Assembly (NCBI RefSeq): GCF_000526215.1
Contig: NZ_JAFQ01000004.1
Coordinates: 5,022,001 to 5,086,000, forward strand
DNA from: Nocardia sp. BMG51109
GTDB taxonomy: Bacteria; Actinomycetota; Actinomycetes; Mycobacteriales; Mycobacteriaceae
Length of the DNA stretch: 64,000 bases
Reading direction: 5' to 3'
Position numbers and translations under genes: made by a program. Below the pieces are notes generated by a model that was not told the DNA's origin, made no database searches, and saw only the letters and a list, made by a program, of their open reading frames with translations. How positions within the stretch are numbered: the stretch's first letter is position 1; each line of letters begins with the position of its first letter. Positions 1 through 64,000 of the stretch are shown one piece after another.

Positions 1-155
1 TGATCGGCCGCACCATCAATCGCCGGGTGCGCGAACGCTTTCCGGACGACACCAGCTCCCCGTGGTCGCTGGGGTGGTATGCCTTCGTGCGCGCCTCGCA
101 GATCCGCCGCATGCGCGCGCCCAAGCCGCGCGTCGGCGCCGGGGACTCGGTCTAG
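1..155 (+). CDS. DUF3043 family membrane protein, C-terminal end (partial)
   Basis: The last 50 codons of a gene that begins before the window, ending in TAG at 153-155. The visible tail is strongly basic, with RTINRRVRERF, then a WSLGWYAFVRASQIRRMRAPKPRV-like end that I associate with DUF3043, an actinobacterial membrane family. In M. tuberculosis the comparable gene (Rv2206, from memory) sits directly before cobT and cobS, the same neighbourhood as here. No membrane segment is in the visible part, so topology cannot be judged. The role of the family is unknown. The family call rests on the tail motif plus synteny. Confidence 0.6.
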   Translation, partial: IGRTINRRVRERFPDDTSSPWSLGWYAFVRASQIRRMRAPKPRVGAGDSV

Positions 156-178
156 GCTGCTCGTTCCGGCGGGCCTGC

Positions 179-355
179 TCATCGGGACTGCCGCAGTGCG
201 GTGATGGCCTGTAGCTCGATGTCGATGCGCTGCGCGTCGCGGTCGTCGATATCGCTGGAACCCGTGGGGGGAAGAGCGATTCCGTGGTGGAGGAACACCC
301 GGACGGCCAGCCCGATCAGGAGGATGAACAGGAAGGAGAGCAGGAAGGTCAGCAT
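179..355 (-). CDS. small single-pass membrane protein
   Basis: A 58-residue protein starting MLTFLLSFLFILLIGLAV, one hydrophobic helix at residues 2-20, followed by a short polar tail with an acidic stretch (SSDIDDRD). Function is not recognised. It is read divergently from the GlxA-type regulator, and its ATG at 355-353 touches the first half-site of the four-site palindrome at 355-398, so the regulator may control it. A longer reading frame exists upstream in the same frame, but it crosses the palindromes and its sequence looks non-coding. No good Shine-Dalgarno sequence is visible. Confidence 0.5.
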   Translation of the reverse strand: MLTFLLSFLFILLIGLAVRVFLHHGIALPPTGSSDIDDRDAQRIDIELQAITALRQSR

Positions 356-398
356 GGCAGTAATTTTTCTGCCACAGACTTCCTGCCACCAGTGGCAG
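355..398. promoter_or_regulatory. four-half-site operator between the small membrane gene and the GlxA-type regulator
   Basis: TGGCAG (355-360) and CTGCCA (369-374) form one inverted repeat with an 8-nt spacer. CTGCCA (383-388) and TGGCAG (393-398) form a second with a 4-nt spacer. All four half-sites are perfect. TGGC-cored sites are known for AdpA, a relative of the adjacent GATase1-AraC regulator. Autoregulation and control of the divergent gene are inferred. Confidence 0.5.
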
Positions 399-429
399 TT
401 GCGACATTGTTCGTAAATATTCGGCCACG

Positions 430-435
430 TAGACT
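430..435 (+). promoter_or_regulatory. -10 hexamer TAGACT for the regulator at 442
   Basis: TAGACT ends 6 nt before the ATG at 442, so transcription probably starts at or next to the start codon. There is no Shine-Dalgarno sequence, which fits a leaderless mRNA. Confidence 0.45.
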
Positions 436-441
436 GACTGC

Positions 442-1398
442 ATGCTGTCCAAGGTCGCCGCGGTGCTCTGCGATAACGTCGCCATGTTCGAATTCGGCGT
501 TCTCTGTGAGGTTTTCGGGCTGGACCGCCGCGACGACGGGCTGCCCGGCTTCGACTTCCGGGTGTGCGGCACCGAACCCGGTGTGCCGTTGCGCTGTAGT
601 TCACCGGGCATCACGGTGACTCCGGAGTACGGCCTGGACGAACTGGCCGACGCCGACCTGGTGACGGTGCCCGCCTATCCGGTCGCCGAGGACTACGAGT
701 TCGATCCCCGCGTGCTGCGGGCCGTCCGGGATGCCGTCGACGCGGGGGCCACCGTGCTCACGGTCTGTTCGGGCGCCTTTCTCGCCGGGGCGGCCGGACT
801 GCTGGACGGGCGTAAATGCACCACGCACTGGCGGCACGTGGGAAAGCTCGCCGAGCGCTACCCGTCGGCCACCGTCGACCCGGACGTGCTGTTCGTCGAC
901 GAGGGGAACCTGATCACCAGCGCCGGCACCGCGGCCGGCATCGATGCCTGCCTGCACCTGGTGCGGCGCGAACTGGGCAGCGCCGTCGCCAACAAGATCG
1001 CCCGGCGGATGGTGGTGCCGCCGCAGCGCGACGGCGGCCAGCGGCAGTTCATCGAGCGCCCCGTGCCGGAATGCACCTCCGACGGCCTGCGGGACACGCT
1101 GCTGTGGATGGACCGGCACCTCGAGCTGCCGCATACGGTCGAGGACCTGGCCGCGCGCTCGGCCATGTCGACGCGCACCTTCGCCCGCCGCTTCGCCGCC
1201 GAGACCGGCACCACCCCCGTCAAATGGCTCACCAACCAGCGCGTTCTGCTGGCGAAGCAGCTCCTCGAGGACACCACCCTGGACCTGGAAACCATCGCCG
1301 GCCGTTCCGGTTTCGGCTCCGCGGCCCTGCTGCGCCACCACTTCCAGCGCCTGGTCGGCATCGCCCCCACGGAATACCGCCGCCGCTTCGGGAGCTGA
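442..1398 (+). CDS. GlxA-type transcriptional regulator (DJ-1/PfpI-like domain plus AraC HTH)
   Basis: A 318-residue transcription factor. The N-terminal half (about 1-190) is a DJ-1/PfpI-like GATase1 fold with the nucleophile-elbow segment TVCSGAFLAG (Cys109) and the following KCTTHWRH. The C-terminal 100 residues form an AraC double helix-turn-helix, with ARSAMSTRTFARRF and AGRSGFGSAALLRHHF as the two recognition regions. This is the GlxA/FtrA/AdpA architecture, in which the N-terminal domain is thought to sense or dimerise. The ATG at 442 follows a -10 hexamer by 6 nt. Two perfect TGGCAG/CTGCCA palindromes lie just upstream and are the likely operator. The target pathway is not evident. 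Confidence 0.9.
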   Translation: MLSKVAAVLCDNVAMFEFGVLCEVFGLDRRDDGLPGFDFRVCGTEPGVPLRCSSPGITVTPEYGLDELADADLVTVPAYPVAEDYEFDPRVLRAVRDAVDAGATVLTVCSGAFLAGAAGLLDGRKCTTHWRHVGKLAERYPSATVDPDVLFVDEGNLITSAGTAAGIDACLHLVRRELGSAVANKIARRMVVPPQRDGGQRQFIERPVPECTSDGLRDTLLWMDRHLELPHTVEDLAARSAMSTRTFARRFAAETGTTPVKWLTNQRVLLAKQLLEDTTLDLETIAGRSGFGSAALLRHHFQRLVGIAPTEYRRRFGS

Positions 1399-1967
1399 GC
1401 CGCCGGCGGTTGCGTCTCACGATCGGTGGTCGCGTCTCACCGGCACTGGTGCGCGCCATGAACACGTCGGCCACGTAGCGGTCGGTGATGCGCGACTTGT
1501 CATGCGGAATTCTCTCGGCGATGCACCGCCTCGCCGTGCAGCCGACATGTCCCGGACGACGGCGCACGCTTCGTTCGCGCGTACTGGACGTCGGCGTGGT
1601 GGTGCCGCTTCGGTGGCCGCTGGACCTGCGCCGGTGCGCGGCGTTCGGCGCCAGGATCGTCCGGCCCGGCTGTGGGCACTCGGGGACGCCATCATCCGAC
1701 TCGGTGACCGGATGCCGCCACGGGGCGCCCGGATTCGTCGGAGAAGGCGACATACCGGGCCGGGGCGCGGAGCGATCTCGGCTGCGGATGACCGGGCTTG
1801 CCGGTTCGATTCGACGAGGACGGGTCCGGCCTGCGCTGTCGCCCGGCGCGTCGCACATCACCGATCGCCGATCGCGGGCTGTCACATCCTGTGCGAGCGT
1901 CGTCCGGGCGGGGGCCCGAGCGTGCGTTGGTGGCCGGGCGAGGGAGTCCTGTTGGTACCGTTCTGGC
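1399..1967. other. 569-bp gene-free stretch before cobUT
   Basis: I see no convincing gene on either strand; the open frames here are arginine-rich and lack any family motif. I looked for a cobalamin riboswitch (B12 box) ahead of the cobalamin genes and did not find one. The only clear signal is the -10 hexamer at 1956-1961. Confidence 0.5.
1956..1961 (+). promoter_or_regulatory. -10 hexamer TACCGT for cobUT
   Basis: TACCGT lies 6 nt before GTG 1968. This supports that GTG as the start codon over the adjacent GTG at 1971 and over the long upstream extension of the same frame. Confidence 0.45.
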
Positions 1968-4052
1968 GTGGTGAACGATGCTGCGAGCGCGCGAGCTGTG
2001 CGGACGCTGGTCCTCGGTGGAGCGCGGTCGGGGAAGTCGGCTTTTGCCGAAGGACTGGCCGGGCGCGCCGGGGCCGTGCGGTACGTGGCGACCGCGGTGC
2101 CGGATCCGTCGGATGCCGACTTCGCCGAACGGATTGCGGCGCATCGGGTTCGGCGGCCCGGGGTGTGGAACGTCGTCGAAGGTGATCCGGTGGCGGTGCT
2201 TGCCGAGCCGGCGGCGGTGACGCTGATCGACGATCTCGGTACCTGGCTGACCGGGCGCATCGACGCGCGCGAGGCATGGGAGCTGCCGCGCGGCACCGTG
2301 CGACCCGATGCCGACGATCTGGTCGCGGTCGTCTCGGGCTACCGGGACCGGCTGGTGATCGTGAGCCCGGAGGCCGGGCTCGGCGTTCTCCCCGCGACCC
2401 GTTCGGGCCGGCTGTTCCAGGACGAGATCGGCGAGCTGAACCAGCGGCTGGCCGAGGTGTGCGACGAGGTGTACCTGGTGGTCGCGGGCCTGCCGACCCG
2501 GATCAAGCCGGGGGCGGACGCAGCCGCTGTCGCCGGGCCGGCGGCGACCGCGGGCGGAACCGATCGGCCGGGTACCGGCGCAGGCGCTCTCGCCGGGCCG
2601 GTGGCGGCGGGCGCGGCGACCGCCGTGGGCGACGGGACGGGCCAACCGCGCGAGGCGGGGTCGGGGCATGCGGATCCCGGGGGAGCGGCGGCCGCGGGAA
2701 CATCCTCTGCCGCAGCGGGTTTCACGACATCCGCGGACGGAGCACCGGAGCCTGCGGCCGCGTCGCGGAAGCCCGGCGAGACGGCGGGGAACGCGGCGTC
2801 CGTTGCGACCGGTGCCGAATCCTCGGCTGTGACCGGTGCCGAATCCTCGCCTGTGACCGGTGCCGAGTCCTCGGCCGGGGTACCCGGATCCGCGGGCGAC
2901 GCGGCGGGGTCTTCGACGGGGCCGTCGGCGACCGGCTCCGGTTCCGGCATCGAGAGTGCCCGGACTACCGGAACAGCCGGCGCCGCACCCGCATTCGGCC
3001 CGGTGACCGCACCCGACGCCCAGGCCCGGACCCGGGCCGAGGAACGGCAGCTGGAGCTGACGAAGCCGGCCGGTGCGCTGGGGCGGCTGGAGGCGCTGGG
3101 GAACTGGGTCGCGGCCTGTCAGGGCGTGTGCCCGCCGCACCAGTTCCAGCGGGCCCGGGTGGTGGTGTTCGCCGGCGATCACGGTGTGGCGCGGCACGGG
3201 GTTTCGGCCTATCCCAGCGAGGTGACCGCGCAGATGGTCGCCAACTTCCTGGGCGGGGGAGCGGCGGTGAACGCGCTGGCGCGGCTGGCGGACGCGTCCG
3301 TGCGGGTGGTGGATATCGCCGTCGACGGCGACACCGACCCGGCCGTCTCGGCGCACAAGGTGCGCCGCGCCAGCGGCAGCATCGACCGCGAGGACGCGCT
3401 GACCGAGGCCGAGGTGCACGCCGCGCTGGCGGCCGGCAAGGCCATCGCCGACGAGGAGATCGACGGCGGCGCGGATCTGCTGATCGCGGGCGATATGGGA
3501 ATCGGGAACACCACGCCCGCAACGGTTCTCATCGCCTCGGTCACCGACACCGAGCCGGTGGTGGCGGTCGGCCGCGGCACCGGCGTCGACGACGCCGGAT
3601 GGATGCGCAAGCTCGCCGCGATCCGGGACGCCATGTGGCGCGCCCGTGCGCACCGCCACGATCCGGTCGCGCTGCTGCGCGTGGCCGGCGGCGCCGATCT
3701 GGCCGCCGCCGCGGGCTATCTCGCCCAGGCCGCGGCCCGCCGCACCCCGGTGATCCTGGACGGCGTGGTGATCACCGCCGCCGCCCTGCTCGCCGACATG
3801 CTGGCCCCCGGCGCGAGATCCTGGTGGGTGGCGGGCCACTGCTCCACCGAACCGGCCCACACCCAGGCCCTCACCCGGCTGAACCTGGAACCGCTGGTGG
3901 ATCTGGGCATGCGCCTGGGCGAAGGCTCCGGCGCCCTGACCGCCCTGCCCATCCTGCGCGCCGCGGTCTCCGCCCTCGCAGATATGGCCACCTTCGCCGA
4001 CGCGGGCGTGAGCACCGCCGGGGCCGACACTCCCGCCGAAGTGGCGCCCTGA
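1968..4052 (+). CDS. cobUT: CobU-CobT fusion: adenosylcobinamide kinase/guanylyltransferase joined to nicotinate-nucleotide:DMB phosphoribosyltransferase
   Basis: A 694-residue protein for cobalamin nucleotide-loop assembly. Residues about 10-180 are CobU, with the P-loop GGARSGKS at 17-24 and the LIDDLGTWL and [19 protein letters not shown] motifs; this half phosphorylates and then GMP-activates adenosylcobinamide. Residues about 354-690 are CobT, with [26 protein letters not shown] and the catalytic-region motif GEGSGA; this half makes alpha-ribazole phosphate from dimethylbenzimidazole. A low-complexity Ala/Gly/Ser/Thr linker of about 170 residues joins them and contains a three-copy 24-bp repeat. 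In M. tuberculosis cobU and cobT are separate genes. CobS, the next enzyme, follows about 400 bp downstream. Confidence 0.92.
2807..2878 (+). repeat. 24-bp tandem repeat x3 in the CobU-CobT linker
   Basis: Three head-to-tail copies begin at 2807, 2831 and 2855; each starts GACCGGTGCCGA and encodes an 8-residue unit like TGAESSAV. The copies differ at only a few bases. The repeat length is a multiple of three, so gain or loss of a copy keeps the frame. Confidence 0.85.
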
Positions 4053-4449
4053 CCGGGGAAGTGATGAGCGTCGACCGGCGGCCCCGTACCCGCTGCCCGT
4101 GGCTGCGGCGGGACCGGTCCGTGCCGATCGAGCCATCGCCGTGTGCGCGGCGAACGGCATCCGGTTCGCGGACATCGACACGTCCGGCATCGCACTGGGC
4201 GTCGGGTGCCGGGATCGCAGCCCGGGAGGCACAGCAGCCGCGGGGGTATCGAGACGCATCACGGTCTCCATCGCCCCACATCCGTGGCAGGCAACGCGTC
4301 CCCGGTCTCCCTGGGGCGTATACCGGCCGAGTAGGCGGCTCTGCCTGCCGGACGGTTCGCGTCGGCGGCGGTAGGTCGATACCGATCCACGTGGTCGACG
4401 AGCATCGGCTCATGCTGTGGGGCCGGCTCGGCGATTCGACGGCCGGTAC
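4053..4449. other. 397-bp gene-free stretch between cobUT and cobS
   Basis: No recognisable gene or RNA motif is visible. Open frames exist on both strands, but none shows a family motif or a start codon with a Shine-Dalgarno sequence. I found no convincing terminator hairpin or promoter. Confidence 0.4.
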
Positions 4450-5217
4450 GTGCCGGAGCCGGTGCCGGTGAACGGGATTCGGCTGGCGGTGTCCTGGCTG
4501 ACGGTGCTGCCGGTGCGGGGGCCGGAGGCGGTGGATCGGGCGGGGGCGGCCCGGGCGATCGCGTTCGCGCCGCTCGTCGGGATCGTGCTCGGTGGTGTCG
4601 CGGCGGGCTTGATGTGGGTGTTCACCACGGCCGGAACGACTTCCGGGCTGGCGGGACTGTTGACCGTCGGGGCGCTGGCCCTGGGCACCCGGGGCATGCA
4701 TCTGGACGGGCTGGCCGACACGGTGGACGGCCTCGGCAGCTACGGGCCGCCCGAGCGAGCCCGCGAGATCATGAAGAGCGGCGGCGCGGGGCCGTTCGGG
4801 GTGGCCGCGCTGATTTTCGTGGTCGGCATCCAGGCCCTGGCCTTCGCGGCGCTCGCCGACGACGGCCGCTGGTTCGCCATCGCGCTGGCGGTCGCGACCG
4901 GCCGCGTCGCGGTCGTCCTGGCCTGCCGCCGCGGTGTCGAGGCCGCACCGGGTGCGGGATTCGGTGCGCTGGTCGCCGGTACACAGTCAGCGTTCACGGT
5001 CGCCGCCTGCTCGGTGATCGCCCTCGCCGCAGGCATTTTCGCGGCACCGGAGTACCCCTGGCAGGGTGTACTCGCGGTCGCCGTGGCCTTGATCGTCGCC
5101 TGGCTGCTGGTAGCCCACTGCGTACGACGCTTCGCCGGCCTGAACGGCGACGTGCTCGGCGCGGCCCTGGAGCTGGCCGTCGTCTGCGCCGCGGCCGTGC
5201 TCGCCTGTCGGCCGTAG
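4450..5217 (+). CDS. cobS: adenosylcobinamide-GDP ribazoletransferase (CobS)
   Basis: A 255-residue polytopic membrane enzyme that joins adenosylcobinamide-GDP to alpha-ribazole, completing cobalamin. Typical CobS features are the N-terminal RLAVSWLTVLPV, then LGTRGMHLDGLADTVDGLGSYG, in which the acidic residues bind metal, and several hydrophobic helices. The start is uncertain: GTG codons at 4417, 4450, 4462 and 4468 are in frame, and homologues begin only a few residues before the first helix, so 4450 to 4468 is most plausible. It acts with the CobU-CobT fusion encoded just upstream, probably at the membrane. Confidence 0.92.
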   Translation: MPEPVPVNGIRLAVSWLTVLPVRGPEAVDRAGAARAIAFAPLVGIVLGGVAAGLMWVFTTAGTTSGLAGLLTVGALALGTRGMHLDGLADTVDGLGSYGPPERAREIMKSGGAGPFGVAALIFVVGIQALAFAALADDGRWFAIALAVATGRVAVVLACRRGVEAAPGAGFGALVAGTQSAFTVAACSVIALAAGIFAAPEYPWQGVLAVAVALIVAWLLVAHCVRRFAGLNGDVLGAALELAVVCAAAVLACRP

Positions 5218-5228
5218 CGCCGCCGCGC

Positions 5229-5654
5229 TCATTCCGTGTCGAACAGCAGTCGCTCCACCGGCTGACCGGTGACCTCGGCGATGATCTCGAAGTCTTTGTC
5301 GGCGTGCAGGACAACGAGCCTGCCCTGTTCCGCGATGGCGGCGATCAACAGATCCGGGATCGATGGTGCACGGTGGTGCCCGCGATCGGAGAGGGCGCGC
5401 AGCACCTCGACGGCTCGGTCTTCCGCTGCCGGTGTCAGGTACTCCACCGGCATCCGAGCCACCGGCGGCAGGTCGAGAAGCGCGGAGAGATCAGTCGCGG
5501 AGCGCGCGGAGTAGCCCGTCTCCAGCAGCGTTGCGGTGGCGATCCGTACGACGCCACGCTCGATCCGCGCCGCCCATTCGTGCGCATCGGAAGACTGCCC
5601 GAGTCGTACGAGAGCGGACTTGTCGATCAACCATGGACGGCTGCTCACGACCAT
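5229..5654 (-). CDS. vapC: VapC-type PIN-domain toxin
   Basis: A PIN-domain ribonuclease of about 140 residues, the toxin of a type II toxin-antitoxin pair. PIN acidic residues are visible in WLIDKSALVRL (Asp11), in the central Glu of LLETGYSAR, in SIPDLLIAAIAE and in the C-terminal HADKDFE. The start may be ATG 5654, or GTG 5648, which overlaps the antitoxin stop as GTGA. Either way it is translated directly after vapB. Members of this family usually cleave tRNA or rRNA; the target here is unknown. It sits between cobS and a DUF2277 gene, with no other mobile-element sign nearby. Confidence 0.88.
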   Translation of the reverse strand: MVVSSRPWLIDKSALVRLGQSSDAHEWAARIERGVVRIATATLLETGYSARSATDLSALLDLPPVARMPVEYLTPAAEDRAVEVLRALSDRGHHRAPSIPDLLIAAIAEQGRLVVLHADKDFEIIAEVTGQPVERLLFDTE

Positions 5655-5863
5655 GCACGGCCCATGACATCGGGGTCGTTCAGATCTTTCGCCAGTTCGC
5701 TGAGGCGCCTGAGATCGTCCTTGCCGACGGGGATACTGGGCTGGAAATCCCTGGCGATCCAGCGCCGGAGAAACTCGCTGCGCGACAGCCCCACATCCCG
5801 GGCGCGCCGATCGACCTCCTCGATCGCCGCGTCGGGGATATCCCGGATCAATATGTCTGTCAC
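5645..5863 (-). CDS. vapB: VapB-type ribbon-helix-helix antitoxin
   Basis: A 72-residue antitoxin starting at GTG 5863, eight nucleotides after a strong AGGAGG Shine-Dalgarno sequence. A second in-frame GTG at 5872 overlaps that Shine-Dalgarno and is less likely. The N-terminus (TDILIRDIPDAAIEEV then GLSRSEFLRRW) is a ribbon-helix-helix DNA-binding domain; the C-terminal half would wrap and neutralise VapC. The stop overlaps the vapC start. A near-perfect palindrome covers the Shine-Dalgarno sequence, so autorepression by the VapBC complex is likely. Confidence 0.88.
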   Translation of the reverse strand: MTDILIRDIPDAAIEEVDRRARDVGLSRSEFLRRWIARDFQPSIPVGKDDLRRLSELAKDLNDPDVMGRAWS

Positions 5864-5870
5864 GGCTTCC

Positions 5871-5899
5871 ACCTCCTGATATCGATGATATCAGGAGGT
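5871..5899. promoter_or_regulatory. 13-bp-arm palindrome, vapBC operator overlapping the vapB ribosome binding site
   Basis: Arms 5871-5883 and 5887-5899 are perfect inverted copies (ACCTCCTGATATC) around the 3-nt spacer GAT. On the transcribed strand one arm contains AGGAGGT, the vapB Shine-Dalgarno. The site could act as a protein operator, and if the whole palindrome is transcribed the RNA hairpin would bury the ribosome binding site. Confidence 0.75.
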
Positions 5900-5914
5900 C
5901 GTCTGCGGATCCGC

Positions 5915-6184
5915 TCAGCCACGCGCTTCGATGCGGGCGCGCACCTCGGGGCGGCGCAGCGGCGGGACGGATTTCGGGGGGACCTTGCGGTCGGGGAGGT
6001 CTTCCAGGAGGCGGGTGGTGGCGGCCGCTATGTCGGCGACCGCCGCCTCCACGGCCGAGCGGTTGGCGGCGGAGATGCCGGCCAGGCCGCCGACCTTGCG
6101 GACGTACTGCAGCGCGGCCGCGTGGATCTCCTCCGGCGTCGCGGCGGGCTCCAGACCGCGCAGGGCGGTGATGTTTCTGCACAT
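5915..6184 (-). CDS. DUF2277 family protein
   Basis: An 89-residue protein beginning MCRNITALRGLEP, followed by ATPEEIHAAALQYVRKVGG. This N-terminal signature and size fit DUF2277, a small, mostly helical family of unknown function common in actinobacteria. The C-terminus is proline/arginine-rich (LPDRKVPPKSVPPLRRPEV). It is read in the same direction as vapBC but starts on the far side of the vapB operator, so it need not be co-transcribed. No function is proposed. Confidence 0.8.
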   Translation of the reverse strand: MCRNITALRGLEPAATPEEIHAAALQYVRKVGGLAGISAANRSAVEAAVADIAAATTRLLEDLPDRKVPPKSVPPLRRPEVRARIEARG

Positions 6185-6235
6185 GCCTCGACAGTAACCG
6201 CCCTGTCCAGGGGCTTCGGGGTTACGAGGGCGGGC

Positions 6236-8284
6236 CTACAGCCGGACCGGGTAGGTCGGCTCCTGGATCTCCGGCTTGATCCGGTTCTCGACGAAGATGC
6301 CGTGCCAGATCATGAACACCAGCAGCGTCCACAGGCGGCGACTGTGGTCGGCCGCACCGGACCGGTGGGCCTCCAGCATCGCCTTGATCGCGGACTTGTC
6401 CAGCAGGTGGTCGGTCTGCGAGTCGGCGATCTGCGCGGCGGCCCAGTCGTGCAGTTCCGGGCCGCGCAGCCAGTGCCGCAGCGGCACCGGGAAGCCCAGC
6501 TTGGGCCGGTGCAGGACGTGCGGCGGGACGATCGTCTCGAGCGCCCGGCGCAGCGCGTACTTGGTGGTCTCCTTGGTGATCTTCTGGTCGTAGGGAATCT
6601 GCTCGGCGACCGCGAACACCTCGGAGTCCAGGAACGGCACCCGCAACTCCAGCGAGTTGGCCATGGTCATCTTGTCGGCCTTCACCAGGATGTCGCCGCG
6701 CAGCCAGGTGAACAGGTCCAGGTGCTGCATGCGCGCCACCGGATCCATGCCGGCATCCTGCTTGGCGTAGATCGGGCCGGTGACGTCCTGATGGGTCCAC
6801 TCCGGCCGGAACTCGCGCAGCACCGCGCGCAGCTGCGCGTCGTTGAAGCTGCGGGCGTTGCCGTAGTAGCGCTCCTGTAGCGTGAGCGAGCCCCGATGCA
6901 GCAGGCTCTTGCCCCGGGTGCCCTCCGGGATCCGGTCCGACAGCTTGCCCGCGAGCCGGCGCACGCCCTTCGGAAGATATTCGAAAGGCCTGAGCGACAA
7001 CGGCTCCCGGTAGATCGTGTACCCGCCGAACAGCTCGTCGGCCCCCTCCCCGGACAGCACCACCTTGACGTGCTTGCGCGCCTCCTTGGCCACGAAATAC
7101 AGCGGCACCAGCGCCGGATCGGCCACGGGATCGTCGAGATACCAGACGATTTCGGGAATGGCGGCGGCGAAATCGGCGGGGCTCACCGTGCGGATGTAGT
7201 GCTTCGCGCCGATCGCCTCCGCGGTCTCGGCGGCCACGTCGGCCTCGGAGTACCCCTCCCGCTCGAAGGCGGAGGTGAAGGTGAGCAGGTTCGGATTGTG
7301 CCGGATCGCCAGCGCGGCAATGGCGGTCGAGTCGATGCCGCCGGACAGGAACGATCCGACGGTGACGTCGGCGCGCATGTGCTTGGCGACGGAATCCTCC
7401 ATCACCTCGGCGATCCGGCGGTACCGGGCCTCCGCGGTGTTGGTGTGCACCCCCGCCGCGCGCCGGTTCTGCGGTGTGTCGTCGCCGGGCTTGCCGAACG
7501 GCACCACCCGGAACTTCGGCTCGAAATACCGTGTGATCTCAGGGGTCTCGCCCGGACCGAGCGTGGCGAAGCAGCCGGATTCCAGGCGGCGGATGGTGCG
7601 GTGCAGCGATTCGGGCTCGGGCACGTACTGCAGCACCGTGTAGTGCTCGAGCGCCCGGACGTCGAGTTCGTCGGAAAGGCCCAGCGCCCCGAGCAGTTCC
7701 AGCAGGCTCTTCTTCTCGCTGGCGTAGCCGGTGCCGTTCGGGCCGGTGGCCAGGAACAGCGGCTTGATGCCGAACGGGTCGCGCGCGACGACCAGCCGCT
7801 CGGTCTCGGTATCCCAGATCGCGAACGCGAACATTCCGCGCAGCCGGGCGAACGATTCGGTGCCCCAGTGGTGGTAGGCGGCGACGATCGCCTCGCCGTC
7901 ACCCTCGGTGCGGAACCGCGCGTCGTGCTCGGCGCGCAACTGCTCCCGCAGTTCCAGATAGTTGTAGATCTCGCCGTTGAACGCCAGCGCGTACCGCTCC
8001 GGGTTCTCCGGCGGGCCCCAGCGCAGCGGCTGGTGCGAATGCTCGATATCGATGATCGAGAGCCGGTTGAAGCCGAGGATCATGTGCTCGTCGTGCCACG
8101 TGCCGCGCTCGTCCGGGCCGCGATGGCGCCCGCACTGCAAGGCGTCGTAGACCTGCTGTACGACGTTGTCCGTCGCTCCGTCGGCTGGCACAGCGCCGTC
8201 GGCTGGCACACTCCCGTCGGCTGGCACACTCTCGTCGACCGGCAGAGCCACGTCGGCGGACAGAAATCCGAGCAGTCCACACAC
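6236..8284 (-). CDS. asnB: glutamine-dependent asparagine synthetase family protein (AsnB/LtsA)
   Basis: A 682-residue amidotransferase. The start is GTG 8284, so that Cys2 (GTG-Cys-GLLGF) is the N-terminal nucleophile of the glutaminase domain (about 1-270). The synthetase domain carries the pyrophosphate loop LSGGIDST and SGEGADELFGGY. In M. tuberculosis (Rv2201) and in C. glutamicum LtsA the close homologues affect amidation of diaminopimelate in peptidoglycan, so this gene may amidate cell wall precursors rather than make free asparagine. Near the N-terminus, after SADVALP, an 18-bp repeat inserts copies of VPADGS-like units not usual in the family. It is divergent from ctaC, as in M. tuberculosis. 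Confidence 0.92.
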   Translation of the reverse strand: MCGLLGFLSADVALPVDESVPADGSVPADGAVPADGATDNVVQQVYDALQCGRHRGPDERGTWHDEHMILGFNRLSIIDIEHSHQPLRWGPPENPERYALAFNGEIYNYLELREQLRAEHDARFRTEGDGEAIVAAYHHWGTESFARLRGMFAFAIWDTETERLVVARDPFGIKPLFLATGPNGTGYASEKKSLLELLGALGLSDELDVRALEHYTVLQYVPEPESLHRTIRRLESGCFATLGPGETPEITRYFEPKFRVVPFGKPGDDTPQNRRAAGVHTNTAEARYRRIAEVMEDSVAKHMRADVTVGSFLSGGIDSTAIAALAIRHNPNLLTFTSAFEREGYSEADVAAETAEAIGAKHYIRTVSPADFAAAIPEIVWYLDDPVADPALVPLYFVAKEARKHVKVVLSGEGADELFGGYTIYREPLSLRPFEYLPKGVRRLAGKLSDRIPEGTRGKSLLHRGSLTLQERYYGNARSFNDAQLRAVLREFRPEWTHQDVTGPIYAKQDAGMDPVARMQHLDLFTWLRGDILVKADKMTMANSLELRVPFLDSEVFAVAEQIPYDQKITKETTKYALRRALETIVPPHVLHRPKLGFPVPLRHWLRGPELHDWAAAQIADSQTDHLLDKSAIKAMLEAHRSGAADHSRRLWTLLVFMIWHGIFVENRIKPEIQEPTYPVRL
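8179..8250 (-). repeat. 18-bp tandem repeat (3 good copies and a degenerate fourth) inside asnB
   Basis: Units start at 8179, 8197, 8215 and 8233 and begin CGTCGGCTGGCACA on the plus strand, the fourth being diverged. They encode a six-residue VPADG(S/A) unit within the glutaminase domain, where most AsnB proteins have no such insert. Confidence 0.85.
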
Positions 8285-8652
8285 TGCGTCGAGAACCTCG
8301 TTTCCGGGATCGGGGTCGGGCGGGAGGAGCGAAACCCAGTCTCCGAGTATGCCGTACCGGGGTCGCGGGTGCGCGGGCCGAGGGGTGCGCGTGCGCCGGA
8401 GGGTCCGGCGGGGCACCGGACAGCGCGGTCGGCGGATTATCCGGAGGTCGTCGGCGTCTTCCCGGTGTGTCGAATGCGACCCGGGCACAACGAGGTACCC
8501 GGTTTGGTCTACGCTGCGTAGTACTCGGGAACTCCCCGGATGGACCGCGCGTTGCGCACGGCCGCCGGCGGCGGCCCGAACGTGCTGAACAGCCGCCGTC
8601 CGGCCCACACCGGCGGCGGCGAGTCGGAGAGACGACCAGGAAGGCGTTGAGC
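8285..8652. other. 368-bp asnB-ctaC divergent intergenic region
   Basis: No gene is supported. A perfect 6-bp-arm palindrome, CTACGCTGCGTAG, lies at 8509-8521 and contains a TACGCT hexamer that could be the ctaC -10. Other overlapping open frames look like antisense shadows. The genes found between asnB and ctaC in M. tuberculosis do not appear here. Confidence 0.4.
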
Positions 8653-9753
8653 GTGGCGCACAAGGCGAGCGAAGCGATAGGGGCACGCCCCGGCGGGGGC
8701 TCTACCTCCGGCGGACGGGGCCGCATCCTTCGGCGGGCCGGGCTGGCGGTGTCCATGGGGATCACCGTGCTGCTCGTCTCGGGTTGCTCGATCGACAACC
8801 CCGTGCTTCGGTTCGGCTGGCCCACGGGTATCACCCCGCAGGCGACCCGGATGCGGGAGCTGTGGACGTGGTCGGTCATCGCCGCCCTGGCGATGGGCGT
8901 GCTGGTGTGGGGCCTGACCTTCTGGACGGTCGCCTTCCACCGCAAGAAGTCGAGCTCGCCGGAGTTCCCCCGGCAGACCGGCTACAACGTGCCGCTGGAG
9001 CTGACCTACACGGCGATCCCGTTCGTGATCATCGCGGTGCTGTTCTACTTCACCGTCGTCGTGCAGAACTACGTGCACGAGAAGACGGGCGACCCGGACG
9101 TGGTCGTCGATGTGACCGCGTTCCAGTGGAACTGGAAGTTCGGCTACCAGAAGGCGGTACAGGGCAACGGCCAGGTCTACGACGGCGTGGACCAGGAGCG
9201 TCAGGGCCTGAACCAGGAGATCATCGAGGAGTACAAGGAGCGCAAGGTCGACGGCCACCCGCGACCGGGTCCGAACAACGGCCTGCCCGCCAACGACACC
9301 ACCTACCTGAACTACGACAAGGTCGAGACGATCGGCTCCAGCCAGGAGATTCCGGTGCTGGTGCTGCCGACCAACAAGGTCGTCGAGTTCCAGCTGGCGT
9401 CGGCCGACGTCATCCACGCGTTCTGGGTGCCGGAGTTCCTGTTCAAGCGCGACGTGATGCCGAACCCGAAGGAAAACCACTCCGACAACACCTTCCAGAT
9501 CACCAAGATCGAGCGGGAGGGCGCCTTCGTCGGCCGCTGCGCGGAGATGTGCGGCACCTACCACTCGATGATGAACTTCGAGGTCCGGGCCGTGTCCCCG
9601 GACAAGTTCGACCGCTACCTGCAGGCACGAGAGCGCGGCGCGACCAACGCCGAGGCGCTGTCGAGCATCGGGGAATCGCCGGTGGCGGTGGTGACGCATC
9701 CGTTCGACACCAAGCGCACGGCGCGCGAAGCTTCCCAGGCCGACGGCAAGTGA
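8653..9753 (+). CDS. ctaC: cytochrome c oxidase subunit II (CtaC)
   Basis: A 366-residue subunit II of the aa3 oxidase, which receives electrons at its CuA site. GTG 8653 is preceded by AGGAAGG with an 8-nt spacing. The N-terminus carries a lipobox, LLVSGC, with Cys45 as the probable lipidated residue; two membrane helices follow (LAMGVLVWGLTFW and AIPFVIIAVLFYF). The cupredoxin domain has the aromatic FQWNWKFGY segment and the CuA motif CAEMCGTYHSMM. ctaF follows after 13 nt, so the two form an operon. The catalytic subunit gene ctaD is not in the window. Confidence 0.96.
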   Translation: MAHKASEAIGARPGGGSTSGGRGRILRRAGLAVSMGITVLLVSGCSIDNPVLRFGWPTGITPQATRMRELWTWSVIAALAMGVLVWGLTFWTVAFHRKKSSSPEFPRQTGYNVPLELTYTAIPFVIIAVLFYFTVVVQNYVHEKTGDPDVVVDVTAFQWNWKFGYQKAVQGNGQVYDGVDQERQGLNQEIIEEYKERKVDGHPRPGPNNGLPANDTTYLNYDKVETIGSSQEIPVLVLPTNKVVEFQLASADVIHAFWVPEFLFKRDVMPNPKENHSDNTFQITKIEREGAFVGRCAEMCGTYHSMMNFEVRAVSPDKFDRYLQARERGATNAEALSSIGESPVAVVTHPFDTKRTAREASQADGK

Positions 9754-9766
9754 GGAATGAACTGAC

Positions 9767-10183
9767 ATGAAGGTCGAAGCACGCATCTTCGAGCTGCTCA
9801 CGGTGTTCTTCATCATCGTGGCGGTCGTCTACGCCATCTTCACCGCACAGTCGCGCACCGGCGTCGAATGGGCCGGCACCACCGCGATCGTGCTGACCGC
9901 GGGCCTGACCCTGATCGTCGGCACCTACTTCCGGTTCGTGGCGCGCCGCCTCGACCTGCGCCCGGAGGACTACGAGGACGCCGAGATCGCGGACGGCTCC
10001 GGCGACCTGGGCTTCTTCTCGCCCGGCAGCTTCTGGCCCATCCTGATCGCGGCGGCCGCCTCGGTGACCGCCATCGGGTTCGCGTTCTTCCAGCCGTGGC
10101 TGATCGGTCTCGGCGTGATCTGCGTTCTGGTCGCGGTGGGGGGCCTGGTGTTCGAGTACCACCTGGGCCCGGAGAAGCACTGA
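9767..10183 (+). CDS. ctaF: actinobacterial cytochrome c oxidase subunit IV (CtaF)
   Basis: A 138-residue membrane protein with four hydrophobic helices ([74 protein letters not shown]) and the conserved EYHLGPEKH end. This is the actinobacterial subunit IV that associates with CtaC, CtaD and CtaE in the bc1-aa3 supercomplex. GAGGAA precedes the ATG. A strong hairpin 17 nt after the stop marks the end of the ctaC-ctaF operon. Confidence 0.95.
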
Positions 10184-10200
10184 CTCACGGAGTTCACGCG

Positions 10201-10230
10201 GGCGCCCCGGCCGGATTCGGCCGGGGCGCC
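10201..10230 (+). terminator. hairpin terminator after ctaF
   Basis: Perfect 12-bp arms GGCGCCCCGGCC (10201-10212) and GGCCGGGGCGCC (10219-10230) around a 6-nt loop. No U-tract follows, as is common for actinobacterial terminators. Confidence 0.7.
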
Positions 10231-10283
10231 GTGCTGTGTCCGGGTAGCCGTGCTGTGTCCGGGCTGCCGTGCTGTGTCCGGAC
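10228..10283 (+). repeat. 19-bp tandem repeat x3 after the ctaF terminator
   Basis: Copies start at 10228, 10247 and 10266 with GCCGTGCTGTGTCCGG, the last one shortened. The run sits between the ctaF hairpin and the stop of the convergent FAD oxidase gene. No coding role is visible. Confidence 0.85.
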
Positions 10284-10284
10284 T

Positions 10285-11562
10285 TCAGTCGGAGTCGTAT
10301 CGGCGGGCCCGTTCGGACCGGCAGATGTCCTCGATCTCGGCGTCGATCTCGCGCAGCAGTTCCGGGGTGCCGGTCTTGCCGGTGTAGGTCTCGGTGGGGC
10401 GCACCCGGCAGGTGAAGGTGAGGAAACCGTGGTCCTCGCCGGCGAGTTCGCGCAGGTAGGGCGAGCGCACCCCGTAGGTCATGGCGGAGATGACGGTGAA
10501 GCAGCCGCTGCGCTCGCGATACTCGGTGAACAGGTCGTGTAGTCGGTGGAACACCGCGGTGTAGGTGGACAGCGGCGCGAACACCGCGACCCGGCAGGCC
10601 GGGCCGCGCTCGGCGGAGGTGATCACCGTATCGGCCAGGTACTCGGCATCCCGCAGCGTCAGCACCTTCGGCGCGAACATCAGCGCACCGGCGGCGGCGT
10701 TGCGCACCGGCATCCCGGCGGGGCCGCGGGCGGCGGAGGCGATGGCGCCCAGCGACTTTCGCGCCCGGGAGCCCAGCTCGCGGCGGGCCTTCAGGGACGG
10801 CGTCGCGGTGGTCGGGTGCAGGCTCGACCACTGGCCGAACCGGACGGTGCCCAGCTGCACGTGCCCGGTGCCGACCGGCCGCGACACCCGCAGCGGCGCG
10901 GTGTCGACCCAGCGCCCGACCTGGAGCAGGGAATCGCCGGGCTGCTCGATCTCGGCGGCCGAGTGCTCGACGAAGGTGTCGAAGTCGAGGAAGCGGTGCG
11001 CCTCGGAGGCCAGCCAGGTGTGGTCCTTGTCGACCTCGACGGCCTCCAGCGTGAGCGCGGTGATGATACCGGTGCGGCCGGCGCCGCCGAGGATGCGGCG
11101 GAAGCGGTCGGCGTGGTGGTTGCGGCCGCAGGTGCCGAATCTGCCGTCCTGGTCGACGTATTCGAGGGCGACGACGTTATCGCTGAACATGCCGTAGCGG
11201 TGCGAGGCGGCGCTGAGCCCGCCGACCGCGGCGAAGCCGCCGGCGGTGATCTCGCGGTGGTCGCCGACGATGGGCAGCCCCAGCCCGTGCGCGGCGAGCG
11301 TGCGGTCGATATCGGACAGCCGCGCCCCCGCCTGCACCCGGACCAGCCGTGCGTCGGCGTCGACCGCCTGCACCCGGTTCATCCGGCGCAGCGACAGCAC
11401 GATGCGGTGATCGGGCGGCTCGAGTTCGTCCTCGCCGTGTTCGGTGTGGCCGCCGCCGCGGACGGTCAGCGGCTGCGGGCGGGCATCGCGCACGGTGCGG
11501 ACGACATCCGCGGTATCGCGGGGGAGGTACTCCTCGGGAAGGTCGGCGAGGGGAGTGCTCAT
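10285..11562 (-). CDS. FAD-binding oxidoreductase (PCMH/FAD_binding_4 type)
   Basis: A 425-residue oxidase or dehydrogenase. The N-terminal FAD-binding domain has TVRGGGHTEHGED and, at about residues 95-125, LPIVGDHREITAGGFAAVGGLSAASHRYGMFSD as shorter recognisable blocks; this is the PCMH-type fold in which the flavin binds near a Gly-rich loop. The substrate domain (about 200-425) is not specific enough to name a substrate. A 37-codon open frame ends with an ATGA overlap on its start, which suggests translational coupling. It is read convergently with ctaF. Confidence 0.8.
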   Translation of the reverse strand: MSTPLADLPEEYLPRDTADVVRTVRDARPQPLTVRGGGHTEHGEDELEPPDHRIVLSLRRMNRVQAVDADARLVRVQAGARLSDIDRTLAAHGLGLPIVGDHREITAGGFAAVGGLSAASHRYGMFSDNVVALEYVDQDGRFGTCGRNHHADRFRRILGGAGRTGIITALTLEAVEVDKDHTWLASEAHRFLDFDTFVEHSAAEIEQPGDSLLQVGRWVDTAPLRVSRPVGTGHVQLGTVRFGQWSSLHPTTATPSLKARRELGSRARKSLGAIASAARGPAGMPVRNAAAGALMFAPKVLTLRDAEYLADTVITSAERGPACRVAVFAPLSTYTAVFHRLHDLFTEYRERSGCFTVISAMTYGVRSPYLRELAGEDHGFLTFTCRVRPTETYTGKTGTPELLREIDAEIEDICRSERARRYDSD

Positions 11563-11672
11563 GAACGGGCCTCGCCGAACAGCTGCTTCGGCATGCGCAC
11601 CGGCGCATCATGTTTCATGACTCGGCGTGTCGGGACTCCGTGTTTCATGATTCGCTCGATGCGCTCGCTCAT
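11559..11672 (-). CDS. possible 37-residue leader peptide coupled to the FAD oxidase
   Basis: The frame begins MSERIERIMKHGVPTRRV and ends QLFGEARS; its TGA overlaps the oxidase ATG as ATGA (11559-11562). GAGG precedes the ATG, but only 2 nt away. An MKHxxP segment occurs twice. The MSER-type start also occurs in the leader before the metallopeptidase at 50657 and at the QcrA N-terminus. It may be a coupling device rather than a functional protein, or just part of a longer regulatory leader. Confidence 0.35.
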   Translation of the reverse strand: MSERIERIMKHGVPTRRVMKHDAPVRMPKQLFGEARS

Positions 11673-11753
11673 GACCTCACAGCTAACCACAGTCGCGCCG
11701 GTTCGTCTGCCCCGATGGGTGTGGTGCACGGGGCGCCGGGGTAGGCATGACGC

Positions 11754-12521
11754 ATGACCACGGTTCTCGTCACCGGCGGAAGCGGCGCCCTCGGACAGCA
11801 CATCGTGACCGGACTGCGAGGCAACGGGCACGACGTCCGGGTGCTGTCGCGGCGCGCGAGCGCCGGCACGCACGTCGGCGATCTCACAACGGGCGAGGGG
11901 GTGCGGGAGGCCGCGGCCGGTGCCGACCTGATCGTGCACGCGGCGTCGGACTTCCGCCGGTTCGGGAAACCGGATCTCGCGCAGACGCGCAACCTGCTGG
12001 CGGAATCCAAGGGTGTGCGCCAGCTGCTGTACGTGTCCATCGTCGGGATCGATCGGATTCCGTTCCGGTACTACCGCAACAAGCTCGCGTGCGAGGACCT
12101 GATCACCGAAAGTGATGTGCCGCACACGATTCTGCGGGCCACCCAGTTCCACGACCTGATCGGCGCGGTGCTGCGCGGCGTCGAGCGGCTGCCGGTGTCG
12201 CCGCTGCCGCTGGACTTCCGTTTCCAGCCGGTGGCGACCGAGGACGTGGCGGCCCGGGTGGTCGAGCTGATCGACGGCGAACCGGTCGGCCACGCAGCGG
12301 ATTTCGGCGGCCCGGAGGTGCTGACCCTCGGGCAGCTGGCCGAAGCGTGGCGGGAGCGGCGGGGCGGGCCGCGGCGGGTGGTGCGCCTGCCGATGACGGG
12401 CAAGGTCGCCTGCGCCTTCCGGGCCGGCGACAACACCTGCCCGAATCACGCCGACGGCACCCGGACCTGGGCGCAGTACGTCGCCGACGTTCCCGACCGG
12501 GTCTACCGGCTGCGCGGGTAG
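11754..12521 (+). CDS. NAD(P)-binding atypical SDR / NmrA-like protein
   Basis: A 255-residue Rossmann protein. The N-terminal dinucleotide loop is VLVTGGSGALGQHI (residues 4-17), followed by an arginine pair (LSRR) that favours NADP(H). An atypical-SDR middle region reads LLYVSIVGIDRIPFRYYRNK, where the YxxxK-like pair YYRNK may be the catalytic remnant. Such proteins act as redox sensors, epimerase-like enzymes or quinone reductases; the sequence does not decide between these. It is divergent from the leader-oxidase pair, with about 80 bp in between. Confidence 0.8.
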   Translation: MTTVLVTGGSGALGQHIVTGLRGNGHDVRVLSRRASAGTHVGDLTTGEGVREAAAGADLIVHAASDFRRFGKPDLAQTRNLLAESKGVRQLLYVSIVGIDRIPFRYYRNKLACEDLITESDVPHTILRATQFHDLIGAVLRGVERLPVSPLPLDFRFQPVATEDVAARVVELIDGEPVGHAADFGGPEVLTLGQLAEAWRERRGGPRRVVRLPMTGKVACAFRAGDNTCPNHADGTRTWAQYVADVPDRVYRLRG

Positions 12522-12564
12522 GTGTCGCCGCCGGATCCCGCCGGGCCTGGCAGGATTCGGCTCC

Positions 12565-12903
12565 ATGAGTGTCACCGCGGAGGATGTCCGCGCCTTCGCC
12601 CTGTCGCTGTCGGGCACGACGGAGCAATTCGCCTGGGGGATGCCGATTTTCCGGGTCGCGGGCAAGCTGTTCCTCACCCTGCCGGAGAACGAGACCTCGA
12701 TGGCGGTCCGCTGCCCGATCGTCGACCGGGACGAGCTGGTCGTGGCCGAACCGGCCAAGTTCTGGATCGCCGCCCACGAGGCGAACAACGCGTGGGTGCG
12801 GGTGCGCCTGGCCGCCCTCGACGATCGGGAGGAGCTGGAGGCGATCGTCGCCGATTCCTGGCGGCAGGCGGCGCCGCGGGATCTGGTGGACGAACTCGGC
12901 TGA
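12565..12903 (+). CDS. MmcQ/YjbR family protein
   Basis: A 112-residue protein with the MmcQ/YjbR pattern: ALSLSGTTEQFAWGMPIFRVAGKLFLTL near the start (seen in shorter blocks), then EPAKFWIAAHEANNAWVRVRL and a C-terminal DSWRQAAP segment. The family has a CyaY-like alpha/beta fold and is often labelled DNA-binding, although its role is unknown. It starts 43 nt after the NAD(P)-binding gene and may be co-transcribed with it. Confidence 0.82.
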   Translation: MSVTAEDVRAFALSLSGTTEQFAWGMPIFRVAGKLFLTLPENETSMAVRCPIVDRDELVVAEPAKFWIAAHEANNAWVRVRLAALDDREELEAIVADSWRQAAPRDLVDELG

Positions 12904-12989
12904 ACGTGCCGTCTGTTACTTCCGCTGTCAACCTGTTTTCCGGCATGTAACTGGAGTAACTCCACGTCGACCGGACCGCCGAATCGTCG

Positions 12990-12995
12990 TAGCGT
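12990..12995 (+). promoter_or_regulatory. -10 hexamer TAGCGT for the MoxR-type gene
   Basis: TAGCGT is followed by 7 nt and then GTG 13003, with no Shine-Dalgarno in between; this predicts a leaderless transcript for the MoxR/VWA operon. Confidence 0.45.
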
Positions 12996-13002
12996 CGATA
13001 TC

Positions 13003-14397
13003 GTGACTGTTCCAGAACACCTGCCCAGCACCGCGGGCGAGCTGCGCGCCGCCGGCCACGAGCCGCGGGGCGTGAAGACCGAGATCCGCGAGAACCTGCT
13101 GGCGCTGCTGGGCTCCGGCGGCGATCCGTGGCCGGGCATCGTCGGCTACGACCGCACCGTCCTGCCGCAGCTCGAGCGGGCGCTGCTGGCCGGGCACGAC
13201 GTCGTCCTGCTGGGCGAGCGCGGCCAGGGCAAGACCAGGTTGCTGCGCACGCTGGCCGGCCTGCTCGACGAGTGGACGCCCGTGATCGCGGGCCTCGAAC
13301 TGGGCGAGCACCCGCTGGACCCGATCAGCCCGGCGGGCCGCCGGCTGGCCGGGGAGTACGGCGACGACCTGCCCGTCGCGTGGCGGCACCGCTCGGAGCG
13401 CTACGCGGAGAAGCTCGCCACCCCCGACACCTCGGTCGGCGACCTGGTCGGCGACGTCGATCCGGTGAAGGTGGCCGAGGGCCGCAGCCTGGGCGATCCG
13501 GAGACCATCCACTTCGGGCTGGTGCCGCGCTCGCACCGCGGCATCGTCGCGATCAACGAGCTACCCGACCTCGCCGAGCGCATCCAGGTCGCGCTGCTGA
13601 ACGTGATGGAGGAGCGCGACATCCAGGTGCGCGGCTACACCCTGCGCCTGCCGCTGGACGTGCTGCTCGTCGCGACGGCCAATCCGGAGGACTACACCAA
13701 CCGCGGCCGGATCATCACGCCGCTCAAGGACCGGTTCGGCGCGGAGATCCGCACGCACTATCCGCTCGGTATCGAGGCCGAGGTGGATCTGGTCCGCCAG
13801 GAGGCGGATCTGGTGGCGGAGGTGGGCGATCCGCTGATCGAGGTGCTCGCCCGGTTCGTGCGGCACCTGCGCGAGTCGGCCGCCATCGACCAGCGGTCCG
13901 GCGTGTCCGCGCGGTTCGCCGTCGCCGCTGCCGAGACGGTGGCGGCCGCCGCCCTGCGCCGCTCGGCGATCACGGGCGAGCGGCCCGCCGTCGCCCGCCC
14001 CGTCGATCTGGAGTCGGTGCCCGCGGTGCTGCGCGGCAAGCTGGAGTTCGAATCCGGCGAGGAGGGACGCGAGCAGGAACACCTCACCCATCTGCTGCGC
14101 CGCGCGTTCGCCGAGACGGCGCGCGACCGCCTGGGCGGACTGGACCTGCGCCCGCTGGCCGAGGCGGTCGGCGACGGCCGCATGGTCACCACGGGCGAGC
14201 GCGTGCCCGGCAGGGAGGTGCTCTCGGCGCTGCCCGAACTGCCGGTCCTGCACGAGGTCGCCGAACGGCTGGGGGCGGGCGCCGACGACTCGCCCGCCCG
14301 CATCGCCGCGGCCGTCGAGTTCGGCCTGGAGTCGTTGTACCTGGCCCGGCGGATCGCCAAGGATTCCGATGACGGCACGACGGTGTACGGGCAGTGA
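13003..14397 (+). CDS. MoxR/magnesium chelatase-like AAA+ ATPase
   Basis: A 464-residue AAA+ protein. Walker A is GERGQGKT (71-78); the Walker B/sensor region includes HRGIVAINELPDLAERIQ and VLLVATANPEDYTNRGRI, and the arginine-rich lid follows. The layout matches the ChlI-like ATPase Rv0958 of M. tuberculosis, which also precedes a VWA protein gene. MoxR-VWA pairs are thought to work as chaperone-like remodelling machines for metal-enzyme or envelope complexes. The client here is not evident. Its last codons are part of a 15-bp duplication that spans the stop. Confidence 0.88.
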   Translation: MTVPEHLPSTAGELRAAGHEPRGVKTEIRENLLALLGSGGDPWPGIVGYDRTVLPQLERALLAGHDVVLLGERGQGKTRLLRTLAGLLDEWTPVIAGLELGEHPLDPISPAGRRLAGEYGDDLPVAWRHRSERYAEKLATPDTSVGDLVGDVDPVKVAEGRSLGDPETIHFGLVPRSHRGIVAINELPDLAERIQVALLNVMEERDIQVRGYTLRLPLDVLLVATANPEDYTNRGRIITPLKDRFGAEIRTHYPLGIEAEVDLVRQEADLVAEVGDPLIEVLARFVRHLRESAAIDQRSGVSARFAVAAAETVAAAALRRSAITGERPAVARPVDLESVPAVLRGKLEFESGEEGREQEHLTHLLRRAFAETARDRLGGLDLRPLAEAVGDGRMVTTGERVPGREVLSALPELPVLHEVAERLGAGADDSPARIAAAVEFGLESLYLARRIAKDSDDGTTVYGQ

Positions 14398-14412
14398 GTG
14401 TACGGGCAGTGA
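14383..14412 (+). repeat. 15-bp direct duplication across the stop of the MoxR-type gene
   Basis: GTGTACGGGCAGTGA occurs at 14383-14397, including the stop TGA, and again at 14398-14412. The second copy is downstream of the stop and untranslated. Confidence 0.85.
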
Positions 14413-14509
14413 CCGGAACTCCGCGAATGTCCGAACCCCTTGGCCCGGAGAGGGATTCGGACGACGGCCGGATGCGCGCGAAATCCGCCGCTGGTGTTGG
14501 TGAGGTGTC

Positions 14510-16462
14510 ATGACGATCCCCGACCGTTATTCGTACGGCCCGTACCACGAGGGCCCCGACCCCCTGGCGCCCCCGCTGGACCTGCGGGAGGCCCTCGACC
14601 AGGTCGGCCGCGACGTGATGGAGGGCAGTTCGCCCCGCTCCGCGCTGGAGGAGCTGCTCCGGCGCGGCATGCGCGACACCAGCGGTCTGGACGAGCTGAC
14701 CCGTCGGCTGTGGCAGCGCCGCTCGGAGATCTCCCGGCGGCACCGGCTGGACGGTTCGCTGCAGCAGATCCGCGACCTGCTCGACGAGGCGCTCGAGGCC
14801 GAGCGGCGCGCGCTGTTCCCCGATCCGTCCGACGACGCCCGGTTCGCCGAGGCGCGGCTGGACGCGCTGCCGTCGAGCACGGCCGCCGCGGTCACCGAGC
14901 TGTCCGAATACCCGTGGCGCTCGGAGACCGGCCGGGAGAACTACGAGAAGATCCGCGACCTGCTGGGCCGCGATCTCATGGAGTCCCGCTTCCAGGGCAT
15001 GAAGCAGGCCCTGCGGAACACGTCGCCGGAGGATGTCGAGCGGATCCGGCGGATGATGTCGGACCTGAACGACCTGCTGGCGGCGCACGCGCGCGGGGAC
15101 GACACCGAACAGCAGTTCGCCGAGTTCATGGCCGAGCACGGCGAGTTCTTCCCCGAAAACCCCCGCAACACCGAGGAATTGATCGACGCGCTGGCCGCCC
15201 GGTCCGCCGCCGCGCAGCGCATGATGAATTCGATGTCGGACGAGCAGCGCGCGGAACTGATGGAGCTGACCGGCCAGGCATTCGGCGATCCGCGGATCGC
15301 CGAACAGGTGTCGGCGCTGGACGCCAACCTGCGTGCGCTGCGCCCGGGCGAGGACTGGGAGTCGTCGCAGCGCTTCCGCGGCCAGGACCCGCTGGGCCTC
15401 GGCGAGGGCGCGCAGGCGCTGCAGGATCTCGCCGAATTGGATGCCCTCGCAGAGCAACTCGGCCAGTCCTACCCGGGCGCCCGGCTCGAGGACATCGACC
15501 TGGACGCGCTGGCCCGCCAGCTCGGCGAGGACGCCCGCGTGGACGCCGCCCGGCTGGCCGAACTGGAGCGTGAGCTGCGCCGCCAGGGGCTGTTCGAACG
15601 GGCGCCGGACGGCTCGCTCCGGTTGACGCCCAGGGCATTGCGCCGGCTCGGCGAGACGGCGCTGCGAGATGTGATCGGGCAGTTGCGATCCCGGCGCGGC
15701 GAGCGGGACACCGCCCTGGCCGGCGCGGCGGGCGAGCCGATCGGTTCCACGCGCCCCTGGCAATTCGGCGACACCGAACCCTGGGACGTGCCGCGCACCG
15801 TCCGCAACGCGGTGCTCCGGTCGGCGTCGACGGGCAGTCGCGGTGTCGCGCTGGACGTTTCGGACGTCGAGATCATGGAGACCGAGCAGCGGTCCCGCGC
15901 GGCCGTGGCGCTGTGCGTCGACACCTCGTGGTCGATGGTGCAGGACGGCCGCTGGGTGCCGATGAAGCGCACGGCGCTGGCCCTGCACCACCTGATCGCC
16001 ACCCGATTCCGCTCCGACGCGCTGAGCCTGATCACCTTCGGCCGCCACGCCGAGACCGTGGAGATCGGCGAATTGACCGCGCTGGAAGCGGTCTGGGCGC
16101 AGGGCACCAACCTGCACCACGCGCTGCTGCTGGCCGCCCGGCACCTGCGCCGCCATCCCGACGCGGTGCCGGTCGTGCTCGTCGTCACCGACGGCGAGCC
16201 CACCGCGCACCTGGAGCCCGACGGCGAGGCGTACTTCAACTGGCCGCCGGAACCGCGCACGCTGGGCGTCACGATGGCCCAGGTCGACGCGCTCGCCAAG
16301 CTGGGCGCCTCGGTGACGGTATTCATGCTGGGCGAGGATCCGCGGCTGGCGTCGTTCGTCGACCTGGTGGCGCGGCGTAGCGGCGGCCGCGTGGTGGCGC
16401 CCGACCTGGACGGGCTCGGCGCCGCCGTCGTCCGCGACTACCTGCGCGGCCGGCGCGGATGA
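14510..16462 (+). CDS. von Willebrand factor A domain protein, partner of the MoxR-type ATPase
   Basis: A 650-residue cytoplasmic protein. The N-terminal 430 residues are charged and helical, with many DLLAAHARGD-like segments. The C-terminal VWA domain has the metal-ion-dependent adhesion motif CVDTSWSM (DxSxS, near residue 470), then a conserved Thr in AQGTNLHHAL and an Asp in VVTDGEPTAH. It corresponds to Rv0959 and follows the AAA+ gene by 112 nt. The pair probably forms one complex. The stop overlaps the start of the following oxidoreductase gene as ATGA, so all three are likely one operon. Confidence 0.88.
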   Translation: MTIPDRYSYGPYHEGPDPLAPPLDLREALDQVGRDVMEGSSPRSALEELLRRGMRDTSGLDELTRRLWQRRSEISRRHRLDGSLQQIRDLLDEALEAERRALFPDPSDDARFAEARLDALPSSTAAAVTELSEYPWRSETGRENYEKIRDLLGRDLMESRFQGMKQALRNTSPEDVERIRRMMSDLNDLLAAHARGDDTEQQFAEFMAEHGEFFPENPRNTEELIDALAARSAAAQRMMNSMSDEQRAELMELTGQAFGDPRIAEQVSALDANLRALRPGEDWESSQRFRGQDPLGLGEGAQALQDLAELDALAEQLGQSYPGARLEDIDLDALARQLGEDARVDAARLAELERELRRQGLFERAPDGSLRLTPRALRRLGETALRDVIGQLRSRRGERDTALAGAAGEPIGSTRPWQFGDTEPWDVPRTVRNAVLRSASTGSRGVALDVSDVEIMETEQRSRAAVALCVDTSWSMVQDGRWVPMKRTALALHHLIATRFRSDALSLITFGRHAETVEIGELTALEAVWAQGTNLHHALLLAARHLRRHPDAVPVVLVVTDGEPTAHLEPDGEAYFNWPPEPRTLGVTMAQVDALAKLGASVTVFMLGEDPRLASFVDLVARRSGGRVVAPDLDGLGAAVVRDYLRGRRG

Positions 16463-17352
16463 GCATCGGGAGTGTTGGGATGAAGGTTCGTTTCGGTGTC
16501 GGACTGGGCTCGAACAACGGGCCCGGCGAGTTCGCGGACGTCGTGGACCGGCTCGAGGCGGCGGGGATCGACTCGCTGTGGCTGTCGGAACTGGTGTACT
16601 CGGAGTCGGTCGATCCGGTGGTCGGCATGTCGTACGCGCTGTCGCGCACGACCCGGCTGAAGGTCGGCACCTCGGTGGCGATCCTGCCGGGCCGCCATCC
16701 GGTGCTGGTCGCCAAGCAACTCGCCTCGCTCGCCGCGCTGGCGCCCAAGCGGGTGCTGCCGGTGTTCGGGCTGCAACCCGCGCAGCCGACGGAGCGGGAC
16801 CTGTTCCCGGTGCCGGAAGGTCAGCGCGGCAAGGTATTCGACGAATCGCTGCGGGTGCTGCGCGAGGTGCTGGAGGGCGGCGAGGCGTTCTCTGGGGAGT
16901 TCTTCACCGTCGAGGGTGTCCGGGTGCCTCCGGCCCGGCGGCTCGATATCTGGCTCGGCGGTGCCGCACCCGCCGCGTTCCGGCGGATCGGCCGTTTCGC
17001 CGACGGCTGGCTCGGCAGCTTCCTGACTCCCGGCGAGGCGAAACAGGGCCGGGAGGCGATCGAGGCGGCGGCCGCCGAGGCGGGCCGGGAGATCGAGGCC
17101 GACCACTTCGGCACCAGCCTGGTCCTCGCCGAGGGCGGCATCCCCGACGCGCTGGCCTCGGCCATCGGACGCCGCAGGCCCGGCGTCGACCTGGGCGATC
17201 TGATCGCGGGCAGCTGGCCGCAGCTGCATCGCCTGATCGACGGTTACCTGGAAGCCGGACTCACCAAGTTCGTCGTGGGATCCGTGGGGCCGCAGCCGAT
17301 CGACGAGTTCATCGACCGGTTCGCCACCGAACTGCTGCCGCGCCAGAACTGA
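16459..17352 (+). CDS. LLM-class F420-dependent oxidoreductase
   Basis: A luciferase-like monooxygenase-fold protein of 297 residues (or 290 if translation starts at ATG 16480, which has GGGAG 8 nt upstream). Signature segments are VRFGVGLGS, a SLWLSELVYSESVDPVVG block, TTRLKVGTSVAILPGRHPVLVAKQ, and DIWLGGAAPAAFRRIGRFADGWLG, the last contacting the deazaflavin phosphate in known relatives. Such enzymes transfer hydride between F420H2 and diverse substrates. A homologue (Rv0953c, from memory) lies close to the MoxR/VWA pair in M. tuberculosis, supporting a shared context. Confidence 0.85.
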   Translation: MSIGSVGMKVRFGVGLGSNNGPGEFADVVDRLEAAGIDSLWLSELVYSESVDPVVGMSYALSRTTRLKVGTSVAILPGRHPVLVAKQLASLAALAPKRVLPVFGLQPAQPTERDLFPVPEGQRGKVFDESLRVLREVLEGGEAFSGEFFTVEGVRVPPARRLDIWLGGAAPAAFRRIGRFADGWLGSFLTPGEAKQGREAIEAAAAEAGREIEADHFGTSLVLAEGGIPDALASAIGRRRPGVDLGDLIAGSWPQLHRLIDGYLEAGLTKFVVGSVGPQPIDEFIDRFATELLPRQN

Positions 17353-17393
17353 TCGCGGGTCATTCCGGGCCGCCGGAAACGTGGACCGGTGCT

Positions 17394-17473
17394 CTCGTCG
17401 TAGTGGTGCAGCACCCGGATCGAGACGCCGGTCATCTCCGCCACCGTGCCGACGGTGTATTCGGTAGTCGAGC
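17394..17473 (-). pseudogene. remnant of a MerR-family regulator (N-terminus only)
   Basis: About 26 codons read EYTVGTVAEMTGVSIRVLHHYDE, seen as blocks TVGTVAEMTGVS and IRVLHHYDE. This is the characteristic first helix-turn-helix of TipA/MerR regulators. No start codon precedes it in frame (an in-frame TAA does), and after HHYDE the reading changes to unrelated sequence, so only a fragment survives. It is wedged between the F420-type gene and the XRE regulator. Confidence 0.6.
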
Positions 17474-17482
17474 TTTACACCC

Positions 17483-18418
17483 CTAGCCGGGTACCGACAT
17501 CTCCGGGTCGATCCTGTCGAGCATGATGCCCAGCCATTCGGCTCGCCGGAACTCCGACGGCAGAGCAGCGACCCCCGCTGTGGCTTCCCGTACGGCTTCG
17601 GCCTGCCTCCCGAGCAGTGCCAGCACTACGCCGCGTTGCACGCCCCAGAAACCGTCGACGTACCAGTACCCGTCAGCCGGGGGCTCGATACCGTCGAGTG
17701 CTTCCGCTGCCCTGTCGGCCCTGTGGAGCGCTCGGTACGCCCGGGTGTGGTCTCGGCTCGCCGCGAGTAGTTCGGCTCGCTGATAGATGTCGTAGGCGTG
17801 CAATGAGGGGTGTGCGCGTGGTACCTGTATCGCTGCCTCATTGACGTCCAGCGCACCACCTATATCACCCTGATGCCAGGCGTTGTAGGCGCGGAAGCTC
17901 AGAGCGTGCGCGTACAGGGTGCCGTCGGCGTCTTCAGCGAGTCTCGCAGCGTCGGACAACACTTTGTCGGCGGTCGTATAGCGTCCTGCCACGTGTTCGA
18001 GCCAACCTCGATAGGTGGCAACCTCCGCAGCGAGAGATGAGCCTCCTGCAGGAGCCAAAGCCCTTGCGACACTGTCAAATCCGCGAATGGCTGGAGTGAC
18101 GAGCGCGGCCCCCACGCGGTCCTCGAGACGTCTGGTCCGCTCGAGAACAACCGAGATGTCTTCCAGCGCTGAGCTTCCAGCTGACGACGGATCGGCCACC
18201 GTGGCAACCAGCCTGTCCACATCCAACGCCGAATCGTTGCCGAGTACTCGGCGGTATGCGTCAACCACACCCGGAGAGACGGGCCGCTTGCCGCTCTCGA
18301 TTTCGGATATGTACGCCGGTGAATAGTGGATCTTTCCCGACATCTGACGCAGGCCGATGCCTGCCACCATGCGCAGCTCACGCAGTAGTTGTCCGGTCAC
18401 TTCGTGTTTGGCGAACAC
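17483..18418 (-). CDS. XRE-family regulator with helical repeat domain
   Basis: A 311-residue regulator. An XRE helix-turn-helix fills residues 5-60 (LLRELRMVAGIGLRQMSGKI, then YSPAYISEIESGKRPVS). The remainder (about 90-305) is helical and TPR-like, with repeated A-A-x-x-L patterns such as YTTADKVLSDAARLAED and HTRAYRALHRADRAAEAL. This layout occurs in many actinobacterial regulators that sense peptides or small ligands. GTG 18418 is chosen because a TAGTGT hexamer lies 6 nt upstream. The direct repeat TAGTGTTCG just upstream may be an autoregulatory site. It is divergent from a three-gene cluster of small proteins. Confidence 0.82.
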   Translation of the reverse strand: MFAKHEVTGQLLRELRMVAGIGLRQMSGKIHYSPAYISEIESGKRPVSPGVVDAYRRVLGNDSALDVDRLVATVADPSSAGSSALEDISVVLERTRRLEDRVGAALVTPAIRGFDSVARALAPAGGSSLAAEVATYRGWLEHVAGRYTTADKVLSDAARLAEDADGTLYAHALSFRAYNAWHQGDIGGALDVNEAAIQVPRAHPSLHAYDIYQRAELLAASRDHTRAYRALHRADRAAEALDGIEPPADGYWYVDGFWGVQRGVVLALLGRQAEAVREATAGVAALPSEFRRAEWLGIMLDRIDPEMSVPG

Positions 18419-18424
18419 TACCGA

Positions 18425-18430
18425 ACACTA
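18425..18430 (-). promoter_or_regulatory. -10 hexamer TAGTGT for the XRE regulator
   Basis: Reading on the minus strand, TAGTGT is followed by TCGGTA and then GTG 18418. The nonamer TAGTGTTCG occurs at 18430-18422 and again at 18420-18412, the second copy including the start codon. Confidence 0.45.
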
Positions 18431-18589
18431 TCGCGCTTCCGTCTCCTATGGGTCACGACCAGGGTAGTTGGTGGCTCCGCTGTGGAGTCGATACCGGCCG
18501 CCCCAACCCTGCGACCAACCGCGCGCCGGGGTCCTCCACAGCGGATGCCATCCAGCACCCGAGCCAGCCCCACAGGAAGGTCAGGCGCG

Positions 18590-18883
18590 ATGGGATTCCG
18601 GCCGACTGCGCTCGGATGGATAGACACGAGCGTCAGCACATCACCTGTGTGGGATCGAGCCCAGGTACAGCGGCTTGCCAAGCACCTCGGCTTCTTCGTG
18701 CTGTGGGAGGAGCCATCGCTGGTGCCTCTCGCCGATCACGTGCGCGATTCCGATGTGGACGCGCTGATCGTTCCGTCACCCGAGCACCTGGACCCGCTCA
18801 CGCTGAACGCTGTCCTGCATGTTGCGGATATCGAAACTGTCTGTCCGAGAATGAGTTTCGCCCGTTGGAGGGTGAACGTATGA
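18590..18883 (+). CDS. small resolvase-like (recombinase N-domain-like) protein
   Basis: A 97-residue protein. The start is ATG 18590, with AGGAAGG upstream. It reads LGWIDTSVSTSPVWDRAQVQRLAKHLGF, then SDVDALIVPSPEHLDPLTL and a closing MSFARW. The pattern of a strand, a helix that starts a scan for relatives, then a DVDALIVPS strand resembles the N-terminal domain of serine resolvases. No obvious catalytic serine in the expected VSTxxQ context is preserved, although a Ser is present at TSVSTS. Similar genes near XRE regulators are, as I recall, frequent in Nocardia and Rhodococcus. Function is unknown; recombinase activity is not claimed. Confidence 0.6.
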   Translation: MGFRPTALGWIDTSVSTSPVWDRAQVQRLAKHLGFFVLWEEPSLVPLADHVRDSDVDALIVPSPEHLDPLTLNAVLHVADIETVCPRMSFARWRVNV

Positions 18884-18960
18884 CCGTCCTGTGGGTCCTC
18901 GCGGTAGCCATCCCGCTCGTAATCCTGCTGTGGGCCGTCCTGTGGCCGAACCGACGATGA
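18880..18960 (+). CDS. 26-residue single-helix membrane microprotein
   Basis: ATG 18880 overlaps the preceding stop as ATGA, and GGAGG lies 8-9 nt upstream. The peptide is one hydrophobic helix (TVLWVLAVAIPLVILLWAVL) with a basic end (WPNRR). Its position between two other small genes with good ribosome binding sites argues that it is real. No family is recognised; it may be a membrane-anchored regulator or a toxin-like peptide. Confidence 0.6.
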   Translation: MTVLWVLAVAIPLVILLWAVLWPNRR

Positions 18961-18981
18961 TGTCGATACGAAAGGTCTGCC

Positions 18982-19245
18982 ATGTCGTCTCTCCCGAACG
19001 GTAACCATGCATTCTCTCCGCACAAGCGCCGGATATTCGAGACAATGGACGACGGCCGGGCGCATACGGCTGACAAATTGCAGAGAAGACTGGATATCGG
19101 CCACGTGGGATCTGTTACACGAACCCTGTATTGGATGGTGAGATGCGGCTTCGCTGTCGGACGTGGCGAGTTCTATAAGCTCACGCTCAAAGGACGTACG
19201 GCCGCCCGAAACCTCGACGACGGCTACGATTACGTGCCGGGGTGA
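18982..19245 (+). CDS. small winged-helix-like protein
   Basis: An 87-residue protein with GAAAGG before its ATG. It reads HKRRIFETMDDGRAHTADKL, then GHVGSVTRTLYWMVRCGFAV and FYKLTLKGRTAARNL. The order helix, helix, SVTRTLYWMVRCGF recognition helix and the YKLTLKGR wing is what one expects of a winged-helix DNA-binding domain such as PadR or MarR, but I cannot assign a family. It is the third gene of the cluster facing the XRE regulator, 21 nt after the microprotein. Confidence 0.6.
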   Translation: MSSLPNGNHAFSPHKRRIFETMDDGRAHTADKLQRRLDIGHVGSVTRTLYWMVRCGFAVGRGEFYKLTLKGRTAARNLDDGYDYVPG

Positions 19246-19326
19246 TCAGAGATCGCGAGTGCGATAGTTGTCCCAGCCGGACGAAAATCCCTGCGTGCGA
19301 AGATGTTACGGTCGGAACCGGCTCGT

Positions 19327-19536
19327 TCACCGGTCTCTCCTCTTCGGTTGCTGGATGGCCTTCCGCAATTCCTCAGGCTGCTGCGCGAGGACGCGCCGGA
19401 CCTCGTCGGCTCCGGCGAGTTCGGTTTGAGCGTCGGGTTGCGCCAGGGCCGAGTGCGGTCTCTCGGCGAGGTTCCCATCGGAAACTCATGACGGGTCGTC
19501 AGGTTCTGCACGAATTTCCGATGGGCGGTCGGTCAT
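19327..19536 (-). pseudogene. possible small gene broken by an in-frame TGA
   Basis: From ATG 19536 the frame reads MTDRPSEIRAEPDDPS, then TGA (19488-19486), then continues in the same frame with protein-like sequence: ERPHSALAQPDAQTELAGAD and EVRRVLAQQPEELRKAIQQP before TGA 19327. The second part has the amphipathic, codon-regular look of a real C-terminus. This could be a decayed gene, or a shorter gene with an unrecognised start. No family is recognised. Confidence 0.3.
19474..19525. repeat. 11-bp inverted repeat inside the broken small gene
   Basis: CCCATCGGAAA (19474-19484) and TTTCCGATGGG (19515-19525) are perfect inverted copies 30 nt apart and flank the in-frame stop noted for this locus. 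It may be a hairpin or a protein site. Confidence 0.55.
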
Positions 19537-19670
19537 CGTGATGGGTGCCCCAGTTCGCGGGCAGGGAGCTTGTCGGAGAGGAGGCTCATACTGCGGGTGC
19601 CGCGTACGGTCCCGGATCCCGGGAACAGTGCCGCATGGGCCGGGGTTGCCCGAGTGGGGGCTGGTGACGG

Positions 19671-20636
19671 ATGGGAGTGGTGATGCTGGCTGTCGGATTC
19701 GAGGAACCGGGCGGGCCCGAGGTGTTGCGGGGCGTCGAGGTGCCGGAACCGCATGCGGGGGCCGGTGAGGTGCGGATCAGGGTCGAGGCCGCGACGGTGA
19801 ATCCGTCGGATGTGGTGACTCGGTCGGGGCAGGCGCACGATCGGTATCGGGATGTCGAACCGCCGTATGTGCCGGGGTGGGATGCGGCCGGTGTGATCGA
19901 CGAGACCGGGCCGGGTTCGAGCTGGCGGGTCGGCGACCGGGTCGTCGCCGTCACCAAGCCGGTCCTCGAGGGTGGCGGGGCCTACGCGGAACGGATTGTC
20001 GTCTCCGATGATTCGGTTGCTCCGATTCCCGAGGGCGCGGATATGGTTGCGGCCGCGACGCTTCCGATGAACGGTCTGACGGCCCGCATCGCTCTGGACG
20101 CGATCGGGTCCGCGCGGACCGTCGCGGTGACCGGTGCCGCGGGTGCGGTGGGCGGTTATGTCGTCCAGCTGGCAAAGCATGCCGGGCTCACGGTGCTCGC
20201 CGATGCCTCGGCGGCCGACCGGCAGCTGGTGGAAGATCTCGGTGCCGATATCGTCGTCGAGCGCGGAAGTGATGTGGCACGGCGTATTCGCGAACACTTC
20301 CCGTCGGGCGTCGATGCGGTGATCGACGGTGCGCTGCTGGGCGCGGCCGTGCTGCCCGCCGTCCGCGACAACGGCTCCTACGTCGCGCTGCGCCCGCCCG
20401 TGCTGACCGGTGGTGTCGAATCCGAACGTGGTATCGACCTCGACTACGTCATGGTCACGGACCACGTGCGTGATTCCGCGGCACTGCGCGAGCTGAGCCG
20501 GCTTGCGGGAGAAGGCGTTCTGACGTTGCGGGTGGCCCGCACCTTTCCTGCCGAACAGGCCGCCGAGGCGCACCGCCTGCTCGAGGCCGGTGGAGTGCGG
20601 GGGCGGCTGGTGCTGGTGTTCCGGCACCCTAGGTAG
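19671..20636 (+). CDS. quinone oxidoreductase-like MDR protein, NADP-dependent
   Basis: A 321-residue medium-chain reductase. The N-terminal GroES-like domain has VEAATVNPSDVVTRSG and PPYVPGWDAAGVI; the Rossmann domain carries AVTGAAGAVGGYVVQLAKHAG with the nucleotide-binding glycines. The zinc-binding cysteines of true alcohol dehydrogenases are absent, so a QOR-type reductase is expected. The start may be ATG 19671 or ATG 19683, the latter with GGGAG close upstream. Nothing in the context names the substrate. Confidence 0.85.
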   Translation: MGVVMLAVGFEEPGGPEVLRGVEVPEPHAGAGEVRIRVEAATVNPSDVVTRSGQAHDRYRDVEPPYVPGWDAAGVIDETGPGSSWRVGDRVVAVTKPVLEGGGAYAERIVVSDDSVAPIPEGADMVAAATLPMNGLTARIALDAIGSARTVAVTGAAGAVGGYVVQLAKHAGLTVLADASAADRQLVEDLGADIVVERGSDVARRIREHFPSGVDAVIDGALLGAAVLPAVRDNGSYVALRPPVLTGGVESERGIDLDYVMVTDHVRDSAALRELSRLAGEGVLTLRVARTFPAEQAAEAHRLLEAGGVRGRLVLVFRHPR

Positions 20637-20844
20637 GCGGTCTGCGGCGACTGGCAGCGCGGTGCCGACCGTCCGAGCCGGTCCGGCACACCGAGTGCGG
20701 GCCGGGGTCGTACTCCGCCTGTTCGGGCCCCGGCTCGTGTTCGCTGTCAGCTGATCCCGATGCGTCGGAGAGCTATTGACCTGGAGCGAACTCCAAGTCG
20801 TAGCGTTCCTGGTGAAGTTGTCGACACAGCAGCGGGAGTCCTTG

Positions 20845-21717
20845 ATGGAACTCGGTTTTCACGTACCGGTCTTCGATATCGACGGTGGCACCACGGCCAT
20901 CGCCGGCGAGCTGGCCCGGGTCGGCGCCGCGGCGGAAGCGTCCGGCGCGACCTGGCTGTCGTTCATGGATCACTACTTCCAGATCGAGCCGACCGGGCTT
21001 CCGGCGGAGTCGAACATGCTGGAGGGCTACACCACGCTCGGCTATCTGGCCGCGCACACATCGAGCATCGACCTCAGCCTGCTGGTGACCGGCGTGACCT
21101 ACCGGCATCCGGGGTTGCTCGCCAAGATCGTCACCACCCTGGACGTGCTGTCCGGGGGCCGGGCCGTGCTGGGCCTCGGCGCGGCCTGGTTCGAGCGCGA
21201 GCACCGCGGGCTGGGTGTGCCGTTCCCGCCGACCGGCGAGCGGTTCGACCGGTTGGAGGAGACGCTGCGCATCTGCGCGCAGATGTGGGATCCGGCCGAC
21301 AACGGGCCGTTCGACGGCAAGTACTACCAGCTGGCCGAGACGCTCTGCTCGCCGCAGCCGATCCGCCGCCCCAAGGTGCTGATCGGCGGTGGCGGCGAGC
21401 GCCGGACGCTGCGGCTGGTCGCGCAGTACGGCGACGCCTGCAACCTGTTCGGCACCTCGCCCGAGGACGTGCGGCACAAGCTCGAGGTCCTGCGGCGGCA
21501 CTGTGACGAGGTGGGGCGCGACTACGGCGAGATCCGCAAGACGATCACCGCCAACAACCCGCGGCCGAGCCCGGAGACCCGCGACGAGTTCGTCCGGAGC
21601 ATGGCCGACTACGCCGCCCTCGGCGTCGACGCCGTGATGATCATCCCGACGACCGGCTCCCCGGCCGCGTGGATCGATGCCATGGCCCCGGCCGTCCCGC
21701 AGCTCGCCGACCTCTGA
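20845..21717 (+). CDS. LLM-class F420-dependent oxidoreductase
   Basis: A 290-residue luciferase-like protein starting at ATG 20845, with GGGAG 6 nt upstream; a longer upstream frame is not needed. Motifs are LGFHVPVFDIDGG, TWLSFMDHYFQIEP, SLLVTGVTYRHPGLLAKIV, the GGRAVLGLGAAWFEREH block and KVLIGGGGERRTLRLVAQYGDACN, which are typical of F420-type family members. The same-strand neighbour is a quinone-reductase-like gene about 200 bp upstream; linkage is not certain. Confidence 0.87.
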   Translation: MELGFHVPVFDIDGGTTAIAGELARVGAAAEASGATWLSFMDHYFQIEPTGLPAESNMLEGYTTLGYLAAHTSSIDLSLLVTGVTYRHPGLLAKIVTTLDVLSGGRAVLGLGAAWFEREHRGLGVPFPPTGERFDRLEETLRICAQMWDPADNGPFDGKYYQLAETLCSPQPIRRPKVLIGGGGERRTLRLVAQYGDACNLFGTSPEDVRHKLEVLRRHCDEVGRDYGEIRKTITANNPRPSPETRDEFVRSMADYAALGVDAVMIIPTTGSPAAWIDAMAPAVPQLADL

Positions 21718-21719
21718 CC

Positions 21720-22022
21720 TTATATCGGAACCATGATCTGGAAGAACCAGGCCCCTCCGCTGGTACCCCCCTCGCATCCCCTCACGATGGGAACGTTGTC
21801 CTGGGCATGGTCGTCCAGGCTCTGCTGACAGTCTTCTCGCGTGTCGTACGGTCCCACGTTGCAGATGCCGCGAAAGCAGAGTGGGTTGGATGTCCGGGTG
21901 AACGGGGCAGCGGCATCAGCGGGGAGAACAGTTGCGGCAGCGGGGAGAGCAGTTGCGGCCATAGCCGCTCCCGCCAGTGCAATCGTGGCCGCGGTGAACG
22001 TGGCAATTCTCGTTATTCGCAT
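21720..22022 (-). CDS. small secreted protein with four cysteines
   Basis: A 100-residue protein starting at ATG 22022 (MRITRIATFTAATIALAGAA), a clear signal peptide with likely cleavage after an AxA near residues 25-35. The mature part has four cysteines (LCFRGICN, REDCQQSL, VRGCEGG) that could form two disulphides, and it ends in WFFQIMVPI. An in-frame upstream extension to 22118 would spoil the signal peptide. No family is recognised. The following secreted gene, which reads the same way, may be related only by location. Confidence 0.65.
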   Translation of the reverse strand: MRITRIATFTAATIALAGAAMAATALPAAATVLPADAAAPFTRTSNPLCFRGICNVGPYDTREDCQQSLDDHAQDNVPIVRGCEGGTSGGAWFFQIMVPI

Positions 22023-22139
22023 GCCCGCAACGTATTTGGCTGACAGCAACACTGATAGAAGGTTTTTGACCGGGACTCGGCCAGAGCGGTGGCGTGCCGC
22101 GGGACTGACCCCTCGCATCGGAGCGGTGCCGGTTTCGCC

Positions 22140-22433
22140 TTATTCGCAGGCGATTCCATCGTCGTCCCGATCGAGGTGCGGGGCGTAGCCCGGCTGGCCG
22201 CGATACAGCGGGGCCTTGCCCGCCTGCCGAACCTCGTCGCAGTTCTTGTAGTACGCCGACTGCGGGGGTCCTGGCGGACCGGCGGGCGGCGGGCAGAACT
22301 GCGCCGAACCGGAATTGCACAGCAGGTCGGTGAGCGGGTCGGCGGACGCCGCGGGCGCGGTGAGCGCGAGCACGAATGCGGCGCCCAGCAGGCCGGCGCC
22401 GAGATTTCTCCGGAGATGCGAATCGGTCATCAC
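22140..22433 (-). CDS. secreted Excalibur calcium-binding domain protein
   Basis: A 97-residue exported protein. Residues 1-31 are a signal peptide (RRNLGAGLLGAAFVLALTAP, ASA). A short proline-rich spacer (CPPPAGPPGPP) leads to a C-terminal Excalibur domain: YYKNCDEVRQAGKAPLYRGQ, then a DRDDDGIACE EF-hand-like calcium loop. Excalibur domains occur in extracellular proteins of Gram-positive bacteria; here the protein is little more than the domain itself. The start may be at either of two adjacent ATGs. Confidence 0.88.
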   Translation of the reverse strand: MMTDSHLRRNLGAGLLGAAFVLALTAPAASADPLTDLLCNSGSAQFCPPPAGPPGPPQSAYYKNCDEVRQAGKAPLYRGQPGYAPHLDRDDDGIACE

Positions 22434-22654
22434 GACATTCCTCGTCGGTGTATTTCTCAGTCACCCGGCGAGCCCGGGTGCGGCTACCCCCGACCGGTCG
22501 TCGCGAGAGCAACGTAACAGCGAATCCGGGTCGAAACGAGCCGTTGTGCCGAACGGCAGACCTTCGTCGCCCTCGTTGTGACAAAGGTCCTTATCGAAAG
22601 GGATGCGGCCGCGATCTGTGGTTTCTCTCGATTTCCGGTGGGCATCCGCCGGAC

Positions 22655-22915
22655 ATGAACCCCGATACGCAACCGCAGTCAGTTGTCACCGAGTCGGATC
22701 TGCGTCAGTTGCTCCAGGTCGGTGGCCCCGGCAGTCGGCTCGTGCTGCGGGAGGGCCGGATCGGACTCGACTCCGGCGCCGAGGACGGCACGGGTGGCAT
22801 GCCCCTGATCACCCGGGGCGAACTCATCGAACATGTCGGTGCCGAGCCCGAGCTGTCCGAACTGACCGCCGAGGCCGAAACGGTGAACACCAAGATCCGC
22901 ATGCTGGGAGCCTGA
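22655..22915 (+). CDS. hypothetical 86-residue protein
   Basis: A short soluble protein beginning MNPDTQPQSVVTESDLRQLL and continuing GSRLVLREGRIGLD, MPLITRGELIEHV and ELSELTAEAETVNTKI. The codon pattern and an amphipathic C-terminal helix support coding. There are no membrane segments and no family is recognised. No good ribosome binding site is visible before ATG 22655. Confidence 0.55.
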   Translation: MNPDTQPQSVVTESDLRQLLQVGGPGSRLVLREGRIGLDSGAEDGTGGMPLITRGELIEHVGAEPELSELTAEAETVNTKIRMLGA

Positions 22916-23162
22916 CTCGCCGGCGCCGGCGGACGGAAGCGGCTCATGTGCACCCGTCCACCGGCGCCGGTCGTATCCGAGCCGGTGCCCGGCAGGCCCT
23001 ACGGCAACCACCGGACACCATGGGGTATTCGAAGCGGGCCACGATCCGGCTGGGTTCTGCCACGCCTGGAACGTCCACGCCCGGCACGGCTTTACTCTCC
23101 CCGCCCACCGAGCGGCCCGACTCGTCGGCACCGGCGCGATGTAATGCTGTGGGAGGCGGCGA

Positions 23163-24233
23163 TCAGGGGAGGAGGACGACTATATCCAGCGCGTGGGAGG
23201 CGGCGGCCGCGGTGAGAGCGGCGGCGGGGTCGTCCAGTCCGACGGTGCGTACCCGGAGGTGCGACAGGTCGATGACGCCGCCGCGGACCATCGACCACAG
23301 TTCGAGAAGGGTTGTGTCGCGGCACATCCAGGAGCCGCGCAGGGTCAGCCGCCGGTGCATGAAGTCGCCGTAGGGGATCGGAAGGTCTTGTCGCACACCG
23401 CCGACGAGGACCCAGCTGCCGTCCGGTCGGATCGCGTCGTAGCCGGCCATCGTCGGATCCGCGCTCGGAACGGCGCCGAGCGTGTCGACCACGGCGTCGA
23501 CGGGTCCGGCGGCCGCCGCGATCGCCCGTCCGTCCACGCCGCGGTCACCGGTCAGCGGCACGGGCGTTACGCGCGGATCGATGCCCGCGAGCGAGTCGAG
23601 CGACGCGCGGTTGCGACCGACCGCGACGACGGCGGCGGCGCCCCGGGCGAGCGCGACGAGGACTGCCGCCGCACCGAGTTGCCCGGTCGCGCCGACCACC
23701 GCGACGACCTGCCCCGCGCGCACGCCGGCCCGGTCGATCGCCTCTGCCGCGATGCCGAGCCAGGGCAGGAACGCCAGCCGTTCGACGGGGTAGCCGTCCG
23801 CACCGGGCAGGGCGACGAGGGTCCGCTCGGGTTGCAGCGCCCGCTCGGCGTACAGGCCGTCGCGCCAGACGTCGCGCATCCGGTCGGTGGTGGGAGTCGG
23901 GCGGCCGTCCCCGCCGAGCCCGGTCCAGCCCAGCAGCGCCTCCTCCGGCTCGGCCACGCGACCCGACCGGAACAGCGCGGTGGCGACCACGACATCGCCC
24001 TGCCGCACGCCGAACACGTCGTCGGCGGTCGCCGTGACCCGCCCGATCCCGGTGGGACCGAGCACAATCGGCGTCGGGAACCCGCCGCGCCCGCCCGACA
24101 CCACGGCATCGGTGTACGAGGGCACCTGCGCGGCCAGGACGTCGAGCGTCGCACCGCCGCCGCGCAGCCGCGGATCGGGCACTTCGGCCAGGTGCAGCCC
24201 GCTGTCGGGGGTAATCATCTGCCATGCCTTCAT
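23163..24233 (-). CDS. quinone oxidoreductase-like MDR protein
   Basis: A 356-residue medium-chain reductase starting at ATG 24233 (MKAWQMITPDSGLHLAEVP). The Rossmann motif is VVAVVGATGQLGAAAVLVAL, and the GroES-like half includes VVSGGRGGFPTPIVLGPTGI. No structural or catalytic zinc cysteines are seen. The gene is divergent from a MmyB-like regulator with 69 bp between the starts, a frequent arrangement in which the regulator controls the enzyme. The substrate is unknown. Confidence 0.84.
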   Translation of the reverse strand: MKAWQMITPDSGLHLAEVPDPRLRGGGATLDVLAAQVPSYTDAVVSGGRGGFPTPIVLGPTGIGRVTATADDVFGVRQGDVVVATALFRSGRVAEPEEALLGWTGLGGDGRPTPTTDRMRDVWRDGLYAERALQPERTLVALPGADGYPVERLAFLPWLGIAAEAIDRAGVRAGQVVAVVGATGQLGAAAVLVALARGAAAVVAVGRNRASLDSLAGIDPRVTPVPLTGDRGVDGRAIAAAAGPVDAVVDTLGAVPSADPTMAGYDAIRPDGSWVLVGGVRQDLPIPYGDFMHRRLTLRGSWMCRDTTLLELWSMVRGGVIDLSHLRVRTVGLDDPAAALTAAAASHALDIVVLLP

Positions 24234-24302
24234 GCCGGCCAGTCCACTCGCACCCCGGGGTGGTATCCAGAGCTGTGTGATCGTGGAACCGGGAGTGCCA
24301 GG

Positions 24303-25118
24303 ATGAGCGCCGAGCGGGACGCGGGGCTCGCGCGGCGGCGCGAGTTGGGTGCGTTCTTGCGGGCGCGGCGGGAGCGGACCGGTCCGGGGGAGGTGGGGCT
24401 GCCCGGTTCGGACCGGCGGCGGACGCCCGGGCTGCGACGGGAGGAGCTTGCGGTGCTGGCGGGTGTGAGCACCACCTGGTATGCGTACCTGGAGCAGGGG
24501 CGCGATGTGCATCCGTCCGATCAGGTTCTCGCGGCGATCGCGAATGCGTTGCGGCTCGATGCCGATGAGCGCGCCCATCTGCGCGCGCTCGCGGGCGCCG
24601 GTGGCGAGCGAGCCACCGATTCGTCGTCCGCCGGTTCCGCCGCCGAGGTCGTGTCCGCCGAGATCGCCGCGGTGCCCGAACTTCTCGATCCCGCCCCGGC
24701 CTACATCACCGGAGTGACCACCGACGTCCTCGCATGGAACGCCGCGGCCGCCGAACTGTTTCCGGGGCTCGTCCGCTCCGCCGCCGGCTCGCCGAACCTG
24801 GCGCGCTGGGTATTTCTCGATCCGGAGGCCCGGCGGGTGCTGGTCGACTGGGAGGCGGTGGCGCAGTCGGTGCTGGCCCGGCTCCGGGCGAACGCGGGAC
24901 GGCATCCGGGGGACGATCGGTTCGCGCGGCTGGCCGGGCAACTGCGCGCGGGTAGCGCCGAGGCGGAGGCGTGGTGGCCGCGGTACGACATCGCCACGAA
25001 TCGCGCCGGCAGCAAGCAGATCCGCCATCCCTCCCGCGGCGTGCTGACCCTGACCCACGCGGCCTTCACCGTGGCCGATGCCCCCGAGCAGGTTCTCGTC
25101 GTCTACGCGACACCGTGA
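24303..25118 (+). CDS. XRE regulator with MmyB-like ligand-binding domain
   Basis: A 271-residue regulator. The N-terminal helix-turn-helix (about 12-85) shows the typical LGAFLRARRERTGP, RRRTPGLRREELAVLAGVST and TWYAYLEQGRDVHPSDQVL blocks. The C-terminal MmyB-like domain (about 110-265) has PAYITGVTTDVLAWNAAAAE and HPSRGVLTLTHAAF. In Streptomyces and Nocardia such regulators commonly sit divergent from short-chain or quinone reductase genes and repress them; here the partner is the MDR gene at 23163-24233. Confidence 0.9.
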   Translation: MSAERDAGLARRRELGAFLRARRERTGPGEVGLPGSDRRRTPGLRREELAVLAGVSTTWYAYLEQGRDVHPSDQVLAAIANALRLDADERAHLRALAGAGGERATDSSSAGSAAEVVSAEIAAVPELLDPAPAYITGVTTDVLAWNAAAAELFPGLVRSAAGSPNLARWVFLDPEARRVLVDWEAVAQSVLARLRANAGRHPGDDRFARLAGQLRAGSAEAEAWWPRYDIATNRAGSKQIRHPSRGVLTLTHAAFTVADAPEQVLVVYATP

Positions 25119-25145
25119 ACTCGGCCCCGCATCGGCGGGCTCGGT

Positions 25146-25469
25146 TCAGTCGAGCTGGGAGAGCCGGTTCCGAATCTGGTGGTCGGCGGCCGGCCGCTTC
25201 CGGCGGTCGTGGTGTGGCCGGGGCTTCGGCGGGGGTGCGGAGGCGCCAGGGCCGCGCTTCCCGGCGGGCTCCGCGTCGCGTGCACGGTTGCCGGGGCCGT
25301 GCGCACGCCGGATCAGGTCCATGAGCCCGTCGATCGCGGCGATCGCGGATCCACCGTCGGTGTAGGCGAGCCCGGGAAACTGGTCGGAGATCGCTTCGAA
25401 CGCACTGTCGGAAGCCGACCACCTCACGTGCACCGCGGAGAGTGATATGCCGAAGTTGTCGTCGCCCAT
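25146..25469 (-). CDS. hypothetical protein with Pro/Lys/Arg-rich tail
   Basis: A 107-residue reading from ATG 25469: MGDDNFGISLSAVHVRWSA, then SAFEAISDQFPGLAYTDGG and AIAAIDGLMDLIRRAHGPG. The first half looks like a folded small domain; the last 45 residues are basic and proline-rich (PPPKPRPHHDRRKRP). An in-frame GTG at 25547 would add 26 residues. No family is recognised. It is convergent with the MmyB-like gene. Confidence 0.4.
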   Translation of the reverse strand: MGDDNFGISLSAVHVRWSASDSAFEAISDQFPGLAYTDGGSAIAAIDGLMDLIRRAHGPGNRARDAEPAGKRGPGASAPPPKPRPHHDRRKRPAADHQIRNRLSQLD

Positions 25470-25650
25470 GACAGTTCCCGTCGAAGTACTGGCAAATCTC
25501 GGATGCACCGTGTAGTTCACTTGTGCGTATGCACCCGCGTCCTCCACTGTGCGCCGGATGCCTCCCGGTCGGATGCGGCCGTTGGTCCCGAATCCGGCAT
25601 CTATCCAGTACCGGCGACACCGGCGCCCGCCGAATCGCCGGCTTCGAAAC

Positions 25651-26574
25651 CTACTGGTCCGGTTCAGTGCTGTTCATCGGTGCGAGGCCGCCGGCGGTGA
25701 TGCGGAGGTCGGTGCCGAGGCGGGACAGGGCCGCCGCCGACAGGCGGGTGTCGGGGCAGGCGACCAGGGCGGCGGCGACGGTGTCGCCCTGGAAGATCGG
25801 CGCGGCCACGGTGACCACGGCGTTCTCCTCGCCCAGCTCGTCGGGCAGGTAGTCGATCGTGATCAGGTCGGTGATCATGGCGGCGAGGCGGTTGCGGAGC
25901 GGGTCGGTGACGGGAGAGTTGCGCAGGGCAGCAAGGGCTTCCACCATCGGGGCGGAGTCGTCGGTGAGGCGTTCGACCGAGTAGCCGCGGGTGCGGACCT
26001 CGGCGAGGACCACGGCCAGCCGCTCGCGATGGGCCGGGTCTGCCCGGTCGATCCAGTCCTCGCGCTCGGAACCCGATGCCCAGGCGATGAATTCGCGGGC
26101 CACCGGCGGCGCCAGCGGCAGCCGGCGCCCCTGCCGGATCCAGGGCACCGAGGGGGTGCCGACGACCTCGGTGATGAGGATGGACCCGCTGTCGCGCTCG
26201 GCGAGAAATATCGGAACGCCGTTGCGGGCGGACAGTTCTCGCATCGGAGCCAGCGCCAGCCGCCGCAGCGGGAAGGCCGGCTCCGCGCGCCGGGCCACGG
26301 TGAGCAGCCCGAGGCCCAGTCCGTAGTTGCCGTCGGCGTCGCGCACGGTCCAGCCGTCGGCGGTGAGCTGGGCGAGGACGGCGTGCGCGGTGGCCCGGGA
26401 CAAGCCGGTGTCGCGCACGATGCGCGCCAGCGGCAGGTGGTCGGCCGGGCGGCGGGACAGCAGCTCGACGACCTGGACGACGCGATGGGTGGGCGGCGAC
26501 GCGGCGGCCGCCGCGCCGTTTTCTGAAACAGGTTCTTGACCGCGGTCCCCGGTCCGCCCTATCTTCGATGTCAC
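25651..26574 (-). CDS. IclR-family transcriptional regulator
   Basis: A 307-residue regulator. The N-terminal winged helix (about 28-90) has VVQVVELLSRRPADHLPLA and TGLSRATAHAVLAQLTADGW; the C-terminal IclR ligand domain includes SGSILITEVVGTPSVP and the usual VARRAEPAFPLRRLALAPM linker helix. GTG 26574 follows a TATCGT hexamer by 8 nt. A 14-bp palindrome sits immediately upstream of that hexamer. It faces cysD across 99 bp, so it most likely controls the sulfation cassette and itself; whether as activator or repressor is not visible. Confidence 0.88.
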   Translation of the reverse strand: MTSKIGRTGDRGQEPVSENGAAAAASPPTHRVVQVVELLSRRPADHLPLARIVRDTGLSRATAHAVLAQLTADGWTVRDADGNYGLGLGLLTVARRAEPAFPLRRLALAPMRELSARNGVPIFLAERDSGSILITEVVGTPSVPWIRQGRRLPLAPPVAREFIAWASGSEREDWIDRADPAHRERLAVVLAEVRTRGYSVERLTDDSAPMVEALAALRNSPVTDPLRNRLAAMITDLITIDYLPDELGEENAVVTVAAPIFQGDTVAAALVACPDTRLSAAALSRLGTDLRITAGGLAPMNSTEPDQ

Positions 26575-26582
26575 AATATCGA

Positions 26583-26588
26583 ACGATA
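26583..26588 (-). promoter_or_regulatory. -10 hexamer TATCGT for the IclR gene
   Basis: Eight nucleotides separate this minus-strand hexamer from GTG 26574, with no Shine-Dalgarno between them. Confidence 0.4.
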
Positions 26589-26590
26589 GC

Positions 26591-26604
26591 GTCGAATATT
26601 CGAC
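26591..26604. promoter_or_regulatory. 14-bp perfect palindrome, likely IclR operator
   Basis: GTCGAATATTCGAC is a perfect palindrome 3 bp upstream of the iclR -10 hexamer and 70 bp before the cysD ATG. Its size and AT centre are like known IclR-family sites. The whole gap is noticeably more AT-rich than its surroundings. Confidence 0.55.
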
Positions 26605-26673
26605 ACCTCAAGCGCGCCGGCGACAGACCCGCCGGCCGCCGGTGGCGGTTCGGTGCGGTGAGCGAGCTGAGCG

Positions 26674-27579
26674 ATGCGGACGGGATACGAGCTGTCGCAT
26701 CTGGCGGCCCTCGAGGCCGAGTCGGTGCACATCTTCCGGGAGGTCGCGGCCACCTTCGAGCGTCCGGTGCTGCTGTTCTCCGGCGGCAAGGACTCGGCGG
26801 TGCTGCTGGAGCTGGCGCGCAAGGCGTTCTGGCCCGCGCCGCTACCGTTCCCGCTGCTGCACGTCGACACGGGGCACAACTTCGACGAGGTGATCGAGTT
26901 CCGGGACCGGACCGCGGCGCGGACCGGGGCCCGGCTGCTGGTGGCGCGGGTGCAGGACGATATCGATGCCGGTCGGGTGACCGAGCGGCCGGGGGAGAGC
27001 CGCAACCGGCTCCAGACTCCGACGCTGCTGCGCGGCATCGGCGAGCATCGCTTCGACGCGGTGTTCGGCGGCGCCCGGCGCGACGAGGAGAAGGCGCGGG
27101 CCAAGGAGCGGGTGTTCAGCTTCCGCGACGAGTTCGGCGCCTGGGAACCGCGGGCGCAGCGGCCGGAGATCTGGAACCTGTACAACGGCAGACATCGTGC
27201 GGGCGAGCACATCCGGGTGTTCCCGCTGTCGAACTGGACCGAGCTGGACATCTGGGAGTACATCGAGCGGGAGGCCGTGGAACTGCCGTCGCTGTACTAC
27301 TCGCATCGCCGCACGGTGCTGCGGCGCGACGGAATGTTGCTGGCCGCCAACCGGTTCCTGGAACCCCGCGACGGCGAGCGGACGTTCGAGGCGACCGTGC
27401 GCTTCCGCACCGTCGGCGACGCCACCTGCACGGGCTGCGTCGAGAGCGCGGCCGCCGACCCGTCCGCGGTGATCGCCGAGACGGCCGCCACCCGGCTGAC
27501 CGAGCGAGGTGCGACGCGCGCCGACGACCGAATCTCCGAGTCGGGCATGGAAGACCGCAAGCGAGAGGGCTACTTCTGA
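26674..27579 (+). CDS. cysD: sulfate adenylyltransferase subunit 2 (CysD)
   Basis: A 301-residue ATP sulfurylase catalytic subunit that makes adenosine 5'-phosphosulfate from sulfate and ATP. The PP-loop motif is LLFSGGKDSAVLL (SGGKD at 36-40), followed by the HVDTGHNFDEVIEFRD block and FGGARRDEEKARAKER; the C-terminus ends RKREGYF as in the family. The stop overlaps the ATG of cysNC (TGATG), so the two subunits are coupled. It is the first gene of a five-gene run controlled from the gap with the IclR gene. No reduction genes (cysH, cysI) follow. Confidence 0.96.
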   Translation: MRTGYELSHLAALEAESVHIFREVAATFERPVLLFSGGKDSAVLLELARKAFWPAPLPFPLLHVDTGHNFDEVIEFRDRTAARTGARLLVARVQDDIDAGRVTERPGESRNRLQTPTLLRGIGEHRFDAVFGGARRDEEKARAKERVFSFRDEFGAWEPRAQRPEIWNLYNGRHRAGEHIRVFPLSNWTELDIWEYIEREAVELPSLYYSHRRTVLRRDGMLLAANRFLEPRDGERTFEATVRFRTVGDATCTGCVESAAADPSAVIAETAATRLTERGATRADDRISESGMEDRKREGYF

Positions 27580-29441
27580 TGAGCCGCAACATCTTACGGC
27601 TGGCGACGGCCGGCAGCGTCGACGACGGCAAGTCCACGCTGATCGGCCGCCTGCTGTTCGACTCCAAGAGCCTGTTCGCCGATCAGCTGGCCGCCATCGA
27701 ACGATTCAGCGTGCAACGGGGCGACGCCGCGACGGATCTGGCGCTGGTGACCGACGGGCTGCGCGCGGAGCGCGAGCAGGGCATCACGATCGACGTGGCC
27801 TACCGCTACTTCGCCACGCCGCGCCGGAAGTTCATCATCGCCGACACCCCGGGGCACGTGCAGTACACCCGGAACATGGTGACCGGCGCCTCCACCGCGG
27901 ATCTGGCGCTGATCCTGGTGGACGCGCGCAAGGGCGTGGTCGAGCAGACCCGGCGGCACGCCTTTCTCGCCGCGCTGCTCGGGGTTCCGCACCTGGTGGT
28001 GTGCGTGAACAAGATGGACCTGGTGGACTGGTCCGAACGGCGATTCGACGAGATCCGTTCGGAGTTCGCCGATTTCGCCGCCAAGCTCACCGTCGGCGAC
28101 CTGAGCTTCGTCCCCGTCTCGGCGCTGCACGGCGACAATGTCGTGGATCTGTCGCCGCAGACGCCGTGGTTCTCCGGACGGCCGCTGCTGCGCCACCTCG
28201 AGGACGTGCACATCGCCTCCGACCGCAACCTGATCGATGCCCGGCTGCCGGTGCAGTACGTGATCCGGCCGCGAGGTACGGCGGGCGCCCCGGCCGATAC
28301 CGGGCACCGTAGTTACGCAGGCACCGTCGCGGGCGGCATCTTCAGGCCGGGCGACGAGGTGGTCGTGCTGCCGGCGGGCCGCACCACCCGCGTCGATCGC
28401 CTCTGGGGCCCGGGCGGCACCAAGGTCGACGAGGCGTTCACCGGCATGGCCGTCTCGCTGACCCTCGAAGACGATATCGACCTCGGCCGCGGAGATATGC
28501 TGGCGCGCCCGGGAAATCGCCCGCACCTCGATCGCGACCTCGACGCCATGGTGTGCTGGTTCGACGACGATGCGGTGCTGCGGGCCGGCGACGAGTACGA
28601 ACTGCGCACGGCCGCCCAGACCAGCCGGGTTCGGCTGTCCGGCCTGGACTACCGCCTCGATGTGAACACCCTGCACCGGGTCGTGGACGCGGAGAGCTTG
28701 GCGCTCAACGACATCGCGCGGGTATCGCTGCGCAGCCACCGGCCGCTGATGTTCGATCCGTACCGGGACAACCGCCGCACCGGCAGCTTCATCCTCGTCG
28801 ACCCGGCGACCAACCGGACGGTCGCGGCGGGCATGATCCTCGCCCGCGACACCGGGCCCCGCACGGCCGGAGCCGCCGTCGTGTGGCAGCGCTCGGCGGT
28901 TGCTCGCGCGGACCGGCCGCATGCCGGTGCGACGGTCTGGCTGACCGGACTGTCCGGCTCCGGAAAGTCCACGATCGCCGTGGAACTGGAACGCCAGCTG
29001 GTGGCGGAGGGTCGTCCCGCCTACGTGCTGGACGGCGACAATCTGCGGCACGGCCTGAACGCCGATCTGGGTTTCGGCGCCGACGACCGCCGCGAGAACA
29101 TCCGCCGCGTCACCGAGGTCGCCGCGTTGTTCGCCGATGCCGGGGCGACCGCGATCGTCTCGGTCATCAGCCCTTTCGAGGCGCAGCGAGCCCACGCGCG
29201 GGCAGTGCACGGCGACCGCGAGCTGCCGTTCCACGAGGTCTTCGTCGACACCCCGCTGGAGCTGTGCGAGCAGCGCGACCCGAAGGGCCTCTACGCCCGG
29301 GCCCGCGCGGGTGAACTGCGCGAGTTCACCGGAATCGACTCACCGTACGAGCGGCCCGAACACGCCGATCTGGTCGTCACGCCCGAACACGGCACACCGG
29401 CCGAGGTCGTCGCGCTCATCCGGAGCGCGCTGCGACTGTGA
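27579..29441 (+). CDS. cysNC: CysN-CysC fusion: sulfate adenylyltransferase GTPase subunit and APS kinase
   Basis: A 620-residue bifunctional protein. The N-terminal CysN GTPase has GSVDDGKST (12-20), the switch motif DTPGHVQYTRN and VNKMDLVDW; GTP hydrolysis drives APS formation with CysD. The C-terminal CysC domain (from about 445) has a second P-loop, GLSGSGKST, and LDGDNLRHGLNADLGF, and phosphorylates APS to PAPS. The fused form is common in actinobacteria. Together with CysD it makes PAPS, the donor for the sulfotransferase two genes downstream. Confidence 0.96.
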   Translation: MSRNILRLATAGSVDDGKSTLIGRLLFDSKSLFADQLAAIERFSVQRGDAATDLALVTDGLRAEREQGITIDVAYRYFATPRRKFIIADTPGHVQYTRNMVTGASTADLALILVDARKGVVEQTRRHAFLAALLGVPHLVVCVNKMDLVDWSERRFDEIRSEFADFAAKLTVGDLSFVPVSALHGDNVVDLSPQTPWFSGRPLLRHLEDVHIASDRNLIDARLPVQYVIRPRGTAGAPADTGHRSYAGTVAGGIFRPGDEVVVLPAGRTTRVDRLWGPGGTKVDEAFTGMAVSLTLEDDIDLGRGDMLARPGNRPHLDRDLDAMVCWFDDDAVLRAGDEYELRTAAQTSRVRLSGLDYRLDVNTLHRVVDAESLALNDIARVSLRSHRPLMFDPYRDNRRTGSFILVDPATNRTVAAGMILARDTGPRTAGAAVVWQRSAVARADRPHAGATVWLTGLSGSGKSTIAVELERQLVAEGRPAYVLDGDNLRHGLNADLGFGADDRRENIRRVTEVAALFADAGATAIVSVISPFEAQRAHARAVHGDRELPFHEVFVDTPLELCEQRDPKGLYARARAGELREFTGIDSPYERPEHADLVVTPEHGTPAEVVALIRSALRL

Positions 29442-29460
29442 CTGTGCCGCACCACTTTTC

Positions 29461-29515
29461 CGAACCGACAGCCCCGAACCGACAGCCCCGAACCGACAGC
29501 CCCGAACCGACAGCT
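29461..29515 (+). repeat. 15-bp tandem repeat (3.7 copies) after cysNC
   Basis: Units begin CGAACCGACAGCCCC at 29461, 29476 and 29491, with a partial fourth. They lie between the cysNC stop and ATG 29525. If translation instead started at GTG 29438 (overlapping the cysNC stop as GTGA), the repeat would encode a Pro/Asn/Arg-rich leader. Confidence 0.85.
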
Positions 29516-29524
29516 AGGAACCCG

Positions 29525-30718
29525 ATGCCACCCTCTGCCGACGACCGGTCGCCGACCGAGCCCCTGCAAGCAGCCATCGCCGAGGCCGAGAAGCTCATCG
29601 CCGCCGCCGATTTCATCCGGACCGAGCGCGATCTGGCCGAGGGCTACGACTATCTGGCCGGCAGTATTCAGGCCGTCATGCAGCTGTCCCGGGCGCACGG
29701 CACCGGCCACCCGTACTTCGTCAGCTCCACCGGCCCGTACACCAAGATGGGCCTGGACAATCCCGATACGCTCTACTACCACGCGAATATCGAGCCGGAG
29801 GCCGAGTACCTGATCACCGGCGTGCGCGGCAGCACCGTGGACCTGAGTTTCCAGGTGCTCAACGGGGATTACTCGGCGACCGACGTGCCCAACGGTGACG
29901 ACGCCTTCGACGACCGCCGCCTCGACATCGCGCCCGACGGCAGCTATCAGCTGAGATACGGCCCGCCCAAGGAGAACCCCGGCCCGAACTACTTCGTGCT
30001 CGGCGAGGGCGCGTCGACGCTGGCCGTCCGTGAGGTGTACGGCGGCTGGACCGCCGAACGCAAGGGCAGCATCCGCATCGAGCGCCTCGACACCATCGGC
30101 ACGGCCCCGGCCATTCCGGACGTCGACCGGCTGCGCAAGCGGTACCGCGCGGCCGGGCGAATGCTGGTGCAGCGCATCCACACCTGGTTCAACTTCCCGA
30201 AGTGGTTCTATCTGGACCTCCCGGTGAACACCCTCACCGAACCCCGGCTCACCCCGGGCGGCCTGAGCACCCAGTATTCCTCCGTCGGTCATTTCGACCT
30301 CGCCGACGACGACGCCCTGCTCATCACCGTGCCGAAATCCGATGTGCCGTACCAGGGTTTCCAGCTCGGCAGCCGCTGGTACATCTCGCTGGACTACGTC
30401 AACCACCAGACCAGCCTCAACAGCGCGCAGGCCCAGGTGGATCCGGACGGCATGATCCGGATGGTGGTCTCGGCGCGTAATCCGGGCATCGCCAACTGGA
30501 TCGAGACCACCGGCTGCTCGCAGGGCATCCTGCAGTTCCGCTGGCAGCGTGCGGATCGCGCGGTGACGGCGGCCGACGGGCCGGCCATCGAGCGGGTGCC
30601 GTTCGGGAAGGTCCGGGAACTGCTGCCGCACTACGGCCACAACGCCGTCGACGAGGCGGGATGGCGCGAACGCATCGCCGCCCGCCAGCGCGGATTCGCG
30701 GAACGGATGCTCGGATGA
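29525..30718 (+). CDS. DUF1214-like protein of the sulfation cassette
   Basis: A 397-residue protein starting at ATG 29525, with AGGAA 5 nt upstream. The N-terminal third is helical (EAEKLIAAADFIRTERDLAE); the rest is beta-rich, with DTLYYHANIEPEAEYLITG, DGSYQLRYGP and STLAVREVYGGWTAER. This order and the REVYGGW-type motif fit DUF1214 proteins, whose activity is unknown. The strict placement between the PAPS genes and the SDR and sulfotransferase genes implies a role in making or modifying the sulfated compound. No signal peptide or membrane segment is seen. The family assignment is from memory and should be treated as moderate. Confidence 0.7.
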   Translation: MPPSADDRSPTEPLQAAIAEAEKLIAAADFIRTERDLAEGYDYLAGSIQAVMQLSRAHGTGHPYFVSSTGPYTKMGLDNPDTLYYHANIEPEAEYLITGVRGSTVDLSFQVLNGDYSATDVPNGDDAFDDRRLDIAPDGSYQLRYGPPKENPGPNYFVLGEGASTLAVREVYGGWTAERKGSIRIERLDTIGTAPAIPDVDRLRKRYRAAGRMLVQRIHTWFNFPKWFYLDLPVNTLTEPRLTPGGLSTQYSSVGHFDLADDDALLITVPKSDVPYQGFQLGSRWYISLDYVNHQTSLNSAQAQVDPDGMIRMVVSARNPGIANWIETTGCSQGILQFRWQRADRAVTAADGPAIERVPFGKVRELLPHYGHNAVDEAGWRERIAARQRGFAERMLG

Positions 30719-30788
30719 GTGTCCGCCGGATCCGAAACACCCTCCGTACGAATATCTCTCGGCGGTCGCCCGCCCGGAAGGAATCCGC

Positions 30789-31574
30789 ATGAGCACCGCA
30801 TTGCTCTCCGGCAAGGTGGTCGTCGTGAGCGGCGTCGGCCCCGGCCTGGGCCGCTCCATCGGCACCGAGTCCGCCGCCGCCGGCGCGAAGGTGGTGCTGG
30901 CCGCCCGCACCGAATCCCGGTTGAAGGAAGTCGCCGCGGAGATCGAGGCCGCCGGTGGCGAAACCCTGTGCGTGCCCACCGATATCACCGACGACGACGC
31001 CGTGCGGAATCTGGTGCGGCGCACCCTGGACACCTTCGGCCGCGTCGACGCCCTGGTGAACAACGCGTTCGCGGTCCCATCGATGAAACCGCTGTCCCGC
31101 ACCGACTTCCAGCAGATCCGCGACAGCCTGGACGTCACGGTGCTGGGCGGCCTGCGGATGACGCAGGCGTTCACCGACGCCCTCACGGAGACCAAGGGTT
31201 CGGTCGTGATGATCAACTCCTCGGTGCTGCGGCACTCCGAGCCGCGCTACGGCAGCTACAAGGCGGCCAAGTCCGCCCTGCTCGCCATGTCGCAGACGCT
31301 GGCGACCGAACTGGGGGACAAGGGGATCCGGGTCAACACCGTGGCGCCGGGTTATATCTGGAGCGGCCAGCTGAAGTGGTACTTCGGCGAGATCGCCAAG
31401 AAGTACGACATCCCCGCAGAGCAGGTCTACCAGCAGACCGCCGACCGCTGCGACCTGAAGCGCCTGCCCGAACCCGACGAGATCGCCCGCGCCGTGGTGT
31501 TCCTGGCCTCCGACTGGGCGTCGGCAGTCACCGGCCAGACCCTCGACGTGAACTGCGGCGAATATCACGTCTGA
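30789..31574 (+). CDS. short-chain dehydrogenase/reductase
   Basis: A 261-residue classical SDR. The cofactor loop is VSGVGPGLGRSIG (TGxxxGxG variant, residues about 14-26), with AARTES after the second strand suggesting NADP(H). The catalytic Ser (MINSSVLRHS) and YxxxK (YGSYKAAKSALL) are present, as is the LVNNAF structural motif. It is preceded by AAGGAA and lies in the sulfation cassette, so it probably oxidises or reduces a hydroxyl/keto group on the molecule to be sulfated. The substrate is unknown; steroid- or lipid-like alcohols are typical for the class. Confidence 0.9.
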   Translation: MSTALLSGKVVVVSGVGPGLGRSIGTESAAAGAKVVLAARTESRLKEVAAEIEAAGGETLCVPTDITDDDAVRNLVRRTLDTFGRVDALVNNAFAVPSMKPLSRTDFQQIRDSLDVTVLGGLRMTQAFTDALTETKGSVVMINSSVLRHSEPRYGSYKAAKSALLAMSQTLATELGDKGIRVNTVAPGYIWSGQLKWYFGEIAKKYDIPAEQVYQQTADRCDLKRLPEPDEIARAVVFLASDWASAVTGQTLDVNCGEYHV

Positions 31575-31606
31575 CCCGCGAACGCCCTGACTCGAGGAAC
31601 GAATCC

Positions 31607-32743
31607 ATGACCACACGCACCGACGTCGGCACCGTCGACGATCTGCACGCCTCGGCGACGAAGGCCTGCGGCCTCACCGATTTCGGCTCCGGCGACTACC
31701 GCGAGGGCCTGGCCGTCCTGCTGGAGTCCTATCGACGCGACGCCGGCCTGACCGAGCTCGGCAGCAAGATGAACCGCTACTTCCTGCGCGGCGCCCTGGT
31801 CGCCCGCGCGCTGAGCGAGGCGTCCTGGCGGGCCAACCCGGCCCACGCCGAAACCCCGGTCGCCAGGCCGATTTTCGTCACCGGCCTGCCGCGCACCGGC
31901 ACCACGGCGCTGCATCGCCTGCTGGCCGCCGACCCGCGGCATCAGGCGCTGGAGATGTGGCTGGCCGAGTTCCCGCAGCCCCGCCCGCCGCGCGAAACCT
32001 GGTCCGACAACCCGGTTTTCCGGCAGCTCGACGCCGGATTCGCGCAGCATCACGTCGAGAATCCGGAATTCATGGGCCTGCACTACATGACCGCCGCCGA
32101 GGTGGAGGAGTGCTGGCAGCTGCTGCGCCAGACCGTGAAATCGGTATCTTATGAGTGCCTGGCCTACCTGCCGACCTACTCGCAGTGGCTGCGCACCCAG
32201 GACTGGACCGACGCCTACGCGCGCCATCGGAAGAACCTCCAGCTGATCGGCCTGGGCGACGACCGGCGCTGGATCCTGAAGAACCCCAGCCACCTGTTCG
32301 CCCTGGACGCGCTGATGGCCGTCTACCCGGACGCGCTGGTGATCCAGACCCACCGCGACCCGACCACCGTGCTCGCCTCGGTGTGCAGCCTGTCCGAGCA
32401 TGCCACCCGCGGCTGGTCCGACACGTTCACCGGCAGCCGGATCGGCGAGAGCCAGCTCGAACTGTGGTCGCGCGGCCTGCGCGAGTTCACCGCGGCCCGG
32501 GCCCGCTACGACGAGTCCCAGTTCCTCGATATCGACTTCGCCGACCTGCGCGCCGACCCGCTCGGGACGGTCGAATCGATCTATCGTGCCTTCGGGATCG
32601 AATTCACCGATGCGGCCCGCGCGGCCATGGCCGCGCTCGACGAGGAGAGCCGCACCGGCGACCGCAGGCCCGCGCACCGGTATTCGCTGGCCGATTACGG
32701 TTTGAGCGAAGCCGGGGTCAGGGAGCAGTTCCGGGCGTCGTGA
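31607..32743 (+). CDS. PAPS-dependent sulfotransferase
   Basis: A 378-residue sulfotransferase of the Sulfotransfer_3-like group. The 5'-phosphosulfate loop is VTGLPRTGTTALHRLL (about 91-106), and the 3'-phosphate site is QTHRDPTTVLASVCSL near residue 250; a probable catalytic His lies in the HYMTAAEVEECW to VSYE region. The N-terminal domain of about 80 residues before the P-loop is like that of mycobacterial lipid sulfotransferases. It is the last gene of the cassette, 32 nt after the SDR gene. The acceptor is not identifiable from sequence. Confidence 0.92.
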   Translation: MTTRTDVGTVDDLHASATKACGLTDFGSGDYREGLAVLLESYRRDAGLTELGSKMNRYFLRGALVARALSEASWRANPAHAETPVARPIFVTGLPRTGTTALHRLLAADPRHQALEMWLAEFPQPRPPRETWSDNPVFRQLDAGFAQHHVENPEFMGLHYMTAAEVEECWQLLRQTVKSVSYECLAYLPTYSQWLRTQDWTDAYARHRKNLQLIGLGDDRRWILKNPSHLFALDALMAVYPDALVIQTHRDPTTVLASVCSLSEHATRGWSDTFTGSRIGESQLELWSRGLREFTAARARYDESQFLDIDFADLRADPLGTVESIYRAFGIEFTDAARAAMAALDEESRTGDRRPAHRYSLADYGLSEAGVREQFRAS

Positions 32744-32810
32744 CGGGTTTGCCAACCCCCCTCGACTGTAATACAACCGTAAGAGGCCGGTTTATCGGAG
32801 TACGCCGGGT

Positions 32811-32843
32811 CCCACACAACGTGGGCGCTCGGCACAGTGTGGG
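32811..32843. promoter_or_regulatory. inverted repeat upstream of the terpene synthase gene
   Basis: CCCACAC (32811-32817) and GTGTGGG (32837-32843) are inverted copies separated by 19 nt; a shorter pair CCCAC/GTGGG lies inside. It is about 65 nt before the start codon and may be an operator. It is weak evidence because the arms are short. Confidence 0.3.
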
Positions 32844-32906
32844 TCACTCGGTATGGACGGCGATTGGCAGTTCGGCTGTGCGGTGTGTGGCCGGGAGGAA
32901 GTCGTC

Positions 32907-34046
32907 ATGGCGGGTGAGTATGTGGTGGCGATCGAGGCTGCGCTCGAAACGATGCGGTCCGATCACGAGCGCTTGGTGCGGGAGGAGCGGCCCTGGTCGC
33001 TGGCGGCGTTGTTCAGCACGCCGGACTGCGACATCGTGGACTATTGCCGGGACTTCCGGCCGAACCGGTTCGGCGCGGAGGCGTGCACGGCCGTCGAGAC
33101 GTTCTGCCGCAGGCACGATATCTGGCTGGAGGCCGGCGGGGCGCACTACAACAGCATGACCCCGTATCTGCATCCGGGCGCGGTGACCGCCGAGCGGATG
33201 ACGATCATCGGGATGTACAACGCGATCCTGTTCTGGCTCAACGACACCGTGGGCCGGGAGAAGTTCCGGCATCTCGCACCCGATGCCCAGCGCGGCGCGG
33301 GCATCGCGGTGGACGGCCTGTGCCTGCTGCTGGAAAAGCAGCGGATGTCGCCGGATCCGACGTCGCCGGAGATCGCCGCGGCCGAGTTCCTGAAGCTGCT
33401 GGCCGCGGACGCGGAACCGCGGTGGCTACAGCGGTTCCTGGACTCGACGGCCGACCATCTGCGCACCGCGATCCGGGATCAGAACGCGCGCGCCCGCAAG
33501 GGGCTGCTGAGCATCGATGAGTACATCGACCTGCGTGCCCGGGTGTCGGGCATGTATCCGGCGGTCGCGCTGTGCGAATTCGGTCGCGACGACTACCTGC
33601 CGTGGCGGCGGATCGCCGACGCCGGGCTGAAGGCCGATCTGGTTCGGCTGCGGCGGCTGGCGGTGGACATCGGCGCGCTCATGAACGATATGTTCTCCTT
33701 CGAGAAGGAGTGCATCATCGACGGTGCCGATTTCAACCTTGTCCCGATCTGCCTGCTGAATGCCCCCGGAGAGACCCTGGCCGGCGCGGTCGAGCAGGCC
33801 GGGCGGATCGTGCGCGAGCGGTTCACCGAGTTCCGCCTGCTGCGGGAGCGGGTGGACGACCGGTGTGCCGGACTGCCCGATCCCGCACTCGCCGCGCAGG
33901 TGCGGGCGCACGTGGTGGACCTGGTCGGTTGCGTGCAGGCAACCTGGGTTTGGCAGAACGTGACCCGGCGCTACAAGGGAGCATCGATCTTCACGGAGAA
34001 TCGGGAAAGAGACTTTTTCGACAACCGGGATGGTTCCGCACGGTAG
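32907..34046 (+). CDS. class I terpene synthase family protein
   Basis: A 379-residue terpene cyclase starting at ATG 32907, six nucleotides after GGGAGGAA. The metal-binding NSE triad is canonical (NDMFSFEKE, 260-268), and the C-terminal Arg-Tyr pair is present (TRRYKGASIF). The aspartate-rich motif, usually DDxxD, is instead LNDTVGRE (112-118). The helical segments between (ARVSGMYPAVALCEF) fit the family. Class I cyclases ionise a prenyl diphosphate and cyclise it; the product cannot be predicted. No prenyl diphosphate synthase or P450 is adjacent, so substrate supply must come from elsewhere. Confidence 0.82.
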   Translation: MAGEYVVAIEAALETMRSDHERLVREERPWSLAALFSTPDCDIVDYCRDFRPNRFGAEACTAVETFCRRHDIWLEAGGAHYNSMTPYLHPGAVTAERMTIIGMYNAILFWLNDTVGREKFRHLAPDAQRGAGIAVDGLCLLLEKQRMSPDPTSPEIAAAEFLKLLAADAEPRWLQRFLDSTADHLRTAIRDQNARARKGLLSIDEYIDLRARVSGMYPAVALCEFGRDDYLPWRRIADAGLKADLVRLRRLAVDIGALMNDMFSFEKECIIDGADFNLVPICLLNAPGETLAGAVEQAGRIVRERFTEFRLLRERVDDRCAGLPDPALAAQVRAHVVDLVGCVQATWVWQNVTRRYKGASIFTENRERDFFDNRDGSAR

Positions 34047-34130
34047 GTTCGGAACGTTCCGTTGTCGGAGGAACACCGGTCGCCGCCGGAGAGGGATGGT
34101 CCGAGCGGCGTAGGACGTGAAGGGGTTGTG

Positions 34131-35477
34131 GTGGATGAGGTGGAGCGGACGGCACTGGCGCGAGCGTGGTGGGAGGCGTTGGCGGCCACGGGGACGGCGC
34201 CCATGCCCGCCGCGCAGGCGCAGCGGCTGCTGCACGGCCTGATCGTCGACCTCTTGGCCGTGCTGCACACCGACCCCTTCGACGCGGCGGCGGGTGCGCA
34301 GGTGGGCCGGGCCCTGGTCGCGGCGCACTGGACCGATTCGAGCGTGCCGGCGCTGTCGGCGCGTGTGCTGCACCGGCTCGCCGACCACGACGACTATCCG
34401 GATTCCGGATCCCGTTTCGCCGCACTGCTCGCGGCGATCGGGCAGGGCCACGAGGCCGGCGTGCGCGATCTGTCCGGCCTCGACCGTCACCCCGCGGAGA
34501 CGGCGGCCGGATCGCACGACCGTAGCGGTGACGACGGGCGGTTCCGGATCGTCTTCGACAACATCGCCGTGGCGGTCGCGCTCGGCGACACCACGGGCAC
34601 GCTGGTGGAGGCCAACAAGGGGCTGGCGGACATGATCGGCGTGCCCGTGGGCTCCCTGCGGGGGATCTCGGTCTTCGACTTCGCGCATCCCGACGACCGG
34701 GGTTACATCCGCAAGCTGCTGTACGAGGAGCTGGTACCGGCCCGATCCGGCACGGTGCGGCTGGAACGGCGGCTGGTGCGCGCCGACGGCAGCGTCGGCT
34801 GGATGTCGTTCGCCATCACCTACGTGCCCGGCAGCGGCAGGCAGCCCGACTACCTGCTGGCCGTGGGCGCCGACGTGACCGAACTGCACGAACGGCAGGA
34901 GGAGCTGCACCGCCAGGCCCGCCACGACGCCCTCACCGGACTGCCCAACCGGCGCCTGCTGCTGGAGCGGGTCGACGAACTGATCGCGAATGCCCACGAC
35001 GAGGACCGGGCCGCGTTCTGCTTCGCCGACCTGGACCACTTCAAGGACATCAACGACCGCTACGGGCACGGCATCGGCGACAAGGCGCTCGCCGCCGTCG
35101 CCGTCCGGCTGCGCGACTACGTGCGCGAATGCGATTGCCTCGTCGCCAGGATCGGCGGCGACGAATTCGTCGCGCTGATCCCGCCGCCGGCCACCGCGTC
35201 GCGCGCCACCATCGTCGCGGACCGGTTGCTGTCGGCGCTCGCCGAGCCGATCGTGGTCGACGGCCGGGCGCTGCGGATCTCGGCGAGTATCGGGGCGGTG
35301 GTGACCCCGATCGTCGGGGCCGACGCGGAATCGCTGCTCGACGCCGCCGACACCAGCCTCTACTACGCCAAGACCAACGGTAAGGGGCACTGGGTCCTGC
35401 ACACCCTGGAGGCGCCCTCCGAGACGCGCCCGCGCCACCCGTGCTCGGGCGGCGGCCGCCCCCGCGCGCCGAAATGA
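34131..35477 (+). CDS. PAS-GGDEF diguanylate cyclase
   Basis: A 448-residue protein if GTG 34131 is the start (GAAGGGG upstream; a TTG at 34062 is also in frame). The N-terminal 130 residues resemble an actinobacterial helical sensor region (ALARAWWEALAATGTAPMP, QRLLHGLIVDLLAVL). A PAS domain follows (about 140-260; FRIVFDNIAVAVALGD, ISVFDFAHPDDRGYI), then a GGDEF domain with the intact active site ARIGGDEFVALIP and DLDHFKDINDRYGH. It is expected to make c-di-GMP in response to a PAS signal. No EAL domain is fused or adjacent. It lies downstream of the terpene synthase, but a link is not shown. Confidence 0.9.
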   Translation: MDEVERTALARAWWEALAATGTAPMPAAQAQRLLHGLIVDLLAVLHTDPFDAAAGAQVGRALVAAHWTDSSVPALSARVLHRLADHDDYPDSGSRFAALLAAIGQGHEAGVRDLSGLDRHPAETAAGSHDRSGDDGRFRIVFDNIAVAVALGDTTGTLVEANKGLADMIGVPVGSLRGISVFDFAHPDDRGYIRKLLYEELVPARSGTVRLERRLVRADGSVGWMSFAITYVPGSGRQPDYLLAVGADVTELHERQEELHRQARHDALTGLPNRRLLLERVDELIANAHDEDRAAFCFADLDHFKDINDRYGHGIGDKALAAVAVRLRDYVRECDCLVARIGGDEFVALIPPPATASRATIVADRLLSALAEPIVVDGRALRISASIGAVVTPIVGADAESLLDAADTSLYYAKTNGKGHWVLHTLEAPSETRPRHPCSGGGRPRAPK

Positions 35478-35515
35478 TCTGTCGCCGGAGTCCGATGGCG
35501 GTGGCGGTGGCCGAC

Positions 35516-35521
35516 TAAGAT
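35516..35521 (+). promoter_or_regulatory. -10 hexamer TAAGAT for the MaoC-like gene
   Basis: TAAGAT is 8 nt before ATG 35530; no ribosome binding site lies between. Confidence 0.4.
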
Positions 35522-35529
35522 CAACGCCC

Positions 35530-35982
35530 ATGACCGATTTCGCCGATCTGGACGCGCTGCGGGCAGCGGTGGGCACCGAGATCGGCGTCAGCGACTGGAT
35601 GACGATCGATCAGGATCGCATCGACACGTTCGCCGACGCCACCGATGACCACCAGTGGATCCACGTCGATCCCGCCAAGGCCGCGGAGGGCCCCTACGGG
35701 CGCACCATCGCGCACGGGTTCCTCACGCTGTCGCTGCTCGTGCCGCTCACCAACCGGGCCGCCACCGTGGGCGGCATCCGGATGGGGATCAACTACGGCC
35801 TCAACAAGGTTCGCTTCATCACCCCGGTCCCGGTGGGCGGCCGCATCCGCGCCCGCACCACCCTGGACTCGGTGCGCGACATCCCCGGCGGCGTGCAGGC
35901 CGAGCGGACCGTCACCCTCGAACTGGAGGGCGCCGAGAAGCCGGCCTGCCTCGCCGAGAGCATCGTGCGCTACCTGACCTGA
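35530..35982 (+). CDS. MaoC-like (R)-specific enoyl-CoA hydratase
   Basis: A 150-residue hot-dog fold hydratase. The catalytic hydratase 2 motif is TDDHQWIHVDPAKAAEGPYG followed by RTIAHGFLTLSLLVPL, in which the Asp and His of the Dx(4)H-type motif are present. The size and motif match Rv0130-type (HtdZ) enzymes, which hydrate trans-2-enoyl-CoA. It probably serves fatty acid or polyketide metabolism. It closes the accessory block and is convergent with the ydcF-like gene. Confidence 0.92.
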   Translation: MTDFADLDALRAAVGTEIGVSDWMTIDQDRIDTFADATDDHQWIHVDPAKAAEGPYGRTIAHGFLTLSLLVPLTNRAATVGGIRMGINYGLNKVRFITPVPVGGRIRARTTLDSVRDIPGGVQAERTVTLELEGAEKPACLAESIVRYLT

Positions 35983-36012
35983 GCGGTCGCGGCCACCTGA
36001 TCCGACGGGTCG

Positions 36013-36693
36013 TCAGGGCGGCGGCCCGAACGGCAGGACCGATTCCGGCGCCTGGTCGGGAGTCAGCGTCGCCACCACGGGGATTCCGGCGTCGGCGAAG
36101 TCTCCGCGCGCCCGGTACATGTGATCGGACGAGGTGACCAGGACCGCGCTGTGCGCGCCGATCGAGTCCATCATCGCCGCGGAGTACTCGGCGTTCTCCA
36201 GCGTGGACTCCGCCCGGTCCTCGAGGTGCACGCGGTCCGGCGGAATGCCGCGGCCGACAAGCCAATCCGCCATCACCTGCGCCTCGGTGACGCCGCCCTC
36301 CGGATTGCCGCCCGTGACCACCACGGGCGCCGCCGGCGTCAGCACGGCCTGGATGTGGGCCGCGGACAGGCGATCGATGAGTTCGGGCTGCATCTGCCCG
36401 TCCGGTTGCAGGCCGTAGCCCAGCACGACGATGGCGGTGTCGGAGCCGAGATCCGCGATCAGCGGCAGGCCGGGCAGCGGGAACGAGGCGGAGTTCAGTG
36501 CCGCCGCAACGGGATCGGGCGGGTCGTCGGCGCGGGCGGGCGTCGCCGCGGCGAACAGCACGCCCAGCGCGGCGGCGGAGACGACCGCGGCCCCGGCGAT
36601 TGCCGGGAACGCGGCGACCGGCGAAAGCGGCCGGAGGGGAACGGCGTAGCGGGTGATCGTGCGAAATCGGTTGGAGCGAACGGTCGGAGACAA
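36013..36693 (-). CDS. YdcF/DUF218-family exported protein
   Basis: A 226-residue protein if it starts at TTG 36693, which has a perfect GGGAGG six nucleotides upstream; ATGs further upstream give longer, unlikely N-termini. After a basic start comes an N-terminal hydrophobic segment (FPAIAGAAVVSAAALGVLF) with an ARADD cleavage-like site, so it is probably exported. The DUF218 domain has AIVVLGYGLQPDGQM, VVVTGGNPEGGVTEAQVM and ESTLENAEYSA motifs. DUF218 proteins include ElyC/SanA, linked to envelope integrity; the reaction is unknown. Confidence 0.82.
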   Translation of the reverse strand: MSPTVRSNRFRTITRYAVPLRPLSPVAAFPAIAGAAVVSAAALGVLFAAATPARADDPPDPVAAALNSASFPLPGLPLIADLGSDTAIVVLGYGLQPDGQMQPELIDRLSAAHIQAVLTPAAPVVVTGGNPEGGVTEAQVMADWLVGRGIPPDRVHLEDRAESTLENAEYSAAMMDSIGAHSAVLVTSSDHMYRARGDFADAGIPVVATLTPDQAPESVLPFGPPP

Positions 36694-36880
36694 GTCGGAC
36701 CTCCCAAGCAACCGCGCCGGGAACCCGGCGCTGACACGGGCCGCCTCCATGGTCACTCGAATAACGCTGCTACACAGCCGATCAGCGCGCTTCGGCGCGA
36801 ACGCGCCATCCGGGTCGGAGGGAGCGTCCGGGCGCGTACCATGGGCCGTCCGAAGGGAATCGGACACCGGAAGCGCGCAG

Positions 36881-36940
36881 TGTGCCGGGCGCCGCGGAGT
36901 TGTGCCGGGCGCCGCCGAGTGGTGTCAGGCGCCGCCGAGT
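36881..36940. repeat. 20-bp tandem repeat x3 across the trpD stop
   Basis: Units at 36881-36900, 36901-36920 and 36921-36940 share GCGCCGCCGAGT with one or a few changes. The third unit holds the last trpD codons and its stop (TCA on the plus strand at 36925-36927); the others extend downstream of the gene. Confidence 0.85.
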
Positions 36941-37980
36941 TCCGTGGTGTAGGCGGCCCACCGGTCCAGCAACCGTGCGGCCGCCCCGGAATCCACCGCC
37001 TGTGCGGCCCGCTCCAGTCCGGCGCCCAGGGCGTCGTGGATGTCCTTGCCGGCGGCGTCGGGCGTCAGCTCGTGCGCGACGATGGCGGCGGCCGAGTTCA
37101 GCAGCACGGCGTCGCGCACCGGTCCGGACTGCCCGGCCAGCATGTTGCGGGCGACGACGGCATTCGTCTCGGCATCGCCGCCCCGCAGCGCGTCCTGCGG
37201 CGTGCGGGGCAGGCCGATCCGGGCGGGATCGATGGTCGTCTCGCGCAGCGAGCCGCCGGTGACCACCCACGCGTCGGTGGTGTCGCCGGTGGTGATCTCG
37301 TCGAGCCCGTCGTTGCCGCGCACCACCAGGGCGTTGTGGCCGCGCTCGGCGAACGCTCCGGCGATGACCGGCAGCAGGTCGGCGAAGGCGCAGCCGATCA
37401 GGCCGGCGCCCGGCTGCGCCGGATTGGTGAGCGGACCGAGCACGTTGAACACGGTCGGGATGCCGATCTCCTTGCGCGCGGGCCCGGCGAACCGCAGCGC
37501 GGGATGGAACAGCGGCGCGAAGCAGAACCCGATGCCCACCTCGCGCACGCACCGCGCCACCTCGTCGGGCCCCAGGGCGATGCGCACCCCGAGCGCCTCC
37601 AGCACGTCGGCGCCGCCGCTCTTCGACGAGGCCGCCCGGTTGCCGTGCTTGACCACCGGAATCCCGCTGGCCGACACCACGATCGACGACATCGTCGAGA
37701 TGTTGACGGTGCCCGAGCGGTCGCCCCCGGTGCCGACGATGTCGACCGCGGAGACCTCCAGCGGCACCCGCCGGGCGTGCCCCAGCATGCCCCGCGCCAG
37801 GCCGGAGAGCTCCGATGCGGTGGGGCCCTTCATCTTCATGGCCACCCCGAACGCGGCGATCTGGGCCTGGGTGGCGTTGTCGGAGAAGATCTCGTCGATC
37901 GCCCACGCCGCCTCCTCCGCGGTCAGATCGACCCCATCGGTGAGGGCCCCGAGGATCTCGGGCCAGCTGCGCGCGCTCAT
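36925..37980 (-). CDS. trpD: anthranilate phosphoribosyltransferase (TrpD)
   Basis: A 351-residue enzyme of tryptophan synthesis that transfers phosphoribose from PRPP to anthranilate. The start is ATG 37980, with GGGAGAG upstream; a nine-residue longer frame is possible. Signature motifs are [20 protein letters not shown] (PRPP loop), [23 protein letters not shown] and [12 protein letters not shown]. It is divergent from ctaE, exactly as in M. tuberculosis. The other trp genes are not here. Confidence 0.96.
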
Positions 37981-38163
37981 CAATCTCTCCCGTCGCGGTT
38001 TTCGCACATCAGGTGCTCGGTAGCAGCCTAACGGGGTCGGTGAGATACGGCCTTTACCGCCTTCGAGCTGGGTGTTCGTGTGACACGCCGGTGGGTCGGT
38101 GAGAGTCGCACGGGCCGAGCGATTTCCGACACGCGGTGCCGAGTTTCGAACCCGGCTACGCCT

Positions 38164-38186
38164 GTCGTACTACGACGAGTCATACT
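38164..38186 (+). promoter_or_regulatory. ctaE promoter: palindrome GTCGTACTACGAC plus -10 CATACT
   Basis: A perfect 6-bp-arm palindrome lies at 38164-38176, 4 bp before the hexamer CATACT (38181-38186). Seven nucleotides then lead to GTG 38194, so the mRNA may be leaderless. The palindrome may bind a regulator of the respiratory operon. Confidence 0.4.
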
Positions 38187-38193
38187 AACCGTC

Positions 38194-38805
38194 GTGACGA
38201 CCGCAGTAGGCACCCAAGGATCGGCCATCACTCAGCGTGTGCACTCGCTGAACCGGCCCAACATGGTCAGTGTCGGGACCATCATCTGGCTGTCCAGCGA
38301 GCTGATGTTCTTCGCCGGCTTGTTCGCCATGTACTTCGTCGCCCGTGCCCAGGCGCACGGCAACTGGCCGCCGGAACCGACCGAGCTGAACCTGAAGCTG
38401 GCCGTGCCGGTCACCGCCGTGCTGATCGCGTCGTCGTTCACCTGCCAGATGGGCGTATTCGCCGCCGAGAAGGGTGACGTGTTCGGGTTGCGGCGCTGGT
38501 ACGTCGTGACCTTCCTGATGGGCCTGTTCTTCGTGTGCGGCCAGGCATACGAGTACCACGCGCTCTACGGCGAGGGCACCACGATCTCGAGCAGCGTGTA
38601 CGGCTCGGTGTTCTTCATCACCACCGGCTTCCACGGCCTGCACGTCATCGGCGGTCTCATCGCGTTCATCATGCTGCTGATCCGCACCAAGATCAGTAAG
38701 TTCACCCCCGCGCAGGCCACCGCGGCGATCGTCGTCTCCTATTACTGGCACTTCGTCGACATCGTGTGGATCGGGCTGTTCGCCACGATCTACTTCGTCC
38801 GATAG
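38194..38805 (+). CDS. ctaE: cytochrome c oxidase subunit III (CtaE)
   Basis: A 203-residue membrane subunit of the aa3 oxidase with five helices. Landmarks are [20 protein letters not shown] (as shorter blocks), the conserved Glu in [24 protein letters not shown] and [23 protein letters not shown] 38194 is preferred over ATG-like upstream starts because of the promoter spacing and the family's short N-terminus. It heads the ctaE-qcrC-qcrA-qcrB operon and pairs with CtaC/CtaF encoded 28 kb upstream. Confidence 0.95.
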
Positions 38806-38874
38806 GACCCCTACGCTTTTCGGCAAGCACCAGCCCCAGCATCAGTCGGTTCCGTCTACTCCAAAGGGACACAG

Positions 38875-39753
38875 ATGAGTTCATCTCCCCCGTCAGCGCC
38901 AGATCCCAACGGCCCGGGGATCGTCAGCGCTCAGGAAAGCCAGGCCAAGATCCGCAAGCAGCGGCGAATGCGCCGCAGGGTGGCGGGTGGCATGGTTCTT
39001 CTGATGGGCCTCGCCGGAGCCGGCTTCGCGGCCTCGGCGCTGACCCCGCAGGCGCAGGTCGCGACGGCGAACGAGGACCAGTCGGCGCTGATCCGCGAGG
39101 GTAAGCAGGTCTACGACACCTCCTGCGTCACCTGTCACGGCGCCAACCTGCAGGGCGTGCAGGACCGCGGCCCCAGCCTGATCGGCGTCGGCGAGGCCGC
39201 CGTGTACTTCCAGGTGTCCACCGGGCGCATGCCCGCCGCCACCAACGGCGCGCAGATCGTGCGCAAGCCACCGAAGTTCGACGAGCGGCAGACCGACGCG
39301 CTGGGCGCCTACATCGCGGCCAACGGCGGCGGACCGACGCTGGTGCGCGACGCCAAGGGCGAGGTCGAGCAGGAGTCGATGACCGAGGGCGCCGACCTGG
39401 GCCGCGGCGGTGAGCTGTTCCGGATGAACTGCGCCTCCTGCCACAACTTCACCGGTAAGGGCGGCGCGCTGTCGTCGGGTAAGTTCGCGCCGGCGCTCGA
39501 CGAGGCCAACGAGCAGCAGATCTACGCCGCGATGCTGAGCGGTCCGCAGAACATGCCGAAGTTCTCCGACCGCGAGCTGACGCCGGAGGAGAAGCGCGAC
39601 ATCGTCGCCTACGTCAAGGACCGGACGGAGTCCCACCCCGAGGGCGGCTACGGCCTGGGCGGCTTCGGCCCCGCCACCGAGGGCCTGGCCATCTGGGTCG
39701 TGGGCATCGTGGTTCTGGTCGGCTCGGCGATGTGGATCGGCTCCCGGTCATGA
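38875..39753 (+). CDS. qcrC: cytochrome bc1 complex diheme cytochrome c subunit (QcrC)
   Basis: A 292-residue membrane-anchored cytochrome cc. One helix near the N-terminus ([19 protein letters not shown]) and one at the C-terminus ([17 protein letters not shown]) flank two heme domains, with CVTCH (84-88) and CASCH (186-190). In actinobacteria this subunit replaces soluble cytochrome c and passes electrons from the Rieske protein to CtaC within the bc1-aa3 supercomplex. Its TGA overlaps the first ATG of the 77-bp repeat array. Confidence 0.96.
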
Positions 39754-39830
39754 GCGCGTCAGGCCCGGAGGCGGCAGCGGAGCGTAACCACGGAGGGCCC
39801 GCGGTCATGGCCGAAAGGATGCTGCCATGA
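39750..39830 (+). CDS. first repeat-encoded 26-residue peptide
   Basis: Reads [16 protein letters not shown] then [10 protein letters not shown], and stops with TGA overlapping the next start. It begins on the last bases of qcrC. It probably serves translational coupling; stable protein is not shown. Confidence 0.35.
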
Positions 39831-39907
39831 TCGCGTCAGGCCCGGAGGCGGCAGCGGAGCGTAACCACGGAGGGCCCGCGGTCATGGCCGAAAGGATGCT
39901 GCCATGA
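39827..39907 (+). CDS. second repeat-encoded 26-residue peptide
   Basis: Identical to the first except Ile at position 2 ([12 protein letters not shown]). GAAAGGA precedes its ATG, so ribosomes could start here anew as well as re-initiate after the first peptide. Confidence 0.35.
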   Translation: MIASGPEAAAERNHGGPAVMAERMLP

Positions 39908-39984
39908 TCGCGTCAGGCCCGGAGGCGGCAGCGGAGCGTAACCACGGAGGGCCCGCGGTCATGGCCGAAAGGATGCTGTCATGA
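39904..39984 (+). CDS. third repeat-encoded 26-residue peptide, coupled to qcrA
   Basis: As the second, but ending MLS; its TGA (39982-39984) overlaps the qcrA ATG at 39981. It is the step that hands translation over to the Rieske subunit. Confidence 0.35.
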
Positions 39985-41165
39985 GCGAGCGCGGGACGAG
40001 TGAACAGGAGCGAAACGACATGGGCGCGCCCGACGACGGCAAGCCGGGGGACGAGTTGAACCCCACCGAGGAGCAGCTCGACGCGATGTCGCGGGACGAG
40101 CTGGTCGAGCTCGGCACCAAACGCGACGGTGTCGACGTCGCCTATCGTGCCCCGCGCTGGCCGGTTCCGGGCACCCGCGCGGAGAAGCGGGCCGAGCGCC
40201 AGGTGGCGCTGTGGTTCGGGCTGTCGGCGATCGCGGCGCTCGGCCTGGTCGCCGTGTTCCTGTTCTGGCCGTGGGAGTACAAGAGCCGGCACGAGGACGG
40301 CGCCGGTCTGTACTCGCTGACCACCCCGCTGTACGGCCTCACGCTGGGCGTGGCGGTGCTGGCGATCGGCATCGCGGTGGTGCTGATCCGCAAGAAGTTC
40401 GTCCCGGCGGAGATCTCCATCCAGGACCGCCACGACGGCAGGTCCGCCGAGGTGGAGCGGCGCACCCTGGCCGCCGAGCTGCAGGACGCGCTGGAGACCT
40501 CCACGCTGGGCCGCCGCAAGATGATCACCCGCACCGCGGGTCTCGGCGCGGGCGTGCTGGGCATCGGCGCGCTGTTCATGTTCGTCGGCGGCATGATCAA
40601 GAACCCGTGGGCCAAGGGCGACAAGTCGCCGCTGTGGGTGTCGGGCTGGACGCCGGACTACCCGGGTCAGACCATCTACATCCGCAAGGACGTCGGCCGT
40701 CCCGACGACGTGGTGCTGGTGCGGCCCGAGGATCTGGACGCCGGCGGCATGGAGACCGTGTTCCCCTGGAAAGAGGAGTGGCGCGGCAACGAGCACGAGA
40801 CGCTGGAGTCGCTGCGCGGCATCCGCAACGCGGTCATGCTGATCCGGCTGCGCACCGAGGACGCGCAGAAGGCGATCAAGCGCAAGGGGCAGGAGAGCTT
40901 CAACTACGGCGACTACTTCGCCTACTCGAAGATCTGCACCCACCTCGGCTGCCCGACCTCGCTGTTCGAGCAGCAGACCAACCGCATCCTGTGCCCGTGC
41001 CACCAGTCGCAGTTCTCGGCCACCGAGTGGGGTAAGCCGGTCTTCGGCCCCGCCGCCCGGGCGCTGCCGCAGCTGCCGATCACCGTCAACTCCGAGGGCT
41101 TCCTGGTCGCCAACGGCGACTTCATCGAGCCGCTCGGTCCGGCTTACTGGGAGCGTCGTTCATGA
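39981..41165 (+). CDS. qcrA: cytochrome bc1 complex Rieske iron-sulfur subunit (QcrA)
   Basis: A 394-residue actinobacterial Rieske protein with three N-terminal membrane helices ([57 protein letters not shown]) and the C-terminal 2Fe-2S domain with CTHLGC and CPCHQSQF. The annotated ATG 39981 follows the repeat array. ATG 40020, with CAGGAG upstream, is an alternative that removes a [13 protein letters not shown] segment resembling the leader peptides seen elsewhere in the window. Its stop overlaps the qcrB start (ATGA). Confidence 0.95.
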
Positions 41166-42790
41166 GTCCTAGCAAAGCGGCCGCACAGGCCAACGAGATG
41201 GATGAGCGCTATCACATGGCGGCGTTCGTCAAGCGGTCGATCAACAAGGTCTTCCCGACCCACTGGTCGTTCCTGCTCGGCGAGATCGCCATGTACTCGT
41301 TCATCATCCTGCTGCTGTCGGGTGTGTACCTGACGCTGTTCTTCGATCCGTCGATGAGCGAGGTCGTCTACGACGGCGCCTACCAGCCGCTGCGCGGCGT
41401 CACCATGTCGCGGGCCTTCGAGACCGCCCTGAACATCTCCTTCGAGGTGCGCGGCGGCCTGTTCGTGCGGCAGGTGCACCACTGGGCGGCGCTGCTGTTC
41501 GCGGCGTCGATCATCGTCCACCTGTTCCGCATCTTCTTCACCGGCGCGTTCCGCAAGCCGCGCGAGGCGAACTGGGTGATCGGCTCGCTGCTGCTGATCC
41601 TGGCGATGTTCGAGGGCTTCTTCGGCTACTCGCTGCCCGACGACCTGCTGTCGGGGACCGGCCTGCGGGCCGCCTTCTCGGGCATCACGATCTCGATCCC
41701 GCTGATCGGCACCTGGATGCACTGGCTGATGTTCGGCGGAGACTTCCCCGGCGACATCATCATCCCGCGCCTGTACATCGCGCACGTGCTGCTGTTCCCG
41801 GGCATCATCCTGGCGCTGATCGCGGCGCACGTGGCGCTGGTGTGGTACCAGAAGCACACCCAGTTCCCCGGCCCGGGCCGCACCGAGAAGAACGTCGTGG
41901 GCACCCGCATCGTGCCGGTGTTCGCGCTGGACCAGGGCGCGTTCTTCATGTTCACCCTGGGCCTGGTCGCGCTGATGGGCGGCGTGCTGCAGATCAACCC
42001 GATCTGGAACCTGGGTCCCTACAACCCCTCTCAGGTGTCGGCGGGTTCGCAGCCCGACTTCTACATGATGTGGACCGACGGCATGGCGCGCCTGATGCCG
42101 CCGTGGGAGCTGTACCTGGGCCGGTACACCATCCCGGCGGTGTTCTGGGTGGCGCTGCTGATGGGCCTGGTGTTCACCGTGCTGATCGCCTACCCGTGGA
42201 TCGAGAAGCGGCTGACCGGCGACGACGCCCGGCACAACCTGCTGCAGCGGCCGCGGGACGTGCCGGTGCGCACGGCGATCGGCGCCATGGCGATCACGTT
42301 CTACCTGGTGCTGACCCTGGCGTGCGTCAACGACATCATCGCCTACAAGTTCGACATCTCGCTGAACGCGACGACGTGGTTCTTCCGCATCGGCCTGCTG
42401 GTCGGGCCGCCGCTCGCGTACTTCCTCGCCTACCGGTTGTGCCTGGGCCTGCAGCGCAGCGACCGGCAGGTGCTCGAGCACGGCATCGAGACCGGCGTGA
42501 TCAAGCGGCTGCCGCACGGCGAGTACATCGAGGTGCACCAGCCGCTGGGCCCGGTCGACCAGCACGGCCACCCGATCCCGCTGGAGTACCAGGGCGCGCC
42601 GGTGCCGAAGAAGATGAACAAGCTGGGATGGGCCGGCAAGCCCGGTCTGGGCTCGTTCCTCCGCTCGGACCCGGCCGATCAGGCCGAGCAGCTCACCTCC
42701 TACGAGAAGGAGGAGCACCACAAGCAGCTGGAGATCCTGGCCGAATACCAGGAGCAGTCCAGCGGCGAGGGCGACAAGCACGGACACTGA
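41162..42790 (+). CDS. qcrB: cytochrome bc1 complex cytochrome b subunit (QcrB)
   Basis: A 542-residue di-heme cytochrome b. Heme-ligand histidines lie in [20 protein letters not shown] and [27 protein letters not shown] (shorter blocks), and the quinol-site motif is the PDDLL-type loop ([15 protein letters not shown]) with a PPW motif (LMPPWELY). A long charged C-terminal tail ([15 protein letters not shown]) is typical of actinobacteria. QcrB is the target of telacebec-type drugs in mycobacteria. It ends the operon, with a hairpin 53 bp after its stop. Confidence 0.96.
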
Positions 42791-42819
42791 GTTCGCGAAG
42801 CACGGACACTGAGTTCGCG
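42776..42819 (+). repeat. 22-bp direct duplication across the qcrB stop
   Basis: AAGCACGGACACTGAGTTCG plus CG occurs at 42776-42797, including the qcrB TGA, and again at 42798-42819. It is a perfect head-to-tail copy. Confidence 0.88.
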
Positions 42820-42842
42820 CGCCCTCCGCGCCGCGACAGCCG

Positions 42843-42874
42843 CGGGCCCCGAGTCGAATCCGGCTCGGGGCCCG
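42843..42874 (+). terminator. hairpin terminator of the ctaE-qcrCAB operon
   Basis: Perfect 11-bp arms CGGGCCCCGAG (42843-42853) and CTCGGGGCCCG (42864-42874) around a 10-nt loop, between the convergent qcrB and Lrp-like genes. It could serve both directions. Confidence 0.7.
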
Positions 42875-42911
42875 TCGCGTTCGCCGGGGCGGAGCGCCCG
42901 GTGGACGGGCG

Positions 42912-43187
42912 TCACTCGCCGATGGAGAACCCCGCCTCGATATCGGCGCGCGAGTACGACTTGAAGGCGATGTGGGTGGCGGTGCGCAGGACGCCGGGCG
43001 TCTTGTTGATACGGCCGGTGACCACCTCGGCGATCCGCTCGTGGTCGCGCACGCGTACCACCGCGATCAGATCGACATCGCCCGCGCACGAGTAGACCTC
43101 GGCGACGCCGTCGAGATCGGCCAGTGCCTGCGCGGTCTCGGGGATGCGGGCGGCCTCGGCGTGGATCAGCACGATCGCGGTAATCAT
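42912..43187 (-). CDS. stand-alone Lrp/AsnC ligand-binding domain protein
   Basis: A 91-residue protein consisting only of the Lrp/AsnC effector (RAM/ASNC_trans_reg) domain: ITAIVLIHAEAARIPETAQA, then VAEVYSCAGDVDLIAVVRVR and GVLRTATHIAFKSY. The helix-turn-helix of full-length Lrp is absent. Such SraA-like proteins can bind amino acids and modulate partner regulators. In M. tuberculosis a gene on the same strand follows the qcr operon; the relation is not certain. The following response regulator gene is on the same strand. Confidence 0.88.
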   Translation of the reverse strand: MITAIVLIHAEAARIPETAQALADLDGVAEVYSCAGDVDLIAVVRVRDHERIAEVVTGRINKTPGVLRTATHIAFKSYSRADIEAGFSIGE

Positions 43188-43197
43188 GCCGCCGAGT

Positions 43198-43866
43198 CTA
43201 TTGCGCGGCGGGGTGGGTGCCGGTCAGGCCGTGCCGGTGCGCGTAGACCACGGCGTGGATGCGGTCTCGCACACCGAGTTTGGCCAGGACACGGGAGACG
43301 TGGGTCTTCACGGTCTCGTCGCCGACGCCCAGGTGTACGGCGATCTCGCCGTTGCTGTGCCCGGCGGCGACCAGCAGCAGCACCTCGCGTTCGCGGGCGG
43401 TGAGCAGCGCCAGTTCCGGCGGGGCGGCGGGGGCGGTCAGGCTGCCGGCGAAGCGCGCGGCCAGGCGCTTGGTCATCGACGGGTCGATGAGGGCGTCGCC
43501 GCGCGACGCGATCCGGATCGCGGTGACCAGTTCCTCCGGCGGCAGGCTCTTCAGGAGGAAGCCGCTGGCGCCGGCCCGCAGGGCGCGATACAGGTTGGCC
43601 TCGCTGTCGTAGGTGGTGAGCACCAGCACGTGGGTACCGCCCGCGGCGACGATGGACTCGGTGGCCGCGAGCCCGTCCAGCTTCGGCATCCGCACGTCCA
43701 GAATGGCGATATCGGGCCGCAGGCGGAACGTCTCCGCCACGGCCGAACGCCCGTCGCCGACCTCGGCGACGCAGTCCAGGTCGGCCTGGCTGTCGAGCAC
43801 GGCGCGCAGGCCGGAGCGGAACATGGTGTGATCGTCGGCGACCAGCACCCGCAGCGGCGCCGTCAT
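43198..43866 (-). CDS. NarL/LuxR-family response regulator
   Basis: A 222-residue response regulator. The receiver domain has VLVADDHTMFRSGLRAVL (acidic pocket), the phosphoacceptor Asp in IAILDVRMPKLDG (about residue 57) and LTTYDSEANLYRALRAGASG. The C-terminal LuxR helix-turn-helix reads LTAREREVLLLVAAGHSNGE then GVGDETVKTHVSRVLAKLGV. Its ATG overlaps the TGA of the sensor kinase gene (ATGA), so kinase and regulator are translated together. No target is evident. Confidence 0.93.
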   Translation of the reverse strand: MTAPLRVLVADDHTMFRSGLRAVLDSQADLDCVAEVGDGRSAVAETFRLRPDIAILDVRMPKLDGLAATESIVAAGGTHVLVLTTYDSEANLYRALRAGASGFLLKSLPPEELVTAIRIASRGDALIDPSMTKRLAARFAGSLTAPAAPPELALLTAREREVLLLVAAGHSNGEIAVHLGVGDETVKTHVSRVLAKLGVRDRIHAVVYAHRHGLTGTHPAAQ

Positions 43867-45035
43867 GCCGCCCCGATCGGCACGGAGACGCTGCTGCGCC
43901 AGACGTCCTCGTCCGGGATCCGGCCGAATTCGGCGGTGCCGCCGAACAACTCGGCCCGCTCGCGGATACCGCGCAGGCCGCTGTGCACCGAGGTGTCGTC
44001 GGCAGCGGGCTCCTCCGGCGCCACGGTGTTCACCATGTCCACCACGATCCGGTCGGGCTCGTGGCGCACGGTCAGCCGGGCGTCGCCGCCGTCGCCGTGC
44101 CGCAGGGCGTTGGTCAGCAGTTCCTGTGCGACGCGATAGAGCGTGATGTTCAGGGACTGCGGCAGTTCCGCCGGTGCGCCGCGGATGTCGACGCGCACGC
44201 CCAGTCCGGCCGCGCGGATCCGTTCGGCGAGTTCGTCGACGCCGTCCAGGCCGGGCTGGCGCTGCCCCTCGTCCTCGCGGCCGTGCAGGAGATCGAGCTG
44301 CCGGCGCAGGTCGACCATGGCCGCCCGGCTGCCGGCCTCCACGGCCGACAGGGAACGCGCGGCGGCGGGGGCGGTGGTGCCGGTCAGTGCCAGCCGGGCC
44401 GCGCCCGCGTGGATACCGATCGCGCTGACGTGGTGCGAGATCACGTCGTGCAGGTCCCGGGCGATGGCCGCGCGCTCGTCGCCGACCGCGCGTTCGAGGG
44501 CCGATCGCTGCTCCTGTTCCCGCAGCCGCGCCCGCTGTTCCAGGTCGGCGATATAGGCGCCGCGCGCGGCGTTGTACCGGCCGACCAGCCAGGGCACCAC
44601 GCCGGCGGAGACGGTGGAGGCGAGCAGCAACAGGGGAGTCCGGTCGGCCCCGGTGTCGACCAGCAGGTGCGCCGCGGCCATACCGGCGGTGAGCACGGCC
44701 ACGGTCGACAGCGATCGCCACCCGGACAGCCAGGCCCCGGCGCGATATCCGGCGACCAGGAAGCCGACGTCCGGGAAACGGGCGGGAAAGCCGTTGCGGT
44801 GCAGCACCAGGACGGCCAGCAGCCGCAGCGCCACCTGTGCGGCGGCGACCACACCGGCCGTGCGGGGCGGGGCGGCCAGGGCCAGGTCGGCCGCGGCGAT
44901 GGCGGCCGTGAGCACGGCGGCCTGCCAGGGCGCGGTGTCGAAGACCCCGCTCAGCGCGAACACCACGCAGTCGATCGCCGCGGCCACCACGGCGACCGTG
45001 ATCGACTGGCGGGCCAGCGAGGTGCTCACATCCAC
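43863..45035 (-). CDS. NarL-type sensor histidine kinase
   Basis: A 390-residue kinase. Five or six N-terminal membrane helices (for example SITVAVVAAAIDCVVFALSG and VAALTAGMA-like segments) lead to a HisKA_3 dimerisation domain with the phosphorylated His in AIARDLHDVISHHVSAIG, and then to a HATPase domain with LTNALRHGDG and HSGLRGIRERAELFGG. The start is GTG 45035 (GGAGG 9 nt upstream), or GTG 45029. It works with the response regulator encoded immediately downstream. The stimulus is unknown. Confidence 0.92.
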   Translation of the reverse strand: MDVSTSLARQSITVAVVAAAIDCVVFALSGVFDTAPWQAAVLTAAIAAADLALAAPPRTAGVVAAAQVALRLLAVLVLHRNGFPARFPDVGFLVAGYRAGAWLSGWRSLSTVAVLTAGMAAAHLLVDTGADRTPLLLLASTVSAGVVPWLVGRYNAARGAYIADLEQRARLREQEQRSALERAVGDERAAIARDLHDVISHHVSAIGIHAGAARLALTGTTAPAAARSLSAVEAGSRAAMVDLRRQLDLLHGREDEGQRQPGLDGVDELAERIRAAGLGVRVDIRGAPAELPQSLNITLYRVAQELLTNALRHGDGGDARLTVRHEPDRIVVDMVNTVAPEEPAADDTSVHSGLRGIRERAELFGGTAEFGRIPDEDVWRSSVSVPIGAA

Positions 45036-45229
45036 CGATCCGCTACCTCCTCGTCGGACCGGCGCGAGTCTACCCAGCCGATTCGTGTCGCCATGTGCTC
45101 ACCATGCCCTGCCCGCACCCGCCGCGCGTCCCCCGCACGGGGGAGGCGCCATCCCCCTGCGGCGCGATGTTTTTCCAGGTCAGCGCCCATAACGTGGCGT
45201 GCATCAGCGGAATGTGAAGGAGAGCTGTC

Positions 45230-46120
45230 ATGGATGGGACGCTGCTGGTCTTCGCCGTACCGGCATTCGCCGTGCTCATGCTCGTGGAGTGGATCGCGTA
45301 TCGGCGCGACCCGGACCGCCCGGGGAACGAGCGGTCGGGCCGCGACACCGTCGGCAATGTGACCACGTTCGCCCTGGGCCGGCTCGCGAAGCCGTTGCTG
45401 CAGTACGTGGTCCCGTTCTCGGCGGTGGTGGTCGCGGCCGAGCTGACGCCGCTGCATCTGTCGCCCGCGAGCTGGTGGGTGTGGATCGTCGGGCTCGTGG
45501 TCACCGACTTCTGTTACTACTGGGCGCACCGCGCCGACCACCGGGTCCGGCTGCTGTGGACGTCGCACAGCGTGCATCACTCCAGTACGTACTTCAATCT
45601 GTCCACCGCGATCCGCCTGCCGTGGCTGCATCCGGTGGCGGCGATGCTGCGCGGCTTCGCGTGGGTCCCGGCGGCACTGATCGGGCTGCCCGCGTGGATG
45701 ATCTTCCTGCTGGAGAGCATCGGGCTGGTCTATCAGTTCCCGATCCACACCCAGCGGATCGGCACCCTGCCGCGGCCGGTCGAGTTCCTGTTCAACACCC
45801 CGGCACACCATCGCGTGCACCACGGATCGAACCAGCCTTATATCGATAAGAACTACGGCGGCATCCTCATCGTCTGGGACCGGATGTTCGGCAGCTTCGC
45901 CGCGGAGACCGAACCCATCCGCTACGGCCTGACCAAGAACATCGGCACCGACAACCCGTTGCGGGTCAACTACCACGAACTGGCCGGGCTGCTGCGCGAC
46001 GTGCGCGGCGCCCGCACCTGGCGCGGCCGCCTCGGCTACGTGTTCGGCCCTCCGGGCTGGACCGAACACATCGGCAGCCGAGACGGCGAGGCCGCTCCGG
46101 AACCCGTCGCGGTGCGCTGA
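45230..46120 (+). CDS. fatty acid hydroxylase/sterol desaturase family protein
   Basis: A 296-residue membrane di-iron enzyme. The histidine clusters are present in order: WAHRADHRVRLLW (HxxxH-like), HSVHHSS (HxxHH) and NTPAHHRVHHGSN (HHxxHH-like), with the closing YIDKNYGGILIVWDRMFGSF typical of the family. Membrane helices occupy residues 5-25, about 58-100 and about 130-170. GAAGGAGA precedes the ATG. The substrate (fatty acid, sterol or carotenoid) is not decided by sequence. It is divergent from the sensor kinase gene and convergent with the nuclease gene. Confidence 0.9.
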   Translation: MDGTLLVFAVPAFAVLMLVEWIAYRRDPDRPGNERSGRDTVGNVTTFALGRLAKPLLQYVVPFSAVVVAAELTPLHLSPASWWVWIVGLVVTDFCYYWAHRADHRVRLLWTSHSVHHSSTYFNLSTAIRLPWLHPVAAMLRGFAWVPAALIGLPAWMIFLLESIGLVYQFPIHTQRIGTLPRPVEFLFNTPAHHRVHHGSNQPYIDKNYGGILIVWDRMFGSFAAETEPIRYGLTKNIGTDNPLRVNYHELAGLLRDVRGARTWRGRLGYVFGPPGWTEHIGSRDGEAAPEPVAVR

Positions 46121-46316
46121 CCGCCGCCCGCGCCGCACGTTGCCAATGACCCCCGCAGCATTCACACCGTCGTGGCACCGCGACACACCGCTGTCGGCTC
46201 GCCCGTACCGACGTGCACGAACCTGTCGTCAGCGCATGGGTTCCGCGGGACGTGGGCACCAGGCCGCGTGGTACTCGTATCGACTCGGGCGTGGCAGAAT
46301 CCGGCGCGCCGGACCG

Positions 46317-48158
46317 TCAGTTGTGTGCGATGCGGTCCGGCGCCGAGGATTCCGTTCGGGTGGCGGATTCGGCGCGGTCCAGCCAGGACAGCCAGGGCCC
46401 GGCGCCGAGCCGGGGTTCGTGGTAGCTGTCGGTGGTGCGGACGATGCGGGTGCCGGTTTGTTCGAGCCAGCGTGCGATGAGGGCCGTCTCCTCCGCCGAG
46501 GCACCCCGTAACGGGGGGTAGCGCCGATCGGCGAACGGGTCGGGCCGCGACCGTCCGGTGCCAGTCTCCAGTTTCGTGGGGAGGACGGTTTCGGCGGAGG
46601 CTACGAGGGAGTCGACAACTGGCATGGGGGCGATGCCACGAGCGGCCGTCCCCGCGGCGGCCAACCGGCCGTAGCGGATCACCGCGAATTCCCAGCCGCC
46701 GGAGCCGTCGGGGTGGGCGGCCACCAGTTCGTCGATGCGGGCTACGGCCGCCAGCCGCTGGGTCCGGCGCAGTGCTCGCACGATCACGGCCAGACGATCG
46801 CGGAGGTGGGCTGCCGCCTCGAAATGTTCCTCGGTGGCGTACTCGTCGATCCGATCGCGGATGGTGCGCAGCGGTATGTCGCTGCGGCCGGTGAACAGGT
46901 CGCGGGCGGCGCGCGGCGCTACCGCGTATTCGTCGGCGTCGCGCAGCCGTCCGTCGGCGCTCGCCGGGCAGCCGCCGACCGCGGCGGGCGGGCAGTCGGC
47001 CCCGTGCCGCCCGTGCCGGGGGATGCGCGTGGTGCAGGTGCGCAGCCCGCAGTACTCGGCGACGGTGGCGGCGACCTCGGCCGCGTCGGTGCGAGAACCG
47101 AACGGGCCCAACGCGTCCCAGGTCGGCGTGCGGGTGATCGCGAACCGGGGGAAGGACTCGGCGGACAACGTGAGCCACCACGCCCGCTTGGGAAACTTCG
47201 AACGCCGGTTGTAGGGCGGCGTGTGCGCCACCAGCAATCGCAACTCGCGCACACCGGCCTCCAGCCCGTGTGCGCATTGCACATGGTCCACCCGGGTCGC
47301 CAGGGCCACCATTTCCCGCATCCGCGTGCGGGTCTCGGATCCGGTGAAGTAGCTGCGCACCCGGCGGCGCAGATTCACCGCGGTGCCGACATAGAGCACC
47401 TCCTCGGACGGGCCGCGGAACAGATACACCCCGGGCGCGGTCGGCAGGTCGGCGGCCAGGAACCGCTTGGACCGCTGCCGGCGGCTCACCTCGGGCAGAT
47501 AGTCGACCAGTTCGGTGAGGCTGTGCACGCCGAGATTGCCGACCCGTTCGATCAGCGCGTGCAGCACGTCGACGGTGGCGCGGGCGTCGTCCAGCGCGCG
47601 ATGCGTCGGCTGGGTGCTCGTGCCCAGCAGTCGGGCCAGCGCCGAGAGCCGCACGGTCGGGGTCTCGTCGCGCGCCAGGATCCGGCGGGCCAGCCGCACC
47701 GTGCACAGCACCTGGAACGCGGGCCACGCCAGCTCGCAGCGGGCGGCGGCCGCCTTCAGGAAACCGGTGTCGAAGCGGGCGTTGTGGGCGACCAGGACCG
47801 CACCCGCGGCGAACTCCAGGAATCCCGGCAGCACCGCCTCGATCCGCGGCGCGTCGCGCACCATCGCCGCGGTGATCCCGGTGATCTGGACGACCTGCGG
47901 CGGAATCGAGCGGCCCGGGTCGACCAGGGTGGCGAACTCGCCGAGCACCACGCCGCCGCGCACTTTCACCGCGCCGATCTCGGTGATCGCGTCCTGATCC
48001 GGGCTCCCGCCGGTGGTCTCCAGGTCGACCACGACGAAGGTGGTGTCGAACAGCGGCGTGTCGAGATCGTCGAAGGCCAGCTGGGCGGGGCGGGCGGAGC
48101 CGGCTCGGGCGACCGGTTCGGCCGCGAACCCGGACGTCGCATCGGACACGGAGGGCAC
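46317..48158 (-). CDS. DEDDh exonuclease with UvrC-like GIY-YIG domain (Rv2191-like)
   Basis: A 613-residue protein with two nuclease modules. Residues about 35-200 are a DnaQ-like 3'-5' exonuclease: [14 protein letters not shown] (Exo I), [14 protein letters not shown] (Exo II) and [14 protein letters not shown] (Exo III, DEDDh). Residues about 240-330 are a GIY-YIG/UvrC N-terminal domain ([30 protein letters not shown]), with a UVR-like segment ([18 protein letters not shown]) later. The same fusion exists next to trpD in M. tuberculosis (Rv2191). A role in DNA repair is likely but undefined. A -10 hexamer lies 7 nt before GTG 48158. Confidence 0.9.
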
Positions 48159-48165
48159 GGCGTGC

Positions 48166-48171
48166 AGCGTA
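48166..48171 (-). promoter_or_regulatory. -10 hexamer TACGCT for the nuclease gene
   Basis: On the minus strand TACGCT is followed by GCACGCC and then GTG 48158, which fixes the start and suggests a leaderless mRNA. Confidence 0.45.
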
Positions 48172-48540
48172 GGGCGGGGGTCCGACAGATGACCCGGTGT
48201 GGCGCCGGCCCCCGGAGTCGCGGCCGGATCGGCCCGGCCGCACCGGCCGAATTGCCGGAGTACTCATAAATGAGACCGGGATCACATTCATGTCCGATCG
48301 GGATCAATCCTCGGCGATTCGAAGATAACCGGCCGGCGCCGTCCTCGTGCGTGGGTCCATGGCGCCGGCCGATCACGAAGGAAAAACCGATCGGTCGCAT
48401 AAGGCGCGGAATCGTCCGGTCGACGTGGTATTTCCACCAATTAATGCTTCGTAAACCCAAGATCAACAAGCCAGGTGGGCGGGTGGGTTGCACGTCGAGT
48501 ATTCCCTGGTAGATGATGTGTGTTATCTTTTTGTGATTGG

Positions 48541-48556
48541 TGTGATATATCTCGCA
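48541..48556. promoter_or_regulatory. CRP/GlxR-like binding site
   Basis: TGTGATATATCTCGCA fits TGTGA-N6-TCACA with one mismatch. It lies about 150 bp before the NlpC/P60 start. CRP controls the cell wall hydrolase factor gene rpfA in M. tuberculosis, which makes a role here reasonable. Confidence 0.5.
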
Positions 48557-48706
48557 CATATGGGGGGTGGCATTTTTCTCCGGGACTTGATCCGGCCGCC
48601 CGGCGCTTTACAAATCGCCGTTATGCGTTCGTAATCTCTTCGAGACCTCACGAAGTCCGACGCACCACCGGGTGCGGCGTCGTGGGGCAGATGAGGAGTA
48701 CGCATC

Positions 48707-49288
48707 ATGGCGATCAAGCGACAGGTCGTTGCGGCCGGAGCCGTCGGAGCTGCCACCCTCAGCGCGCTGCTGCTGCCCGCCGCGACCGCGTCGGCGGCGC
48801 CGGTCACCGTTCCGGGTGTCGGCAGCTTCGATGTGCCGAACGAGGTTCTGGCGCAGATTCCTCCGGGCGCCATCCCGCCGGGCGTGCTGCCCCCGGGCGT
48901 CGAGATCCCGGGCGTGACCCCGCCGCCGCCCGCCGCCCCCGGGCCGTCGACCGGCCAGCGCGCCGCCGACGCGGCGCTGAGCCGGGTCGGCACGCCCTAC
49001 TCGTACGGCGCCACCGGTCCGGACGCCTTCGACTGCTCCGGCCTCGTGCAGTGGTCCTATCAGCAGGCGGGCGTGGACCTGCCGCGCACCAGCTACGCGC
49101 AGCTCGACTCCGGTACGCCGGTGTCCTCGGACGATCTGCAGCCGGGCGACGTGGTGTCGTTCTACGGCGGCGGCCACTCCGGCCTGTACGTGGGCGACGG
49201 CAACATCGTGCACGCCTCCACCGCCGGTCAGCCGGTATCCGTCGCGCCGATCTCCTCGATGCCGCTGAGCGGCGCGCGCCGCTACTGA
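48707..49288 (+). CDS. secreted NlpC/P60 peptidoglycan hydrolase
   Basis: A 193-residue endopeptidase. Residues 1-30 are a signal peptide ending ATASA. A proline/glycine-rich linker follows (IPPGAIPPGVLPPGVEIPG), then the NlpC/P60 domain (85-193) with the catalytic Cys110 in FDCSGLVQW, His157 in GGGHSGLYVG and a third polar residue at His169 (VHAS). GAGGAG precedes the ATG. It should cut stem peptides in the cell wall, like RipD/RipB-type proteins. A second hydrolase gene with the same domain follows. Confidence 0.93.
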   Translation: MAIKRQVVAAGAVGAATLSALLLPAATASAAPVTVPGVGSFDVPNEVLAQIPPGAIPPGVLPPGVEIPGVTPPPPAAPGPSTGQRAADAALSRVGTPYSYGATGPDAFDCSGLVQWSYQQAGVDLPRTSYAQLDSGTPVSSDDLQPGDVVSFYGGGHSGLYVGDGNIVHASTAGQPVSVAPISSMPLSGARRY

Positions 49289-49507
49289 CGGTCGCGTGGG
49301 GATGTGCGAGGGGAGAGGTCGCCAGGGGCGGAACGGCGGGCCCGTCCTGGCCGCCGCGGCTACCGGCCGTGATCGTTCTGTGGCCTACTGGACACAGGTG
49401 GTCGCCGTTCCGTAACCTGATCGAGACCTTCGTGAGTTCCATCTCCGCGCAGCAGGTCTCCGCGGATACGCAGTCGGACTTTCAGCGAGAACGGGGCACG
49501 GCAGGCA

Positions 49508-50584
49508 GTGACTGAGCACCGCAGCAACCGAACGGGCCGCCTGGTGGGCGGGTCACTGGCGGTAGGAGTCCTCGTGTTCGGGGCCTGCACCGGCGGCGGC
49601 GCCGTCGCCGACCCGATCGCCCAGCCGACCAGCGCGAGCGATGCCGTGCAGAAGCTGCTCGACATGTCGCACCAGGCCGAGCAGCTCAACCAGCAGGCGC
49701 TCGCCGCCCAGTCCGATCTCGAGGTCAAGCAGGCCGCCGCCGGCGATGCCGACACCAAGCTGTCGGGTGCCACCGCGGCCGTGGACGCCGCCCGTGCCGA
49801 GGTCCGCAAGTATCAGCCCGCCATCGACCGCACCGCCGTCGCCGCCTATCAGGGCGCGCGGACCAACCGGTTGTTCTCGGTGCTGGTCAGCAACTCGCCG
49901 CAGCAGTTGCTGGACCAGATGTCGACGCTGGACGTGATGACGGCGCAGACCGCCCAGCAGGTCGCGCAGTACAAGACCGCCACCGATGCCGCCGCCGCGG
50001 CCGAGTCGGCCGCCCGCACCGCCTCCGACGCCGCCCGCACCGCCGCGCAGCAGGCCGATGCGGTACGTGCCGGTCTGGAGCGCAAGCGCGCCGATCTCCA
50101 GGGTTCGATCGCGCAGGTCATCGGGGCATGGGGGCAGCTGTCGGCGGGGGACAAGGCGTCGTTGTCGGGCACGTTGTTCCCGCCCGGCTTCGACCGGGAC
50201 CGGCTGCTGAACGGCCTGGTTCCCGGCAGTGGCACGAGTGCGCTGGCCGCGGGGCTCACCCGGGTCGGCGATCCGTACGTGTGGGGCGCCACGGGCCCGG
50301 ATCGGTTCGACTGTTCCGGGCTGGTGCAATGGGCGTTCCACCAGGTCGGCATCAACCTGCCGCGCACCAGTGAGGCGCAGGCCAATGTCGGCACGCGGGT
50401 GAGCAGGGGCGACCTGCAGCCCGGCGATGTGGTTTTCTTCTATTCCGACGCCTCGCACGTGGGTATCTACGCGGGGAACGGTCTGATGTTGCACGCCTCG
50501 ACCTTCGGCGTTCCGGTCGCGGTGGCTCCGATGGACTCGACCCCGTTCCACTCCGCGCGGCGATACTGGATGGGCATGTCGTAA
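49508..50584 (+). CDS. NlpC/P60 hydrolase with coiled-coil domain (Rv2190c-like)
   Basis: A 358-residue exported hydrolase. After a basic start and hydrophobic signal (GRLVGGSLAVGVLVFGACTG, possibly a lipobox around FGAC), residues 45-210 form a long alanine-rich coiled coil (AEQLNQQALAAQSDLEVKQ, ARTASDAARTAAQQADAV) that usually occludes or positions the enzyme. The C-terminal NlpC/P60 domain has FDCSGLVQWAFHQ (Cys near 269) and ASHVGIYAGN. It corresponds to Rv2190c by position and architecture. The coiled coil recalls RipA-type autoinhibition or FtsEX-binding segments. Confidence 0.92.
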   Translation: MTEHRSNRTGRLVGGSLAVGVLVFGACTGGGAVADPIAQPTSASDAVQKLLDMSHQAEQLNQQALAAQSDLEVKQAAAGDADTKLSGATAAVDAARAEVRKYQPAIDRTAVAAYQGARTNRLFSVLVSNSPQQLLDQMSTLDVMTAQTAQQVAQYKTATDAAAAAESAARTASDAARTAAQQADAVRAGLERKRADLQGSIAQVIGAWGQLSAGDKASLSGTLFPPGFDRDRLLNGLVPGSGTSALAAGLTRVGDPYVWGATGPDRFDCSGLVQWAFHQVGINLPRTSEAQANVGTRVSRGDLQPGDVVFFYSDASHVGIYAGNGLMLHASTFGVPVAVAPMDSTPFHSARRYWMGMS

Positions 50585-50594
50585 TCACACCGAG

Positions 50595-50660
50595 GTGAGC
50601 GTGACCGAGCGCAGCGAACACAGCAGGCGAGCAGAAGCCGGTCCGGGGCCGGCCGAATGA
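50595..50660 (+). CDS. possible 21-residue leader peptide coupled to the metallopeptidase
   Basis: GTG 50595 opens MSVTERSEHSRRAEAGPG, ending PAE, and its TGA overlaps the next ATG (AATGA). The Arg/Glu-rich start recalls the peptide upstream of the FAD oxidase. Besides the coupling, no function is suggested. It could be untranslated leader DNA. Confidence 0.35.
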   Translation: MSVTERSEHSRRAEAGPGPAE

Positions 50661-51664
50661 CCGCCTGGCGGCGGATCCGGGCCTGGCTGACGGCGCGGCG
50701 GCGATTCGAGTTCGTCGCCACGGTCGCGACGGTGGTCGCGCTGACGGCGGCGGGCGGCGCGCTGATCCTGCTGCCGAAGGCGGCGCTGTCGCGGGTGCAG
50801 CCGATGCCGGCGGCCGCGCGGGCCTCCGCCCCGGTCGATCCCGATCCGCAGCTCGGCGAGCTGCGGCGGGTGATGGAATCCTACGGACCCGTTGTCACGC
50901 AACAGGTTTCCGGAGACGACGGCCGGCTGTCGACGGTGCTGGGCCATCCGCGCCAGCGCGGCGATGTCGACACGCTGGCGCGGGAGATCGGTCCCGCCGT
51001 CGAGGAGGTCACCGAGCTGTGGGGGCACGACTGGGCGCAGCGGGCGGTGGTGACGATCGCGTCCGGTCCCGCCGAGTTCGCGGCGCTGACCCATACGACC
51101 GGCATGGTGTCGTCCGAGGTGGCGGCGGCCTCGGTCGCCGATCCGTTCCGGCCCGGCAGCCGGCCGACCGGTCAGCGCATCGTGTTCGGCCCGGACGCCG
51201 GCCGCCGTCTCGGCGCCGACGGCCTGCGCGAAACGCTGCGCCACGAGCTCACTCATGTGGCCGCCCGGGCGCAGACCGTCGACGGCTCCCCGCAGTGGGT
51301 GCTGGAAGGATTCGCCGAATATTCGGCCCGCCGCGACGACCGCGATCCGCTGGACCGGCAGGCACCGCTGCTGACGGCGCGGGCCAGGTCCGGCGACCTG
51401 CCCGCCGACCTGCCCGCCGACCGCGCGTTCACGCCCACGGCCGGCAACGACGCCGCCCTCGCCTACGAACAGGCATGGTCCGCGAACGCCTTCGCCGCGG
51501 ACCGGTTCGGTGCGGCGAAGCTGGTGGAGCTGTATCGCCGCCTGGCCGCGGGGCCCCAGGACGGGCAGGCGGTCGACGATGCGCTGCGCGCCTGCCTCGG
51601 CGTCGACCACGCCGAATTCGTCACCCGCTGGCGCGACTGGATCAGGTCCCGCATCACCGCCTGA
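50657..51664 (+). CDS. membrane-anchored zinc metallopeptidase-like protein
   Basis: A 335-residue protein. One N-terminal membrane helix (EFVATVATVVALTAAGGALIL) anchors an outside domain. The peptidase core has HELTH (HExxH, about 196-200) and, 20 residues later, EGFAEYSARRD, whose Glu can be the third zinc ligand as in gluzincins (peptidase MA-like). A probable orthologue lies between pimB' and Rv2190c in M. tuberculosis. The substrate is unknown; the neighbours point to the envelope. Confidence 0.82.
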   Translation: MTAWRRIRAWLTARRRFEFVATVATVVALTAAGGALILLPKAALSRVQPMPAAARASAPVDPDPQLGELRRVMESYGPVVTQQVSGDDGRLSTVLGHPRQRGDVDTLAREIGPAVEEVTELWGHDWAQRAVVTIASGPAEFAALTHTTGMVSSEVAAASVADPFRPGSRPTGQRIVFGPDAGRRLGADGLRETLRHELTHVAARAQTVDGSPQWVLEGFAEYSARRDDRDPLDRQAPLLTARARSGDLPADLPADRAFTPTAGNDAALAYEQAWSANAFAADRFGAAKLVELYRRLAAGPQDGQAVDDALRACLGVDHAEFVTRWRDWIRSRITA

Positions 51665-51676
51665 GCGGGGCGGCAA

Positions 51677-51682
51677 TAGACT
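51677..51682 (+). promoter_or_regulatory. -10 hexamer TAGACT for pimB'
   Basis: Eight C-rich nucleotides separate TAGACT from ATG 51691; there is no ribosome binding site. Confidence 0.4.
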
Positions 51683-51690
51683 CTCCCCCC

Positions 51691-52842
51691 ATGGCGCGCA
51701 CCCTGCTGGTCACCAACGACTTTCCACCGCGGCCGGGTGGCATCCAAGCGTATGTGCACGCGCTGGCGCGGCAGCTGCCGCCGGACGAACTGGTGGTGTA
51801 CGCGCCGCGCTGGCGGGGCGACAGCCATCTGCGGTTCGATGCCGAGCAACCGTTCCAGGTGGTCCGGCACCCGACGACGCTGATGCTGCCGACCCCGCTG
51901 GTGCTGCGGCGGGCGGCCAAGCTGCTGCGTGACGAGCGGTGCGAGACGGTGTGGTTCGGCGCCGCCGCGCCGCTGGCGCTGATGTCGCCGCTGCTGCGGC
52001 GCGCCGGTGCGCGGCGGATCGTGGCCAGTACGCACGGGCACGAGGTGGGCTGGTCGATGCTGCCGGCGGCGCGGCAGTCGCTGCGGTCGATCGGCGATCA
52101 CACCGACGTGATCACCTACGTCAGCAAGTACACCCGGCGGCGGTTCGCCGCCGCGTTCGGTCCGCAGGCGGCCCTGGAGTACCTGCCGCCCGGCGTCGAC
52201 ACCGAGGAGTTCCGCCCGGATCCGGCTGCGCGCGAAGAACTTCGGGCCCGCTACGGGCTGGGCGACCGGCCCACCATCCTGTGCCTGTCGCGCTTGGTCC
52301 CGCGCAAGGGTCAGGACACGCTGATCCTCGCGATGCGGGAGATCAAGGAGCGGGTCGACGGCGCGGCGCTGGTGATCGCCGGCGGCGGGCCCTACGAGGA
52401 GAAGCTGCGCGGGCTGGTGCAGGCGCTCGGCCTCACCGACGACGTGGTGTTCACCGGCCGGGTGCCGGCCGCGGAACTGGCCGCGCACCACACCCTCGCC
52501 GACGTGTTCGCCATGCCGTGCCGCACCCGCGGCGCCGGGCTGGACGTGGAGGGCCTGGGCATCGTCTACCTCGAGGCCTCGGCGACCGGGGTGCCGGTGG
52601 TGGCCGGGAATTCCGGTGGCGCACCGGAAACCGTGCGGGAGGGCAAGACCGGCCACGTGGTCGACGGTCGTTGCCAGAGCCAGATCGCCGACACCCTCGT
52701 CACGCTGCTGTCCGATCGGGACGCCGCGGCCCGGATGGGTGCGGCGGGCCGGGCCTGGGTCGAGGAACAGTGGCGCTGGGATACGCTCGGCGCCCGCCTG
52801 CGCACGCTGCTGCACGCGAGCATGCGATCGAACCATCGGTGA
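51691..52842 (+). CDS. pimB: phosphatidylinositol mannoside alpha-mannosyltransferase (PimB')
   Basis: A 383-residue GT4 glycosyltransferase that adds the second mannose in PIM synthesis, using GDP-mannose at the cytoplasmic face. Motifs are TNDFPPRPGGIQAYVHALA, STHGHEVGWSMLPAAR, SRLVPRKGQDTLI (donor loop) and the EGLGIVYLEASATGVPVV block (EX7E-type Glu residues). It is the orthologue of Rv2188c by sequence and place. It is flanked by other envelope genes on the same strand. Confidence 0.94.
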   Translation: MARTLLVTNDFPPRPGGIQAYVHALARQLPPDELVVYAPRWRGDSHLRFDAEQPFQVVRHPTTLMLPTPLVLRRAAKLLRDERCETVWFGAAAPLALMSPLLRRAGARRIVASTHGHEVGWSMLPAARQSLRSIGDHTDVITYVSKYTRRRFAAAFGPQAALEYLPPGVDTEEFRPDPAAREELRARYGLGDRPTILCLSRLVPRKGQDTLILAMREIKERVDGAALVIAGGGPYEEKLRGLVQALGLTDDVVFTGRVPAAELAAHHTLADVFAMPCRTRGAGLDVEGLGIVYLEASATGVPVVAGNSGGAPETVREGKTGHVVDGRCQSQIADTLVTLLSDRDAAARMGAAGRAWVEEQWRWDTLGARLRTLLHASMRSNHR

Positions 52843-52862
52843 GCGAACCCCCGCCGGTGGGT

Positions 52863-52868
52863 TAGGCT
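52863..52868 (+). promoter_or_regulatory. -10 hexamer TAGGCT for the first SRPBCC gene
   Basis: TAGGCT, then 7 nt, then ATG 52876; no Shine-Dalgarno. Confidence 0.45.
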
Positions 52869-52875
52869 CACCGGC

Positions 52876-53265
52876 ATGAGCACTGTTCAGGTGGCCGATC
52901 AGACCTTCGTCGCCGCGCCGGGCGCGGCCGTCGCGGAGGTGCTGGCCGATCGCGGGCGCTGGCCGCTGTGGTGGCCCGATCTGACCCTGGACGTGCGAGA
53001 GGACCGTGGCGACAAGGGATTTCGGTGGACTGTCCGCGGGCCGCTGGACGGCACCATGGAGGTGTGGCTGGAGCCGTGCCTGGACGGTGTGCTCCTGCAC
53101 TACTTCCTGCACGCCGAACCGGGCGACGCGTCCCGGCTGTCGGCGCGCGATCTGGCGGCGGCCAACCGGGCGCGGCGGGTGGCGGGCAAGAGGATGTCGT
53201 TCGAGATCAAGGCGCGGCTCGAGGCGGGCCGCCCGGCCGGGGTCGCCCCGCTGCACTCCGTGTGA
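52876..53265 (+). CDS. SRPBCC-fold protein (Rv2186c-like)
   Basis: A 129-residue polyketide cyclase/START-like protein: VQVADQTFVAAPGAAVAEVL, RGRWPLWWPDLTLDV, TMEVWLEPCLDGVLLHYFLH and a basic C-terminal helix (NRARRVAGKRMSFEIKARLE). This fold makes a hydrophobic cavity for a lipid or similar ligand. It forms a pair with the next gene, as in M. tuberculosis between pimB' and Rv2184c. The ligand is unknown. Confidence 0.85.
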   Translation: MSTVQVADQTFVAAPGAAVAEVLADRGRWPLWWPDLTLDVREDRGDKGFRWTVRGPLDGTMEVWLEPCLDGVLLHYFLHAEPGDASRLSARDLAAANRARRVAGKRMSFEIKARLEAGRPAGVAPLHSV

Positions 53266-53311
53266 AACTCGTTCGCCCGCACCGTCAGCCGGAAAGGAAA
53301 CGCTGCCAGTC

Positions 53312-53749
53312 ATGGCCGACCGGACCCAGAGGTCGATCATCGTCGATGCCCCGTCGGATCGGGTGATGGCCGTCATCGCCGATCTGGAGTCGTATCCGGA
53401 GTGGGTGTCGGCGGCGCGGTCGGTCGAGGTGCTCGACAAACTCGCCGACGGCCGGGCCCGGACCGCCCGGTTCGTGCTGGACGCGGGCGTCGTCAAGGAC
53501 ACCTACGTGCTGTCCTACCTCTGGCGGGCCGACGGCAAGGCGGTGAGCTGGCAGCTGGTCAGCGGCGAATTGCAGAAGGCCCAGGACGGCACCTACGAGC
53601 TGATCGACCAGCCGGACGGCACCACCCAGGTCGTCTACGAGCTGACCGTGGACCTGACGATCCCGATGATCGGCATGTTCAAACGCAAGGCCGAGAAGGT
53701 CATCACCGATACCGCGCTGAAGGAACTCAAGAAGCGGGTCGAAGGCTGA
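53312..53749 (+). CDS. SRPBCC-fold protein (Rv2185c-like)
   Basis: A 145-residue START/polyketide cyclase-like protein. It reads RSIIVDAPSDRVMAVIADLE, SYPEWVSAARSVEVLD, then VLSYLWRADGKAVSWQLVSG and MIGMFKRKAEKVITDTALKE. The arrangement (long C-terminal helix over a sheet) is standard. AAAGGAAA precedes the ATG. The gene before it has the same fold, and an ATPase gene follows after 8 nt. A role in lipid handling is inferred from neighbours only. Confidence 0.87.
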   Translation: MADRTQRSIIVDAPSDRVMAVIADLESYPEWVSAARSVEVLDKLADGRARTARFVLDAGVVKDTYVLSYLWRADGKAVSWQLVSGELQKAQDGTYELIDQPDGTTQVVYELTVDLTIPMIGMFKRKAEKVITDTALKELKKRVEG

Positions 53750-53757
53750 CCGGCCCG

Positions 53758-55056
53758 GTGGCGGCGGATCGTGCGGCGGGCCGGACCCGCTTGGAGTTGT
53801 TCATCGGCAAGGGCGGGGTCGGCAAGACGACGCTGGCCTGCGCAACGGCCATGGCGCACACCAGATCCGGCGCCCGGGTGCTGATCGCCTCGCTGGATCA
53901 GGCGCATTCGCTCGGCGACGCGCTCGGCTTCCGCTTCCCGCACGATCCGGGCACCGTGACCGGCGTGGCGTCGGTGCTGCCCGGCCTGGACGTCATCGAG
54001 ATCGATTCGCTGGAACTGCTGGAGGACCGCTTCCGCGACGTGCTGCGCACGCTCGGCGGTGGCGGCCACGAACACGGCATCGACCTGGCCGCCCTGGATC
54101 CGGCCGAGCTGACCGGGCTGCCGGGCGTGCAGGAACTGCTGATGCTCACCGAGATCGCCGGTTTCGCGGCCGAGGACGACTGGGACGTGATCGTCGTCGA
54201 CTGCCCGCCCTCGGCGGACATGCTGCGCATCGTGACCGCGCCGGAAACCCTGCTGGGCTATCTGGACCGGATGTGGCCGGCGCACGCCCGCGCCCTGAGC
54301 GCGACCGGACGGGACCTGCGGCGCGCGGTGCTGGCGACGACGGCCGAACGCATCGCCACCGCCGTCGCGGGGGTCCGTGACCTGCTGGCCGACCCCGAAC
54401 GCACCGGCGCGCGGCTGATCACCGGCGCCGAGCGGGTGGCGCTGGCCGAGACGGCGCGGGTGCGGTCGGCGGCGGCGCTGCTGGGTCTGCGGCTGGACGA
54501 GGTGATCGTCAACAAGGTGTTGCCCCCGGCACCGCCCGCGGATTCGGCCCATCCGGCCGTCCGGTGGTATCTCGACCGGCGCGCCGAGCAGCTGGAGGTG
54601 ATCGAGGAACTGCGGCGCCGGGCGGACGTGCCGGTGTCGGTGGCCCACCACAGCGGACCGGAGCCGATCGGCATCACCCCGCTGACCGAACTGTCCTATG
54701 CGGTGGATTCGCGCGGGAGCCGGGCAACGTCACCGGCAGACCCTATGCTGGGCGGCGAGGTGACCACCGGCGGCACGGACCCCGGCGAGGTCCGGCTCGG
54801 CGAGCCGGTGGTCCGGTGGGAGTCGGGGAGCGGGCCGCGGTCGGTGTTCACGCTGCGGATGCGATTGCCCGTGGCCGACCCGGCGACGCTGCGGCTGGGA
54901 CGAGTGGAGGACGATTTGATCGTGGGAGCGGACGGAGTGCGGCGCCGGATGCGCCTGGCACCGGTGTTGCGGCGATGCACGGTCGACGGCGCCGAATTCG
55001 AGGGCGATCAGCTCGTCGTGCGCTTCCGCCCCGATCCCGGGGTGTGGCCGCGATGA
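53758..55056 (+). CDS. ArsA/GET3-like ATPase (Rv2184c-like)
   Basis: A 432-residue P-loop ATPase. The deviant Walker A is FIGKGGVGKTTLACATA (near residues 17-33); other motifs are ASLDQAHSLGDALG and VIVVDCPPSADMLRI. The C-terminal domain from about residue 340 is beta-rich (FTLRMRLPVADPATLRLGR), as in Rv2184c, and resembles an HSP20-like fold of actinobacterial ArsA homologues. There is no sign of arsenite-binding cysteines, so arsenite transport is unlikely; membrane-protein or lipid targeting is a guess. Its stop overlaps the next start (ATGA). Confidence 0.88.
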   Translation: MAADRAAGRTRLELFIGKGGVGKTTLACATAMAHTRSGARVLIASLDQAHSLGDALGFRFPHDPGTVTGVASVLPGLDVIEIDSLELLEDRFRDVLRTLGGGGHEHGIDLAALDPAELTGLPGVQELLMLTEIAGFAAEDDWDVIVVDCPPSADMLRIVTAPETLLGYLDRMWPAHARALSATGRDLRRAVLATTAERIATAVAGVRDLLADPERTGARLITGAERVALAETARVRSAAALLGLRLDEVIVNKVLPPAPPADSAHPAVRWYLDRRAEQLEVIEELRRRADVPVSVAHHSGPEPIGITPLTELSYAVDSRGSRATSPADPMLGGEVTTGGTDPGEVRLGEPVVRWESGSGPRSVFTLRMRLPVADPATLRLGRVEDDLIVGADGVRRRMRLAPVLRRCTVDGAEFEGDQLVVRFRPDPGVWPR

Positions 55057-55466
55057 GCGAGGCCGGCGGCGACGGGGCGGCCGGTGACCACCGGCACGAG
55101 GACCAGCTGGGCGAACTGACCGAGGAACTGCGGCTGCTCGCGGAGACGATGCTGGAGCGGGTCGAGCCGATGCTGCGCCGGGCCGCCGCCGAGGATCGCG
55201 CGGAGTGGAGCGGCTGCGGCTGGTGCCCGGTCTGCGCCGCGGTCGCGCTGCTGCGCGGCGAGCATCACGACGTGCTGACGGCCGTCGCCGAGCACGGCAC
55301 CGCCATCGTGACGGTGCTGCGCGAGGCGCTGTCCGGGCTGCCGGTGGATCCGGTGTTCCCGCCCGGATCCGATCCGGACGGCGGGGCGCCGCGCGACACC
55401 GCCGAACCCGGATCGCGTCCCGGTGCGTCCGGATACGTCCCCATTCCGGTACAGATCAAGGGATGA
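55053..55466 (+). CDS. Rv2183c-like small protein with CxxC motif
   Basis: A 137-residue protein. The start has ATGA overlap with the ATPase gene, and the end has ATGA overlap with the ROK gene, so the three are translated in sequence. An N-terminal helix (EELRLLAETMLERVEPML) precedes SGCGWCPVCAAVALLRGEHH; the CGWCPVC motif may bind zinc or be redox-active. The C-terminus is proline/glycine-rich. Function is unknown. Confidence 0.8.
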   Translation: MSEAGGDGAAGDHRHEDQLGELTEELRLLAETMLERVEPMLRRAAAEDRAEWSGCGWCPVCAAVALLRGEHHDVLTAVAEHGTAIVTVLREALSGLPVDPVFPPGSDPDGGAPRDTAEPGSRPGASGYVPIPVQIKG

Positions 55467-56554
55467 CGACACGCATCGGGCGGGAGGCGCCGCTGACCGT
55501 CGGCATCGATGTCGGCGGCACCAACATTCGGGCGTCCGTGGTCGACGGCGCCGGCGAGGTGCTCGACACCGTGCAGGCGCCGACCCCGCATTCGGAGCGG
55601 GCACTGGAGGACGGGCTCGCCCGCGCCGTACGCGAACTGCGGGCGCGGCACACCATCGGGGCGGTCGGCCTGGCGGTGGCCGGATTCGTCGACGAGACCC
55701 GGTCGTCGGTGCGGTTCGCCCCGCATCTGCCGTGGCAGGACAGCCCGGTGGCGGAGCGGCTCGCCGAGTTGCTCGGGCTGCCGGTGATCCTCGAGCACGA
55801 CGCCAATGCGGCGATGTGGGCGGAGTACCGGTTCGGCGCGGCCGCCGGCGCGCACAACGGCGTGCTGGTGGCGATCGGCACGGGGATCGGGGCGGCGCTG
55901 CTGGTCGAGGGCCGGCTGTATCGCGGAAGTTACGGTGTCGCACCGGAACTGGGTCATCTCCAGGTGGTGCCGGACGGCCGGGCCTGTCCGTGCGGCAAGC
56001 GCGGGTGCTGGGAACGGTATTGCAGCGGAACGGCTCTGGTGGATACCGCGATCGAGATGCTGGCGACCGATCCGATCCACTCGACCATCCTGTCGCGCGA
56101 GGTGGTCTCCGATCCGGGCGCGCTGACCGGGCGCCGGGTGGCGGGCGCCGCGCAGGACGGCGATCCGGTGGCGTCGCGGGTGATGGCCGAGTTCGCCCGC
56201 TGGCTGGGCCTGGGCCTGGCGTTCGTCGGTGACATCTTCGACCCGGATCTGGTCGTGATCGCCGGCGGGGTGAGTTCGTCGGCGCCGCTGTTCCTCGACG
56301 ACGCCCGCGAGCACTACGCGGCCGCCGTCACCGGCGCCCGGCACCGGCCGCTGGCCCGCATCCGCACCACCCAGCTGGGCGAGGCGGCGGGCATGGTCGG
56401 CGCGGCGGAGCTGGCGCGGTCGGCGCTCGAACCGTCCGGCGACCGGGGCTCCCGCACCGGGACGCGGCGCGGCGCGAAGCCGGCGCCGGCCGATTCGGGC
56501 ACCGGGGCGGGCCGTCCGTCCGGCGCCGGCGGCAGGGCCGGGGCCCGGCGGTGA
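55463..56554 (+). CDS. ROK-family sugar kinase (glucokinase-like)
   Basis: A 363-residue ROK kinase. The ATP motif is GIDVGGTNIRASVVDG (about 13-28); the substrate site includes LEHDANAAMWAEYRFG, with the catalytic Asp, and ELGHLQVVPDG; the zinc-binding motif CPCGKRGCWERYCSG is complete. This combination fits glucokinase. The C-terminal 40 residues are low-complexity (SGAGGRAGARR) and lie in the 24-bp duplication that spans the stop. It is coupled to the CxxC protein gene. Regulator-type ROK proteins have an N-terminal HTH, which is absent here. Confidence 0.9.
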   Translation: MTTRIGREAPLTVGIDVGGTNIRASVVDGAGEVLDTVQAPTPHSERALEDGLARAVRELRARHTIGAVGLAVAGFVDETRSSVRFAPHLPWQDSPVAERLAELLGLPVILEHDANAAMWAEYRFGAAAGAHNGVLVAIGTGIGAALLVEGRLYRGSYGVAPELGHLQVVPDGRACPCGKRGCWERYCSGTALVDTAIEMLATDPIHSTILSREVVSDPGALTGRRVAGAAQDGDPVASRVMAEFARWLGLGLAFVGDIFDPDLVVIAGGVSSSAPLFLDDAREHYAAAVTGARHRPLARIRTTQLGEAAGMVGAAELARSALEPSGDRGSRTGTRRGAKPAPADSGTGAGRPSGAGGRAGARR

Positions 56555-56578
56555 AACAGGGCCGGTGCCCGGCGGTGA
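56533..56578 (+). repeat. 24-bp-period duplication across the ROK gene stop
   Basis: A 22-bp unit (CAGGGCCGG...GGCGGTGA) at 56533-56554, ending in the stop, recurs at 56557-56578 with one mismatch. The second copy is untranslated. Confidence 0.8.
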
Positions 56579-56710
56579 CGAGTGTGGTTCCGGCCGTGTG
56601 AATTCCCTCGTGCGGGCTTGGTCACAGCTCGTCGGCGGCGGTAGAGTCGGCACCGACGGAGGTGCCTGCAAGGAGGCCGGTCCCGTACAGATCACCTGGG
56701 AAAGGACGCG

Positions 56711-59528
<2,818 letters not shown>

Positions 59529-59535
59529 GGGCGCG

Positions 59536-59835
59536 GTGAACGTCGTCTTCCGCGAACTGGGCACCGTGCGCCTCGACCGGGCGGACTGCACGATCCTGCG
59601 ATTGCTGAGCGATCGCGACCGGGACGGTGTGCCGTCGGAGGTGGTGCTGCGCGACGGCAGCCGGTTGCTGATCTTCAACATCTCCTGGGGCTACCGCCAG
59701 GACGCCGCGTCGGCGCAGGTCACGACGAATATCAGCCCTAACGTCGGCGGTATGCCGGTGGAGGTGTTCAGCACCTCGGCCGTGGTCGCGGTCAACGATC
59801 CGGAAACCGGCGCACCACTGCTCGCGGTGGCCTGA
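59536..59835 (+). CDS. hypothetical 99-residue protein downstream of aroG
   Basis: A beta-rich soluble protein starting at GTG 59536, seven nucleotides after the aroG stop. It reads VVFRELGTVRLDRADCTILR, then EVVLRDGSRLLIFNISWGY and VTTNISPNVGGMPVEVFST. There is no signal peptide. The likely co-transcription with aroG is its only context clue. No family is recognised. Confidence 0.65.
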   Translation: MNVVFRELGTVRLDRADCTILRLLSDRDRDGVPSEVVLRDGSRLLIFNISWGYRQDAASAQVTTNISPNVGGMPVEVFSTSAVVAVNDPETGAPLLAVA

Positions 59836-59969
59836 TCGGTCCGTCCCGGCCGGTGTCACGTTCCTGAAGTTAGCTGAACGGTTGCTGATACCGGCCGGTT
59901 GGGTTAGGTTCACAACACGTCCGTTGCCGAGGGCAATGGGCTGATGGTGGATCTGCCCTGGGAGGACCG

Positions 59970-60374
59970 ATGAAGGTGGTTACAGCAACCGGAGACTCGC
60001 GAGCCGGCGCCGATCGGCTCGGCGGTGGCCGCGCCCGATGGATGGGACGCGACGGGGTCGCCCTGGTGCAGCACGAGCTCGTGATCGACGGCGTTCCGGC
60101 GTCGGTGGTCATCGACAGGCCCGAGGCCGACCGCGCGGCGCGGTCCTGGCGCTGCCGGATCCGGATCGCCCGCGGTATCGGCCGGCTCGAACAGTCGCAG
60201 GTCGTGGGGACGAGCGCGAGCGCGGTCCTGGAACAGGCGGTGGATCTGGTCGCGACGCGGGTCGGGCTCAGCGTGGCCGAGGTGCTCGGCGGCGCGACGG
60301 TGGGGGAGGATCTGGCGCTCGGACGGCAGCAGGACGAGAAATCCCCGGTCAGAAGGGGAGAACGACCAGCGTGA
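59970..60374 (+). CDS. hypothetical 134-residue protein overlapping the end of pknL
   Basis: Starts at ATG 59970 with GGGAGGACCG upstream. The core reads WMGRDGVALVQHELVIDGVP, RSWRCRIRIARGIGRLEQSQ and SASAVLEQAVDLVATRVGLS. The last 26 nt (60349-60374) overlap the end of pknL on the other strand. A TAGGTT hexamer lies about 65 nt upstream. No family is recognised. Confidence 0.6.
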   Translation: MKVVTATGDSRAGADRLGGGRARWMGRDGVALVQHELVIDGVPASVVIDRPEADRAARSWRCRIRIARGIGRLEQSQVVGTSASAVLEQAVDLVATRVGLSVAEVLGGATVGEDLALGRQQDEKSPVRRGERPA

Positions 60375-62334
60375 CGGAGCTGCCGGGCTCGACGTTGGCC
60401 CCGGCGATGGGCGTCTGGCCGCGGACCGTGCCGCGGTCGTTACCGGTGAAGATGTTGCTCAGTGTCACCCGTAGGCCGAGGCCCTCGAGTTCGGCCCGCG
60501 CCGCCGCGACGCTCTTGCCGCCCACATCGGGAACCCGGACGGCATTCGAGACGAGCAGGGTGACCGTGCTGCCCGACAGCACGTTCTGCCCGGCCGCGGG
60601 GTCGGTGCCGGTCACCTGACCGGACGCGATGCCCTGACCGAACTCGGATCTGGTGTCCTGCACGGTGATTCCGGCCTTCTCCAAGGTCGTCCGCGCCTCG
60701 TCGGCGGTCTTTCCGCGCACGTCCGGGATGCGTACCGGCGTGGATCCCTTGCTGCGCACCACTTCTACCGCCGCACCCATCGGCAGCACCGTGCCCGGTT
60801 CCGGATCGAGCTGTGCCACCGTGCCTTTGGGTGCGGCGTTGGGTCTCTCGCCGCCGTCGACCGGGCGGAGGCCGGCGTCGCGGATCGCCTGCCGGACCTG
60901 CTCGGGGTCCTGGCCCGGCTGGAACTGCGGCACCTTCGGCTTACCGTTCGACACCAGCACCGCCACGGTGGAGCCCTTGACGACGCGGGTACCGGCCGAG
61001 GGGTCGGTGCCGACCACGCCGCCGACCGGGATGGTGTCGGAGGCGCGGTCGCGGACCGTGGTGTCGAAGCCGGCGTCGTGCAGGGCGGCCGAGGCGCGCT
61101 CGGTGTCCATCCCCGCGATCGGCGGCACCGCGGAGTACCGCCCGACCCCCAGCCACCACCCCCCGATGCCGAGCAGCAGCGCCAGCGCGACGACGATGGC
61201 CACCCAGATCAGGGCCCGGCGGCGCGACCGGCCGTGACCGGACAGATCCCGGCCGTAGGGCGGCGGGGGGTCCGGCCGGGCCGACTGGTCGTTGCGGTAC
61301 GCGTCCGGTTCGGGCTGCGGATGCGGCGCGGTCATCACCCGGGTGTGCTGCGGGGCGGGCGGTTCGGCGGCGAACCGGACGGTCTGGTCGGCCGGCGGGG
61401 CCGCGGCGGCCGCCGACGTCGGGCCGATCCGGTAGTGCGACGACAGGTGTTCGGCCGACTCCTTCGGCGCCGGCACCCGGTACGGCGGCAGCCGCAGCCG
61501 CGCCGCGAGCTGCCGCAGCTCGTGCGCCATATCGGTGGCATCGGCGAAGCGATGCGCGGGCTCGCGGGCGGTGGCGTGCGCGACCAGTTCGTCGATCTCC
61601 GGCGGCACCCCCGCGATGAAGCGGCTCGGGCTCGGCACGTCCTTGTCCACCCGCTGGTAGGCGATCGACAGCGAGGTGTCCCCGGTGAACGGGGTGCGCC
61701 CGGTGAGCATCTCGAAGATCAGGATGCCGAACGAATACACATCGCTGCGGGCGTCGGCGTCGCCGTCGGTGACCTGCTCGGGCGACAGGTACTGGGCGGT
61801 GCCCAGAATCACGCTCGACGAGGTCATGGTCGAACCGGCGGCCGCGCGGACCAGGCCGAAGTCGGCGATCTTCACCTCGCCGGCGTCGGAGATCAGCACA
61901 TTCTCCGGCTTGATGTCGCGGTGGATCAGGCCCGCCGCGTGCGCGACCCCGACCGCCTGCAGCACCGGCTCGGCCACCGCGTACGCCGCGTGCGGCGGCA
62001 TCGGGCCGCGCTCGCGCAGCAGTTCGCGCAGGGTGCCGCCCTCCACCAGCTCCATGATCAGGAACGGGTGATCACCGTCGATACCCTGGTCGTACACCGC
62101 GACCAGGGACGGGTGCTTCAGCTTCGCCACCGCGCGGGCCTCGAATTCGAACCGGCTCAGGAACTGCGGATCGCCGGCGAACTTCGGATCCATCACCTTG
62201 ATCGCCACCGGCCGGTCCAGCCGGGTGTCCACGCCCCGGAAGACCATCGACATGCCGCCCCGCGCGATCGGTGCGTCGATGCGGTAGCGCCCGTCCAGCA
62301 TCTGGCCGATCAACTGATGTCCTCCGACTTTCAC
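60349..62334 (-). CDS. pknL: serine/threonine protein kinase with PASTA domains (PknL)
   Basis: A 661-residue receptor kinase starting at GTG 62334 (GAGGTGAG about 8 nt upstream). The kinase domain has VAIKVMDPKF, HRDIKPEN (near 136), ADFGLV (near 157) and an activation loop with TMTSSSVILGTAQYLSPEQ. A juxtamembrane linker leads to one membrane helix (ALIWVAIVVALALLLGIGGWW). Outside are four PASTA repeats (SGSTVTLLVSN and KGSTVAVLVSN ends). PknL of M. tuberculosis lacks PASTA domains; the corynebacterial form has them. It is divergent from its presumed substrate gene (the Rv2175c homologue). Confidence 0.94.
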   Translation of the reverse strand: MKVGGHQLIGQMLDGRYRIDAPIARGGMSMVFRGVDTRLDRPVAIKVMDPKFAGDPQFLSRFEFEARAVAKLKHPSLVAVYDQGIDGDHPFLIMELVEGGTLRELLRERGPMPPHAAYAVAEPVLQAVGVAHAAGLIHRDIKPENVLISDAGEVKIADFGLVRAAAGSTMTSSSVILGTAQYLSPEQVTDGDADARSDVYSFGILIFEMLTGRTPFTGDTSLSIAYQRVDKDVPSPSRFIAGVPPEIDELVAHATAREPAHRFADATDMAHELRQLAARLRLPPYRVPAPKESAEHLSSHYRIGPTSAAAAAPPADQTVRFAAEPPAPQHTRVMTAPHPQPEPDAYRNDQSARPDPPPPYGRDLSGHGRSRRRALIWVAIVVALALLLGIGGWWLGVGRYSAVPPIAGMDTERASAALHDAGFDTTVRDRASDTIPVGGVVGTDPSAGTRVVKGSTVAVLVSNGKPKVPQFQPGQDPEQVRQAIRDAGLRPVDGGERPNAAPKGTVAQLDPEPGTVLPMGAAVEVVRSKGSTPVRIPDVRGKTADEARTTLEKAGITVQDTRSEFGQGIASGQVTGTDPAAGQNVLSGSTVTLLVSNAVRVPDVGGKSVAAARAELEGLGLRVTLSNIFTGNDRGTVRGQTPIAGANVEPGSSVTLVVLPF

Positions 62335-62480
62335 AAAGTTCTCACCTCTCGCCTCGTCGCGACAAGCGAACACCGCCCCCGTGGCGGCTCTCCCGATGGT
62401 ATAGGCGGAGGCCGCCGGGGCGGTTCACGACGTGCGGTCACTACGGGGACCGGGTACGCGGTACCCGGTATGCGACGGGC

Positions 62481-62486
62481 TACCGT
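62481..62486 (+). promoter_or_regulatory. -10 hexamer TACCGT for the Rv2175c homologue
   Basis: TACCGT, then TGTTCGC, then GTG 62494; no ribosome binding site. Confidence 0.45.
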
Positions 62487-62493
62487 TGTTCGC

Positions 62494-62862
62494 GTGAGTG
62501 TATTTCCCTGCAGCGACGATGTCGTTCCGGAGTCGGTCACCCTGCTCCCGCTGCCCGACGTGGCCGAGCAGCTCGGCCTCCCGGTGACCCGGGTGCATCA
62601 GATGCTGCGCGACCACCAGTTGCTGGCGGTGCGCCGGGCCGGCGTCGCCGGGGTGCCGAAGGACTTCTTCGACTCCACCGGCGCCGTCGTGAAGCCGCTG
62701 CCGGGCCTGATCACCGTGATGCGCGATGCGAAGTACACCGACGAGGAAATCCTCGGGTGGATCTACACCGACGACACCACCCTGCCGGGCCGCCCCGTCG
62801 ACGCCATCCACGGCCCGCTCGCCCGCGAGGTCCTGCGCCGGGCGGCCGCCGAGCCGTTCTGA
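62494..62862 (+). CDS. Rv2175c-like DNA-binding protein, presumed PknL substrate
   Basis: A 122-residue protein with a winged helix near the N-terminus (LLPLPDVAEQLGLPVTRVHQ, MLRDHQLLAVRRAGVAGV) and the conserved C-terminal block ILGWIYTDDTTLPGRPVDAI. Rv2175c of M. tuberculosis is encoded next to pknL and is phosphorylated by PknL, which changes DNA binding; the neighbour relation is conserved here. The first residues (VFPCSDD) differ. The stop is flanked by a 13-bp direct repeat. Confidence 0.9.
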   Translation: MSVFPCSDDVVPESVTLLPLPDVAEQLGLPVTRVHQMLRDHQLLAVRRAGVAGVPKDFFDSTGAVVKPLPGLITVMRDAKYTDEEILGWIYTDDTTLPGRPVDAIHGPLAREVLRRAAAEPF

Positions 62863-62875
62863 CGCCGAGCCGTTC
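62847..62875 (+). repeat. 16-bp-period direct repeat around the Rv2175c homologue stop
   Basis: CGCCGAGCCGTTC occurs at 62847-62859 and again at 62863-62875; the stop TGA (62860-62862) is in the spacer. Confidence 0.75.
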
Positions 62876-62879
62876 GGAT

Positions 62880-63028
62880 GCCACCGGGGTGATGTTCGGC
62901 ATGCCGTCCGCGTCCACCGAGGCGATGCCGTCCGCGTCCACCGAGGCGATGGCGAAGTGGCCGGTGGACCGGCCGCCGCGGGCGACGATCTCCCGGAGGG
63001 CGGGCCATTCGGCGTCGAGGGTCGTCAT
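62880..63028 (-). pseudogene. N-terminal remnant of a PPOx-family (pyridoxamine oxidase-like) gene
   Basis: From ATG 63028 (overlapping the phytoene synthase stop as ATGA) the frame reads TTLDAEWPALREIVARGGR, then STGHFAIASVDADG, a second IASVDADG and MPNITPV. This is the opening of actinobacterial pyridoxamine 5'-phosphate oxidase-like proteins. After about 50 residues the frame becomes unrelated sequence antisense to the Rv2175c homologue, so the flavin-binding core is gone. Confidence 0.6.
62901..62948 (-). repeat. 24-bp tandem duplication in the PPOx remnant
   Basis: Units at 62901-62924 and 62925-62948 are identical (ATGCCGTCCGCGTCCACCGA plus GGCG) and encode IASVDADG on the minus strand. 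Confidence 0.88.
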
Positions 63029-64000
63029 CGTTTCGCGATTCCCATCCTGGGATGCGGTGTCCCGGTGGCGAATTCGGCGGTCGCGACCCGCAATCGGCGC
63101 GCGAGCGGGACGGTCGCGCGCCGGGTGAAGATCGCATAGTCCGAGCGCTCGACCTCGTCGAGGATGCCGGCGTAGAGCACGGCGGCGGTGCGGATGGCCG
63201 GGCGCACCCGCGGCCGCAGCAGCTCGATTCCCGGTTCGGCGCGGCGGTACAGCGCGCGGTTGGTGGCGATCAGGTGGGCCAGGGCGCGGCGCAGGCGGGG
63301 ATCGGTGCGGCCGGTGCGGCGGCCGTGTGCCAGCAGGTCGTCGTCGACCCCGAAGGCGGCCAGCTCGGCCGACGGCAGATAGATCCGCCCGCGGTCGAGA
63401 TCCTCACCGACGTCGCGGATGAAATTGGTCAGCTGGAACGCCTCGCCCAGCGCGGCGGCCGCGGGTTCGGCCTCGGCGGCCGGGACGACCGTGCCCAGCA
63501 CCGGCAGCAGCTGCAGGCCGATCGCCGCCGCGGATCCGCGCATGTAGTCGCGCAGCTCGGCCATGGTGGCATAGCGGGTGCGGAACGCGGGCGTGCCGGG
63601 CACGTCCATGCGCATGGCGTCGAGGAACGTCCAGAAGTGTTCGGGCGCAACGGAGAACCGGGTGATGGTGTCGGCGACCGCGGACAGCACCGGTTCCCAC
63701 TCCGGCGGGTCCGCGTCGGGAGCGCCACTTCCCGGGTGCCGGTCGTCGAGCATCGTGGCGACCGATGCGCCCGCCGGTCGCGTGCTGCGGTGCGGGTGCC
63801 CGGTGGTGACTTCGCGCCCGACGAGGCCGGCGCCGCTCGCCGGCGCCCGGTCCCGCACCGGCTGCGCCAGCCGCGCGCGCAGCCGGGTCTCGATCCGATC
63901 CAGCTGCCGTGCACTGTCTTCTGGCCGTGCACTGTCTTCTTGTCGCGCACCGACTTCTTGTCGCGCACTGCCTTTCGTGCCGTGGTCGACGATGTCGTCC
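63025..64000 (-). CDS. crtB: phytoene/squalene synthase family protein (CrtB-like), 5' end beyond the window
   Basis: The last 324 codons of a trans-isoprenyl diphosphate synthase; the frame is open to the window edge, where it shows the first aspartate motif DDIVDHGT. The second motif is FQLTNFIRDVGEDLDRGRIY, followed by LP. Other family blocks are MRMDVPGTPAFRTRYATM and RSDYAIFTRRATVPLARRLR. The enzyme condenses two geranylgeranyl diphosphates to phytoene. Between the first motif and the core lies an unusual stretch rich in Ala/Arg/Glu that contains an 18-bp repeat. Its stop overlaps the PPOx remnant. Squalene synthase-like activity is an alternative. Confidence 0.85.
   Translation of the reverse strand, partial: DDIVDHGTKGSARQEVGARQEDSARPEDSARQLDRIETRLRARLAQPVRDRAPASGAGLVGREVTTGHPHRSTRPAGASVATMLDDRHPGSGAPDADPPEWEPVLSAVADTITRFSVAPEHFWTFLDAMRMDVPGTPAFRTRYATMAELRDYMRGSAAAIGLQLLPVLGTVVPAAEAEPAAAALGEAFQLTNFIRDVGEDLDRGRIYLPSAELAAFGVDDDLLAHGRRTGRTDPRLRRALAHLIATNRALYRRAEPGIELLRPRVRPAIRTAAVLYAGILDEVERSDYAIFTRRATVPLARRLRVATAEFATGTPHPRMGIAKR
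63904..63975 (-). repeat. 18-bp tandem repeat x4 inside the phytoene synthase gene
   Basis: Units start at 63904, 63922, 63940 and 63958 on the plus strand, sharing a GTGCACTGTCTTC or GCGCACCGACTTC core. On the coding strand they encode six-residue units like SARPED. Confidence 0.8.

Follow-up and report, generated by a model that had tools for sequence, protein, structure and literature searches.

The triplicated unit between qcrC and qcrA

The window, i.e., the whole stretch of 64,000 nt that we analyzed from the genome of Nocardia sp. BMG51109, contains qcrC (38875..39753) followed by qcrA (39981..41165), both on the forward strand. The limits of qcrC were taken from the ORF list and the sequence and those of qcrA from the ORF list, and both names come from an earlier reading of the sequence; a QcrA homologue is present in all 148 genomes of the genus. 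The two genes are joined by three 77-bp units on the forward strand: unit 1 (39750..39826), unit 2 (39827..39903), and unit 3 (39904..39980). TRF reports a tandem array with a period of 77, 3.1 copies, and 98% matches. Unit 1 differs from unit 2 by a single base (AGC/ATC), and unit 2 from unit 3 at the penultimate base (CC/TC). The preliminary description of three 77-bp copies running from the stop of qcrC to the ATG of qcrA is thus borne out by both the sequence and TRF.

The stop codon of qcrC (TGA, 39751-39753) is shared with the ATG of the first unit in an ATGA overlap. The small ORF of unit 1 runs from the ATG at 39750 to the TGA at 39828-39830, and the ORF list starts it at an in-frame GTG at 39732. 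The following ORFs of 26 codons occupy 39827-39907 in unit 2 and 39904-39984 in unit 3, and the last one terminates in the ATGA of qcrA, whose own ORF comes next. A Shine-Dalgarno-like GAAAGGA is found on the same strand at 39813..39819, 39890..39896, and 39967..39973, seven bases from the next ATG in all three units; the third copy precedes the qcrA ATG with a duplex energy of -9.6. The sequence and the ORF list agree in this respect with the preliminary description, which had reported a GAAAGGA, an ATG, and a 26-codon ATGA-coupled ORF in each unit. In unit 2, the left arm of a palindrome (39827..39835, forward strand) pairs with a right arm (39877..39885) according to the RNA fold and to covariation across loci, and units 1 and 3 have their arms at identical offsets. 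Our covariance model of the element matches the three units at 39749-39811 (74.1 bits), 39826-39888 (74.5 bits), and 39903-39965 (74.5 bits), and no further copy was found in the 64-kb window at E ≤0.01. Two other repeats were observed in the window: a perfect 22-bp tandem duplication (42776-42819) across the stop of the ORF that follows qcrA (41162-42790) and about four repeats of a 14-bp unit (29460-29522).

A dispersed family of palindromic elements

The unit of the array is one member of a dispersed family, whose elements consist of a palindrome of about 60 bp and a tail ending near GGACACAG, for a total of 72-78 bp per unit. In the genome of the window (8.79 Mb in four contigs), at least 43 BLAST matches to the array were identified, array included; this number is a lower bound as 40 of the 69 candidates were scored. 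We retained 39 other places, which together with the window make up a set of 40 loci. The covariance model identified 69 units at E ≤0.01 in 38 of these loci, the exceptions being L041 and L047, where no unit reached this threshold. Spacing between units is mostly 72 to 78 bp. It had been proposed that the length of 77 = 3n+2 keeps every junction coupled at any copy number; this holds in the array, but other loci also show spacings of 72, 74, 75, 76, and 78 bp.

The exact core pattern was found in 136 of the 148 genomes of the genus and occurs 42 times in the genome of the window, and its reversed version, used as a control, did not occur in any of the 148 genomes. The dispersion of the family and this difference from the control indicate that the array is not a product of chance. 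The preliminary description had proposed a search of the unit against its own genome and those of relatives, and this search yielded a family rather than an isolated repeat: the element is real, recurrent, and genus-wide. In the wider bacterial family, the covariance model matched 30 of 301 genomes, 29 from the genus and one from another genus, with the qualification that this model, derived from 16 units of the window genome, was used with stricter filters, so that distant relatives could be missed. Because the unit counts of the model cover the best 18 candidates per genome, we used core-pattern counts for comparisons among genomes. The genome of the other genus (66% complete, 560 contigs) carries three 75-bp units at an ATGA (L239:1420-1800), which may reflect transfer, old ancestry, or misbinning. 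A limited literature search on Nocardia MIRUs and palindromic extragenic repeats found no publication on this element.

The arms of the palindrome differ between loci and are complementary within each locus, as exemplified by the pairs CATGAGCGG/CCGCTCATG, GCACCCGCG/CGCGGGTGC, and CCCGCTCGG/CCGAGCGGG. Across 38 loci with one element each, complementarity averaged 8.8 between the arms of the same element versus 6.05 for swapped arms, a value that none of 5000 permutations reached. Since MAFFT misregistered the arms when the subfamilies were mixed, a subset in a single register was modeled. In this alignment, 91.8% of the cells are paired and two-sided changes occur at 13 of the 17 pairs. Covariation scores 0.291, compared with 0.023-0.037 when the partners are slid, on an alignment that was itself fitted to the structure. 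The two-sided changes are found in the two outer helices, and the helix of the loop presents none in the model alignment. The fold of a single window unit is no more stable than those of shuffled sequences (z 0.10), and an unusually stable hairpin was thus not borne out. No Rfam family matched the element in the window or in the 17 loci searched; one sub-threshold match to mir-939 was obtained outside the element.

Elements at operon junctions

By hand assignment, the element lies in the sense direction of a family-matched host or neighbor in 35 of the 40 loci, and the other five have no assignment. One locus differs from the operon junctions: two units are located directly 5' of a response-regulator gene, and no gene in the sense direction was resolved on their upstream side (L011:1121-1255).

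The qcrC-qcrA junction was compared across 147 genomes of the genus, one of the 148 junctions having been excluded because a premature stop interrupted the reading of its qcrC (L225, whose letters show a direct ATGA start and no insert). Three genomes with long qcrA N-termini (L194, L195, and L207) were set by hand to carry no insert. In total, 95 of the 147 junctions lack an insert, 90 of them with a start/stop overlap, and 52 carry one. A recognizable core was identified in 32 of these 52 inserts, with three units in the window, two in L203 and L209, and one in the remaining genomes. Copy-number typing, also proposed in the preliminary description, thus shows 0, 1, or 2 recognizable units in relatives, and the window genome is alone among the 147 in carrying three. 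The other 20 inserts have no core; three of them (L083, L167, and L175) appear to contain a different repeat of the GCGAGCGGAGCGAGCGAAC type, likewise with an ATGA-coupled ORF.

The distribution of the inserts indicates repeated gain and loss. On a quick qcrC tree, in which 45 of 144 inner branches are weak, all 52 inserts require at least 32 state changes, at least 20 of which are forced by the starred branches. The 32 recognizable elements, counted without the 20 core-less inserts, require 25 changes, at least 17 of them forced. These recognizable elements are little more clustered on the tree than in shuffles (15-26 of 500 shuffles gave values as low). As the genomes are related, counts of genomes do not represent independent events.

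All 52 inserts are spanned by open ORFs that connect the qcrC stop with the qcrA start. The first ORF starts at the qcrC stop with ATG in 45 inserts and GTG in seven, and its length ranges from 14 to 51 codons. At qcrA, the ORF ends in an ATGA in 38 inserts, in an 8-base overlap in 13, and in an 11-base overlap in one. The 38 ATGA cases comprise 36 single ORFs and ATGA-linked chains of three ORFs in the window and two in L203. None of the 52 inserts fuses its ORF to qcrA. Based on the pairing of the pre-start region with the tail of the 16S rRNA, the mean Shine-Dalgarno energy before qcrA is -7.7 kcal/mol with an insert (n=52, -3.0 to -10.0) versus -5.1 kcal/mol without (n=90); five of the 52 inserts present a Shine-Dalgarno weaker than -5.1.

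A second junction, lysC-asd, was examined in the best-scoring 30 loci from 59 genomes. Seven of these, including that of the window genome, carry one or two units; in the other 23, stop and start are separated by 2-3 bases. In all seven element-bearing loci, an open ORF terminates in the immediate vicinity of the asd start: one overlaps the start by 1 base, four end 2-4 bases short of it, and two end 16 bases into asd.

Elements within protein-coding genes

In 13 of the 40 loci, the element is found in the sense direction and in an open frame within a family-matched gene. The host genes encode a phosphomannomutase (with three 72-bp units), an acetate-CoA ligase, GlnE, CysH, a mannosyltransferase, a PALP-family enzyme, MurE, a CbbX-like AAA protein, NadE, an AMP-binding NRPS-type protein, a CofH-type protein, a ChsH2 OB-fold protein, and a bPH-domain protein. 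The PALP-family enzyme and the CbbX-like protein score below the curated cut-offs of NCBIfam and above those of Pfam. MurE, ManB, and NadE were each compared with relatives among the best-scoring 30 loci of 59 genomes. The MurE gene of the window genome is 75 nt longer than those of 25 of 29 relatives; at this site, the other four (L279-L282) hold a different in-frame insert, 54-57 nt long. For ManB, all 29 relatives are shorter by 237 nt. The 75-nt insert of NadE is found in the window genome and in none of the 29 relatives, which differ by -15 to +9 nt.

In the alignment with the best solved MurE chain, both flanks of the insert are matched and the break falls at the insert itself. We also predicted a model of MurE, for which Foldseek ranked MurE structures at the top. 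Residues 181-208, nearly all of which belong to the insert, have a pLDDT <50 against a fold mean of 78.6; the model is based on 24 sequences, few of them with letters at the insert, which by itself lowers the confidence of the model there.

Reading frame and arms of the element

The core of the element, GCGTAACC, reads TAA in one of its sense frames. This stop-prone phase is used in none of 11 in-gene loci (of the 13, L016 and L047 have no core match) and at none of the 32 qcrC-qcrA junctions with a core. The other two phases are both used, five and six times within genes, and 12 (phase 1) and 20 (phase 2) times at qcrC-qcrA. At 25 of the 32 junctions and in nine of the 11 in-gene loci, the triplet in the stop-prone phase is an actual stop codon (TAA, TAG, or TGA). 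The avoidance of one phase and the use of both others imply that openness is kept and not the peptide sequence: with two core frames in use, the conserved amino acid sequence that a functional small protein should present is not found, and a peptide is unlikely to be the product of the element. The arms vary with the habitat as well. Arms with ATGA or GTGA were found in none of the 13 in-gene loci and in 21 of the 27 others (Fisher p 2e-6; classes and arm letters were listed by hand).

Comparison with mycobacterial interspersed repetitive units

Mycobacterial interspersed repetitive units (MIRUs) were reportedly described by Supply et al. in 1997. According to two reports, units of 77 bp are found at senX3-regX3 (PMC4213456; PMC2453075), and another describes MIRUs as carrying a small ORF and inserting at start codons with a -4 spacing (PMC12548453). 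The preliminary description had interpreted the array as a MIRU-type element. As far as architecture is concerned, this stands: the element is dispersed, arranged in tandem, and lies in the same direction as its neighbors in the 35 assigned loci, and empty and filled sites at the start codons of operon genes are observed at both qcrC-qcrA and lysC-asd. The ends of its small ORF overlap the neighboring stop and start at qcrC-qcrA, with ATGA junctions, and lie within a few bases of them or overlap them at lysC-asd. Membership in the MIRU family is not supported, as no similarity beyond chance to the one MIRU unit compared was found.

This 77-bp unit was taken from a contig labeled Bacillus subtilis SK7B5, the end of which looks like senX3 of the tuberculosis complex with 77-bp MIRU units (L257:2900-3327). 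The contig was identified from the ETR-D primer given in one source (PMC2453075; two contigs matched), the repeat, and the published layout, and its label probably results from contamination or mislabeling. The MIRU40 primer had no exact match in the genome contigs. Nhmmer found no match between the L257 unit and the element family. The best local score between the unit and the element was 19, a value reached by 440 of 500 shuffles; scores between members of the element family are 40 or higher. The L257 unit matched 52 of 301 genomes of the bacterial family, many over part of its length, and none from the genus of the window, window genome included. Its 3' half (about positions 38-65) matches alone in several other genera of that family; judging from these partial matches, the MIRU unit may be composite.

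Discussion

We identified a family of palindromic elements with covarying arms that has been gained and lost at fixed sites, is inserted in frame within genes, and carries open ORFs at junctions. The array is likely a translation-tolerant palindromic repeat, locally triplicated at qcrC-qcrA, which resembles a MIRU between genes and a Rickettsia palindromic element within them. Neutrality to translation would account for the persistence of the element. The core usually presents a stop in one sense frame and leaves two frames open, so that an element within a gene can provide a linker of about 25 residues per unit. At a junction of stop and start codons, ribosomes that end the upstream gene would be captured by the start codon of the element, carried across by its short ORF, and handed on to the downstream gene by its ATGA and Shine-Dalgarno. 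The array between qcrC and qcrA would form three such coupled relay ORFs. Relay translation, neutrality, and the mode of movement are inferences, in contrast to the sequence facts above. The peptides from the units are probably by-products, an effect of copy number on the level of QcrA is possible, and the openness and frame of the ORFs could result from survivorship alone.

A translation-tolerant repeat would connect coupled relay ORFs, as known between genes, with palindromic insertions, as known separately within proteins. Provided that they are translated as predicted, these loci constitute natural multi-species tests of ribosome passage through stop/start overlaps and of the tolerance of MurE, ManB, and NadE for 25-79 extra residues.

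It is conceivable, though rather improbable, that the reading frame is the niche of a single mobile family, which inserts at stop/start junctions as well as within genes while leaving translation intact and fits its arms to the habitat, perhaps through an insertion mechanism that makes one arm a copy of the target and the other arm its complement. Two rival explanations appear improbable. The first is that the number of units acts as a dial under selection at this locus, with the number of relay ORFs setting the QcrA:QcrC ratio. Species do carry 0, 1, 2, or 3 recognizable units and every unit brings with it another Shine-Dalgarno and coupled ORF, but most of the 147 genomes have no insert and a single one has three units. 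Moreover, the presence of the same element in unrelated genes and at other junctions implies that the qcrC-qcrA site is not special. The second is that the element is a REP-like RNA hairpin with a regulatory, processing, or stabilizing role in the mRNA, and that translation through the hairpin is incidental; we consider this equally doubtful. The covariation of the two outer helices and the sense direction in the 35 hand-assigned loci would agree with such a role, but the fold is not unusually stable and Rfam has no match on the element, and the in-gene insertions together with the habitat-dependent arms point to a fit with the reading frame.

Homology with the repeats of Mycobacterium tuberculosis, i.e., a true MIRU common to this genus, is very unlikely. 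It would be favored by the 77-bp length given for the senX3-regX3 unit (PMC4213456; PMC2453075), the small ORF, and the insertion at start codons, for which PMC12548453 gives a -4 spacing in MIRUs, but the absence of any nhmmer match, the shuffle-level local score, and the absence of the genus from the 52 matching genomes weigh against it as far as the one unit compared is concerned. It is even less probable that the 26-residue peptide is a functional microprotein: its ORF is open in all 52 qcrC-qcrA inserts, but two core frames are used, so that the amino acid sequence is not conserved, and the length of the first ORF varies. Finally, the preliminary description had allowed for an artefact of a single assembly or a unit occurring nowhere else, and near-identical units are prone to copy-number misassembly, but one, two, or degenerate units occupy the same junction in many other assemblies and the family extends across the genome, which makes an artefact exceedingly improbable.

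Comparison with known systems

The translation-tolerant repeat that we favor can be compared with three known systems. REP/BIME elements are short dispersed palindromes associated with RAYT transposases. Our element is likewise a short dispersed palindrome, but it is fitted to reading frames and the genome of the window lacks a Y1 transposase. Mobilization by a RAYT was not borne out, since no match to the Y1 (RAYT-type) domain PF01797 was found in that genome; matches were obtained in three of the 19 genomes of the genus searched.

Rickettsia palindromic elements are about 100-150 bp long and are inserted in frame within conserved protein ORFs, where they are read as an extra segment. Our element shares with them in-frame palindromic repeats inside conserved protein genes: its palindromic structure is kept, and in-frame insertions missing from relatives were found in the three genes compared. 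In contrast to them, our element is 72-78 bp long and often in tandem, and it is also found at stop/start junctions with its own start codon and Shine-Dalgarno.

The element resembles MIRUs, as presented in PMC12548453, by its short tandem units at operon junctions, its small ORF, its insertion at start codons, and its -4 coupling. It is unlike them in that it is a covarying palindrome that also occurs in frame inside genes and has no similarity beyond chance to the one MIRU unit compared. On these sequence comparisons, the resemblance is architectural, which suggests that elements not descended from MIRUs can come to share their architecture.
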